DNA of 64,000 bases, taken from positions 1-64,000 of the forward strand of contig AJFK01000093.1 in the NCBI GenBank assembly GCA_000467715.1, written 5' to 3'. This DNA is from Hysterium pulicare CBS 123377 (taxonomy: Eukaryota; Ascomycota; Dothideomycetes; Hysteriales; Hysteriaceae). Each line of letters begins with the position of its first letter. Position 1 is the stretch's first letter. The position numbers and the translations under genes are program-made. Shown piece after piece: positions 1 through 64,000 of this stretch. The notes under the pieces are model-generated. The model searched no databases and had not been told where the DNA came from. It was given only the letters and a program-made list of their open reading frames with translations.

Positions 1-90
1 CTGAGCGTTCTGAGCGTTTTGCTGGCCGTTCTTAGCAGCACTGACAGCCAATGTCAACGCCAGCATAGGAAGGATAGTTGAGAACTTCAT
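1..90 (-). CDS. N-terminus of a secreted protein (partial, runs off the window)
   Basis: Reading the minus strand from the ATG at 88-90 gives 30 codons up to the window edge. The first 19 or so residues (MKFSTILPMLALTLAVSAA) have a basic start, a hydrophobic core and small residues before a likely signal-peptidase site, so this is a classical secretory signal. The mature part begins KNGQQNAQNAQ, a Gln/Asn/Ala-rich stretch that looks like the start of a short repeat. The family is not recognisable from this much. The promoter would be the sequence to the right. Cleavage after AA and the NAQ repeat are inferences from 11 residues. Confidence 0.6.
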   Translation of the reverse strand, partial: MKFSTILPMLALTLAVSAAKNGQQNAQNAQ

Positions 91-3000
91 GGTGACAACT
101 GAGCAACTAGACACTTGGAATAGAGGGTAACTCTTTGAGGGAAAGAATTGAATACAATAAATGAATGAATGGAGTCCGTCTGGCGGGAGATTAATCAAAA
201 CAGTCACGATCTACGTGCTGAAGTTTAAAGAAAGTAAAAAAAGGAACGAATATAACCCTCAAATGGCGAGCCCCGGAGTTGAATAATGATTGAGGATGGT
301 GAGAGAAAACAAGACTTGGGCGACTATGCGGACCTTTAAGTGTCCCTTGGCGACGTCTGGAAACAGACTGCATGTCAAGCAGCATGTCAAAGCGGGCTCG
401 AAGACGGTGGGCATGAAACCTGCCCTGAAGTTCGGCTTGTCTCACGAGCCATTTCATGAGGGTGGCTTGGGTTAGAGCATCGTTTGCGAATTCCATAATG
501 TCCCATAAGGATCTTAGCCTGAGGGGGCAAGGCTGCTGGAGGTAATTTGCACAATGCATTGAATTTGCGTCCAATGTGGAGATGCGAAGGAGGTGGAGGG
601 CCACTGAGGCCGACTGGGTCTCATGTTGGTTTCGGGGGGTTATGTAATCCCATATAAAGTTGTCGGCACCATTCCCGACTCGGAAGCCAAGCCATAACCT
701 TATTTGCATTGGCATGTCTCCAAGGGCTTTTGATGCCTCAAACACGCCCGTCAACGCGATGCCTCAGACACAGCGGCAGGAATTTCTGGGCGATCCCGTG
801 CTACCCTCTGCCTGGCCACGACGGGCTGAGGAGGCCAGGGAGACGGCAAGCTTGGTTGGCACCGGCCACCCCTTGGCGTTTACTTTGCCGACGCCCCCCA
901 AGTTCACCTCGTCAAGTCGTCGAGTTGCCATCTTGAAGCATCTGCCAGAGCCTCAGGTCTGGACGGCAGCCCGTGCTCGCTTCCATCATTGGCCGTGACA
1001 AATGCAGCCAGGCGCGTGGTGAAGTCGTATAGTCCGACGCAATGCAGAGCTGCGTTTCTTTCTTTTCGAGCAGATCCTTCCAGCCATCCTTCTCATCTCT
1101 CTTCGCGCAGCATTCGAGGTTTTACCAAGAACTGGACCACGACTTGCCCGTGATCATGGATTCGTGAGGGTGGTGGTGGAGTACGTCACCGGCCTTCCTC
1201 AGACTTGTTGCCCTATAGACTTGATTCCATCAATTACATTTCAATGCATTAACGGAGAAGTAAGTCCCGTCTTTGTGTCTTTTTACATGTTGTTTGCTGA
1301 ATCATGATCTAACGCATCCTTAAGACCTCCGAAAGCTTATGCACGATTCCGAATGTTGGGTTGTTTGTTCGGTGGAAGTGTTGGTAGCCGATGCACAGCC
1401 TAAAGTTGTTCGCTACGTCCCGGACAATTTGGAGGATTCCCCAACGCTCCTGGGACACGTCCACTTCCACAAACCGCACGAATCGTCAGCTTCAACGAGA
1501 ATGGGACGAGTAGAAGCTATCACAATAATCCAGACACGGATGAACGGTACATACAAGACGCGGTTGTCAGATTTACACCTCTATCCATGGACAAATCCTT
1601 CCCAACACGACATTGTTAGTCTGTGCAGCCAAATAAGTCGTATAAATACTTAGATCAATCGCAAGTGGACTTGAGAGGTGAGGAAACCTGCTAGGCTATT
1701 CAAGCAAGGAATGTGGTCAGAAGAACATACAGCTAATCAACTCATCATGTGACTTCGAAAAACGGAACTGGTCACATGGCTATGGAGAGGTATACGAGAC
1801 GATTATATTTGGTCTACTTGAACGTGTTCCTCGATGCCGCCGTTCCCTTACCCTAAAATAAGGGATCGTTCTCCTTACTTACTCGCGATTTAGAAGAGGA
1901 GCAAGAGTAGCGCTAATACTCGTCGAGAGGACTCTTTGGCGTCGCTCATGTCAACTCTTCTTCTTTCAACTCGGCCTAGCCCTGCACGGAGTCACGCAAG
2001 TTGTTCATAAAAGTTACGTGCATGATCTTGCTTTTATTGTCTCACTTGTCCAACTTTCCAAGTTAAAAACTACTGAACCAGAGATTTTCTAGGTAGGCTT
2101 GAAGAGATCAACCTTTTTAGTACCTTTCACCGAGTGCAAACTCGCTATGTAAACCGATAGCAACAAAGTTGGTAGGAGTAGACACGCTTCCCCAAAGCTT
2201 AAAGTATAAGTTTTCACACTACCATACAAGACCGGCAGAATACTTCTCTATATGAGCGACTCTGTTAGGAAATTACAAACTACTTAAGCGCACCGCGTAG
2301 CACCAGTCCACTCAATATTCCTCACTTCTGCTTCAATCGACTCCCTTTGTCAATACTCAGCGCTTCGGTCTCGCTCGGCTCTGATTGAACCGACTCAGGA
2401 AATGACAAGGGGCCTGAGAGATAAACACATTATCTCCGCACCGTGATAGAAGACATGACTGATTCAACCTTGCCAACCTTGGACCAACCACGGACCGCTA
2501 TTGCGAAGATGTGGCGACGTATTTACCGTTCAGCCATAAGTCCGAACCGCCCGTAAAGTGCCGCCGAGGTCTCTCTATACACCCAGAGGTTGTTGATGTT
2601 GATGAACCCTCTGCTGTTCTCGCTCAAACGGCCCCGCGCCTTTTTCTTGCAGCAAGTAATCTTTGTGGCTGCATTGATCCAACCATTCCTACCCTCACCG
2701 TCTTTCGGTGTAGTGGAGATCCTAACGGCGGGTCTGCCGCCTCCGCAGCCAATGCTCAATCCTGCAGGACGCAGTTCTATAGCGACTTCGGAATTCCAGT
2801 GCCAGATTCAAGGCCCGATAACTTTGCCGCATCCTTCCTTGGACCATCGCTTTCCTCTCTACAAGTACGGCGCACTGCGCCCAGAATGACATAGCCTTAG
2901 GACGAGCCAGTTCAGGGTTTCAAGGCCAAAGTCTCAGGGACGCTCATTACGTTATTGGGGATAGGGTTTAATGGACTATCGACTGCTCATGAGAACTTCA

Positions 3001-3422
3001 AACTTTGTTTCGGCTAAACGCAGACATAACTGTCGTGTTTATGGTTGAATTTGGACAGGTGATGAAGAAGCCAGCAACACCTCTTCTACACGACCTCTCT
3101 GCGTAAAGACTGCGGCGTTTGTCTACGGCGTCTATTCGATCAGAGGCATTGCAATTGGCAACGCTCAGCACCCCCTGGCCACTTTCGATCTTATCGATAC
3201 GTTGAAGCATAATCGAACCCTCTCTAGTGCAGCTGCATTGCCTATCGGAACACTCAACCGAAATTGGTTTGACCAGAAGAGCATTGTATTGGCGATTCTA
3301 CTGCTATGAATGCAGACACTGCATGGTTCGAGTGAGGGACACCTATCTACTCAAGCTTCACATTCTAGCCGTCCATTCCTGATGGCATCCTTACCAATCT
3401 AGCTAGCGATGGTTTCAATCCG

Positions 3423-3596
3423 GTATGTATTTTCTTATTGCGTTATTAGTAGTACTTTTCTCTCCTCTATGTTATCAATCTAGGTTGTCACAGTTTCATT
3501 TCCTGTGTGTATTCTCTTATGGCATTAGTAGTACTTTTATTTTCCTTTGTATTCTTATCATTCTAACTGGTAATAGTTTCACTGCAGCAATTTCCT
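3423..3596. repeat. two-copy imperfect tandem repeat, about 82-90 nt per copy
   Basis: Copy 1 runs about 3423-3504 and copy 2 about 3505-3596. Both open with GTRTGTATT, both contain ATTAGTAGTACTTTT, both have a T-rich middle and both end near a GTTTCA...TTTCCT block. A further partial copy of the GTTTCAAT block lies just before 3423. Each copy starts like a splice donor and has AG dinucleotides near its end, but neither interrupts a recognisable reading frame. Confidence 0.6.
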
Positions 3597-3820
3597 CTTA
3601 ACGTACGTAGATCACAACACCCAACTTCTCTTGTCACTGTCACGTTACGGAATTACATGAATACTTGTGGCTTCTGGGGTCGCGCTATTTTGAACTTTGG
3701 CTCAACCATATCTTAGGATCCGGCGGAACAGATCCGGGGTCTCGGACCATTACTTCTCCAATCGAATAGGCTGGCGGGACCTGACGAGTAAGCAGAGCGA
3801 AATGCTTGATCATATTGTGA

Positions 3821-3883
3821 TCAAAATCTCCCCCAACTCCGTCGGGAGTTGGAAACGTCACCCTCGTAGAGACAAGATTTTGA
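3821..3883. repeat. nested inverted repeats
   Basis: An outer pair, TCAAAATCT at 3821-3829 and AGATTTTGA at 3875-3883, encloses an inner hairpin, CCAACTCC at 3833-3840 and GGAGTTGG at 3845-3852 with a 4-nt loop. Both pairs are exact. They are read directly from the sequence; no function is known. Confidence 0.6.
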
Positions 3884-4228
3884 CAGACTCTCTACTCTCG
3901 ACCTGCGATTTCAATCGTCATATTGGAATATGTTGAACTTTGATGGAACTCATTTGGTATATCTTAGTTTTGCTTGCAAGTCATTAGCTTTGGATTGAGT
4001 TCTTGCCAAAGTTACTCCGCAAATTCGTACGAGAGCAAGCCCATTTTATCACCCCTCTCTGCTGACTGACTTCATAATAGTCTGGTATTCATACCGTACA
4101 TCGCTACTGAACGCCTTCATTATCATTAGTTTTACGACACGTTCGTGCCTTTATGTGCTTCAATCAGACACCGATGTTTCGTTGGCAGACTTCGTTTTGG
4201 CATCTGAATGGAAACGGATGTCGATTTC

Positions 4229-4259
4229 ACTTTGTGCGACTAACAGAGTCGCACAAAGT
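4229..4259. repeat. perfect 13-bp hairpin with a 5-nt loop
   Basis: ACTTTGTGCGACT at 4229-4241 and its exact reverse complement at 4247-4259 flank the loop AACAG. The structure sits about 115 nt downstream of the PhzF-like stop codon, where the 3' end of that transcript would lie, so it might shape the 3' UTR. Fungal polyadenylation does not need such a hairpin, and it could equally be a relic of a small inverted-repeat element. Confidence 0.7.
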
Positions 4260-4373
4260 TCAAGAGCACATCATTGCATATTACTCTAACAGCAATCCAG
4301 AGTTGTGTCATAATTCGTTATTGTAATTTAGGCGAAACTCAAGTACCAAGGTATGCGTCCACGTTCTCCCATT

Positions 4374-5327
4374 TCAAACTGCTAAACGGCCTTCCATCAC
4401 CTGTACAGCACTTCCCGAGAGGCGGATATAATCAATTCCTTTCTTCGACTCAGCTATAGCAACCTCGATGCCCAATTTACTTCGCCGTCCCATCTCAACC
4501 CCCTGCTCAAGGGCGAATTTCAAGGTCTGCCCTGGTCTTCCCTCTTTCAACGATAGATACGCTGCCAGACACGAAGCGGCGGACCCGGTAGCGGGATCTT
4601 CGATGCCACCTTCGATCATCCTGCTCCGCAAGGTTCTCGTTTCTTTTTCCGAGTCCTGAAGTCGGACGAAGAAATAGAGCGCCAGCAGTGTCTCGTCCCA
4701 ACCTTCATCGAGTCCTTCAGTTGACAAGGCTTTCTGTATAGTTGTCACAGCTTGCAGCTCTTCCAAGTTGTTCAATTCAACCAAGACAAAAGTCATTCCT
4801 TTGACAATGGAAACGATTGGATACCCATCCTCGGCATCGCTCGCAACAGCCAAATCTTTTGCGGCAATACCTGGTTGAAGGTCCAGCAAGCTTTCCCGAC
4901 TCAGTGTCTTTCTGTGTACATGCACATTGTGAGGGATCGCAGCTTTGGCAATCTGCTCTGAGATACCGTATTCAAGATCGATTCTTCCGGCTTTGGCGTT
5001 GAAGGCGGCTTTGAGGGTCTCCTGATTGTTCTCTCCAAGAGCTTTCGACATCTGGGAAAATACATAGAACGCTGTTCCTATTGTTGGATGACCGGCGAAA
5101 GGGATTTCTCCTTGGGTGACGCAAAAGATGTCGATAGTCCACGGGCTCTCTCCACCATGCAAGAACACAGTTTCTGACAAATTGAACTCTTGTGTGATAT
5201 TCTGTTTTTGATCTTGCGTTAACTTGCAAGATCCTGGGACGGTGACGATGGCTAGTGGGTTGCCTTCATATCTTGTTTTGGTGAAGACGTCTAAGACAAC
5301 GAAACTGAGTTGAGTTTGGGCGGTCAT
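4374..5327 (-). CDS. PhzF-like (phenazine biosynthesis-like) epimerase/isomerase
   Basis: A single-exon protein of 317 residues, a normal length for the PhzF family, which has two diaminopimelate-epimerase-like halves. Family marks are VLDVFTKTRYEGNPLAIV near the start, NLSETVF at about 49-55 (Glu52 matches the catalytic Glu of PhzF), the glycine loop FAGHPTIGTA at about 77-86, and EDPATGSAA in the C-terminal half. Fungal members are mostly uncharacterised cytosolic enzymes and the substrate cannot be told from sequence. No phenazine pathway genes are nearby, so phenazine production should not be assumed. The ATG at 5325-5327 is the natural start. No intron is needed. Confidence 0.9.
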   Translation of the reverse strand: MTAQTQLSFVVLDVFTKTRYEGNPLAIVTVPGSCKLTQDQKQNITQEFNLSETVFLHGGESPWTIDIFCVTQGEIPFAGHPTIGTAFYVFSQMSKALGENNQETLKAAFNAKAGRIDLEYGISEQIAKAAIPHNVHVHRKTLSRESLLDLQPGIAAKDLAVASDAEDGYPIVSIVKGMTFVLVELNNLEELQAVTTIQKALSTEGLDEGWDETLLALYFFVRLQDSEKETRTLRSRMIEGGIEDPATGSAASCLAAYLSLKEGRPGQTLKFALEQGVEMGRRSKLGIEVAIAESKKGIDYIRLSGSAVQVMEGRLAV

Positions 5328-8118
5328 ACCTAATACCCTTCTCAGATATAATCTTAAGATTAGTCGTTTGGAGTAGAGGAAGGTTAAGTATTCATGACGT
5401 CTTTAGTAGGACGAACCATTTCTGAGTCACATGTCTTGTCATACCACAGGGCGCATATGTTTAGTAAGCGTCGACGCCTTTGGGATCGACTAACCAGATT
5501 TGGTGGCATAAATAGCACCAGCAGATGATTCGCCAGGACAAGGACGACGTTATAATTGATGCTGAGCTACTGAAGACCAGTTTTTCCGCATTGGCGCGAA
5601 GCTCTCGTGGCTACCATGCCCTGAGAGGTTCTAATTCGAAGTCAGCAACATCGGCGGCGAGATTGACCTAATCTCGCCCTTCGATATCCTACCCACTCAC
5701 CCACTGTCTCGAGAACCATTGAGCTCCCCCTATTTCGTACTGCAGAGGAGAGAACGGGTGGCTAGACTTCCACAGCGGAACGCAAAGCCTCAATAACCAA
5801 TTGCCGCATCGCATGGCTTTATTCCACAGAATTTCCCCTCGAGTTCCATATCCACTGAAATAACGGTTGATAGGCAGCTGAATGAAGTGGAAATGTCTTA
5901 TTGGATGTTGTGCGACATTGTCCCTGGACGCCACATCCACCTTCATGAAAATTGCGTATCAACACGGGAAGTTGACGACTTGGAAGCCCATGTGGCATGA
6001 TGGAGAACCACTGCCGTCGTACCGCTGTAGGGGACACAAAATCGATAACCTTCAATACTCCATTAGTTCCATTGGAGCGCTGAGGAGCCGTACAATTTCC
6101 GCTAGAGAGTCGCACTTGATGTTTGTCAAATTTCAAAACGCGTGAGCGCGAAAGTGTCTCGCGTGTGCTTCGTAGCAATCGATAGCTGTGAGATAAGGTA
6201 AGGCCAGTTATCTGTTTAGATCTCCCACGCTTTCAAAGCCACGTTTCCGAGCATCAGGAACGAAGCCTTGGACTATTGAAAGCACAGGCCGGCTTCTCCA
6301 CGATCGCACTGACACGGGTCAACTTGGCAGAAGCAAGCAAAGGTCGATTGCCGACAATAGGCCTGCCGACAACAGGCCTGAGACCCCCTGATCACAATGA
6401 TGTCGAGGGTTTGAGAAATGCGGAGTATTATCACCCAATCCTGGTCTTTTCACACAGTTTGCTTCATTCCGACGGTGGATGAAGATGTTTTCGACCAGAA
6501 AGATTACACAAACAAATACTTCTCCTATTTATAGAAGGAGTCATTCTCATGACCGTTCTAAGGCCCCCGTTGGGATCCGGGATGATCAGTGGGCTGGCTT
6601 GGTGGCTGGTAGCGAGACTTTTGGTCTGTTTTGGTGGCTTAAATGAAGAATCTTCTGAAAGCTCCGATAATAAAAGCGTCGCGCGGGATTTTTTGATTGG
6701 GCCGGTTCATCTAATTGAGAGCATTTGCTGCTGAACATTTGGTCCTTGTTTGCATTTGCATGTGCAGTTCGCGTTTGCAGGGGAGATGCTCCGTACAGTA
6801 GCAGATTCATGCACCATGTCACGCCCCTATACTGCGTTTACGTTACGCATTGATTGCAGCCAAGACGGGGTTTTCTCTTGCTACCCACGTGTCGATAGAA
6901 CGAACGCTGGACGATGAACAGGTCTTGGTGGTACAAACTCAGCCGCGAATTACGAAAATGCGGCTTCAGTTGTGGAAGTGACAGACGCCGCGCTTAGAGC
7001 CGCCACACCAGGGACCACCGTTGTATAAACCTGCCGTGCGTGGGAGCTGAAGCTGTGAAGGCGTATCTATGGCTGGTGGCAGAGCCCTCAATTTCTCAAA
7101 GCGGGTTTGGTGGATAAAAGAAGCAGTCTGGCAAAAGTCGAGCTCCTGCAGCAGCTTCGCGGGCCATGCGCGGACAAGCAGACGAAGCAACACAGCACGC
7201 TCGATGCGCAACAGCGGGGTCGGTGTTGAGCGGGCATTGAGCGTCGAGCATCAGGTCAACAGAAACGGGCACGGAGTGGACTACCAGCGACTTACTCGGG
7301 CAGCGTGAGTGCAGGGCTCGTCTAGAGGTGACAGAGCTACAGGAGGATTAGGGTGTTCGCTCTAGCAACACTTACCTGCTCCCCGGCACGCCTATCCCAG
7401 ACACTGGCCAGGGCGGCATGGGTGCGAGTCGCCCATAACGCCGCCTGGCGACCGGGATGGCTGCGGTGCTTTTGGAGAAACAGCAGAAAACCCTTCCCTC
7501 GCCCGTCGCTGGGCCTTCACTCGTTTCTGGCTCCTCTCCGCTGGATGCTCTCCTGGATACTGCCTCTCTTCTACCACCAGAGCCTGGGCCTTGCTGTTGT
7601 CTGTCGTTCATTATTTGTTTACCCGGCCCTGCTGCGGCACCACGTACCATCATTTTGTCCCCTGCCCGTTTCCACCACCACCAATCCGGAATTGGTCGAG
7701 GGACGACTCGAGACATATCATCACAAGACGCAACGGTGATGCGAGGCCGCTCTTAGAAAGTCCCTTCGACTCTCCCTTGCGCTCCAAGTCCTCGTCCCAC
7801 GCCTCCTACGGGATTTCCCTCTCTTTCGAGTTTCTTCCATCCTCACCCCACTTCCCCACGCTCTTTCACCCCCGCCCACGGCCCTCACTATCCTTCCCAG
7901 GGACCGACGTTTGAATATCAGGGCTTCAATTCGACTTCGTTGCCTCAAGCGGACTGCAGTCAACGTCGACTAGTTCCCCCGCCCGGAACGTTGACATTGC
8001 CGGACACTACAACAAACGACCGCAGCAACGCCAACAACAACACAACATCAGCCCCCAATACAAGATTAATTCAGTCCACGAAAGACTCCGAGACGGGTCG
8101 CTCTCCGTCCGTGCAGTC
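5328..8118. other. intergenic region with a CT-rich promoter at its right end
   Basis: No supported gene in about 2.8 kb. Short open frames on both strands overlap each other and match no family. A 15-bp direct repeat, GCCGACAAYAGGCCT, occurs twice back to back at 6350-6364 and 6365-6379. From about 7500 to 8118 the plus strand becomes strongly pyrimidine-rich (CTC/TTC runs), typical of a fungal core promoter and leader, and fits the gene that starts at 8119. Confidence 0.5.
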
Positions 8119-9606
8119 ATGTCTCGAGCACACTCCCGGAATGCCTCCGAGGAGACGACATCCTCAGGCTCGTCGTACCAGGTCATCCTCGAACATCTCT
8201 TACAGTACCCCGGTAGTTATGAGATACCTCTCAGGACCATGTACACCCTCAATTGTGCGCCACGAGCCCAGCCTCTTCCACGGCAATTGTCTCGTGCTCC
8301 AACGCCTACGTCGAACTCTAGCAACACGTCGCCCATTTCTGGCCAATTCAACTGGTCAGATGCCGGCTCCGCCGCCGCAACTTTCACCTCAGCTCTGATG
8401 AGCCAGATATCCTCATTGCCTTCTCAGCCGTGCTCGCTCCCACCGAATTTCATTGTCTCGTTCGTGTCTAGGTGCTTCCATCCGCAGCTCGTTATGGTCG
8501 ACTTTCCCCAAGCTCTTACAGCCCTTGACTATCTCAAAGATTTAGAGACACGTAGACGGCGGGAGGTAGCTGCGGCGTTTCAGCGACTCAGTGTCCAACC
8601 CGATACAATTGGGACGGAAGCGGACGAGGTCTCTGAGCGATACCCCGGTGTCGGACTCTGGGTGAAGAACATTGAAGGCAAAGACAAGAAGGCCGAGAGC
8701 TACTACACACAGCTGTACCTTGGGCTACGACGATGGGTAAGTTTCTACCGTCCGCACATCTGAATTATGCTCTTTGGGCTGACTAAAGATCAGATCATGA
8801 TCAATGAGTTGTCGCTTCAGCCCTTCAACAAACACAACTGTGTGGGCATGCTCAACACTCTCTTTCCACCACAATCTCCTGATCAACCTCTAAAGCAACC
8901 AACGCAGCTTCTGACGACACATATTCTTTCTAAGCAGCGTGAAGGTTTCTTCGAATACATCCGTCAGGTAGAGCGGCGTGGTCCTACGGTCCTGCAAACC
9001 GTTATGGACCAAGGAAAGCTCGACGGGGACGAGAACGGCTGGGGTGCTGTTCAACAATGCCTTGACAAGTATCTTCGAGTTGCGAAGAACATGATCGACG
9101 ATTGCGCAGAGGTCACTGGCACCGATCATTTCGCCCCCGCTGAAGAGATGGGGAAGCGGAAAGGCAAGAAGACCGATTCTGGTGTCAGTTTTGGATCCGA
9201 CCAACGCCCAAGCACGAGTAACAGCACAAGGGAGAAGCCTCTCCCGCCTTCTCCAGCCAACTACAAATCTGCCACCAAGGGTCTAAGTACGCTTGAGAGG
9301 ATCACTCGTGAATTCAAGAGAATGCGAGTGAAGGCGAGACCAGACGTCGAGGAAATCGTGAAGTATGAGAAGCAGCCTCCACTCCAAGACATAACAGACC
9401 TCGGCAATCAGAAACCGAAGTCGAAAACACTGAAGAAGGCGAAGTCGTTGGCGGCCATTGGAAATATTAGGAGTCGCAACGCCAGCTCAACATCTCTCTC
9501 TGGAAGAAATGTTAGCGATGCTACTTACAATGCAGAGGAGATGAAGAATTATCAGAAGCTGTATGATACCAGCAGCGTAGCTAAACGCTCCAAAAATACC
9601 GTTTGA
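8119..9606 (+). CDS. uncharacterised fungal protein, 477 aa, two exons
   Basis: Exons 8119-8736 and 8794-9606 are joined by a 57-nt intron with a GTAAGT donor, a CTGAC branch site and a CAG acceptor. The join keeps phase (RRW then IMINE). The N-terminal half contains SYQVILEHLLQYPGSYEIPL and a globular-looking part to about residue 330 (FIVSFVSRCFHPQLVMVDFP, TALDYLKDLETRRRREVAAA, AESYYTQLYLGLRRW). The C-terminal third is basic and Ser/Thr-rich, with REKPLPPSPANYKS, which looks disordered and offers proline-rich docking sites. I know of no characterised domain in it; the ordered half looks like a conserved fungal family of unknown function, but that is from memory. A nuclear or cytoskeletal role would be a guess. 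Confidence 0.8.
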
Positions 9607-10523
9607 CTCGCATGATTATGAGCGGATCGGACACAATCTGACAAGACGTTGGATCAAGTGGAGGATGACTTTCACGAATTACATACGACAACAATTTCTT
9701 TTGCATGACGAGATGATTTGAGCGTATTCAGAACACTACGAACACGACCTCAAAAGCATCATAAAAGCCTCGACGACACGAATTCACTCAATATTTTCTT
9801 CTCGTTTCTCTCAATAGTCACACAAACGGCACGCTTGTCCATCTGTTTCATTGTTCTTTCAAAGTTTCGGGAGGCTGTTATTGCATAATTACGCCTTATT
9901 TGGTTTCGTTGCAGGCGTCACAGAGGCACATCTCTCACGAGGGGAAAAGCACTTTTTTCAGTTGTATTCCCCTGTTCGCATTAGCCTCTACCACTTCCTG
10001 TTCTTCTGTAAATATGCATAGGGAAGGTTTGTTCATTTGGAGCCGGCGTATCGGCCAGATATGCATGGATTTGATGCGGAGTTTTGTGGAGTTCTGCTGT
10101 ACCACACACGGTGGACAGTGGATGTACACTTGGTGATTTCCTTTAGGATTCTGCATTGGGAAGGGGATGGATCATGCCGACGTGTTATGAAGCAACAAAT
10201 GAGATGAATTACTAAATACATGATGCAGTTTTCGTGAATTGATGCAAGTCTCAAAGTCCTGTGATAGCGTGGACCATTCGACCATTTCCCGGCCAACGCG
10301 ACGCGACAGGCCATTGTGGCAGACATAATGCAATCCGGCAGAGAAAAGAAAGGCATCAATTGATTCAACAACCTCACAACCTTGCCACCTCGAACTGTGC
10401 TCAGAATGATGTCAACGCCTTGACATACGCACAGCAATCACTATCACATATCACAATAGTCGCTAGTTATCTTATCACAAGCTCGTATCACACCGCCCTG
10501 CATCCTGCTGTGCAGCCACCAGC
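9607..10523. other. intergenic region between the 8119 gene and the BRCT gene
   Basis: About 0.9 kb holding the 3' UTR of the upstream gene and the promoter of the BRCT gene. Short open frames here overlap each other on both strands and show no motif. I see no tRNA or repeat. Confidence 0.5.
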
Positions 10524-11684
10524 ATGCGACCCCACGCACGCAACGAAGATGCACCGAGCTCCCAGCGTGTTCATCACATCTCTCCATCGCCGTCAGATTC
10601 CAGAACGTGCCCACCTGCAGGTCCCGAAGTTCCAGCGCCACCATCGTCTGCGACCATCTGCAGTGCTGCTGCTCCCCTGCCCGAGCCCTTGTCCGAACCC
10701 TCACCACGACTGCAAACGCTACCGCCCCGGCATCCGCTCGCCTCGTCGAAGTACCCATCTACTTCGAACTATCACCCTCAAGCGTCACAGACATCACAAG
10801 CTTCAACCCTCGCTAGACCTAAGTCCAATCTGACATCCACGCCCGAGTCTACTACGATTAGCACCGCACAAAAAGCAGCTCAACCCTCCCGCGCCGTTTT
10901 CGATCCCTGGAACTCATCGTCGACGGGCCACCAGCGCGCTGAAAGCAGGCTTGCGAGTAGCACGTCGTGGCGTGCTTCGAGGAATCTCAAACTCTCGTCT
11001 CAGTTTCGGGCTGGGTTGAGCGGCGGGAACCGAGTAGCGGATACAGTTGGCGCGGGGAGTGAGGCGTTTGGGAAGGATGGGAGAAAGGCAAATGGAGGGT
11101 GGGAGAGGGGCGCGTCGGGGCTGAGGGGGAAGGGACAGAGGAGTCTAGTAGAGTTTGTGGGGGTTGGGAAGGGGAATAAAGCTCACGCTACTGCTGAGAA
11201 AGACATCGAGGCCGAGGTTGAAGAGCTGGGAGATGAAGAAGTGGATTCTGCGGCTGCCTCTGACATGGAGATGCGGCCGCCGACGCAGAAACAGATCTTC
11301 CAAGGCCTGTGCTTCTACGTGAACGGCTCCACGGCTCCACTCGTCTCGGATCATAAACTCAAGCGTCTTCTAGCAGAACGAGGAGCCACAACGTCAATTG
11401 CCCTTGGAAGGAGAAGCGTCACGCACGTCGTTCTCGGGACCGCAAATGGCCAAGGTGGGGCTGGGGGTGGTCTATCCGGCAGCAAGATCCAGAAAGAGAT
11501 CGTGAGGATTGGCGGAAAGGGCGTCAAATTCGTCGGCGTGGAATGGATCCTCGAGTCCATCAAGGCCGACAAACGGTTACCTGAAGCCCGGTTTTCTACG
11601 CTGAAGATCGCGCCCAAGGGGCAGAACAGTGTGTATGGGCTGGCGAAGAAGATTGAAGAGAGGAGAGCGGACTCTGGTGATTGA
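10524..11684 (+). CDS. single-BRCT-domain protein, probable DNA-damage-related factor
   Basis: Single exon, 386 residues. The first 120 residues are Pro/Ser/Thr-rich and look disordered. A block at about 127-200 (DPWNSSSTGHQRAESRL, TSWRASRNLKLSSQF, DTVGAGSEAFGKDGR) looks constrained. Residues 210-250 are acidic. A BRCT fold follows at about 258-350: QIFQGLCFYVNGST, LKRLLAERGAT, THVVLGT, then GVKFVGVEWILESIKADKRL with the characteristic Trp near 341. BRCT domains bind phosphopeptides in DNA repair and checkpoint proteins. A Rev1-type BRCT is possible, but there is no polymerase domain, so this is not REV1. Nuclear location is inferred. The start is the first in-frame ATG; a later start is possible because the N-terminus is low complexity. 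Confidence 0.8.
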   Translation: MRPHARNEDAPSSQRVHHISPSPSDSRTCPPAGPEVPAPPSSATICSAAAPLPEPLSEPSPRLQTLPPRHPLASSKYPSTSNYHPQASQTSQASTLARPKSNLTSTPESTTISTAQKAAQPSRAVFDPWNSSSTGHQRAESRLASSTSWRASRNLKLSSQFRAGLSGGNRVADTVGAGSEAFGKDGRKANGGWERGASGLRGKGQRSLVEFVGVGKGNKAHATAEKDIEAEVEELGDEEVDSAAASDMEMRPPTQKQIFQGLCFYVNGSTAPLVSDHKLKRLLAERGATTSIALGRRSVTHVVLGTANGQGGAGGGLSGSKIQKEIVRIGGKGVKFVGVEWILESIKADKRLPEARFSTLKIAPKGQNSVYGLAKKIEERRADSGD

Positions 11685-12380
11685 TTATCATTATTGTTGC
11701 GGTCGACAATGATATTTCGACCAGGGGCGAAAGGGGATTGATGATCAGCGTCTACGTTATCGAAATCAGGCTTTTTCACGGCTCTGTCCGCTTGGGGGAC
11801 AATGGACGGCATTTAAAGATACCCTTATAGAAAGCTGGGACATGGGAATGGATGGGTTTCATCAGCTTTTAGTCTTATATCCAGTATGAATTATGAGGAA
11901 TGAGCTCCGCGGCAGACATTGAAGATTTACCTAGTGTGCTATGCTTTTTGAATTAAACTTTCCGAATCCACTCATTGATTAAGCTCCATCAAACATGACA
12001 CAATCCTATGTCCAGGGGGTATTCCTAAGGGTTGCGGCATCAATCTACCATAATAGCAGTGTTCGAAGACATTCCCCCAGAATTATTTCTGCGGTTGAAC
12101 GGACTGTAATGAACTTTACAAAGGCCACTCAACATAAGTTTATGTGAACATCGAGATTAGACGTTGGTATCTCGACGTAGGAACTAAATATGTAGTCAAG
12201 GCTGGCCCTATCCTATCAAAGCCTGTTTGCCTGAGACTGCTCGGTTCGAAGCATGCGCTCGAACAACGCCAGTTCCAATATTGAAGCAGAACCGTAAATA
12301 ACATTCAACGCCACAGCAATCCCGGCATACCCCCCGAGAGGCGTACTAGCAGATCAAAAACCTTGTGTTAATCGATTGGG
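11685..12380. other. intergenic region between two convergent genes
   Basis: About 0.7 kb between the stop codons of the BRCT gene (plus) and FEN1 (minus), so it should contain both 3' UTRs. No open frame, repeat or RNA gene stands out. Confidence 0.5.
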
Positions 12381-13674
12381 TCACGCACCTCCTCTTGGCT
12401 TCGCTTTAGCACTTTTCTTCTCTTTCGCGCTCTGCTTCTGTTTCTTTTTCTTCTCCTGAACCTTCTCTTCTGCTTTCCTCTTCAGGCTTGCCTTCTCCTC
12501 CTCCGTCTTCGCAATCGGCTTGAAAAACCCCTCCAGCCTACTCTGCTGTGCGGTCTTCAGATTCTTTTGCAGTCTCGCCGCGCCGTTCCTCACCCGATCC
12601 TCGCTGAAATGCTTCTCCTCAACTAGATACTTGATTAGACCCTCGATGTCGGGTGCTTCCCACTTGAAATCGCAGTCTGGGTGATCTGCTGAGTGGACGT
12701 CGGGCTCCAGGAAAAGAATACGAGCGTCTTTGTATGGCCAGTCTTCGGGGATGGTCAATTTGCCCGCTTTCTCTATGGCTTCGACAACGCCTTCGAGGTT
12801 CTTGTTTTCGCGGATGAGTTTGAGTGCTGTGCTAGGGCCGATGCCTTTAATTGGGTCAAGGTAGTCGCAGCCGAGGAGGATGCAGAGATCGATGAATTGT
12901 TCCCTCTCCATTTCTAGTCCTTCAAGAACTCTGTCTAGATGTATTTCTTGAATTGGCTCCTTGCGTTGCTCACTGAATGTAAGATGTCGTATGAGCACAG
13001 GTGAATCGAACGTAAGTGTATCCATATCTTCCGACGCCGCCGCATACACTTTTCCAGCTCTCGCCAGCACCGCACATTGGGCCTCTGCTTCTGTTGGGGC
13101 AATGATATACGGGATTCCCATGAGCTTCAGCAGCTTCTGACACTCAGCGTTGTGCTCCCTCGTGACTCTGACTGTCCTCCGCGAGAACTTCTCTATGTCC
13201 TCCGCAGTTCCCGTCTCTTTTGCTTCCTCATGGGCAGCTTGCGCTTCGGACTTTCGTTGGAAACGCTTGGCAAGTTCGCCGGACTTGAGCTTTGGTGGAG
13301 CCCCATCGAAGACGAAGAGTGGCTTGATGCCGTTGTCGACCATGCGGAGGGTGCGGTAGAACATGCCCATTAGATGCGATGTAGTTTCACCAGTATCGCT
13401 CATGAGTTGCTGGCCATCAGAGCGAACGGCAATCAGGAAGCTGTAGATGCTCATTGAGCTGGGAGGAGTGTTAGAGGAATAGTGAACTCAATATTATTTT
13501 ATCTGGAGGTGAACGTACGCATCCTGAAGAAATCAGTAATGTGAACCCCACAGCGCATGTACTACAAGGACTTACGATGGCAACTTTCCGTCCAAACTGA
13601 TTCTTGATCTCGCCAGTTTTGACAGCATCGGGCGCATTCTCGCTGATCAGCTGGTAAAGGTGTTTGATACCCAT
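12381..13674 (-). CDS. RAD27: flap endonuclease 1 (FEN1/RAD27), with a 5-nt internal exon
   Basis: Exons on the minus strand: 13576-13674, 13519-13523 and 12381-13458, giving 393 residues. FEN1 cuts 5' flaps in Okazaki-fragment maturation and long-patch base-excision repair in the nucleus. The Mg-binding residues sit at standard positions: D34, D86, E158, E160, D179, D181 and D233. The PCNA-binding box QQSRLEGFF and a Lys-rich tail close the protein. The middle exon is only five bases, GATGC. It completes VAI-DAS-MSIYSF and carries the codon for D34, so skipping it would remove a catalytic residue and shift the frame. Flanking introns are 52 and 60 nt, both GT-AG. The gene is divergent from the glutaryl-CoA dehydrogenase gene. 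Confidence 0.96.
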
Positions 13675-14194
13675 CTTGAATGTCCAGGAATTCGATACGA
13701 AGGGAAGATGGAGGTGAAGGCGGAGTAGAGAGTAATAGAAAGGAAATGTTGTCTATAAAGGCCGTCAAGAGAAGTCGATTGCGAAAACGTGTGGCTGAAG
13801 TGAAGGAAGAAGGAAGAAGGAAGCGCCGAAACGCGTTCCACTTTACGCGTGATCAGCCCTACAGATGCTTGGCACTTGCAGCTTCACCCGATCGCTAAAG
13901 AGTATTAATGAGATAGTCGCACCGACTTAGACTCGCTAATCGGACATAACATTCACCAGTAATTGCACATACTTGGTCTCGAAGAAGACGGAGGCATACA
14001 ACAGCAACCAACGACGTCAGTCCAGTCTAGCTTCGGACCGCGGCCCTAGGCACGAACGTTGCCGATGCCGACCGTGGGGCGAGCCTGCATGTCATTATTT
14101 ATTTTGCACCCCTCATGATCATATTCCTACTACTTCTTGGGCACTTCATAACTATTCAAGAGGACTTTAACTATAGTTAATATATATCTTCAAT
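13675..14194. promoter_or_regulatory. divergent promoter between FEN1 and glutaryl-CoA dehydrogenase genes
   Basis: A 520-bp region separates the two start codons, so both promoters and leaders lie here. A perfect 14-bp palindrome, TTAACTATAGTTAA, is at 14167-14180, 14 nt before the dehydrogenase ATG, in its probable 5' leader. No factor-binding site can be named with confidence. Confidence 0.5.
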
Positions 14195-15634
14195 ATGTTT
14201 GGACCCGTTTGCAGACATGCCTCAAGGCAATTGACTGTGCCAGTTCGTTCCGCTGCCATCGGAAGACGACATGTCCATGCTCCTGTACCGTTTGATTGGA
14301 AAGATCCTCTTGGGGCAAGCAATCTATTTACGGAAGACGAAATGGCCATTGCCGAAACCGCAGAATCGTATTGCCAGGAGCGTATGCTCCCACGCGTATT
14401 GGGTATTCATCCATAGCTCTCCTAAACAAATAACCACTGACTTAGCTCCTTGCAGAGGCATATCGGAACGAGAATTTCGATAAGAAGATCCTTGAGGAAA
14501 TGGGAGGACTGGGTCTACTTGGTGCAACAATACAGGGTTATGATTGCGCCGGTGTAAGTAGTGTAGCTTCGGGATTGATCACAAGAGCTGTGGAGAGAGT
14601 CGATTCGGGTTACCGATCCGGGTACTCGGTGCAGAGCGCCCTAGTTATGGGTGGCATTGAGGAATTTGGCTCTGAGGAAATCAAGGAGAAGTATCTACCT
14701 CAATTGGCAAAGGGGAAAATGATAGGTTGCTTTGGGTTGACGGAACCAAATCACGGGTCGGATCCGGGGTCCATGGAGACAACCGCAAAGCCACACCCGT
14801 CCAAGAAAGGCTATCTCTCCATTTCTGGTTCCAAAACCTGGATCACGAACTCTCCGATCGCTGATGTGCTCATGGTTTGGGCCAAGTTGGAATCAACGGG
14901 GAAGATCCGCGGATTCATTATCGAGAGGGACCAATGCCCTCCTGGAACCCTCGAAACGCCCCCAATAAAACATAAGAATGGTCTTAGGGCTTCAATTACA
15001 GGGATGATACATTTGGATGAATGCCCTGTTCCCGAAGCGAACATGTTCCCGGATGTGGAAGGGCTGAGAGGGCCCTTCAGCTGCTTGAATTCTGCTAGGT
15101 ATGGCATCGCATGGGGAACCATAGGTGCTTTAGAAGACTGCATTGCAAGGGCCCGAGAGTATGCCCTCGAAAGAAAACAGTTCAAGAGCAACCCCATTGC
15201 AAAGTATCAGCTTGTACAAAAGAAACTCTCGGACGCCACCACGGATGCTGCATATGGCATCCTAGCAGCTACTCAGGTAGGAAGGCTGAAGGACGAAGGA
15301 AAGATCGCCCCGGAAATGATATCCATGATCAAGAGGCAGAACTGCGACATGGCGTTAATCAATGCAAGAGCGTGAGTCGTCCAGGAGTCCTTCTTGGGTC
15401 CTTAATCACTGAACAAACGGCCAGGCTGCAGGAGATTTTTGGCGGTAATGCCGTCAGTGACGAATATGGAATTGGAAGACACGTTGCAAATCTATTCGTG
15501 ACTCAAACCTACGAGGGTCAAAGCGATATTCACAGTAAGTTTCACTCAAGCTGCAGAGACACAGCTCAACTGACCTGGTCAACCCAGCCTTGATTCTCGG
15601 AAGAGCTATCACGGGAATACAAGCCTTCTGCTAG
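14195..15634 (+). CDS. glutaryl-CoA dehydrogenase (mitochondrial acyl-CoA dehydrogenase family)
   Basis: Exons 14195-14402, 14456-15371, 15425-15534 and 15588-15634 give 426 residues with exact phase. The enzyme oxidises and decarboxylates glutaryl-CoA to crotonyl-CoA in lysine/tryptophan breakdown, using FAD. The first 30 residues ([13 protein letters not shown]...GRRHVH) are basic and free of acidic residues, as in a mitochondrial presequence. Family marks are [58 protein letters not shown] and TYEGQSDIH, whose Glu corresponds to the catalytic base. The whole-protein pattern fits glutaryl-CoA dehydrogenase better than short-chain acyl-CoA dehydrogenases. All three introns are exactly 53 nt. 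Confidence 0.92.
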
Positions 15635-16428
15635 GTGGTTGCGGTTGACGACAATTCATGTATATAGTATTTGTGGAACATAACCGCCCGCTGTGCATGT
15701 AGATATTTTAGGTAAATGCAACAGACAGGCTAGTCGTATCGATGTGCCAAATCTGCAGTCCCACGTTTCGAAACATGGAAGGTCTCACAACTGCTTGCAG
15801 AAGTGTGCTGCTTCGTATCCCCAAGACCGAATCAGGCGTCTGTGGCCACCGACCTGTGGACTTTGGTCAAAGAGCGTGCTGGATGCTTTGTCACGGCGAA
15901 CAACTGGTGACAATGCAGGAAGTTGGCAATATATTGGCGGTTATTGGCGAGGAAAGGCTGTAAGGCTGAGACGGGTGAATCTGGAGTATCTCTGACATTC
16001 CATGGTTTGCCACGGACAGTGAAGAGAGATGTCCGCCGGTGCAGTGAATTCTTCTGGGTGATCGGCTCGCCAGGCCTCCTAAAAACCGCGGCCTTCCCAC
16101 CGCCTGCCAGGCCAGTACATCAAACCGGCTCCCGCACTCCTCTTCCTTCTACGACCACAACCACACAACACCCTCCACTGCTGATCTCTACTTCCTCGCG
16201 ACCTCCAGCACATCAATCGGTACACTCGCCTTCTTCGCCTTCCTCGACGCTTTGGGCCAGGTACGTTGGGCATCGTGCCTCTTTGCCAGTCATCGCAAAT
16301 ACGCCCCAGCGCTAACCTCTTCTTCTTCTTGTGCCCGCAGCCCACTTCTTAATCCTCCAACAATACAACCCACAATCCACCCTCACTTTCAGCAACCACC
16401 AAACACAACACCGACACACTCCCTCAAA
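15635..16428. other. intergenic region and CT-rich UBC4 leader
   Basis: About 0.8 kb. The left half has overlapping short open frames without motifs and should contain the dehydrogenase 3' UTR. From about 16080 the plus strand is rich in CTTC/CCTCC, as expected for the promoter and leader of a highly expressed fungal gene. A probable leader intron is listed separately. Confidence 0.5.
16261..16340 (+). other. probable 5'-UTR intron of the UBC4 gene
   Basis: GTACGT at 16261 follows CCAG, and a pyrimidine tract ending TTGTGCCCGCAG closes at 16340, with GCGCTAACC as a good branch site. The 80-nt length fits. It lies within the CT-rich leader, about 90 nt before the ATG. This is inferred from splice signals only. 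Confidence 0.45.
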
Positions 16429-17280
<852 letters not shown>

Positions 17281-18061
17281 GCATGGCGATAACTTCTGAG
17301 TAGCTTTGTTCCCGGACTCGGTTTCTTTTATTCTTGTTCATGCGAAGGAGGCTTCATGGAGGCAACGAGCAAACATATGATGGTTTCAGAGAGATATAGT
17401 TCAAGTGGCATGGAGGCTGAAGATCCTATTTCAATCGGCGTGGCTTTATGACTATCCATATTTGATGACTGGGTCTAACAAAGTACTACCACACACAAGC
17501 ATGGCCTCCAACTTTATTCCCTCACAACGGACTCTCTCCTTTTCATGGTTGTTCACATGCGGTTTTCACAATGCATATCCGGGTCATATTTAGTCTTCAG
17601 GAGTGCCAGGGGCGGAATTTGCATTCTAGATCAGTATGCTTTCTTGCTTTCTTGCTGCCTTGAATGTGATGTATATTGATTGTGCACACCCTCAATATTC
17701 TGTATACAGACGCAACTTACCAATATGACGAAAACTAGTATGATAAATTACGAGATTCTGGTTGTGACCCTCAGATTTGGTGCCATGTCCGGACGTATCT
17801 GGAGTGCGCAGTGGTTAGTGTGCAGAACGAATAACGTCATGGTTACACAACAGGACGTTCGCCAGAGGGCGCTGGGATCAAGAAAGTAGTCTTGTTCCTC
17901 GCATGTTCTTCGTGATTGGGTATATTCATTTAGTAGTTTTGTAAGTAGAGGTCATGATGGGCCAAAAATTAGAATATATAGAATTCCCTCTGCTTTTCCT
18001 ACTAGGAGCCGTGAAGTGCCACATAATGCGTACAGGAGTGATCTCAGGTTGAGGGAAAAGT
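17281..18061. other. intergenic region between two convergent genes
   Basis: About 0.8 kb between the UBC4 stop (plus) and the nucleotidyltransferase stop (minus), expected to be 3' UTRs. It is fairly A/T-rich. I see no gene, RNA or repeat. Confidence 0.5.
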
Positions 18062-19969
18062 TTAGGTCGATATACTTTTCTCTCCTGTAGACTTCTGTAC
18101 CTGGACATCATATCGAGACTTGACAATCGCCGTTTCACCGTCAGGGTTATCCCGCTTGATACCTCTTCCTTCCTTCTCCTTAAGCTCCTGTACTATCCTT
18201 CGAATTCGCGCCTTGCGCTCGTACGGCTTCTCTTCTTGTGCATCCATGAAATGTCCCAGCCGCTCTCGAGCATAGAGAAACATGGGGTAACTGGATCCAA
18301 CGAGTGGGGCTAGAAGCGAGACCCTTGTGTTCTGACTCATGTCTTCCCTAAGCTGTTTTTCCAGATGTGCTAGGGTAGCTTGAACGTGCTTGATGCCGAG
18401 TCCTTTTCTCCCTAGGTCGTTGGTTGCATCCGCGGGATCTTGCAAGCAGAGAACATGTGACGGTAATCGATTTTTAGACTCCTAGGCAAGTGTTAAACCG
18501 TAGAAACCCAGTGGCTTTCTAGATAGTAGGGGGTTTACCTCTGCTTTTACCTTCTGAGCCTTTGTCATAACGGTCCTCGACCCCTTGGCAAATAGTTCTG
18601 GGGGATCGAGGGAAACGCCCAGTTGGTAAGTGTCAAAGTGAGCCCAAAACGTCATGCAAGCTAAAAGGCATTGTCCCAAATCTGCAGAGCGAAGGTTCGG
18701 CATTTGTTGAAAAGCTGCGACGAGCATCATGAAAAGCGGGTAAGATCCTATACCACCCCGATATACGTCTTGTAGACCCCTGAGTTGCAATAGGGTCTTA
18801 ATCACTGTGTACACCTCTCTCAACCCCGGAAAATCGTTGAGATATTGTTGGACATAAGATTGCGACAGTGTTGTGTCGTTGGCAAGCACGATTTGGATCT
18901 CGAGACCGGAGGCTCTGTGTTGTACGCTTATCAGAGGATATCGAGCATTTCTAAGAAAAGCAAGCATAAACGACTGATTGTTGTCAAGATTTCGATGAAA
19001 CCATTTTAAAGTCTTCATATTGCGCGCTTTCTGTGAAATCGGCGGAGCTTTTTCTGGGTTTCTCTTTTTGATTGCAACGGGACTGGTTGCGGCAAGTCGT
19101 AAGTCGACATCAGAGCCGCTGAGAGCAATACCCATTGCCTCCGATCCAAACACTTCGAGGGCACATAGATGAACATATTTTCTCCGGATTGCTTCTATCT
19201 GCCCGATGATATGTTCTCTAGCTGCTTGTTCCTTGGGTGTTGGCATCATGTATGAATGGAACGCAGATATTTCCATTGCAAGCCTAAAATTGTCCTTAAT
19301 ATGTCATTTCCCGTGCACAAGCATTGGTGCTCACCTCTCACTGCCTGTGTATTGGGCACTTGGCAAAATTGCCCAAGGTAATTGCTCTTCGGGAACAGTA
19401 GATTCGGCCACTGGCGTTACGTTGACACCCTCATAGTCCTCCCTAGCACTTGTACGCGCAGCATCATTTATCGCAAACTTCCCTGCTTTCTGCTCCATGA
19501 TACTCCTTGATCTGAGGGTCCGTCCTGGCAGTGAGTGTTTGTCCAATCGAATAGATGAAATGTTCTCGGCTCTCGCAGCAAGCCATTCTGGAGGATCTCC
19601 CGGTATTCTCGCGACTTGTGCCGCACTCTTTCCATTATCTGGTTTTATGAGGCCGTCAAGTGTCGACTAGAACAAGGGCAGAAGTGAGCATTTTTACGTC
19701 GGCGATGACAGCAAGAGTGTACGGCGTACCTTGTGGAGACGAATTGGATCATCTGCTGTAGTCTGAGTTCCGGTAGACGTAGTATCTGTGGACTGTTCAC
19801 TTGGCTCCTGCAATTGAGGTTCGGATGCTGCTTTTACCGCAGCTGATGATGAGAGACGTCGCTGTGATGGAATGGTCTGGCTCGAGAGCACAAAGTATTG
19901 CCATAGGGCGGTTGCAGGTGCAAAGGCATTTCGAGCATGACACGCCACTCGGCGGTGGGCTACATGCAT
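18062..19969 (-). CDS. poly(A) polymerase/terminal nucleotidyltransferase family protein, probably mitochondrial
   Basis: Exons on the minus strand: 19730-19969, 19335-19666, 18539-19283 and 18062-18481, giving 578 residues. The nucleotidyltransferase core is clear: FGSEAMGIALSGSDVDLRL carries the GS helix and the D-x-D metal pair, and QIVLANDTTLSQSYVQQYL follows. A PAP-associated part contains VIKTLLQLRGL and YRGGIGSYPLFMMLVAAFQQ. This is the Trf4/Cid1/mtPAP group, which adds A or U tails to RNA. The start MHVAHRRVACHARNAF and the following Arg/Ser-rich stretch resemble a mitochondrial presequence, so RNA tailing in mitochondria is the likely role, by inference. The open frame extends eight codons upstream without an ATG; I use the ATG at 19969. 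Introns are 63, 51 and 57 nt. Confidence 0.82.
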
Positions 19970-20756
19970 TAGGCGGCTGCAGAGTGAATACAAAGGCAGC
20001 AGAAGGGTATGCAGCGGTTCTGCTTTGCTAGGGTGGCGATCTGGAGTGGTTCGGTTGCTTTGTTACAGCCATGCCCTGAAGGGTTACCCATACGTGCAAA
20101 GTAAGCAGGATACCACACGAACCCTCCGGCTGCTGGCAGATCGGCACCTGGGCCAGCCTTTAGCGACATCAAAACACCACAGAGGGCGTTGTTGGCACGC
20201 GGTCGGTACTGGAGGATGCGGAGGCTCGTGAATTTGCATCATGGGAAAACAAGGCACTGCCTCTGCCCAAACGAAATGGACCAGCTGTCCTAAAGCGGCC
20301 TCATCCTCCCTGAGCCACGTCGCATCACCAAACGGTTCGCGACCTTGGAAACATGGCTGTCGTCATTCTTCATTGGTTTCATTAGTACCTGGCCATGTAC
20401 CAGCCCACTTCACATGCTGACCCGCGTCCTTCTCGCCTCGTCCTCCCACCTTCAACCTTCAGCCTTCAGCCTACTTCTCCTAACCCAATTCGCCAATTGA
20501 CCATTGGCTAATTACTGTAGCTTCTGTAGTGAATTGACTTGCGAACAACATCTTTCACCTTCAAGAACATGATGCTGCGCCCGTAATTTCCACTTTCCTG
20601 CTTCCGCCGTGTCCACAAGCTTTGGGCGCGAAGGATCCTCTCTCTGCGTGGAGCAACACGTTCGCTGGCTCTGTCTCCGTTCCATACATCGAACATCCAC
20701 CAATTTAGTTATCTTTCTCAGAGCACCCGATTCAATTTCGCAATTGACCCACCGCC
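19970..20756. promoter_or_regulatory. divergent promoter between the nucleotidyltransferase gene and TPS2
   Basis: About 0.8 kb between two start codons on opposite strands. The half near TPS2 is pyrimidine-rich (20400-20510) and ends in a good start context, CACCGCCATGT. Short open frames here show no motif. I did not find clear stress-response elements (AGGGG/CCCCT) that would decide regulation. Confidence 0.5.
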
Positions 20757-23700
20757 ATGTCTACTCCTCCAGACACTTCGAAAGGAGGTCAAGACCGCCC
20801 GGTCATTGACTTCCATTCCGCCCTGCATCCGGCCCTGCATCCCTCCATCACTTCCGTTCCCGTCACTCCAGGTGTACAATTAGGTGGTCTTTCCGCCTAC
20901 GTGGAGCCAGGACAGCCTAACCAGGACACAAGCATACCGTTCAGATCAGAGGGAGTGACGCCAGATCCCCGCTGGGGTGAGGGCTCATATTTCACCACAC
21001 CCCACCATGGTGGTTCAGATAGAGGGGAGGAGATACTTCGTCGACTGAAAGATGACCCTGTCGCGAAGGCAGAACTGGCAGATAAAGACCCGCGGGCGGC
21101 GTATCCCGAATTGAATCTTAGTGGGAGACTCATAAGTGCCACGTTCTGTCTTCCGTATAACATCGAATTTACTTCTGGCCATGATTGGGTGAGTCTTTAA
21201 GTGTATACAGAGCATGATTGTTGACCGCTCTGCACCCGGTTCTTGCATTGTATCAGAAGAAGTCTCCAACTAACTGCACCGTCGATAGGACTTAAAGCCT
21301 CGGCGTGGGACTTCCGCGCTGTTCGACTCCTTCTCTTACTTATCCTCTTCCGCGTCACCATGGAACCACACCTTGGTAGGATGGACCGGAGAATTGACAG
21401 AAGGCCGTGGAACAAGACCATTCTCGGCTGCGTCCTTCAGTTCGACCAACGACCAAACCACCCCGAACAGAGCGTCCGCTCCTATCCCTGTGGATGGCGC
21501 CAACGACTCAGGACATGTCCCGCCGACCGATGGCCTCAGACTTGATCGTGCCGATAGACAACGACTAGAAAAGCAATTGGAACGTCATTCGGGAGGCAAG
21601 ACCATCCCAGTCTGGCTACCCGATGAAGTAGACAAAGATCAGGACGTGACCATCTTCAAAGACCAATCGCGCTGGCGCCGCTATGCCGAACATGAATTGT
21701 ACACCGTCTTCCATTACAAGCAGAACGCACCGACCGATGGGCGTGCAGAACGTCACTCGTGGGCTGACTACTATCGTTTGAATAAATTTTTTGCTGACAG
21801 GATACTGGAAACGTACCGACCAGGAGATATGGTCATAATTCATGATTTCCACCTCTTGCTCCTGCCTAGCTTACTACGACAACGTATACCGAACGTTTAT
21901 ATTGGGTTTTTTCTACATGTTCCATTCCCAAGCAGCGAATACTACCGCTGCCTTAGCCGGAGGAAAGAACTCCTAGAGGGTGTTCTTGGCGCCAACATGA
22001 TTGGTTTCCAGTCATACAGTTACTCAAGTCATTTTTCTTCCTGCTGCACCCGCATCCTTGGTTTTGATTCTACCTCAGCCGGAGTGGACGCGTACGGGGC
22101 CCATGTTGCGGTTGATGTTTTCCCAATTGGCATCAATGCCGCCTTAACTCAGTCACAGGCTTTCAACAACCCGCAGATCGAGGACAAAATCAGAGGCATT
22201 CGTGAACTCTATGCAGGCAAAAAGCTCATCGTCGGCAGAGACAGACTTGATTCAGTCAGAGGTGTCGCCCAGAAATTACAGGGGTTCGAAGTCTTCTTAG
22301 AGAAATATCCAGAATGGCGTGATAAAGCCGTTCTGATCCAGGTCACAAGTCCAAGCGGCATGCAGAAAGAACAAGAAGACGACAATAAGGTTCTCAACAA
22401 GATCGGAGACCTTGTGTCTCGAATCAATGGGAAGTACGGATCACTTAGTTTCACCCCCGTACAATACTACCCACAATATCTGGCTAGTGAAGAATACTTT
22501 GCTCTTCTTCGAATGGCAGATGTAGGCCTTATCACAAGTGTCAGAGATGGGATGAATACTACTAGCATGGAATATGTCATTTGCCAAAAGGACAACCATG
22601 GGCCTTTGATACTATCCGAGTTTTCAGGAACCGCTGGAAGCCTACATAGTGCCATCCGGATCAACCCGTGGGACCTAAGTGGTGTCGCGGACGCTATTGC
22701 TAAAGCTCTGACAATGCCATTGGAGAAGCGTAAGGAGCAGCATGAAGCCCTCTACAAGCACGTCCTAGCAAACAACATCCAAGCTTGGACCAAAAACTAT
22801 GTGAGGCGTCTCATGACGAACTTATCTCTGTTCAATGAAACGCCCGCTACACCAGCACTTGACAGAGCGCAATTGCTATTCCAGTATCGACAATCCAAGA
22901 AGCGCCTGTTCCTGTTCGACTACGATGGAACTTTGACACCCATTGTGCGAGACCCACAAGCGGCCACTCCTTCAGAGCGTGTCCTTCGGACCATAAAGAA
23001 ATTGGTGGAAGACCCGTCAAATTCAGTTTGGATAGTTAGTGGAAGAGACCAGGCCTTTTTGGATGAGTGGATGGGCCATATCGAACGGCTTGGTCTGAGT
23101 GCTGAGCATGGCAGTTTCATGCGTAATCCAGGGGAAGACCGCTGGGAAAATCTGACGGAACAGATGGACATGGGCTGGCAGTCTGAGGTCATGGATATTT
23201 TTCAGTCATACACAGAGAAAACAGAAGGTATGTTGACATGCCGAGGAGCCGATGCAAGTGATTCTAACGCATTTGCAGGCTCTTTCATCGAGCGAAAAAA
23301 GATTGCAGTTACGTGGCATTACCGCAAAGCCGATCCAGACTATGGTGCCTCCCAGGCTCGCGAGTGTCAGAAACTACTCGAGAGCTCGGTGTGCAAGGAA
23401 TGGGATGTTGAAGTCATGACGGGCAAGGCCAACCTGGAAGTTCGTCCACGTTTCGTCAATAAAGGAGAAATTGCAAAGAAACTGGTCCAAGGGACTGACG
23501 GAGTTCCCGATTTCGTTCTCTGTCTTGGCGATGATCATACGGATGAAGGTGAGTTTTCTCGCTCTGATGGCGGATTGTTACCGGTTGGCTGATTAGGATA
23601 CAGACATGTTCCGGGCATTGCGGCAATCGACGCTTCCCCAAGATACTGTCTTCTCTGTGACGGTGGGTGCCAGCTCAAAGCAAACGATAGCCAGCTGGCA

Positions 23701-23818
23701 CCTTGTCGAGCCGTCGGACGTTATCTCGATCATTTCACTTCTCAATGGCTCGGCCGATGCAGGCAACGTAGGAGCTGTTGCTGTTGTCGAGGGAGCGGTG
23801 CCAGAGTCAAGGTTCTGA
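20757..23818 (+). CDS. TPS2: trehalose-6-phosphate phosphatase (TPS2 type, GT20 plus HAD phosphatase)
   Basis: Exons 20757-21188, 21289-23227, 23279-23548 and 23604-23818 give 951 residues. It removes phosphate from trehalose 6-phosphate, the second step of trehalose synthesis. The order is a disordered N-terminus, a GT20 glycosyltransferase-like domain (about 110-640; VIIHDFHLLLLPSLLRQR, GFFLHVPFPSSEYYRCL), then a HAD phosphatase with LFLFDYDGTLTPIVRDP (nucleophile Asp near 688), VWIVSGRD and CLGDDHTDEDMFRAL. The GT20 part has GRDRLDSVRGVAQKL near 458, where active TPS1 enzymes have VDRLDYIKGVPQKL. This divergence suggests a non-catalytic, structural glucosyltransferase domain, as in yeast Tps2. 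Intron 2 (51 nt) has no stop and is a multiple of three. The TPS1 gene lies about 20 kb to the right. Confidence 0.94.
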
Positions 23819-24818
23819 ACAAGTTTCGTGTGCGCTGGGGGAGGAGCATATGGCATGATGAGTAGACATGTTTGTGGCATAAGCTGTGGCTGGTTAAAGG
23901 CATCAAACACCAGTCGCGCCGGAAAAGGTGCATTTTTGGCGGGCAGTTCCATGATTGTAGATAGCTACCTAGACCAAGATCTTGCCGAGTGTTTTAATTA
24001 GAATAAATCCAAGAACTATGCTACATGGCGACAAGTGCCTCTGGCAGTGGAAGTATTCCATGCTTCTCCTGAAGTTTGCAGATTGCTCGCGAAAGTGCCC
24101 ACCTGCAGGTTCCAGCCCGATGCAGCCGCTAAAACTGGCACGAGTCAGACCTGTGGACGCTGCCTGGGTTCCACGTTGTTGGACCCGCGAACAGGACGTG
24201 GTCCGAAATTCAGGGCCGTGGACTGCGACACTGTTCATGGGCACGCTCTCCGCCAGCCTCGAAGCCAGCGCATGCATTGACTGATCTTCGTGGACGATGC
24301 CAGCCGTTGATGGATGGCCTCGACCAAGCTCCCACATCATCATTGATCCCAAGGTCGTTGGCCGGCTCGGGCTGAGCTACAGGCTGCGTTTGCTTGCCGG
24401 TTTTGCGCCATCGTCCGCCTCGATGAACTCTTCTAGAATCTCACAGCAAGCCTGAAGCCCGGCCCCTGCAAGCCCTCAGTGCGTGCTTGCGTGCCCCCGA
24501 GCAACGCTGCTCTGCGACACCAACGTCCCGAGCCCCCATATCTTTGTATCTCCACCTGTTTCCTGCGTCCTTTCTTCAACCCTATGTGCCCTCATTCTTG
24601 TCGAGTCCGCCACTTTCGCGCTGTCTCGCCCACGCTCATTGCCTTTACAACGCTCAGAACAAGAACCGGATTCTTTGCACCCTGGCCACCGTGTCGTACC
24701 TTAATCAACCCGCAATCTAATTTAGTCTTGGCTACTCTGGCACCGAGGCCTACTTCACCTTAAATCCCCTTGGAAAGCACCCACACAGTCTTTGCGGCAG
24801 CAATCATACACTTCCATA
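23819..24818. other. intergenic region downstream of TPS2
   Basis: About 1 kb. The left part should contain the TPS2 3' UTR. Open frames around 23969-24352 lie on opposing strands and share no motif with known proteins. From about 24500 the plus strand is CT-rich, a likely promoter for the small gene that begins at 24819. Confidence 0.5.
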
Positions 24819-25169
24819 ATGGGTCTGATAGAGAAACTTCAAGCCAGTACGTGTCCACTAGCATCCTACGCTTAAGAGGAAGAAGAGGTCTCAATGTCTC
24901 TACTCCTGCAAGCAGCCTTGCTTTTTCTTTCCATCCATAGCCTCTAACAGTGCGCAGAACTTGAGCTCTACCGTCTCGAGCAGCGATACACCCGCCGCGA
25001 TAAACGCACAACCTTCTTCAGCGACGCTCAGTATGTCGACGGCGAATACGTCTATGCATCCTCACCCACCTCCACCAAGTCATCATCCACAAATGCCAGC
25101 CGACGAATGAGCAAAGGTCCCGCTGTCAGAATAAAAGAATTCGCAAGGGCAGGAACTGGCCGAGCTTAG
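24819..25169 (+). CDS. small conserved-looking protein, 79 aa, hidden by an early intron
   Basis: Exons 24819-24846 and 24958-25169 join across a 111-nt intron (GTACGT donor, CTCTAAC branch, GCGCAG acceptor) to give 79 residues. The protein begins MGLIEKLQAKLELYRLEQRY, an amphipathic Leu/Glu/Lys helix, continues TRRDKRTTFFSDAQYVDGEY, and ends in a Ser/Thr-rich basic tail. The first exon is only 28 nt, so simple open-frame searches miss it. I recall similar short proteins in other filamentous ascomycetes but no function; treat that as memory, not evidence. The helix suggests a partner-binding role, which is inference. The model is supported by exact phase and complete splice signals. Confidence 0.72.
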
Positions 25170-26057
25170 ATCAAAATGATTGCTGACGAGCCGGACGGCA
25201 AGTGAATCTGGCGGTGATTTGAGCAGGCAATGAGATCGACCGAAATCGGCAGGGCCACGCGGCGGTGAACAAAAGCCTTCTTGTGGACGGCTGGTTGAGG
25301 CATTGATATAACGACAGAAGGTGTCTGGCGACTGGAATGAGCCTACTGCGGTGGTGTTCTACGCATACTTGGACGAAACACAAGGATCTCTGCGACCCGG
25401 GAATCGGCTTATGAATCATCATGAATTTCATTTTTCTATAATCTTTTTTAAAGTGCATATCTGGGGAGAAATAGTCCTCACATATACTTCATTCACTCAT
25501 TACAATTTCTTTTCCTATCTATATTACCACCTCTGATTTCGCACCCTTTTTATACCCTTTTTGTCGTCGTTTTGGAATGTGGAAATCATGTGGTATCTGC
25601 ATATGGTGGTGCTTTGGCAGTTTGGAGATGTTCGGCCTTTTTAACCTCTATTAAGCATGTACGTAGATGAGCTGGATGTCTAGAGTTCCAGCTTGCAATG
25701 CCAACATGTTATATATGAGAACGCCAATAAGCTGTGTCCTCTACGTGCTCTGTCTACCGTGACTCCAATCCAACGGACCAGGTACAGTGGTGAAGCACGT
25801 CGTGTGATCCAGCTGGAGTCGATTTGATTTCAAGTAGTTGCAATCGTTGCATACCCTCCCCTCTGGATTATAAGCAAACTTTGAGCTTTCCACCACCATC
25901 TTTCATCGGTCTAAACGAGAGGAGAGAATGATATCATTGGGCTGATACTCGTCATGTGGTGTGAAATCTGGGGAAGATTGCTGGCGCACGGACTCTCGCG
26001 TCGAAGCCCATACGTAGGTAGGTATTTTTGACAGCAAAATCTGAAAGCTGTCAAACC
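25170..26057. other. intergenic region upstream of GatB
   Basis: About 0.9 kb. It is T-rich around 25430-25570 (3' UTR-like sequence of the small gene), then carries the GatB promoter. No supported gene, RNA or repeat. Confidence 0.5.
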
Positions 26058-28243
26058 ATGTTTACACGCCCCGCCCGGAATGCTTCTGGCATGATAACAA
26101 GGACACCCTATATATGTCCAATATGCCTCCGCCAAGCTAGAAGACAGCAATTGATCCTCAGGGTCTCCAGTTTGCCCGCCCAACTCCGTTCTTTGCGGAC
26201 CACTACCCACGCAGAGAACGTCGTCCCTTTCCGGAAATTATTGAAAGAGGAAGCCAAGCAGGCACGTCAGGAGGATGACTTTAAGCCATCGAAGAAGTCA
26301 AAGGGGAAAGACCAAAGATTGGAGAAGTGGGAGTTGACCGTTGGTATCGAGATTCATGCGGAACTCAATACTGCCCGGAAGCTCTTCTCTGAAGCAGCTA
26401 CATCTGTCAACGAAACGCCAAACACCCATGTCGCGCCCTTCGATGCTGCTTTTCCTGGGAGTCAACCACATTTCCAGGTAGATACTCTGCTGCCTGCCTT
26501 ACGTGCTGCGATCGCTCTGCAATGCGATATACAAACCCGGAGCACCTTTGACAGAAAGCATTATTTTTATCAGGATCAACCCGCAGGGTACCAGATCACC
26601 CAGCACTATGGCAAGTATCTCCAGTCAGTATTCAAAAAATCCAATGTTAACTTGACTGTCTAACAGAACCATTTGCCCGGGATGGACATGTTGTCCTGTA
26701 CGCCCACGATGGCATTGCCCCTGAGGATGGAGAATCAATAACAATTGGGATAAAGCAGATTCAAATGGAACAAGATACGGCAAAGACAGTTCAGCAACCC
26801 CCTTCCACCCATCTCCTCGATTTCAACCGTGTCTCGCATCCACTCATCGAGATAATTACTCTTCCTCACATCCACCATCCCTCCACTGCTGCGGCATGTG
26901 TTCGGAAGATACAGGCCATCCTGAAACAAGTCAATGCTGTCACGGCAGGCATGGAAGTAGGAGGCCTTCGTGCCGATGTCAATGTTTCTGTTCGCGAGCG
27001 GCACCGTAAGTATGGCATCGGGGACGGACAGTCTTACTACGGCGTCAGCGGGTTGGGCCAGAGGACAGAGATCAAGAACCTTGCAAGCGTCAAAGCTGTA
27101 GAAGATTCCATAATTGCGGAACGAAATCGACAAATCGATATACTGGAGAACGGAGGGGTTATTGAGGGCGAAACTCGTGGTTGGACACTTGGTAGTACGG
27201 AAACCAAGAAATTGAGAGGCAAGGAAGGCGAGATCGATTACCGATACATGCCGGATCCAGATGTCCCACCAGTCATAATTGATCAGGTACATTCAGGTCT
27301 CGTCTCTTGTTCGTTCCTCACTGATGCACTTTTGCAGGACGTAGTGCAGCACCTACGACATGATTTACCTATGTTACCAGACGAAATAGCAGATATGCTA
27401 GTTCAGTCACCTAATTATAGCCTTACTATGAAAGATGCAAAGACTTTAGTACTACTAGATGATGGCGATCGACTGGATTACTACCTTGATGTGGTTGAAA
27501 TTCTTCGCACATATCTCGAGAATGATCAACAGTTGCTGAGTCGAGTGGGGAAGGTTGCAGGCAATTGGTAAGTTCTTTTCTAACCTCCGGGATGAATCTT
27601 TTTCTATATACCAAAATACTAGTGTATAACATTTCCAAGACTTCGTGTATAATTAAGGACTCGGGCTTATAGGCTTTTCGCATGGAAAGAGATTATTTTG
27701 TATCCCACTAAGCCTTAAGCCTCGCGAAGGGGGTCACAGTTGCAAGCCTAACCGCCCAACCACATAAAAGCTTCATTTTGCAAATTTCAAAGCACTGAAC
27801 CCTTCACATGAATGCTGATCACAGTTAGGGTGCTTATGGAACTCGGCGGGCTATTTGGGAACGAAGAGTGGTCAGCAACGAGAGTTCCTGCAGAAGAACT
27901 GGCTTCGATCATTTTACATATATTACGACGCCAGATTACCGGCCGCACGGCAAAGGCGCTTTTGGCCGCGATATTCAACGGCGACTCTCGCACCGTTGAA
28001 CAAATTATTGATGAAGACAATCTCACCCTTCGACCCATATCTCAGCAAGAATATGTTACCATGGCCCAAAAGCTGCTCGAGGAAAACCCAAGCATGGTAA
28101 AAGTTATTAAAGAGAAGCAACAGCACGGGAAAGTCAGGTGGTTTGTGGGCCAAATGATTCGTCAAAGTGATGAAGGCACTATCGAAGCGGAGGCGGCAGA
28201 GTTAGTCTTAAGGAAGCTGTTGCAAATTCCTCATGAGAAGTAA
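26058..28243 (+). CDS. mitochondrial glutamyl-tRNA(Gln) amidotransferase subunit B
   Basis: Exons 26058-26610, 26667-27286, 27338-27567 and 27829-28243 give 605 residues. GatB, with GatA and a third subunit, converts Glu-tRNA(Gln) to Gln-tRNA(Gln) in mitochondria (yeast PET112). The first 60 residues are Arg-rich and Ser/Thr-rich like a presequence. The catalytic domain shows [75 protein letters not shown] and [14 protein letters not shown]. The C-terminal YqeY-like tRNA-binding domain includes [20 protein letters not shown]. Intron 1 (26611-26666) has a GC donor, GCAAGT; the nearby GT would break the frame. Intron 2 (51 nt) is stop-free and in frame. Intron 3 is unusually long, 261 nt. An upstream in-frame TTG exists, but the ATG is preferred. 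Confidence 0.94.
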
Positions 28244-28563
28244 TCATGTAGTGTGGCGGAGAGACGTCACTCCAGTCCTCAACCGTGGCACACACGTCCT
28301 CCGAAGCGTCAAGCTCACGAAATGTTGGGGATATCGTTCAAAACTCTCAGAACTCTCTCTATGCCTCGATTGCATCGTTGGCGATACCAGCGATTCTAAC
28401 CTCAAGAATCTCGGTGTTTTACTAGCTGTCTTAAATTATTTCTGTTGCTACAGATTTCAGCACCGATGTCACACTCGCCGATGCACAATTTCAGATTCCT
28501 ATTCAAAACGAAAATAATACTCTGGCAAATTTCAAGGCGTTACTTGGACCAAATGAACTGATC
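28244..28563. other. short intergenic region
   Basis: 320 nt between the GatB stop and the next start on the same strand. A 94-codon open frame crosses it without any motif. It may contain an unrecognised 5' exon of the downstream gene, but no splice pair is convincing. Confidence 0.4.
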
Positions 28564-30015
28564 ATGGCCCACCTTCCAAGTTCAGCATTCCTACTCGCTC
28601 GGGACAAACGTTGTAAACCCAAAACATCCAAAATTTACGAAGCGAAACGTAGCTTAGTAAATCTCAAACAACTGGAGTTATGTCGGGAAGAAATGTCACT
28701 GAAAGAGTTAGACGAGTCCACAACGCCTCAAGAGCCAGATGGAGAGGATTGGCGAATTTACTCTCGATGCTCACTCACTACACGGAAGGCATGGTTGCGG
28801 GAGAACGCAAAACGATACGGAGACTTGGCAGATCGTATACTCAACGACAGACGAGAAGTGCCTAGGGGATTCAACAAAAGTCTAGTCCCTATTCCGGTAG
28901 CAAGGCGACCTCTCGCATATCGGAAACACACTATTACTCACTCCTATTATGACAACGACAGCGATGAATTGGACCCCTCCGCAGCAACTACCATAGCATC
29001 AGTTCCCTCGATGCCTCAAGAGCAGGGCGAAGACTTGGATAAAAGTCATGGACGTAGTTCGTTTGAGAGTGCGGGATCCTTGTACCCACGTCCAGGTTCA
29101 TTTGAAGGGGCCGAGGAGGATGATCGTGATGTTCCCTCACGTTTAAAGAAGTGGTCTGAACGAGCCAAAGCTTCTTTGCCCAGCTTTATACCCGTTCCGA
29201 CGCGATCGTCCTCTCTTCAGCGTTTACCTTGTCCTTATCGAAACCTAACGGCAGAGCCTATGATACAATTTTCTCACCATGAAGGAACCGGATGCCAAAC
29301 CAGCGCCATGGCCAGTGCAAAGAGCCCGATCCCTCCAGCAATCAAGCCTACGGGAACGTCGAAGCAGCCGTTTACCTCTGGAATGCCTCCAAAAGATCCT
29401 TCCAGCCCTGCTAGCATTTGTCAACCATCACTCAAAGCCAAGACAAAAACACGGTTTCAAAGTCTTTGGAAATCGTCGAGCGTAGAGTCAAGCACAAATG
29501 CAAGTACGGATGGTGACACCAATATGGACGCTACTCCCCGCCAAGCCTTGACGAGCACACAAATCGAGCGTGCTGGCTTCCCTAAGGAAAATAAAACCGC
29601 ACCGGTGGCTAGAAAGCCCAACAATAGATGCCCATCAGGGTCACTGAGTCACGAGACTCCTCGCAACTCCCTGAGTGACAAGCAGGATGCAGCACTTCAG
29701 TCGACGCAGAATCCCCTCGAAACGTACGTTCCCACATATGCTCGCTCGACTCACGCGTCGAGACGGCGACAGGAACGTCAGGATTCGGTTCAGAATCAAG
29801 ACGGAAAATCTTTTGGTGGTGATGATGGGGATGGAAGGAGGGCCGTTGATGTCAGAAGTCGGCTTTCGCGAGCGGCGGGTGAAGTACGTGACGATGAGGT
29901 TGGTCGTTTGCATGAGGCTGAGTTTGGAGAGTTGCCAAGAGAGATGCACTTTCCGCGACGAAGGGATCATATTACGGACGCTATGAAGGGTGGTTGGAGG
30001 GACGGTCCTCGTTAG
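28564..30015 (+). CDS. unrecognised protein, 483 aa, single exon
   Basis: One uninterrupted frame from an ATG in context GATCATGG to TAG. I do not recognise the family. Residues 1-115 are the most protein-like: KTSKIYEAKRSLVNLKQLEL is predicted helical, and WRIYSRCSLTTRKAWLRENA then KRYGDLADRILNDRREVPRG is charged and contains Trp. Residues 120-480 are rich in Ser, Pro, Thr, Arg and Asp with little hydrophobic content, so probably disordered. RLKKWSERAKASLPSFIPVP and a basic C-terminal segment (TDAMKGGWRDGPR) are local landmarks. No signal peptide or membrane segment. A regulatory or scaffold protein is a guess; it could also miss a 5' exon. Confidence 0.65.
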   Translation: MAHLPSSAFLLARDKRCKPKTSKIYEAKRSLVNLKQLELCREEMSLKELDESTTPQEPDGEDWRIYSRCSLTTRKAWLRENAKRYGDLADRILNDRREVPRGFNKSLVPIPVARRPLAYRKHTITHSYYDNDSDELDPSAATTIASVPSMPQEQGEDLDKSHGRSSFESAGSLYPRPGSFEGAEEDDRDVPSRLKKWSERAKASLPSFIPVPTRSSSLQRLPCPYRNLTAEPMIQFSHHEGTGCQTSAMASAKSPIPPAIKPTGTSKQPFTSGMPPKDPSSPASICQPSLKAKTKTRFQSLWKSSSVESSTNASTDGDTNMDATPRQALTSTQIERAGFPKENKTAPVARKPNNRCPSGSLSHETPRNSLSDKQDAALQSTQNPLETYVPTYARSTHASRRRQERQDSVQNQDGKSFGGDDGDGRRAVDVRSRLSRAAGEVRDDEVGRLHEAEFGELPREMHFPRRRDHITDAMKGGWRDGPR

Positions 30016-30289
30016 GAGCTTCTGCCTTTATGCGTGAGAAATGTACGTAGAGGAATTCTAAAACATCTAGTCACGTTGTAAAATTCGAATTTCAGTCCAA
30101 AATCTTCAGGTAAAATGGTCCTTAACAGGGACGCAGCTGTGCAGTTTGATTGTGCGTCACGCTGCTTGTTCTAGTCAACTGCTACTGACAAGACAAGCTC
30201 ACGGGCAAAAAGTAGGGCCGCTTATGCTCTACGAACAAGTACTGAAAAATGATTCCCGCAAATATGAATAGCTCGTTGCTTAATTGAAG

Positions 30290-33200
30290 TTAACCCCAAT
30301 AAGGCGTTCTCAGCCCAACAAAACTCGATGCCGTCGAGCTTAAACTGCTATCACCTGTATCCTCTTTCTTCCTCTGACCAGCCAGCTGGATAAAGAACGT
30401 TAGCAAAATCCTTTTATGTTATTGGCGACAGTGCGGAGTACTCACTTCCAACTGAATGTGCCGATGTACATGTACAAGCCAATCAACATAACTCTGTGCT
30501 TCATTGTTGCGATCCTCATACAACAATCTCGCAAACTCATACTCTGCGCCGTCCAAACCTTGTCGCGCCATTTGCAGTGTCAACGCCTTCGAGCCTCTTG
30601 AAGTCTCGAGATATTGCAATATATTCCGAACCTGGGCATTCAGATGTGTCTCAAGGACCGGAAGGGTCGACAGGAAGGCATCCAGTTGTTTGAGACTTGT
30701 GTGGCCTTCTCCGAAAAGGTCCTCGAGAAGATTTGGAGAAACTTGCGCATGTAACCATAGTAGACATGTTTGCCCATTGTCGACGATGTACGCGCCACCC
30801 TCTTCGACTTTTGAGAAAGATGCGCGAATGCCCTCAGGCATTCGCAGATGCCCATTCTCATTGGCGAAGCCATCTTTCTCGTCGAGGTTGTGTATCGATA
30901 TGATTCGTGGGTAAAGGTAAAGCGATAATTCTAGAGGTCCCATTGCTTTTATCATCTTCATGTCGTGAACTCTTCTATCCGTTGGTTCTTTGCCACCCTT
31001 GAAGGCCCTTGATTTTATCAGACCCAGGATGTACATGCTGAATTCCTTGAGGTTCTCAGGAAGAACCAATTGGCCCGGGGGGTTGTTACCCGTGAAGTTC
31101 TTCCTGTATCCGGCAAGAATGTCCACGGTCTTCTCTGTAAGGGCACCTCTGATCTCTTTGAGGGATTTTTCTGACATGCGTGCAGCGGCCTCTTTCGCTA
31201 TAATATTGACCACGGCATCCTGGTCCACGAATTTCATCGACTCTGCTGCGCCTTCGCTGACGCTTGCCACGATGTTGCTGCATCTTACACGACGCTCGCC
31301 ACTTGCAGTTGTGTAGAGTAAAGCGCTTTGGAAATGAGCATCGAGTTTGGGGTCCAATTTTCCGTCGTAGCTAAACATGATTCCGATAGCTTTATCCGCA
31401 TCGATAACACCAAATTCCAGATCCGCGCCAAAGGTATGGTGGTAAAAGTTTCCGTGATATGCTGAAACCTGGAGACCATTTGAACAGCGAACCTTCATAA
31501 GAGCTTGGTAGCCTGTTTCTCTTGTCACCGTATGTTTGATTTCTTTTGAAAGTTTTAAAGTATCTCGGGGTGAGTGGAAGTTGGGATAGTAAAAGGTTTC
31601 GCCACCAGTCAGAGAGGAGATGTGCCCTATTTCCAAGTCAGAACTACCGCCTTCAAATGCTGGATAACAAAGTAGGATTACCTATTGTAGCAATATCGAG
31701 ATAACCGCCACTAGGTGCGGCCATAAAGAAGTCCACTCCGACTCCGCTTTCGACCATCTTCGTGGCTACTTTACGGAAGCCGGGATGCTCTGTTGTGAGT
31801 AATTTCTTCTCCGCATCAGTGTTGTGCAGATTGCCATCATCACGTAAGAACAATCGTCCCGGGCCCCAGGTTGGAAGCGCCGAAAGAGAGCAAACGATCT
31901 TTCCACCGGTCGCTGAAAGTGCCGCAAGTGCTGCATTCAGCGTGGGTAGCAGGGCAGGTTCGGGATTCTTGACTTCTGAGAATATGTTCGGTAATTGAGT
32001 TAGAAGCGAAGTTATGACAGCTTTCGACTCTTCGGGATCCACAAAAAGGCCATCACTTAATGGCACAAATGGATCCTCTATATCCGGCATGACTAGCATC
32101 TGAGCTTTATCGAGACTCGCACTCAAGTTGTAGAAGTGTATTTCCTTGTCGAATGTTACGATGCCAACCTTCGCTCCGGCGGGCAATTTTCGTTGACCTG
32201 CATTATCTTGTTGGGCTTCCTCTTTCTCTACACCAGCATTGCCATATAGAGCGCTGATAATTCCTTCACAGAATCCGTCGAGGAATCCACGATTAACCGC
32301 TTCAGCACTCACATCGATCAAGAATAGCCAACGTAAACCGACAGGCTCCTTTGCCCAATATTCCTTCGGTACCATAAACTCCACAGTTCCTAGTGTTAAT
32401 TCTGGTCTTTGCATTCTGTCCACTCGAACACCAGATGGATCCGTAGGGGCAAAATATTCCGCGCCAACGTCGTTAGGAAATGTGCACATATTGCAAACGA
32501 ATTTGTTACCACCGGATCGGAAAGTCATAAAAGGATTGATATACGCTCGACACCTTCGACACCTGGGTGGACCAGTTTCACCAAAATCTAAGACTGGAAT
32601 AGGCTGTTCTCCTTCTTGTGATGGAGCCAGGGGTTGAAGGACAAGACCTAGAGGCAAAGAAGTTACAGCAAGTGCGTCGGCTGATGCAGGTATGTTATTC
32701 AAGGTCAACCTGGCGAACTTTGGAGAGGAATTTCCTTGGTCGTAAGCGACAAAAGGCACGGCAGCCGGAGGTGGCAGATGTTGCTCCATGGTTGGATAAA
32801 CATGCTCCAAATAATACTTCGCAGGTGCATCCCTCGACCTTGGTATACTAGGTATATGTTCTGGGTCAACACGACCTTGTGTAGACGAAGCAGGCGTGCC
32901 AGCTAGAGGTGTTCCCGTTCGAGCAGCATGCTGCATCGTCGAGGCCGGATTGGAAGGGCTGAACATAGGACTTGCGGCGGGAAATTGTGACATTGCGGGG
33001 GTGATCTGAGGACTGGTCCACTGCCCTGTAGCAGGTGAATAAGGGGCATTCTGGTTGAGGAATTGGGCGGGTGTTCCGGCTTGGGGCATTCCATTGAAAG
33101 CTTGCGAGCTGCCCCCAGGCCCTTCAAGGTTATGATATGCATGCCGGTTCTTCTTCTTCTGAGTTCTCGCATGCCCGGAGGGATCGACTCCTAATCCCAT

Positions 33201-33485
33201 TCCTCCCATTTGTGAGGCCAGATTGTTCATGTCCCCATTGTTGGCAGCGGGCGACGTTGGCTGCGGAGGGAAATAGCCTTGATCTTGTGTGGGAGTGGCG
33301 GCCGAAGTAGGCGTGCCGAAGTGCTGATTTGAAGCGTGACCAAACGTTGGAGAACCAACCTGCTGGTAGCCTGCTGGACTTGCTGCAACCGGAGGCCGAA
33401 ACTTTGCAGCTTCATTTTGTTTACGCGGCCCGTTGGGGTTCGCTGATGATTGCCCGAGGGCATGATACATTGAGAAATCGGACAT
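30290..33485 (-). CDS. SEC24: COPII coat subunit SEC24
   Basis: Exons on the minus strand: 31682-33485, 30446-31626 and 30290-30385, giving 1026 residues. SEC24 selects cargo in the COPII coat on vesicles leaving the endoplasmic reticulum, paired with SEC23. The first 240 residues are Pro/Ser/Gln-rich and disordered. A zinc finger CRRC...CNMC is at about 308-333, followed by the trunk domain (GLRWLFLIDVSAEAVNRGFL), the beta-sandwich with TGGETFYYPNFHSPRDT, a helical domain, and a gelsolin-like domain with the tail SSFVGLRTPYWG. The first intron (55 nt) ends at AATAG and restores DIATIGHISSLTGGE, the expected family reading. The last exon encodes only 31 residues. Confidence 0.94.
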
Positions 33486-35620
33486 GATGGCTTAAGAGCA
33501 ATCGGCAGCGAGTTCATCAACGTAGGTAGCGCGGTTGAGGTGGGGGGAGTCGCAGTCATACGCCTTGCGACAGGATGGAATCGCTCAGCGACCTTCGAGA
33601 GAACATGTCACTAGCCAAATAAAAGAGCGACCTCAAGACGTGGCAAGTGGGTGCTGCAAAGGCTGAGATATAATTAATTTTGTTGGTGCAAGCTGTCCAT
33701 ATTTTTCGGCAGGGCATGCCAAGACAATTTTAAACCACGAGCTCCAAGTCCCCACCACGTCCTGCTTCAAGCGTCAATTCGAACAAATGCATAGCAACTG
33801 ACATAAATGCTATTCAATATCCCCAAGTCTAGATCTCGCCTGTGTTGCCGTTAAGGAGCCAACATTCGTTTGTCGAAACATCCCTCGATGATGCGTTCAC
33901 ACGTTCGTTGATTTGAGTTGACTTCTGGAGCTATGCTCGAACAACACTCCCAGCATACATGCTCACTTATCATCAGCTCGACCAATTCCAGCTCCTTTCA
34001 GCAGCCATGTAATACAATAGAAACCTCCATCCACATGGTCGTGACTGGAAAATGTGGCTTTTAATTCAAGCCGTTTGAGTAATAAGCATTGCCTCCGGGG
34101 AAATAAGTGTAGTACACCAAAAGAGAATCTGATTTATACTGAAGAGGATCTTGTCTCAGGACGACTTTCGCCATGACCTACGAGGCAACTGCAGGAACTG
34201 GCTTTATCGAATGTAGATGATAGCAAACAGAGAAGTAAATCAGCGGCTTTCGACACGATCAACCCGCCTTATTCTACCCTTTCCTTTCATATCCCAAATC
34301 AGGCGCGAGTAAAAGCCAATCAAAGGAGGACTCTTGCGGTAGGTAAATCCATTCAAAGTCTATTGCAGGGGTCTAATAGCTCAGTACACGGCGGCACCCT
34401 TGATATGAACAGATGTACATACAGCATCCAGGCTACGGAATCTCTCGCTCACGGTGATCAATGGTTCTGATCATTGACCTCGGGGCGATTTGGCAGGTCA
34501 TGCATACTACCGTCATGGATTAAGAAGGATTTCTCGTTACTTGGAGATGTATGCTCATTTAGATAGGGTGATACAGGCAATGGAGACTGATCGGCAAGGC
34601 TGAGTAACCGGCAAAGCGTTATTCGGATGCGGCTTGCTGAAACTGCAGCCATTGACAAATCGGCTGTTAAACATGCATCTATAAAAGCATAAAACTTTAA
34701 ACGGACCACTTCGAATGTTCATGTTTGTCCATGGGTTAGCTGCAATCGGACATTCATCAATCCACCATGCGGAACATGGTACTCAACACAATGTCCTTGA
34801 GATACGGCGGCATTTCGATAGTGACGGCTGCCCATTGATGCTCCAATTATCGTTCTGGTCATGCGAAACGCGTCGACACTTGCGTCAGGCAATGAGGCCA
34901 TGCATCAACATCGACGTCAAATTCAGGCAGCAGTCTTTGACAGGCGCGACAGGATGCCAAAAACTGATAACGGCTGGGAGGCTGAGCCACATATATGGGG
35001 CACGGACGGTTTGAGGTAAGCAAGAAGTAGCGAACATTCTGAGCGCGCCTAACCGGAGACAGCGATGCTTGCGAAGGGCTGGCTTCAAGGCCGGTCGGTG
35101 CAACCTCTTCGCCGAGCATCCGGCTATGACTCCAGGACGACCAGAAGCCTATTACCTCGTCCGAATGCTTCTTCGGGGTCCTTCGTATTGCAAACCGAGA
35201 AAGTTCGTTGTTTGGGGAGGCTGTGCCATCCGAATCCGTTCGTTCCAAACCCATCTGGCCAGTTATGGACATGGGATTAGTGGCATCGAAAAATCTCCTA
35301 TCCTAAATCTTTCAATTGTGACGCGGCATACAAGGCCCTCTCGTTGCGTCAACGGTTTTCCCTGGTCCGGCCCGTCCTTTCTTCATTTATGAAGCTTCGA
35401 GGGCTGACGAAGGAGTGCATTCGAGCTCGCCAACAGGCCCTATGGAAAGACGCGTGCTTCGAGGCAGTGCCTTCTTTAGTTGTATAACAACTGTCTCTAG
35501 ATACCTTTTGTCTCGTCAGGCTTCAAGCTGCTTGATTAGATATTCCCCTGGCTAGACAGCAATTGGGCTCGAAACAAATCTCATTCATGCCCCATTACCG
35601 GTACGAGACCAAAAAGCACA
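33486..35620. promoter_or_regulatory. long divergent intergenic region between SEC24 and a Zn2Cys6 regulator gene
   Basis: About 2.1 kb between start codons on opposite strands. Open frames at 34458-35392 occur on both strands, overlap, and show no motif. The right part probably holds a long leader for the transcription-factor gene, as is common for fungal regulators. I see no repeat or RNA gene. Confidence 0.45.
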
Positions 35621-37930
35621 ATGGTGTATACAGGGAAGCCTAGCCGTGGATGCCAGATGTGTAAGAATCGGAGGATCAAAGTACGTTTATCTTTAGGGCG
35701 GAGCTTGTGGTGTGGCAGTCCCCTTTACTCCCACACCTGCTTGTGATATCCGTTCGAGATAACTGATCGCTCCACAGTGTGATGAGTTACGTCCGATATG
35801 CTCGCAATGCAAGAAGTCTAGCCGAACGTGCCCGGGTTATCCGGATGAATTCGATCTAATATTCCGCGACGAGAATGCTGCATTGGAAAGAAGGGCTCGA
35901 AAGACCTCAGGAGGTTCGAAGAGCGGCTCGCAAGGTTCACCTTCGGGGTGAGTAACACCCCACATCACTTTGGACCAATCTCCAGCGCCATCCTGCTTTG
36001 CTCCAAAAACTCCAAAGCAGGCCTTCCAACTCAATTAAGTCCAGATTGAGCCTTCACGTCGTCGTTTGAAGCTAATCCGTTACCAGAGCATCACAATCCT
36101 CCAGTTTTGAACTCAGTACCAATCCAGGCTCTATCATACTTTCTAGAAGTCCGCCCTCACCGCAGAGCTCTATTAATACACCGCAAGGGCAACTGGTACT
36201 TCCATCAGAGCATGACTTATTCCAAGCCTATACTTGGTATCTTGGAGACGTCCCAAACACCCTTACTCCTTCCACTGAAGACCAAGCTGTGGCATTCTTT
36301 TTCCGAAATTTTGTTCTACTTCCCCAACAAGCGGAAAGCATGCGGGGATTTTTGGAACTACTAGTTCCAATATATAATCTAACTAACCCTTCCTCGGTTT
36401 TACACATGGCGACTAATGCTGTCTCTCTATCCGCTCTTGGTAATTATCCTGGCCGTCAAACTCTCTTATACGATGCAGCTAGGACTTATGGCCAGGCCAT
36501 CAATAAGATTAAGACGGCACTTAGCGACCCCGTGGCTTCGAAGTCTGATGAAACTGTACTAGCTATACTTCTGTTTTCTCTTTACGAGGTGAGTCCTCTC
36601 TTCAATTTTCACTCAAGAATCTGGAAACAGATCAATATGCCCGCGTAGATAAGGTGTATACGCTGGGCTAAACTGAGGATATAATACATACTCTCTGGTA
36701 CCTATGTATCCCGTTCACCTCTTTTGGTTTAGCTCTTGTTTTACACATCCACGTGCGTTCGCTGCTACATATCCTTTGTCTCTATTTCTATATCTGTTTA
36801 AAAGGGAGAAAGAACGGCTCGTGAACAACTAGAGTCATCCATACGGATGACATGTCCGCATATCTACATTTGGAACACTTCAACTAATAGTCAACCTAGG
36901 CCATCATGTCGACGAATGAAACAATATCCGGTTGGGCAAACCATGTAGACGGCGCTGTTGAATTGATCAGACAACGAGGCTCAGCGCAATTCAAAAATCC
37001 GATGTCATATGCAATCTTTCGTGCAGTACGCACAGTGATGGTACGAATGATACAAAACTATATTTAGTCAAAGCTAACAAGGGTAGATCACGACTTGTGT
37101 ACAACGTTCCAAACCGGTTGAAGATTTCCCAGGCGACCACGGGTGGCTAGGCGATGATAATGGAGAAGAGAATGCCGCGAATCGCCTCACATTGATTGCT
37201 ATTGACCTTCCGGCTATCAGAGCCAGAGCACGAGCCCTCTCCACCGCCCAGAAGACGCCTGCTACAGAGACTGAAGCATTAGCACTCATTGACTATGCAC
37301 AGATGGTGGATACGAACTTGGAAAATTGGTTCCAAACCTTACCTGAAGGTTGGCATTATCGGACAGTTGCAATGGTTTACGAGATGCCCGAAGACGTCTC
37401 AACCGCAGTGCAGTGGCTTGGACCTCAACACGTCTACGACGATCTTTATATTGCAAATATTGTCAATGATTATCGAGTCAGCCGGATCTTCTGCCAGAGC
37501 GTCATTCTAGGATGCTCGTCGTGGTTATCACCAAACGAGCAAGATCCGCGCACTGTAACCCAGTGCATAAACGCACGTTTTGTTATTCAAGAAATGGTCG
37601 ATGAGATATCCGCCAGCGTGCCGTTCCACATGAAATATGATATGCAAGCAATGGCCAAATTGCAAGGCCAAGACCCAGATGGTAAGTTGTAGAACCAAGT
37701 ACCCACAGAGTACCTTTGCTGACCAGTACTTAGCGGCCGAGGCTCTTGGGGGCTATTTCTTGGTATGGCCGCTGTATGTGGCTGCCAATACGGAGACTGT
37801 TTCTCAAATCCAGCGGGACTGGCTTTCAGGTCGACTGTTCCACATTGGTCGCGATTTTGGCCTCACTAGCGCACAAATTCTCGTACTTGCTCGCCGGCAT
37901 GTCCTCACGTGTGGGCCAATGTTTCCATGA
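35621..37930 (+). CDS. Zn2Cys6 (Gal4-type) transcription factor, six exons
   Basis: Exons 35621-35680, 35778-35947, 36087-36588, 36900-37040, 37087-37681 and 37734-37930 give 554 residues in perfect phase. The N-terminal binuclear zinc cluster has C11, C14, C21, C28, C31 and C38 (CX2CX6CX6CX2CX6C) in SRGCQMCKNRRIKCDELRPI. A Ser/Pro-rich linker follows, then the fungal-specific regulatory region, including LFQAYTWYLGDVPNTL, SLSALGNYPGRQTLLYDAA, GWANHVDGAVELIRQRGSAQ and a C-terminal EALGGYFLVWPLYVAANTET. This pattern fits fungal_TF_MHR2-like regulators, whose targets cannot be read from sequence. An intron splits the zinc cluster at Lys20/Cys21. Intron 4 is 311 nt, the longest in this gene. The small membrane protein and P450 genes lie downstream on the same strand. 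Confidence 0.9.
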
Positions 37931-38552
37931 AGGCGATGGCTTGTTGCCCTCCCAATCGCGAGCTGCAGGCGACGGTGGTGAGCATTGGCTCCCATCATAC
38001 TGGGTCTGAAATGGCATAGAACGGGCTCCACTGCAATATCCTCGACTATGTTATGTTCTATGTGCTGTTGACAAGCAACAGATTGTTGCTCCGGCGCCTG
38101 TAAGTTAGAGAGTCTGTAAGGACTATTGAATGTATGATTAAAAGTGGCAAGCGGAGGGCTATAATCAAGGGTAGCACAGGATGGCAATATCTGCTAAACA
38201 AAACACTTCGAAGGAAATGAAAAGCACAGCTTGCTCACCAAGCATTCAAAACTCTCCAAATCCTACGTGATATCTGACCTGGTATATGTTCGGCGTCTGG
38301 GCACCAGAAGTTTGCCGGCGCTTATTTGCATGTGAAAGTGGCCCCAAGCCTTTGTTTCAGCGCCTGTTTTATCGGGAGCCCCGCCGTGCCCAGCCCAGGT
38401 AGGTAGCACGCGGGGCGAGTCCTGGTATTTAGTAGGTCAAACGAAAACAAATCAACCTAACGTAAATATTTTCACGACTCTCCTTGATTGACTAGTTGAA
38501 CGGCAGAGCTCTCTGCAGGTCAGCTTCGTAACCTCCAACCATCACCACAATC
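37931..38552. other. intergenic region
   Basis: About 0.6 kb with the transcription-factor 3' UTR and the promoter of the small membrane-protein gene. Short open frames on the minus strand lack motifs. Confidence 0.5.
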
Positions 38553-39095
38553 ATGGGCGCGCTTGGAAATTTGATCCCCCTGGTGATCCTGTTCATCTTC
38601 GTGGGAGTCGCCGCGTACGTTGGGTATCAGGTAGGTGAACATCATGATCGACTGGTCATCGAATGGTGTTTGCTCACACGGCCAACCCGTAGATGTACGT
38701 GTACGCCAATGAACTTGCCGATCGAGGCAAAAAGAAGATGGAAAAGAAGAACGTCATCTTCACAAAAGATGGTATGAAGGTTGGAGTCAAGGAGGTCAGG
38801 ACGGAGGACTACGCCGACAAAACCCAGAGGTTGGTCTCTCAGACCCGCCATCAGCTGCTGGACAGCGATGCTGATCAATGTCATAGTGTGCTCGTGAAAG
38901 CCTGGAATTACGCCTCCTTTCCAGCATATAAAAGTCGTTTGGGATGGAACACAACGTGAGTGCAAAACACGAGCAAAGCCGATTCCAGAATGATACTGAC
39001 AGTAACGTAGGGCAACTCCCTCCTCTACGCCTTCTTCATCCAGGCCTACTCCAGCACGCTCTGCGTCATCAAGCTCAAAACTGCGGAAAGCATGA
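38553..39095 (+). CDS. small single-pass membrane protein, 122 aa
   Basis: Exons 38553-38630, 38693-38829, 38887-38955 and 39011-39095 give 122 residues. The start (MGALGNLIPLVILFIFVGVA, running on to YVGYQ) is a single membrane helix or signal anchor. It is followed by MYVYANELADRGKKKMEKKN, VIFTKDGMKVGVKEVRTEDY, then SVLVKAWNYASFPAYKSRLG and a Ser/Thr/Pro/Lys tail. The layout suggests a tethered protein with a basic cytosolic part, possibly in the ER; the function is unknown to me. The second intron has a weak donor (GTTGGT) and is 57 nt without a stop, so retention would add 19 residues. Splicing gives KTQSVLVKAWN, a smoother reading, and I prefer it. Confidence 0.75.
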
Positions 39096-40324
39096 GCGAA
39101 CAAGACCACAATAATCAAGATTTCCATATTTTGGGGGTTGAGGAGTTTGGAAATTGATAACGTCCGGGTTTGCTCTCGGCGTTTGTTGGACTGGTTGGCT
39201 GTTTCGAATGATACTAATGATGACGGCCACCATCACATTTACTCATGAGGACAATGGTGTTTGTAAATGACTAGCGTTTTCAGCTTTAGTTGAAAATAGC
39301 CTTTTTTGTGCCTCCAGATAGCCTTTCTACTCTGCGTTCCTCGTCTGTCAGCATTCAGGCACTACGGGTTGCCAATTCAGTCCAAAAAGTGGAAGGCAAG
39401 AAATCAAAGTAACTTGGCGTTCTCCGTGTGGTAGACACTGCCAATTCAATCCCGAGTTATGTAACGATGCAAAGTCCAAATCGGTTATAGCTACATATAT
39501 GACGAAGATTGGGCAGCGGAAATAACGACAGAATAGAGTTAGGGATGAGGTAAGCGGGAGGCCACCCAGGACATGGTCCTTTTCAACCTCGGAGCGGACC
39601 ACGACACTACGTGCTACCATGTGCTGATTGACTATCACAGCTTTTAGCTCAATGACTACCACTTCCTTGATGAGACGTCCAGAAATCCTACACATGAGGC
39701 GAAGTAGCCGCTCAATTCTTTCGGCCGCTGAACACGTCAAAGCCATTGATACCGTGGTTAGCCATAGGTGATTTGCTCCAGGGAGAGGTGCTCTTGAGTG
39801 CTCCCAGCTCGGCGACAACGGAGCACGGGGAGACCACGCACGCCTTCCCCCATGGACATGGTTGCTCTTGCCTCCTCAGACCGCTCCTGGTCTGTCCAGC
39901 GTTGCGCTTTCCAATGCGCCTCATGGACCGCGTCATTGCACCCTTTCACGCACTCCTTCGCCGCCAGGAACGCGTCGTGAGTGCGGCAAGGGATTGCTCG
40001 CAGTGGGGGACTCATGCCACTCCATCGAGCATCCAGCTGTGCTCCTTGGCGGGGATAGCCGTTGCAGTGGAACCATGGCAAGACTGCGGATGCGTGGACC
40101 TCGGCCGAACAAGCTCGTACGCGTTGCTCCACTGCTCCAACTGATCGTCGTTTTCATCAGCCGGAATAGGTAGCTTGGAGAGAGGGAGCACATGCCCTAG
40201 GGACAGTGCTGACTGCCACCTGGACCAACGCTCCTCCTCTTGCCCTCACTATTTAGTCCTGCCAGGCCCCCCAATTCCAATCTGCGCCTACAAGTTGCCC
40301 TGATAGACATTCACTGACGACACG
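39096..40324. other. intergenic region upstream of the P450 gene
   Basis: About 1.2 kb. Overlapping open frames on both strands at 39700-40190 have no recognisable domain and mostly lack an ATG at their start. CTATTTAG near 40250 could be a weak TATA-like element. No gene can be supported. Confidence 0.45.
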
Positions 40325-41980
40325 ATGGGCAATCCCAGCGAACTCCAGCCCCCCGACTTCAAACTCCATAGCCCCCAGGGCATTGCATCGCTTCTGGCGC
40401 TCTTTCTTGTTGCTGTGTGTTCCATCATGTTCCTTATGTATGCGGCAACGACACACTGACTGTTGAAAGGCCATACTTTACCCAGTAGCAACATCCATCT
40501 ACAACATCTACTTTCACCCTCTAGCACACATTCCAGGACCGAAATTTGCATCCGCAACTCGTATTCCCTACGTTCGCCGATTACTCAATGGGCGAATTTT
40601 ACCATGGGTCCAAGGACTCCATGATCAGTACGGAGAAGTAGTCCGGGTCTCACCAACGGAAATATCATTCATCTCTGGTGAGACAGCATGGCAAGACGTT
40701 TATGGCTTCCGGACGGGAAAGAACAAAACGGCCCCTTATCTCAAAGATCGAACCTGGTTTCCCACTCCGATCAACGGGGTTTATGCTGTCATTGCTTCGG
40801 ACGAGGCAGGACATTCGCGGATGCGGCGCAACCTGTCACACGCATTTTCGGACAAAGCGCTCAGAGAGCAAGAAGTCCTCATACAAGGATTCGTCAATCT
40901 TCTTATCCTTCGACTTCATGAACAAGTGGAAGAAAATAAGCCGGTTGTCGACATTGTGAGGTGGTATAATTATACCACATTCGACATCATTGCCGATCTC
41001 ACCTTCGGGGAGTCTTTACACTGCCTTCAAGATAGGGACTACCATCCATGGGTCAACATGGTCTTCCAGTCTGCCAAAGCCATCGGTATTCAGTCGTCAA
41101 TCCGGAAATATCCTTTTCTTGAAAAAGTGTCGAAAAGCTTGATCCCAAAGGATGCCATTGAGAAACGCACGCAATTCTTCAATCTCGTATCTTCCAAGGT
41201 CGATGAGCGTATAAATAGGGAGATGGACAGACCTGACTTCATGTCGTACATCAAAGACAACCAGCAATCCAAGGAAAAAGCTCTTAGCATTGAGGAGATC
41301 AACTCCAACGCTACTCTGTTTTTGATTGCTGGTAGCGAGACAACGGCCACGATGCTCTCAGGAACAACATACCTCTTGCTTAAACATCCTGATATCAAGG
41401 ATAAACTGATTACGGAGATCCGTGGGAAATTCAAAGATGCATCAGAAATCACGATCGATGAAGTCAACAAACTTGAATACATGATCGCCGTTCTCAATGA
41501 AGGATTGAGATATTACCCACCTGTTCCAACTGGTTTCCCACGTGTCGTACCCAAAGGTGGAGACACTATCAGCGGGCATTTCATTCCAGAGGGAGTAAGC
41601 CTTCGCGAATTTCCACATCCTGAAGCGACCGAATGCTAACACTTTCCCAGACATCTGTCTACGTATCCCAGCACGCGACCAACCACTCCTCACGCAACTT
41701 TAAAGATCCGGATCAATTCATTCCTGACCGCTGGCTTGGCAACGAACGCTTTAAGGACGACAACAAGGCAGCGCTTCAACCCTTTTCCTTCGGTCCCAGG
41801 AATTGTCTTGGCAAGAACTTGGCCTACGCCGAGATGCGTCTCATCATGGCTAAGATTCTTTGGAATTTCGACCTTGAACTCATCGATAAGGAACAGGATT
41901 GGATTGGCGAATCCAAGGTCTTCACGCTCTGGGAGAAGAATCCTCTTATGGTCCGCTTGAAACCTGTTCAAAGGGATTAA
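40325..41980 (+). CDS. cytochrome P450 monooxygenase
   Basis: Best model: exons 40325-40418, 40486-41594 and 41651-41980, 510 residues. The N-terminus has a membrane anchor (SPQGIASLLALFLVAV) followed by IYNIYFHPLAHIPGPK, the usual Pro-rich hinge of microsomal P450s. The I-helix oxygen-binding motif is AGSETTAT near 313, the ExxR pair is in NEGLRYYPPVP, and the heme ligand loop is FSFGPRNCLGKNLAY near 447-461 with the axial Cys. The enzyme should sit in the ER membrane and need a P450 reductase. Substrate unknown. The first intron is uncertain: the strong-looking donor GTATGC at 40438 gives the wrong phase, while GTTCCA at 40419 restores it. Intron 2 is normal (56 nt). Confidence 0.88.
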
Positions 41981-42464
41981 AAGAGAGGTGAAAATGTACA
42001 CGAAGATGGATACGAGCGCCACGCATGTTGCTTAGGGAGGTTATGTATCAAATTCATTTTAAGCCCTTTCCCCACGGCTAGTTTGGTCTCTGTACCTCGG
42101 ATAAAGTGCTTTCGCTGCCGTGGACGTGGCCCATTAGCAATATTGTTTGTGAATCAAGGTTGCGGTAAGCTGGCATTAGCATCGCCTAGCTTCTGTCGTT
42201 TCTGAGGGCTGCTGTTTGACGTTTAGGCGATTAGAGTAGCTGGAGAAGACGCGGGTAACAGTTCGTTTGGGGACAAGTGCTCGGTGCGGCACACTGAAGT
42301 CCTTGGGAGGGCTTTGTAGATGTTTCTGTGGCACATATGGTCCTCGTGTTGGCTGGTTGAATTCTTTCAGTTTACTCCTTTTTTCGGGGGCGCTTGTCTA
42401 ATGAAGGAAGGGTCTGTCTAGAAGTCTAGGATGAAGCTCGCGTCACAAGAGCAAGTCAACTCCC

Positions 42465-42482
42465 TCGTTCATGCATGAACGA
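42465..42482. repeat. perfect 18-bp palindrome
   Basis: TCGTTCATGCATGAACGA reads the same on both strands and has no spacer. It could be a binding site for a dimeric regulator or a chance feature. It lies about 500 nt after the P450 stop and about 690 nt before the TPS1 stop, so it is not in an obvious promoter. Confidence 0.6.
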
Positions 42483-42629
42483 AGTGATACTGCAACCGAC
42501 GAGTAATTCAAGAATTCCACCCACTTATTACCACTTCAGGAATTCATGTGCGAAGATATGCACGCACTGATGATCTCGGCAGCCCCCATGCCGAGTGGCT
42601 TAGCGCTGACAGTCGCACCTGGCCGGCGT

Positions 42630-42711
42630 GCTCGTCATAAACGAGTGGACGAATCCGAGACCTTGAGATGCTCTTGTCATAAACGAGTAGACGTACCTGA
42701 GACCTTGAGAT
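42630..42711. repeat. two-copy tandem repeat of 40 and 42 nt
   Basis: Copy 1 (42630-42669) and copy 2 (42670-42711) share GTCATAAACGAGT, then GACG, then GAGACCTTGAGAT, with a few substitutions and a 2-nt length difference. Just before it, ATGCCGAGTGG (about 42588-42598) resembles a Pol III A box, and TGGACGAATCC (42646-42656) is a weak B box. No tRNA acceptor stem can be formed. Confidence 0.55.
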
Positions 42712-43170
42712 AACGAGCCCCAAGAGCCAGGAACATGGGTGTCTGGTGAGAACATGAGGTCACGAGTTCAACAAAGCCATTACGAACTTACATCAGCAAA
42801 GAAACTAGTCACACATCAGATCTTAGGAATGCCACTAACCTTAAGTGAATCTTATTTGTGAGTAAGCAACTGTCTACGCTGATACAAAGGTAATAGTTAC
42901 ATGATTTGGAAGGCACTATAGCATACAAAAGGGTTCGTGGCATTTGTGGAGAGACAGGAAAGAACATGTTGGAAAGTGCCCCAGATAAGGAGAACTGTGG
43001 ATATCTCTTGCGAATGCTGCCCGTTTATTTACGCCAATGCATTGAACCAAAGTATGCAGATTCTCAAGCCGGTCGTCATGGTGTTCATTATCATGATCAT
43101 TACCGAGGTGTGGACAACCATGTATGCTGTCCCATGATGGTGTGTGGTAAATGTCATAGGCTCGTTCTGA

Positions 43171-44944
43171 TCACAGGGTTTTGACGCGCTCAGGTGCAGT
43201 TGATGGACGTGGCTGCTCCACGTCTGACTCGGGAGTATCCTCACCGTTTGACACAGAGGAGGAGTCCTGTTCGTTGAGCTTCTTCTCGGTCTGTTTGGAT
43301 AGCTTGGCTATCTCTTCGACGAATGATTTGCCCCACCAAGCGCTATTTCGTGTTAGCTGAAATTACACCCCAAAAGAGATAAACGACAAACATACCTCGT
43401 ATATCTATGCACATATTTTGCCAGTTTCTCGTAGTTTTTTAGCCGTGGCTCATCTCCCATGGTTACAGCGTCATGTATGGCATCAGCCAGTTCCTCTGTG
43501 TTCCAAGGATTCACAATCAAACTACCGTTCAAGCTCTGCGCCGCGCCTGCGAATTCGGAAAGAATCATGACACCGTGGCGTTTCTGCTGGGTCGCAATGT
43601 ACTCGTACGATACCAAGTTCATACCATCGCGAGTTGAAGAAACGAGGCAGACATCCGATACAGCGTACAAAGCAACCATTTCCTCGAAAGGGATTGGCTT
43701 ATGCATGAAGTGAATGGGCATAAACTCCACAGTACCTATTGTGGTCAGCGCGTGGGTATCTACAACATACTAATTCACCTACCGAATTTGCCATTGATTC
43801 GTCCAACAAGCTCGTTCACTACAGCTCGAAGATTTTGATATTCCTCGACATCTTGGCGACTGGGAACTGCAACTTGGACGAGAACAACCTTGCCTATCCA
43901 TTCAGGATGCTCGGTGAGGAAGACCTCGAGTGCATGAAGCTTCTGTGGAACCCCTTTGATGTAGTCGAGACGGTCGACTCCAACGATGAGTTTCACACCT
44001 TGAAACTTCTGCTCAAGGGTCGCAATGCGCTCCTGCACTTTCTCCGAGGCGAGAGCGTCCTCGAACTTCTCCGGGTCTATACCGATAGGGAAAGCTCCCA
44101 CAGACACAGCTTTACCCTTGAAATCTACGCCATTCGGTGTCGTTTGAAGACCACTGACGGGAGTTGTGAGCCGACCGTATCAAGATAATGAGCGATGTGT
44201 ACTTACAGTATCCGTGAACAACTGCTCAGGAAGTGCCTTGCATAATCATATGTATGAAAGCCAATCAAGTCGCAATGCAACACACCTAGTAGGATCTCGT
44301 TACGGACCGGTAGGATACGGTATATCTCGCTGCTCGGGAACGGTACGTGAAGAAAGAAGCCTAGCTTGACGTTCTTCACCCTGTCCCCGATCTCTTCCCG
44401 CAGCATGGCAGGGAAGAGCATCAAATGATAGTCATGTACCCATACGATATCATTTTCCTGGACATCTGCCGCGACGGCCTTCGCGAATATGCGATTTGCT
44501 TCAACATACGCATTCCAAGCCGATTCGTCAAATGTTATTTCGCCGGGGTGGTAGTGAAAGAGTGGCCAGAGTATGGAGTCTGCGGACTAGGGTCAGAATG
44601 CAGTACAGCACAAGACGTCGAGTGAAGTGAGCGAACATACTGGAGAAGCCGTTGTAGTGCCGATCCGCCAGATCATCCTCCAGCATTACTGGAACGGCTT
44701 TGTACTCATCTAGGAGTCTCTCCTTGACCGTGGGCAGATCTTTCTCCGGGACTTCGATGCCAGGCCAGCCATACCACAGAAATTGGGTGGTCTTGGACAA
44801 GCCACTCATGCCACTGACAAGTCCTCCAGATGACATGGAGAAACTGTAGTTGCCATCCTCTCCCTTCTTGATTGTGATGGGGAGACGGTTTGACACCATG
44901 AGCAGACGCCCTGGCATCATCACATCTCCACTTGTGCCGGACAT
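43171..44944 (-). CDS. TPS1: alpha,alpha-trehalose-phosphate synthase (UDP-forming)
   Basis: Exons on the minus strand: 44641-44944, 44207-44579, 43783-44153, 43396-43735 and 43171-43342, giving 519 residues. It joins UDP-glucose and glucose 6-phosphate to make trehalose 6-phosphate in the cytosol. GT20 marks are present in order: RLLMVSNRLPITI, SGGLVSGMSGL, FLWYGWPGIEVP, IVWVHDYHLMML, GFFLHVPFPSSEIYRILPVR, VGVDRLDYIKGVPQKL near 280-290, and SSTRDGMNLVSYEY. The key residues look intact, unlike the GT20 part of the TPS2 protein. The C-terminal 45 residues are charged and Ser-rich. The third intron is only 47 nt. The gene is divergent from the HIRIP3-like gene. Confidence 0.96.
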
Positions 44945-45748
44945 AGTGGACGAGTTTAGGGTAGATAGTTAGAAAGAGAAAAGAAGAGGGCGTGTTGAGG
45001 AGATATCAATAGAGGCGAAGAGGTTGTTGGCGGTGGTGGGTTTTGAGTATGCACAAAAGCCAGGTAAGACGCGGCCTGGTGTTCGGTCAGAGCATTTGAC
45101 AGGCTGTCACGTCGGGTTCAAATGAATGGGAAAGGAGGATGCAGGGCCGTGGGGAAGGGAAGAAAAGGTTATGGTTGCCAGATGCGAGTGACGAAAGAAT
45201 GACTTCCCCGTTGAGCTTTAATTGGGGAGAGGAGAGGGAGATGTCGGCGTGAACACCCGCACGTTCGAGCACGACAGCAACAGCTCGAAGGACCCTGAAA
45301 TTTCTGGAAAAGGTGGACGATGCAAGCCGCAACATAGGTGGTCACTTTGTTCTTAGCAGGAATGGATTTCAGGATTTCCCCGTGCACGGACGATGAGATG
45401 ACGATGATGGAGATTGCAACGATTCAGTTGACCCCCAAGCCTTGGGTGGGTTGGGGAGGTTGGTCCACCGACGACTGGAGCTGGCAGCCAATTCCACACG
45501 CGGTGGAGGACAGAAGAAGCTTAAGCTCCTTGATGTCGTCCAGGCTTGTGAAGTCTACGCCTGTGAAGCATCATTGGTCGGCCGTCCGCCCGCATGTCCC
45601 TTCGCTGCATGCCCTTGACCTTTGACCCTACTTCGTCGCTAGCCGCACTTCGAATCCTTACGGAGCAGTCACAATATGCACCACTGTTTTTGTGCCGCAT
45701 GTACATCGATATACGCGCACTTTTGCGCCCATTCTCCGCCTACGCGTG
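44945..45748. promoter_or_regulatory. divergent promoter between TPS1 and the HIRIP3-like gene
   Basis: About 0.8 kb between two start codons. The strand upstream of TPS1 is pyrimidine-rich near its ATG (AGAAAGAGAAAAGAAGAGGG on the plus strand). I did not find a clear AGGGG or CCCCT stress element. An upstream ORF before the HIRIP3-like start is listed separately. Confidence 0.5.
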
Positions 45749-45749
45749 A
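45699..45749 (+). promoter_or_regulatory. upstream ORF of 16 codons ending on the HIRIP3-like start (TGATG)
   Basis: ATG at 45699 opens 16 sense codons and stops at TGA 45747-45749. The final A of that stop is the first base of the main ATG at 45749-45751, giving the overlap TGATG. If the transcript starts upstream of 45699, ribosomes would meet this frame first and could reach the main start by termination and re-initiation or by leaky scanning. A second upstream ATG at 45676 opens an 89-codon frame overlapping the main one. The transcript start is not known. Confidence 0.45.
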
Positions 45750-47006
45750 TGTCTGGCTCCGATGGGGCTGCGAGCCTTCCCTCCAATGCTACCATCGAAA
45801 CCACCCTCCGAAATGCTGTCATAGCCACTCACAAGTCTGGCAGGACCGAGGACCTCACCGTGAAACGCGTCAGAACAAGGGTAGAGGAGGAGCTAGGCTT
45901 GCCTTCTGGATTTCTCAAAAACGACGACTGGAAGCAAAAGAGTAACCGTGTCATCCACGCTGCTGTGGTACGTTATCCCTCGTCTTTTCGACATCTGCGC
46001 GAGCTGGAACTTATCGTTTGCGTAGGACCAGTATTGCACAGACGAACCTTCTCCTCCTAAGAAGGCCTCGAGTCGCGACGAGACCTCGAAACCGAAAGCA
46101 GCGCCTAAAAAGACAAAACCAGCCAACAATGCTCCGCAAGGCGCAAAGAGGCGCTCTCCTCAACCCAAGTCAAAGCCTCAAAAGCGTAGGAAAGTTGTGA
46201 TATCCGATGATGAAGAATCAGATGCAGTACAACCAAAAGCTATATCTCTGCAGGAGGATCCTTCGGATGCTGAGAGCGAGCCAAGGAAACCTCAGCGACG
46301 AACAGGGAAAATAGTCGTGGAGGATGCATCTGATGAAGACATGAATGACGTCGAACCTGAGGATGGCATAGAAGAGGTACCACGTGATGGTAGCCACCAG
46401 GAGGTTGAAGAGTCTGAGACGGTCGAGGTACCTCCGAAGCCAAAATCCGGCACGAAAGCGGTTGCCGAAGGCGATGTCTCAGAAAGCGAATTGTCTAGTC
46501 TTATAGATGAACCTCCAACGAGAAAGAAGCGGCAGAAGAAGTCACCCCCAGACAAGCGCGGAAAGGCGCCAAAATCTAAAAAGGAGACTAAGACTAGGCA
46601 ATCCAAACCCAAAGCTACTCAAGATCTTGATCCAGATGAGGCGGAGATTAAGCGTCTGCAGGGCTGGCTTGTCAAATGTGGGATAAAGAAGATCTGGTCG
46701 AAAGAGCTGGCGCCGTACGACAGAGCGAGGGCGAAAATAAACCACCTGAAGGCTATGTTGAAGGACGCCGGGATGGATGGGCGACCGTCAGTGGAGAAAG
46801 CGAGCAAGATCAAGGAGCAGCGGGAACTTGCTGCAGAGTTAGAAGCCGTGCAAGAAGGCGCAAAAAGATGGGGTCATTCTGACTCTGAAGAACGCGGCCC
46901 AATTCCAAGACGAAGATTGGCAAGAGGCTCCAGGAATGCTAACGTAATACCAAACGATGATGAGGATGATGACAATGATGGAGAAGATGAAGAAAACTCC
47001 GATTAA
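45749..47006 (+). CDS. HIRIP3-like histone chaperone/chromatin protein
   Basis: Exons 45749-45967 and 46026-47006 give 399 residues. The N-terminal 73 residues (TIETTLRNAVIATHK, LTVKRVRTRVEEELGLPSGF) form a DEK-C-like helical domain. The middle is Lys-rich and acidic (KKTKPANNAPQGAKRRSPQP, VISDDEESDAVQ), typical of nuclear histone-binding proteins. The C-terminal block EIKRLQGWLVKCGIKKIWSK and AMLKDAGMDGRPSVEKASKI at about 315-335, then KEQRELAAELEAVQ, resembles the conserved end of HIRA-interacting protein 3, with its CHZ-like histone-binding motif. The tail is an Asp/Glu run with GAT/GAA triplet repeats. A role with H2A or H3 histones in the nucleus is inferred from family resemblance recalled from memory. 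Confidence 0.75.
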
Positions 47007-47996
47007 AGTTATGTTACTACCACGCATATACCGTGTAGTCAAAGTCTGTGACTTGTAGTTCCTGTACTATATACCTAATGACAACCTTTCAATCGAACAT
47101 GAGCCTTGCTCCAACCATTTGTGCCCTTTCCCAGAGTTCTCCTTTGGTAATTTCTGTGTAGGGTTGACTGCATCAACTACCTATACAGCCAGTCCGCTCC
47201 CACTGACGCTTGATGGTAATTTTACAACGGTGGTGCACGGCCATTAAATCCCGTTGCAGGGAGAGATCTTCTTCAAAGTCCCTATGATTCCTTTACTCCG
47301 CAAGAACGTTGCTATCCAGCCGGCATTACTTTCCCAGTCGTCATGCGCTGTGCAACAAGACTGAACACTGCCACCGAAGACATGAATAGAACCAAATTAT
47401 AGAACTACAAAATGACTGTCAGCGCGACTCTGTGTCCCAAAACTCGGAACTCATACAGCATTTCTAGAGTACGCGCTCTCCTCTCCCTCAGTGCGAGCTT
47501 CCACGAATAACCGTCGAAGATTGGGTAAGTTCGATGGCTGTAAGCTTGTGTCAGCATGTTTTGACACGTGGATGTTCATATTGCAGATTCAACAGACCAT
47601 TTTATGGGGAAGAATATTTATTTGAAAAGTCCCGTGAAGTTGATGATGACCAGGTATGGCGTTGAAGTTGTAATCCATTGCAGCCGCAGCTGTGTGGCTG
47701 GTGAAAACGCCACTCCTGAATTGTCATCCCGCAGCGAACACTCAAAGAAGTTACCCGTGAACCTCAAGGCATCACCAAATTGACTCCAAGAACCCTATCA
47801 CCCGCAATTCGCGATCCTCGAAAGCCTTCACCGTACGGCAAATTAAGACACATATCTGAATCCTCGCACAAGTCATAATCGACTGAACGATCCGCCCACA
47901 ACATCCGATACTCTGTCCACACCTCCGCCGAGCGACATATTCGAAGTGCATGAGGGCGCCGCTTTCGGTCGTCACCTCTGCATTTAAAGTGTAGGG
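47007..47996. other. intergenic region upstream of AP-1 beta
   Basis: About 1 kb holding the HIRIP3-like 3' UTR and the AP-1 beta promoter. Short open frames at 47568-47975 on both strands have no motif. No RNA gene or repeat seen. Confidence 0.5.
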
Positions 47997-50582
47997 ATGG
48001 CGGTCAACAGGATAAAAGGCGCTTTTGCAGTGCCTCGGAAAGGAGAGACATTCGAATTAAGGGCTGGCTTGGTGTAAGAATACAGGCAGACCGTCAACTA
48101 TATCTGCGCAAAACTAACGATCGGTTTAGATCACAATATGCTTACGAACGGTTAGCCTTCGCGACATTATTCATCCTCTTTAATAGTCAATACTAAAACC
48201 TACACAGAAAGGAGGCCATACAAAAGACGATTATGTCCATGACCCTTGGCAAGGATGTATCTGCATTATTTCCAGATGTTCTGAAGAACATAGCGACAGG
48301 AGATTTAGACCAGAAAAAGCTCGTTTATCTTTACCTGATGTATGTTTCCTTAGAAGCATAACAAAATTGCTCTCGTTAACGTATTCATTAAGGAATTATG
48401 CCAAATCGCACCCAGACCTATGTATCCTTGCGGTGAACACTTTCGTACAAGATGCAGAAGACCCCAATCCCCTCATTCGCGCCCTTGCCATACGAACTAT
48501 GGGATGCATTCGGGTAGATAAAATGGTGGATTACATGGAGGAGCCGCTTCGAAAAACGCTCCGTGACGAGTCTCCGTACGTGCGGAAAACTGCCGCCCTT
48601 TGCGTCGCAAAACTCTTCGATCTTAATCCATCAATGTGTCTGGAAAATGGCTTCTTGGAGATCCTACAAGAAATGATCGGAGATCCTAACCCAATGGTTG
48701 TCGCGAACGCGGTCACCGCGCTGGTTGAAATCAACGAGACGGCCCCGGAAACTAAAGCCTTTAATATAACCTCAACAACGCTGAAAAAGATGTTGATGGC
48801 TTTGAATGAATGCACAGAATGGGGCAGGGTCACGATTTTAACCACATTAGCTGCTTACAAGGCGACAGACGTTAAGGAAGCAGAACACATATGCGAACGG
48901 GTTTCGCCCCAGTTCCAACACGTAAATCCTAGTGTAGTACTCGCAGCTGTCAAGGTAGTATTTCTGCACATGAAATATGTTGGCCCCGAGCTTGCGAGGT
49001 CGTACCTTAAAAAAATGGCGCCGCCACTGGGTAAGCCCTTCCCCTCATTATAATTGATCATTTCTAATCTTTCTAGTCACGTTGGTCTCGTCTGCTCCTG
49101 AAGTCCAATACGTGGCTCTCAGGAACATTGATTTACTCCTTCAGAAACAACCCGACATTCTGAGCAAAGAAATGCGAGTGTTCTTCTGCAAATACAACGA
49201 TCCTCCATACTTGAAGCTTGAGAAGCTTGAGATTATGGTGCGGATATCAAATGATAAGAACGTAGACCAGCTATTAGCAGAACTGAAAGAGTATGCTATG
49301 GAGGTTGACATGGACTTCGTGCGGAGAGCCGTCAAAGCCATTGGCCAAGTGGCTATTAAGATCGAAAGTGCGAGCGAGAAATGCGTCAATACTCTCCTGG
49401 ACTTGATAAATACTAAGGTGAACTACGTTGTCCAAGAAGCGATCGTAGTGATCAAAGACATCTTTCGAAGATATCCCGGCTACGAGGGAATAATCCCAAC
49501 TCTATGCCAATGCATTGACGACTTGGACGAGCCGAATGCAAGGGGGTCACTAATATGGATCGTCGGAGAATATGCGGAGAAGATCAGCAATGCTGGGGAA
49601 ATACTTTCTGGGTTTGTCGATGGCTTTGCTGAAGAGTTTACACAAGTTTGTTTGATTACTGAACTTACCAGAGTATTATACTGACCTCAACTCTAGACAC
49701 AATTGCAAATTCTCACAGCTGTTGTTAAGTTGTTCCTCAAAAAGCCAGATCAATCCCAGGGGCTCGTACAGAAAGTACTCCAAGCGGCTACAGCGGAAAA
49801 TGACAACCCCGATATCCGAGATCGAGCTTATGTATACTGGAGGCTACTATCAAGCGATGCCCAAATTGCAAAGGTGAGGTTCATCTATTGTCAACATGAT
49901 GGTGTGATCTAATTGTGAGATTAGAACATTGTACTGTCAGATAAGCCACCGATCACATCCACCATCCAATCGCTGCCTCCAGCGCTACTCGACCAGCTTC
50001 TCACGGAGCTATCAACGCTTGCGTCAGTATATCACAAACCGCCAGAAGCATTCCTAGGCCAAGGCCGATTTGGGGCGGAGGCCATGCAGAAAGCCGCGAT
50101 TGAGTTAGTGCTCACAGTCGACCCAATTTCTATCCTTATGCTTATGCGTTATGTACAGAGAGCAACAGCAGAACGCTCGGGAAAACCCAATCGCCGCGGC
50201 GGCTGCAGCAGCAGCAGTTGCAGGTGGCACAGCTCCGCAAAGCAATGCAGAGAACCTTCTAGACATTGATTTCGACGGAGCGGCGCCCGCCTCCTTACAG
50301 AAACAGCCTCCCTCTGGAGCCTCTGGTTTAGAAGGGCTTGCTGGCACCCCGCAACGTGTCGCGTCGCCTTCGGTGCATGCACCTGCGCCGACGAATAATA
50401 TGGACGACTTGATGGGATTATTTGGAGACAATTCCGCGAGCGCACCGATGACGAACGACGACATAACGAACGGATTTGCTGGACTGGACATTGCCGGTGC
50501 AAGCCAGCCACCTCCAGCAAGCCAGCAGTTGGGCAACCAGGCCGGTAAGAAAAGCAGCCAAGAGCTTCTGGATCTATTCTAG
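47997..50582 (+). CDS. AP-1 adaptor complex large subunit beta-1 (beta-adaptin)
   Basis: Eight exons: 47997-48073, 48130-48150, 48208-48339, 48393-49030, 49077-49645, 49697-49873, 49925-50103 and 50159-50582, giving 738 residues. Beta-adaptin is part of the clathrin adaptor at the trans-Golgi and endosomes. The N-terminal trunk is near-canonical: [78 protein letters not shown]-like [20 protein letters not shown]. The hinge is Ala/Pro-rich with clathrin-box-like LLDIDFD near 631 and ELLDLF at the extreme C-terminus. There is no ear domain, as in other fungal AP-1 beta subunits of about this size. Exon 2 is only 21 nt (SQYAYER). The short length and strong trunk support AP-1 over AP-2 beta. Confidence 0.93.
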
Positions 50583-51045
50583 ATTGCTGAAATCCTGCAA
50601 CCCTCCCGCCTTGAGGTGTTCTGGCGCGTGCTGTTCGTGGGCGGCCTTACAGCTATGTCACTGCACGGGGTATTTGACGGAGCTTTACAAGCGGGATGTA
50701 GGAAATGGTTAGTGAATATGAGATATAAAACATATTTGAATAATGGCCTCCCTTTGCTTTCGTTTCATCTGAAGGTTCTTGCAGAAGTGGTGGATTTCTG
50801 CTTTTGTATGATGAGCATGCGCCAAGATGTGGCGCAGAAACAGGGGTCTTTCCCACAGCAACCCCAATGTTACTTAAGCGAGACATGACGCAGAGCAGTG
50901 TTTGCCCACCTTTCACCGCGAGCCTGCTGCCTTGTCACGCCTCTATCAGCCTCGCCATGGTGCAGTGATTGGCCTCTTTGCCATCTTATAACACCCCCCA
51001 AAGAGCCCCCGTTGTCCTCTTCGTCTTCTGCCCACGGTCCTCGCC
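50583..51045. other. short intergenic region
   Basis: 463 nt between AP-1 beta and VID27 on the same strand. The right part is CT-rich before the VID27 start. Nothing else seen. Confidence 0.5.
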
Positions 51046-53560
51046 ATGTTTATGCTAAGAAACGGTCAGTCCACCCCACCAACTGTTGCCCCTCTGTGGT
51101 GTAACTGCCCGCTCAATAAGCAGACAACAAACTAACACTTGCCACAGTTAGTAAATTCATCTTTGGTGACAGCTCCAAGGAATCCATCATCGAAATCCCC
51201 CAAGGCCAGCTGTATCTAGTCCGACCCCTCTCCGTTAAGGGCTACTCAGAGCTCATCTTCAAAGACGCCGCGGCCACAATCCGGCGGACTGGCCAGGAAT
51301 TCCAATACCAGCTGGTCATCCAACGCGCATACGAAGAAGGAGAAGAGGAGCTTCTTGCCGAAGAAGAGGGTGAGGAGGGCACATTAGAAGGCCTGGCCGG
51401 CGAGAAAGACGAGAAGACTTTCCTTCTTGACGAGAGTCTACAATTCCGAACAGACATTCGTCAGACTGGTGAAAAGGTTTTCGCGTGGAGGGATCTCAGT
51501 GGAGACGACGGTGACCTCTGGGAGTTTGTGTGCGACCCTTCTGTGAAACCAGAATCCGCTGCCCTATTTGAGCAGGTCGCCCTCCAGTGTCAGTACGAGA
51601 GAAAATATCGGAAGAGCCACGAGAACGCGACCGAGCACGACCTAGCGCAACTTACATATTCGGAAGAGCCTATTCCAGACGCCAGCCCAGTCTCTCCTAC
51701 ACCTGAACCAACACAGCTGTTTCCCAACACCACGAAGGAAAACATGGCTAAGAAGGCCACAGGAAAGGGCAAAGCCCCCAAGCAAGAAGAAGGCCCAACA
51801 GTTGCTCCGCCATCCGCCGTGCAACCCAAAGATCAGGGTACTCTAGTAGACACAGTCGCTGAGTTACACCTCTTCGATTTTCCCTCTGGTACATTCATTC
51901 TACAGGAGACTGAGGTCCGTGCCGCCGTCCTAGAACTCGGGAATTGGAATTATTGGCTGCAGGTAACAGGATCGGATCGAGAATGGATGGGATCTCCCGT
52001 CATCGCGGACATCAATCCCGTATTCAACTTCGAGTTCTTGTCCTTTATCTTCAATCACTACCTGGAAGATGGCTCGGCTTACTCATGGCTGCTTCGTTTC
52101 AAGGATCTCGAGACTCTGGAGAGCTTCCAGCAAGCCTTGATGCAAGCCTTATGGGAACATCTCAATCAAACCAAGTGGGGTAAAGCTAAGGATAATGACC
52201 GCGACTATGTGCTTGAAGCCTTCCAAGACCTCACAATGGAGGATGCGCCCGACGAGGAGGAAGAGGAGGAGGACGAGTACGAAGAGGCGAATGATGGTCA
52301 GCGAAGCGAGCATTATGACAGCGATGAATCTGAGGATGATGTTGTCACCCGTGATGAAGATGGAAACGTCAATTCACAACTTGCTGTTGGATATAAGCAC
52401 GACCGGTCATTTGTTGTGAGGGGATCGAAGATCGGGGTCTTCAAACATAACCCTGACAACACTCTCGAATTTTCGACCAACATCTCCAAGGTGGAAACAC
52501 CCAAGGGAAAGAAACTGTTCAGTCCGAGCAAGGTTATGTTACATGCTGAGGATAGAGATATGATCTTGCAGAACGCGGACAATCCCAACTCCCTTTATCG
52601 CATGGATCTCGAATACGGGAAGGTCGTAGATGAATGGAACGTCCATGACCATATACCCGTCAAGACTTTTGCACCAGAGAATGTAAGTGAAATACCTCAC
52701 TCTGTAGTGGTTTATAAGTCCTAACCTGTTGACAGAAATTCGCACAAATGACCGGAGAGCAGACCTTTTTAGGTCTATCCGGGAACGCACTCTATCGTAT
52801 TGACCCTCGTCTGTCAGGCCAGAAATTGGTCGATAATCAACTGAAACAATACGCCACAAAGAATGACTTTTCTGCTGCCGCTACAACAGAGAAGGGTCAT
52901 ATTGCTGTTGCGTCCAACAAGGGGGACATTAGATTGTTCGATCGCCTGGGAATCAATGCTAAGACACTTATCCCGGCCCTTGGTGACCCAATCATCGGCA
53001 TGGATGTTTCCGCAGATGGTAGATGGGTTCTTGGAACTACGAGAACCTATCTACTTCTTATCGATGCTCTACAGAAAGGCGGCAAGAATGATGGAAAGCT
53101 TGGCTTTGAAAAGGCGTTTGCTAAAGACGACAAACCACAGCCAAGACGTCTCGCGCTCACTCCGAGCCATGTTGCGCAATTCCAGCACGAGACGAAGGCG
53201 CCGATATCATTCACGACAGCTCGATTTAACACGGGTCTGGATGACAAGGAAACCTCCATTATCACAGCCACTGGTCCGTTCATTGTGACGTGGAGTTTGA
53301 AGAAGATCCTTGCAAACCGCAAAGATCCATATAGTATCAAGCGATACACCGAAGAAGTCAAAGCAGACAACTTTAAATTTGGGTCTGACAAGAATGTCAT
53401 CGTGGCCCTTCCCAATGAAGTCGACATGGTGGCAAAGCGAGCTCTACAGAGACCGACACGAGAGAGCATAGCAACTCCAGCTAGGATTGGAGCTGGCAGG
53501 CGAAGCGGCGCGAGGAGCAGCTACTTGGGACGAAACGACATTGTTAACAGTCCTTATTAA
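51046..53560 (+). CDS. VID27: VID27 family protein (vacuolar import and degradation)
   Basis: Exons 51046-51064, 51148-52682 and 52736-53560 give 792 residues. VID27 is linked by name and yeast studies to vacuole import and degradation of fructose-1,6-bisphosphatase; its biochemical role is not settled. The N-terminus MFMLRNVSKFIFGDSSKE starts in a 19-nt first exon and continues EIPQGQLYLVRPLSVKGYSE. The middle has PH-like regions, with VAELHLFDFPSGTFILQETE and SFIFNHYLEDGSAYSWLLRF. An acidic stretch (DEEEEEEDEYEEA) precedes the C-terminal beta-propeller-like VID27 domain: SFVVRGSKIGVFKHNPDNTL, GEQTFLGLSGNALYRIDPRL, GHIAVASNKGDIRLFDRLG, ADGRWVLGTTRTYLLLIDAL. The end is basic and Ser/Arg-rich. 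Phase is exact across both introns. Confidence 0.92.
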
Positions 53561-56500
53561 GTCATTTTCTTATGTCATCTTTCTCTATTTGGTTATGAAA
53601 TGGGATATTTGGTATTGCACGGACGGAGAATGATACAGGCGTCGGTTGGTCGGATTTATATACCGGATTGATTCCCCAGATCGACTACAGTCGATAATCG
53701 TTATGTTTGTGGAATTCCGGCTTTAGCTGCTATATTCGAAACTTAGGCACTCCTACTCATGCATCCATCTTTCCAGGGTCATTCAGTATGCGGCCACATG
53801 GCGGACCCCGCTCGTCGGCATTTTGATCCTGATATCACCTGCATGCGTTGTGCGTGATGCGTCAAATTCCCCATCCAATTGTCATTGACCCAAACAGCAA
53901 GACTATGACAGGTCCCCTTTTCACTCGAGGGACACTCGCTGTGATTCGTCGCCCTACGTTCTCACTACACCACTTCCACGACGTGTCAGCATTGCCTTTC
54001 GGTTCCATCATTGTCTGGTCCGCAGCAGGCTGAAGCTGTGAAGTTGCAATCCAAGAGCGAAGTGATGAAATCCGAGGCTTCGAGAGACTGCTGGAGTGAG
54101 AAGAAGTGACAAAAGACTCCATAGTTCAATCAGTGCGAGATATCTCGGTGCGAGTAGCCATAGGGCTGAGATAGAGAACATATCCCGTCATGAAGATATG
54201 GCTGATCGCCGGCAGGATGGAACGAACCATAAAGATGGCAAATTATGATTTTGGGTTATAAGCGGCGGCCTGGATTCTTGGCTCCCGTGCATCTCTGCTA
54301 TTATTACTGTTAATCTAAGGATGCAGGATGCGTGCATGCAGGTGGTATGTCGTGGAACAATGGTGGTTTGCAGTTTTCCCGCTTGCGAGGCCTTTGAATT
54401 AACAATAGCGTCGTTAGATCTGTCACGGAGCAAGCACAACCTGGCCAAAGAGAGATTCTGGAAGATGACATTCTCACTAGAGACTCTATGGGAAAGGTGA
54501 TTTGAGACAGGCTGGGAGTAGATGAATACAAACCTTCGGCATCCGCTCACTGCAGCCCCAAAAAGTCTGGCCGAAATAGGAAATCCAAAGATTCGACCAT
54601 TTGATAGGTAAGCAATGCAATGTCACTGCAGAGAAGCCTACAAAGAGCGTTCATGAGCGAAACATGCAGCCACAGGCGTCCGCAGCAGCATTCTATGCGA
54701 TCGACGACTACCGCATACATACCCTCGGTTCATGGTTTTCTGCAACGAATCCTCAGCCCAGTTTAGTACTCTCAATACTTTCACACTTTCAGGCCTACTC
54801 ACTGACGGCAGAAACACTAGATGATGACAGCTCTACATTAGCAAGGGTTCTTGCCGCTTCTCACATCCGGCCGTTACGGGCCACGGTGATCTGTGGGGAC
54901 TTCTCCGGGTATTCATGTTCATACCCTTCGTCTGCTTTCGACGGCGCGAATGTAGCGGCCGTTATCCGTCCCACCGCTCTTTGCAGTGTCCCTAATGCCG
55001 TTTTCCTTCTCCAAATAATTAAGATCATTGCACTCTAGGCGACGTTCGAGGATCCCCTTGGTCTAGCAAAAAGAAGTCATCTGAGCTTCCTGCATAAGTA
55101 GTAATGGAGTCTCTCGGTTGGCGAGTGGATGAAGAGCATTGCCTCGGAGGAGTAGTTCAAAGGCTTCCACCATTCCCAAGAGCACTTCTGCTTGTGACGT
55201 GGCACAGTATCCCAAGGTGCGGGAAAAACAAAGTGTCATGAAGCTGGAAGCAGCCATCCCGAATGATCACATCTCTTCAGAGCTAGACGTTACGGCAAGG
55301 CCGCTTGCACCCGTCGTCTGCGTCCACACATGCATTGAGCTGCAGCAGATGTCAGAGCAGTTAGTCTGCCTTAAGCATCGCTCGCCAGCGCCGCCGTGGG
55401 ATTGCACGATAAGCAGTTGGCATATCGTAACCGTTGTATGTTCATGATGCTTCTGGGCTGCTATGTTGATAGATATCTTGATGGATGTTCGGCCTGCTCG
55501 GCATGCATCGGGGCCAGACCCCAAAGGAGGCCAATTGGAGGTTTGCTGCCACACCGCCAGAACGTGTACTACCACAGCAGGGACATGACCGCCGACAGCA
55601 GGGGCAGACAAGCTATGGACGGTCCGAAGCAGCCATACCGCAGCAAAAGCACGACACATGTAAATCGCATTGCCCGTGCACGATTACTCGCGGCATGGCA
55701 GGCATTCGTCTCTGCTCGATTCACGATCTCCAGGGACAGGATCCACCGGCGGTTGATGGTGTTGTTGAAGGTGGTGACGCCGCCGAGGAAGCGAAAGGGC
55801 GGCTGTCTAGCGGTCGATTTAGGCGTTTCACCTGGATATTTACACAAGCAGACGCCGCTTGACTGTCGGTATCTTTGACCCGATGCTGCTTAGGCTGCCG
55901 CCGTCATGGCACGGAATGCATCTGATGTTACGTCTTGGGGCGCTCGCTCGACCCGGCAACCTGGGCCAAAGCGGCATTCTGATAGAAACGTGCGCTGGCC
56001 GGCTTTTCTGGAAATTCACCCATCTTCTTAGCCTTTTGGGCTCTCCCTGCCTCCAATAATGAGGCACCAGCTAATGAGAAGTACCGACTAGAAGCCCTGG
56101 ACGAGAGCACCGCGGTGTACTCACCCTCCCGTCCGGACCACGCTCCTGACGGGCACTCCAATCCCAACTCAGTTCCCCCCACATCCCCCTCCAACCTCCT
56201 CAGCCCATATCGCTTTCCTATAGCCAGAGAGCGGCCGTTCACGGCACGTGTCCATGGCCTAACTGTGTGGCACAGAGGCTAGCTACCCTGCTTTGAATGG
56301 AGCCAGTTTAACGGCATGTTGCGTCCAAGCGGAGCCTGAACTACTAGTTGGTATTTCTTTACTAAGACGAGCCCTGCTCGTCCGTTGGCAGGGTTCTGGG
56401 CGAATGGCAAGACAATAAAAAGTACATCTTCCTCTTATGCATTCCATCGAGCCTGTCCCTTCCTGTTCAAGAAGCTGCCCCAACCCCAACCTCCAACTCA

Positions 56501-56612
56501 GTGCTGAGATATCCCTTGCCATTGCCCACCCTTCTTCACCTCCAAAGAACTCTGGCAGTACCATCAGTCTATCTATTGCCTGGTTCTAATGACAAACCGA
56601 TGACCAACTACA
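53561..56612. other. gene-poor intergenic region
   Basis: About 3 kb without a supported gene. The largest frames (54601-55038 plus, 55396-55878 plus, 55267-55659 minus) overlap others, show no domain, and have composition unlike the neighbouring genes. The right part (56100-56600) is CT-rich and fits the promoter of the permease gene. A non-coding transcript or decayed gene is possible but unsupported. Confidence 0.45.
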
Positions 56613-58740
56613 ATGGACAGCAGTTCGGGACCCAAGAACGAGTTCGCCCCTGAAAAGCACCCAGAGGCCACCTCGCCATTGGCTCATACAGATTCAAAAT
56701 CGTCAAGAGAGCTAGATCCGCCTACGCAACGGCGAGGCTCGAGAACCATGGCAACAATTCAGGATGACGACGAGCGTCTTCTTGCGCGAATTGGATATAA
56801 GCAGGTGCGTATCCATGTGTAAGGACGTCATGGATGGACTCTTTTTGACCTGTCTCTAGGAACTCCGTCGAGAGTTCAACAAATGGTCAACAGTCTCCTA
56901 CGCCATATCAATTTTAGGAGTATTAGGATCTGTGCCAGCCACAATCGGCAGTCCTCTTTCTGCCGGTGGTCCTGCAACTGCAGTATGGGCATGGTTCATT
57001 GGCAGTTGCATGGCAATGTGCATAGCGAGTTCAGGTAATGGTCCCATGCTTTCCTATGAGGATGCAAAGAACTCTAATCTCTGTAGTGGCCGAATTGGTA
57101 TCAGCGTATCCAACAGCCGGAGGCATGTATTTTGTCACGAAGCATGTCGTACCTCAAGAGCACGTTGCAATCTGGGCATGGATTATTGGGTGGTGCAATT
57201 TTCTCGGACAGGCTGCGGGTGTTGCCAGTCTTGCCTACACCATCTCTCAAATGATACTTGCTGCAGCTGTCATGAACTCAACATATACAGAGGGACAATA
57301 CTCCTTCACCCCGTACGAACAACCCATCCCCTATCTCATTAGTATAGATCTGACTTGACTATTCAGAACGTCCGTTCACACCGTACTTCTAGCTATTCTC
57401 ATTCTTTGCTTGTTCGGCACAATCTGCTCCCTCACTACGAAATCCTTGCATAAGATTGTACTTTGGTTCGCACCAATCAACAGTACGTGTCTGATTCTTA
57501 TTTGGACTCTCTCCTCACTGCTGACCAAAAACGCAAGTTCTCGCGTCTATCAGCATCTGCATTGCGCTCTTAGTTCTCACGCCAGAGAAACAAAGCGCCA
57601 AATGGGTGTTCTCGGAGGTCACAGATGGCTCAGGTTGGGGCAGCAGAGGGTTCTCTTTCCTTCTAGGGTATGATCTGACCGAGCAAATTGACCATCTAGC
57701 CCGTCTAACGGTGATAGTTTCCTCTCTGTAGCCTGGACAATGACCGATTATGATGGCACAACACAGTGAGTTAACCCCCTGTTCATGCAAGTAAGCTGGC
57801 CTGACTAATATACGTTTAGTATGTCAGAAGAAACGCACGATGCAGCCATCAGAGGCCCAGTCGCTATTCGGATGGCCATAGTTGTTTCCGGTCTGGTGGG
57901 CTGGATGTTGACGATCACGTTCTGCTTCTGCATGTCAGACTTCGAGGAAATCATGGGAACACCAACAGGGTTACCAGTTGCACAGATCTTCCTCAATGCT
58001 GGCGGTAGGGCTGGAGGGACAGTAATGTGGTTCTTTGTCATCTTGGTCCAGTTCTTCACAGGCTGCTCTGCTATGCTTGCAAATGCAAGGATGGCCTACG
58101 CTTTTGCTCGTGATGAGGCCTTTCCTTTCTCAGGGTGAGTACCCGCAAACTGTTTACTGGTCTTATGAGCTACGCTGGACTGACATATTACAAAGCTTTT
58201 GGAGCAAAGTTAACGGGATCACACAAACACCAGTGAACGCAGTCTGGCTCGTTGTGTTCTTTTGCAGCTGTCTCAACCTCATCGGTATAGGCAGTAGTCA
58301 GACGATCATTGGTATCTTCAATGTCACGGCTCCCGCGCTTGATCTCAGCTATATTGCTGTCATCGTTGCTCACCGCGTCTATGAGAACAGAGTCCAATTC
58401 ATCGAAGGGCCGTACACCTTAGGCAAATGGAGCAAACCAGTCAATGCCGTTGCAGTGACATGGGTCTGCTTTATAAGCATCATCCTCTTTTTCCCGCCAA
58501 CCCAGCCCGTCAATGCAACAAACATGAACTATGCCGTTTGTGTAGCGGGCTTTATTGCACTTTTCAGCATGGCCTGGTGGTTTATGGGTGCAAGAAAGTG
58601 AGCCATCTATTAACACCTTTGAATTGATATGAGTCAATACTAACGGTCCTGTCAGGAAATACACTGGACCACGTACAAAAGATCTCCTCGATATGCTTCC
58701 TGCAGAAGATCCCGATGAAGTACTCAGCGACTACGCATAG
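56613..58740 (+). CDS. amino acid/GABA permease-like APC transporter, nine exons
   Basis: Exons 56613-56804, 56860-57034, 57087-57312, 57367-57482, 57538-57667, 57718-57765, 57820-58134, 58196-58597 and 58656-58740 give 562 residues in exact phase. APC-family transporters of this fungal type carry amino acids, GABA or choline across the plasma or vacuolar membrane. A hydrophilic N-terminus of about 70 residues is followed by many hydrophobic segments. Key landmarks are SISILGVLGSVPATIG-like AISILGVLGSVPATIGSPLS, VAELVSAYPTAGGMYFVTKH, HVAIWAWIIGWCNFLGQAAG, SVAWTMTDYDGTTHMSEETH and NARMAYAFARDEAFPFSGFW, typical of the GABA/choline permease branch. The substrate cannot be assigned. Exon 6 is 48 nt. 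Most introns are 50-61 nt. No related catabolic genes lie beside it. Confidence 0.92.
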
Positions 58741-60323
58741 TTTACTGAATCCCCACCAGGAGCTACCATCCGAAAAATGATCGCCCTTGTATTTACCTGA
58801 ACCATATCACGAATCTTCTTTCCATTTACGGCGTTATCGGCAAATCTGATTTCAAGAAATCATACACTAGGCTTGACCAATTGCATCCGCTTCGTCATTT
58901 GTTTTCAAACAACACTTTTTGGATGATATAGACGTTGGAACCTTTGGAGGTGGTAAGAGTAGCATTCGCACGATGACGATACAGTAGACTTTATAGATAC
59001 CCGGGGACACAACAAAGCCCGTGGAGCTTTCAAGAGCACTACGCTTATTTCGCTTTTCCACGTTTCGCTTCGGATTCTCAATTGAAGGACTTAAAGGCCA
59101 GTGCGACCGTACCTCCTGTCAATCGATTGAGCTTGTAGTTAGTCGTATAAAAGCCAACAACGCTTCCACTAGAAAAGACTCAAAGTATCTCTAGCACGAT
59201 AAGGATAGCTAATGATCTATCTAGCGAACCCTTGGAACTCTGATCTGAGCTCAGGATTGAAATCTTGAAATCATGTGACTTTTCCTCCACACATAACTTC
59301 TTTCCAATGTTCTTCTGCGTATCCTACCGTGATAGCACATGGCTGCTTCGACCGACCTTACTTTTTCCTAGGCCCCATACGGCCAATTCGTGGCCTGCTG
59401 AATCATAGTCTACCGCGTTGCGTGTCCAAACTCCCCGGAAGTGCTGAAACGGATTTGAATCGAGGAGGCTGATGCTACTGCTGTTGCTGGGGATAGGTGT
59501 TTGCGAAAAGGGATTATTTCTGGGAGCCGGATCGAAACTATTTCAAGCATGAATTTTCCCTTGGGATTTCCGTTTCAAGCGGGCTGGTGGGTTATAAATA
59601 AAGTGTATGGGCGGAAAATCCCAAACGTTTGATCCCTTTTAGCTTTTTCCGTTTTCGGAGATGGTTTCGGAGAAAAGGGCAAGGTGACGTAAGCATTGGG
59701 TGCTAAAAAAACCCCTTGGATGAAACCAATATCACGTTGATGGAAAGAAGGGAAGCACAGAGACTCGTCACACATGAGCGGACACGATGTTATTATGGTA
59801 TCTTGTACCTGAATGCTGTTTGGTATTTGGCGTCTCAATCCACCGAGACTGCCTAATGCCATGTGGATCTGAATTTGTCTACCGCCTACTGCAATGCAAG
59901 CTCAAATGAACGGTCAAAAATGATAATATGTACATAGAGAAAGTCCGCTAAAGTTGAGGAAGTTCAAGATATGTGACAAAACAGGCCGTGTCCATCAAGG
60001 ATAGCTGTCAAAAAAGCGGGTATCTCCAGAGGCTCCCTATGAACTCCTATTGAGAGTTTCAAACTAGTGTGAAATTTGTTGATGATGATCGTGACGTCTA
60101 CGTAGGTTATTCAAGCATTGAGGGTTGTTGGAGTTTCTCGTCGCCCCAGAGGTGATGGTATCGGGCGTTGAGGACAATGGTTGAGAGATGATGTCGACGT
60201 ATTTACTTTGTAGGAAATATGCAATAGTGGTGCGCAGGCACACTGTGTCTGCCTTGACACAATACTCGCAAAACTTTTCTTGGGCCCTGGCATTTGAAGT
60301 TCGCGAGACGCTAATAGTAGGAT
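58741..60323. other. intergenic region between two convergent genes
   Basis: About 1.6 kb. A 95-codon ATG-started frame at 59575-59862 (minus) has no recognisable motif. Around 59550-59630, TTGGGATTTCCG and CGGAAAATCCCAA form an imperfect inverted repeat, and TTTCGGAGA occurs twice at about 59653-59672. No gene or RNA is supported. Confidence 0.45.
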
Positions 60324-61778
60324 TTATTGTAATAGTACTTGCTTCTCAGCTATTCCATTGGCATTCGCATAACCGTTGTGGGTGGGTGGGTCTCCATATG
60401 CCCATCGCGTTGCCGCGTTGACAGCCTTGGCGCAGAGTGGATCGATATATTGTACCCAAAGATGCGCCATTCGGTAGAGGATGTAGTAATATATGGCAAC
60501 GGCGATGAAGATATGGGGGACAGAACCACGCTGTAGGTCCATCTGCTCGCCTTTCGAATTTCGTGGCGGATTCATGGCTGACGGAAGATAAATCATCCAA
60601 GTCAGAACCGATTTAATCAACGAGTTGTGCATCAGATAGACGGGAAAGCTGACGCGGCCAAGGAAATTGAAAATTGGTGATGATAGTACGCGACGAGCAT
60701 TGCGGGAGTAAAATATCCCGATAAGAACGGTCGATGCGCCTAAGGAGTCCCAATAGCGGCGAACATCGGCGTCTTTGGGTACGAGTGGATGCATGAGCTT
60801 CGCCATAGAGTGCGACCAAGCCGCTCGTTCGGGTGCATCTTGTGGATAGCATGACATGAACATGCCAACGAGAATGAGAAGTGCGGGCAAGGGCGCACGG
60901 AGGACAGACGTTGCAGAGTCCTTATACTGGTTGTGCAATTCGGCGACGTACATCCCGACAGCAATGTTCATGCCTTTCAAGGCAGTGACAGCAAGACCTG
61001 TACCTGTGAGCTTACATACGATAAGTCTAGTAATGATTAACTTACCCTGACCACTTGCCCAAGCGTAGAAGTAGAGAAGGACAAAGATCAGTTTTCGGGC
61101 GCGTGGTGTAACCAAGACTGTAGCCATCATGGTCGTGTACACAAGCATACTCCCTTCTAAGAACAAATGCAACGTCCATTGTGTTCCGTCGTACTCGTCC
61201 CACCCAATGGTCCATGTCTCCACCTCAGCCCGGAACAAGCTCTTGAAAGCTGCCCACAACGACGGCTCCTGCCTGTGCCAGCCCTGCCTTATCCAAGTCG
61301 AATCGACATGCTTTGTCATATGGTATGCGTTTGTATTTGCCAAAAACCAACTAAACATGGTTGCGATGAGCGTGGGCAGAACCAGTCTCCCTGACCGCGC
61401 CAATGCACTTCGAGCGATGCCAGAGAAGGCAGCATCGGTGTTTCCAGCTCTTGACTTCGCAATCGGTCCAATGGCATTCACATATCCTGTAATGAGGAAG
61501 AAGAGCGCTACGGCGCTTCGGCCACCGACGCATAGGCGGAAGAAAGGGAGCTGGAAGAGGTGAGGGGCGGTTTGGGCATTTTCGGCGGGAGCATGAAGCC
61601 ACGGAGCGAGTGCAGTGCAGAGATGGCCGCAGACAACCATGAAGGATGCCACGCCTCGGAGGCCCTATTAGCACGACATGTCAATCCCCGTGAATGATTT
61701 GGATCGAGGTTTGGAGGGCGGTTCGCCTTCTCCCCTGGCGGTACTTACATCTATCCAGTTCGCATCGCGAGGAGCCAT
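60324..61778 (-). CDS. acyltransferase-3 family membrane protein
   Basis: Exon 1 is 61749-61778 (MAPRDANWID), joined across an 84-nt intron to 61664 and on to the stop at 60324. Acyltransferase-3 proteins have about ten membrane helices and move acyl groups onto sugars, sterols or other small molecules. Seen are GLRGVASFMVVCGHLCTALA, with the His expected near the active site, GGRSAVALFFLITGYVNAIG, SGRLVLPTLIATMFSWFLAN, QWTLHLFLEGSMLVYTTMMA and FNFLGRVSFPVYLMHNSLIK. Near 61045 a GTAAGT donor can pair with acceptors at 61004, 60998 or 60974; all keep the frame, and no splicing also keeps it. The 72-nt choice gives WASGQGMNIAVGMYVAEL and 432 residues; unspliced gives 456. The substrate is unknown. 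Confidence 0.87.
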
Positions 61779-64000
61779 GTTGAGGGTGTTCGGTGCTTAA
61801 AATCCAGACAAGAGGAATAGAAATCCAGAAATTATGAGGCGACTCTTAAAGAAGTCAACGGCTTGGTCGTGTATCGTGTTCATGAGCCTACGCCTCACAG
61901 GATTGTCGATGAGGCCTTGCACCAGAAGCGGGCTACGTCACGCTGGTAGGAAATCTAAGTAGATATTAATAAACGCTGAAGCAAGAAGGAAAGAAAATGC
62001 GCAAGTGAATGCACTTTTAAGGCATAGGAGGGAGCAGGAGAACAGGTGTCGTGTGCCGCAAGCGGATGGCAGTGTGTGTGCGTGGAGGGGAGAAGGGAGG
62101 AAATAGTTGATGCTGATTCAAGATTGGCAGGAACCATGTTAGCCTCAGCCTCCCGCGGCCGTTGCCCACACCGGCCCCGTGCTCGCGCATTGGACGCCCA
62201 ACCTTCCAACAGCGCTGCAAAGGGACATGCCAAGATGTCGGCCGGCCCAGGGCTTATCATCATGGATCACAGGTCAAGTTGCTGACGGCTTGGACGCTGG
62301 GATGGGCGCTGCCTGTCGCGATGTACCTGCACATCTACGTGCTACAGAGCTGCTCTCTCCCAGACAGCGCTGCCGACCAACCGCCCAAGATGCCAGATTT
62401 CTCGCTTGCTTGGCCCCAGACACGGCACGAACCAGCGAAGCGGCGACGGGAGCAGGGACTCTGCCGTGCGACAAGGCGACGCGTCACTGCGACATCCCCA
62501 CGAGGCGGTTGCGATTTGGCTCGTCCGTTGTGGCGTCTGCTCGCAGCCCGCAATCAACCCAGGGCTGCCCATTTCCTCCTGTCCTCCCTTCTCCCCCTGC
62601 TGTTCGGCCGTCTTAACCGACATACGAATGCATGAACATCGCATCAAGCCAATCTACTCCCCCCGTTTGCATTTGAGAATGCTTGGCCCGGAGCTACTAG
62701 GGGGCCGAACTGGGGAACCGCTGCATTCTTCCTCACGTGAACGGAGTGTCCGACTTGCAATGCCATCCCTTAACTCACATCATGAACATCGAGAGCAGTT
62801 CAGATCTCTCCCGTATGCAAATGAAAGAATAGAGACAGCTACAAATAGTCAAACCTCGAGAGGAGAGAAGGGCGTTGAGGATTCTCGCGTAGTGTGAACC
62901 ATCAACGCACCCAAGATTGCATCAATGCGATGTACTGGAAGGACGTCTGGCTTCGCAGATCATCTCTTTCGTAGCTCAGAGAACGCATGGATGTTCAAAA
63001 AGCCCAAAAGCATCAGACAAACCTGCCCATTACGATACAAATCCATATCTCGAAAGCAGACCCGTAACAATGGTGGAAACGCCATCAATATCAGCCTGGA
63101 GTAAAAGTGTTCAGGGCGTTACTAATATAGTCTTTTCCGTGCCCCACGAGTCTTCGACCAGGATATTATATTGGAAGGAGCGCAACATGGTACTTTCCTC
63201 ATTTCTCTATCTGCAGCATCATCATGCAACCCATTGCCGTGGTTCATATTATAGCGTTCTCGGCTCCAGGTATATTATCCTTTATCTCGACTTCTATTGA
63301 CCTCCAGCGCAATTTTTTGATATAGCTCTAAGCTCATAACTGATACACTTCCTACTGGACCTTGACTATTCTCAATTATCAGCATCGTCTCAAGATTTCA
63401 CTAAGCCTTACAACCTTGTTCGCGTCCATCTCCCATTCCTAGCCCTAAGACCCAGCTGATGTACAATACCTGGTCACACGGTGACCAACGACACAACTGA
63501 ATACAAGAACAGCCTTCCTTGCTAAATCCATCAAGCTACAATTGCAATACCACAAAACGTTTCATCCATCAGAGACAATCCTGTTAGCTTCGCCTGCGCA
63601 GTCACGGTATGTGGACCTGGAGAAAGCCGTTTCGTGCCAGGCTTTGTACAACAATCCCGGAAGAGGGACTGCTCACAGACAAGTTTTGAGATGAGATCCA
63701 TGCGTACACGTCGTGAGTGTTGACCGGAGGATATGGGCCTATTCCGGCGTCAATATGCTTCTGATGGCCTTTCGCCTTACAGAAGGAGAACATTGCGGAC
63801 CGATCCGCTTCCATGATAAGCATCCTGGGAACCATTTCATGCACAAGCCTAGAGATAGGTGTGGTCCACTGGCAGTGTGGTATGAACTGAGAAGCAGAAT
63901 GAGCTCCTCTAATTGGATGCCAACTACGTGTTGTCCTTCGCGGCGCCTGTACCTCGCCGAGACAGTCGGGACACTTCAGCAACCTCGATTATTCTGCAAG
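61779..64000. other. intergenic region to the window edge
   Basis: About 2.2 kb. The left part is the promoter side of the acyltransferase gene. From 62040 to 62640 composition is G/C-rich, with overlapping open frames on both strands but no motif. A minus-strand frame at 63602-63988 is open for 129 codons without an initiating ATG near its start; it could be a terminal exon of a gene continuing beyond the window, but no acceptor or domain confirms it. Confidence 0.4.

Follow-up and report, generated by a model that had tools for sequence, protein, structure and literature searches.

Gene structure

The locus raises the question of whether five nucleotides of a flap endonuclease gene form an exon of their own and, if so, how such an exon would be spliced. 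The window, the whole stretch of DNA that was analysed, comprises 64,000 nucleotides (contig 78, bases 1-64000) of a 37.2 Mb genome in a 596-contig draft assembly. A preliminary description had placed a 5-nt internal exon, GATGC, between two GT-AG introns of a FEN1 gene, and its coordinates, strand and sequence for the exon and both introns were exact. The gene lies on the minus strand at 13674-12381 and is made up as follows.

13576..13674, minus strand: FEN1 exon 1, 99 nt, codons 1-33, ending in phase 0 after I33; from translation and alignment with human FEN1
13524..13575, minus strand: FEN1 intron 1, 52 nt, with donor GTAAGT, acceptor CAG and, close to the 3' end, the branch-like site CTGAT; from the sequence
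13519..13523, minus strand: FEN1 microexon GATGC, 5 nt, the D34 codon and two bases of A35; from join enumeration, shuffles and a tandem-signature scan
13459..13518, minus strand: FEN1 intron 2, 60 nt, phase 2 in A35, with donor GTACGT, acceptor CAG and, close to the 3' end, the branch-like site CTAAC; from the sequence
12381..13458, minus strand: FEN1 exon 3, 1078 nt including the stop, encoding the rest of XPG_N, XPG_I and the C-terminal QSRLEGFF; from PDB and Pfam matches and alignment

Exon 1 ends in GTTGCCATC and exon 3 starts with CTCAATGAGC. The gap between them measures 117 nt: the 52-nt intron, GATGC and the 60-nt intron. With GATGC included, the spliced frame encodes 393 amino acids and reads VAI-DAS-MSIY across the joins; the segment GRKVAIDASMSIY is the same in the spliced product and in human FEN1. 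By its sequence, GATGC has the size of a coding microexon (internal, at most 15 nt, spliceosomal introns on both sides).

Two neighbours were observed on the plus strand. Tail to tail with FEN1 stands a 405-codon open frame (10467-11681 of the window), which matches BRCT_2 weakly, at 28.4 bits where the cut-off is 27.3. Upstream of FEN1, at 14446-15372, is an acyl-CoA dehydrogenase gene with three Pfam domains, in which placement of a downstream intron was unconvincing.

Encoded protein and paralogues

The predicted product is 56% identical to human FEN1 and matches its residues 1-380. Pfam assigns XPG_N to residues 1-107 (104 bits) and XPG_I to residues 149-233. The GAT of the microexon aligns with D34 of human FEN1, as the preliminary description had proposed, and D34, D86, E158, E160, D179, D181 and D233, which we take to be the seven active-site acids of FEN1, are all present in the alignment. 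The C-terminal QSRLEGFF, presumably the PCNA box, aligns with human QGRLDDFF. The two domains and the seven acids place the protein with FEN1 in the XPG/Rad2 nuclease family, with flap endonuclease activity predicted.

A genome search returned seven matches: two were the large exons of the FEN1 gene, and five were weaker, 29-42% identical over parts of the protein. Judged from these sequences, the product is an ordinary FEN1 and the genome has one FEN1. In the paralogue on contig 528 (match 10190-10477), which we assume to be Rad2/XPG-like, the corresponding aspartate lies in an uninterrupted 598-codon frame, LAVDASIWIYQF. In that on contig 170, assumed to be Exo1-like, it lies in an uninterrupted 75-codon frame, IGVDAYGWLHR. 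The tandem introns are therefore not common to these two loci. The aspartate motif was unmatched in a scan of the paralogue loci on contigs 557 and 512. Protein and two-sequence-alignment searches of viral_contigs and genome_contigs yielded no FEN1 relatives: of the 17, 44, 20 and 107 stretches that fitted the patterns, not one was confirmed.

Splice joins and chance occurrence

Joins within 13674-13380 were enumerated from all GT, GC or AT donors and AG or AC acceptors, with introns of at least 20 nt. DASMS appeared in an open frame in 16 of the 101,296 two-intron joins, and VAIDASMSIY was intact in one: the join that places GATGC between the 52- and 60-nt introns. GATGC and intron 2 were used by 13 of these 16 joins; the remaining three used ATGC with a GC donor and deleted conserved exon 1 residues. 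No single-intron join in the same enumeration restored the motif. These results bear out both the 5-nt exon and the claim that it is needed to read VAI-DAS-MSIY. They also confirm that skipping GATGC would remove D34 and shift the frame: without the microexon, the product ends at 46 amino acids.

Two other readings of the gap were rejected. One 117-nt intron (13575-13459) shifts the frame and loses DA, and a 9-nt mini-exon, GATGCGTAC (13523-13515), leaves the downstream frame wrong.

VAIDAS might also be reached by another route in which GATGC is not a separate exon, for example through a nested intron resembling a stwintron, a type documented in Pezizomycotina (PMC6616335). This appears highly improbable: among joins with uninterrupted donors, no alternative kept VAIDASMSIY, and no three-intron route splitting the five bases was found among GT...AG stretches of at least 38 nt. 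Donor, branch-like site and acceptor are uninterrupted in both introns, which sets them apart from stwintrons. Nor is GATGC a recursive splice exon, the start of which is described as re-forming a GT donor at the upstream junction (PMC6224609): the exon begins GATGC, the junction reads ATC/GATGC and no GT is recreated.

To gauge chance occurrence, the gap was shuffled 200,000 times with dinucleotide composition kept and the end GT and AG fixed. AG/GAYGC/GT with at least 40 nt on each side arose in eight shuffles, and in none (0/200,000) once GTRNGT as the donor of intron 2 and a CTRAY in each intron were also demanded. A homology-free scan for tandem-intron signatures around an exon of 1-20 nt covered 264 kb on both strands, made up of the window plus 20 further stretches of 10 kb. 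It found one, the GATGC locus, and none in each of 20 simulated sets; because the pattern was devised after the locus had been viewed and the window was selected for the finding, these counts measure rarity and are no blind test.

The locus is represented by one copy in a draft of 596 contigs, and a false indel, in an assembly error or a decaying gene, could make a normal exon boundary resemble a microexon. We regard this as most improbable, for the rest of the frame is open and conserved to its end, GATGC is flanked on each side by a full set of intron signals, and a single indel could not produce a second complete intron.

Short introns of the neighbourhood

Introns were placed by homology in nine pairs of open reading frames, with the trehalose pair left out of the results. 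One placement was convincing and serves as an example of a local short intron; the two FEN1 introns are of similar shortness.

52683-52735, plus strand: VID27 intron, 53 nt, with GTAAGT, CTAAC and CAG

Placements of a 46-nt intron in AP-beta and of a 56- or 77-nt intron (tied) in a P450 gene were plausible. Homology gave no convincing intron for GatB, Sec24 or two acyl-CoA dehydrogenase pairs, and a single intron placed in the FEN1 pair gave nothing but wrong joins.

Introns called by motif showed a local excess at 50-59 nt, with 35 against 15 in the reversed sequence. In total, the reversed control was higher, at 432 against 272. There was no excess in the 60-69 nt bin that holds intron 2 (17 against 19), and GTACGT, the donor of intron 2, was not enriched (6 against 7). 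Mining of the 264 kb for introns by coding potential was set aside, since it passed 23 where three motif controls passed 16, 11 and 19; an earlier coding-potential pass over the 264 kb had kept six, of which four passed. Local intron statistics are weak support for the FEN1 introns.

Comparison with known tiny exons

We found no published description of a FEN1 microexon in the open-licence literature. The closest published parallel is a 1-nt exon in Fusarium CYP621A (PMC12940212), reported, like the FEN1 exon, from a filamentous fungus as an ultra-short exon that the frame requires, in an invariant motif and between two short introns. It differs in being 1 nt rather than 5 and in belonging to a P450 of unknown function. 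It is also described as common to 20 orthologues and seen in 18 reads from two species, with one read containing intron sequence, whereas the FEN1 microexon is known from one genome sequence. Most gene models are said to lack the CYP621A exon (PMC12940212).

Plant microexons of 1-15 nt are similarly tiny coding exons in conserved domains, with flanking introns reported to be removed consecutively, and a 5-nt exon of rice has been validated by RT-PCR; unlike the FEN1 exon, many have RNA-seq support and form clusters conserved throughout land plants (PMC8831610). The single-nucleotide exon of Arabidopsis APC11 resembles the present case as a constitutive exon of a single-copy gene, for which intron definition and stepwise removal are described, but it is 1 nt long, from a plant and reporter-tested (PMC4674806). 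Among fungi, the P450 genes of Phanerochaete chrysosporium also have tiny exons, with introns of 45-55 bp frequent; these belong to a basidiomycete gene family, in which the shortest exon reported is 6 bp (PMC1184071).

Splicing of the microexon

Taken on its sequence, GATGC is very probably a coding microexon of 5 nt, constitutively included in the FEN1 mRNA of this fungus, which its genome size, gene content and intron style suggest to be filamentous; the short flanking introns would be removed sequentially. Since the microexon holds the codon of a catalytic residue, its faithful splicing would be required. The preliminary description held that 5 nt is too short for ordinary exon definition. 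That concern presumes a mechanism ascribed to long introns. As short introns are believed to be recognised through intron definition, exon definition is probably not limiting here. Under intron definition, efficiency is reported to follow the length of the intron and not that of the exon (PMC8624252).

Both FEN1 introns may accordingly be recognised across themselves. Two assembling spliceosomes are unlikely to fit around 5 nt, so the introns would be removed one at a time: once the first is gone, the other would be flanked by exons of ordinary length and would be removed second. Published cases back sequential removal around tiny exons (PMC8831610, PMC4674806). In worms, microexons with unusually short flanking introns, of which two were detected, are reported to be independent of PRP-40 (PMC8378409). 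Of six FF-repeat matches in the present genome, four lie on contig 447, a clustering that would be expected of Prp40, for which this locus is a candidate.

The computed mis-spliced products were 46 amino acids with the microexon skipped, 65 with intron 1 kept, 42 with intron 2 kept and 67 with both kept. That all four forms end early, at 42-67 amino acids, would suit a regulated switch, in which inclusion depends on conditions and unproductive splicing, by skipping or retention, reduces FEN1 by way of premature stop codons and decay of the mRNA. The early stops are no proof of a switch because any exon with a length not divisible by three has the same effect. Fungal examples can be cited in its favour. 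The microexon of Trichoderma Xlr2, like that of FEN1, occurs in a filamentous ascomycete and codes for part of a functional domain, namely two cysteines of a zinc cluster; it differs in being 20 nt long, in having glucose-dependent inclusion and in belonging to a transcription factor (PMC11121469). Skipping has also been described for an exon of 15 nt in A. niger rtnA (PMC6616335). In FEN1, skipping would require splice sites 117 nt apart to pair across two short introns that each have complete sites of their own, and in plants deviation is reported to occur more commonly by retention than by skipping (PMC8831610). We therefore consider a switch very unlikely. The suggestion in the preliminary description that skipping acts as an off switch is unsupported, retention being equally inactivating, and its interpretation as a whole is partly supported. 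For a constitutive microexon, skipping and retention would be minor events, with early stop codons as their sole outcome.

A further speculation, to which we give slightly less credence still, is that the microexon has been kept to couple FEN1 output to splicing efficiency. Skipped or half-spliced mRNA would rise under splicing stress or changed conditions and FEN1 would fall; translation might then restart at M37 and yield a protein that lacks D34. If this were true, the active site of FEN1 would be a sensor of splicing fidelity.

Implications

The FEN1 microexon is a striking case of a known but seldom annotated class of tiny exons. A gene finder that overlooked GATGC would call FEN1 truncated or lacking its true N terminus. 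For exons this small the locus offers a clean test, in which a core DNA-repair gene, found in one copy, combines an out-of-frame 5-nt exon encoding a catalytic residue with two complete short introns. It is consistent with intron definition tolerating almost arbitrarily short exons.
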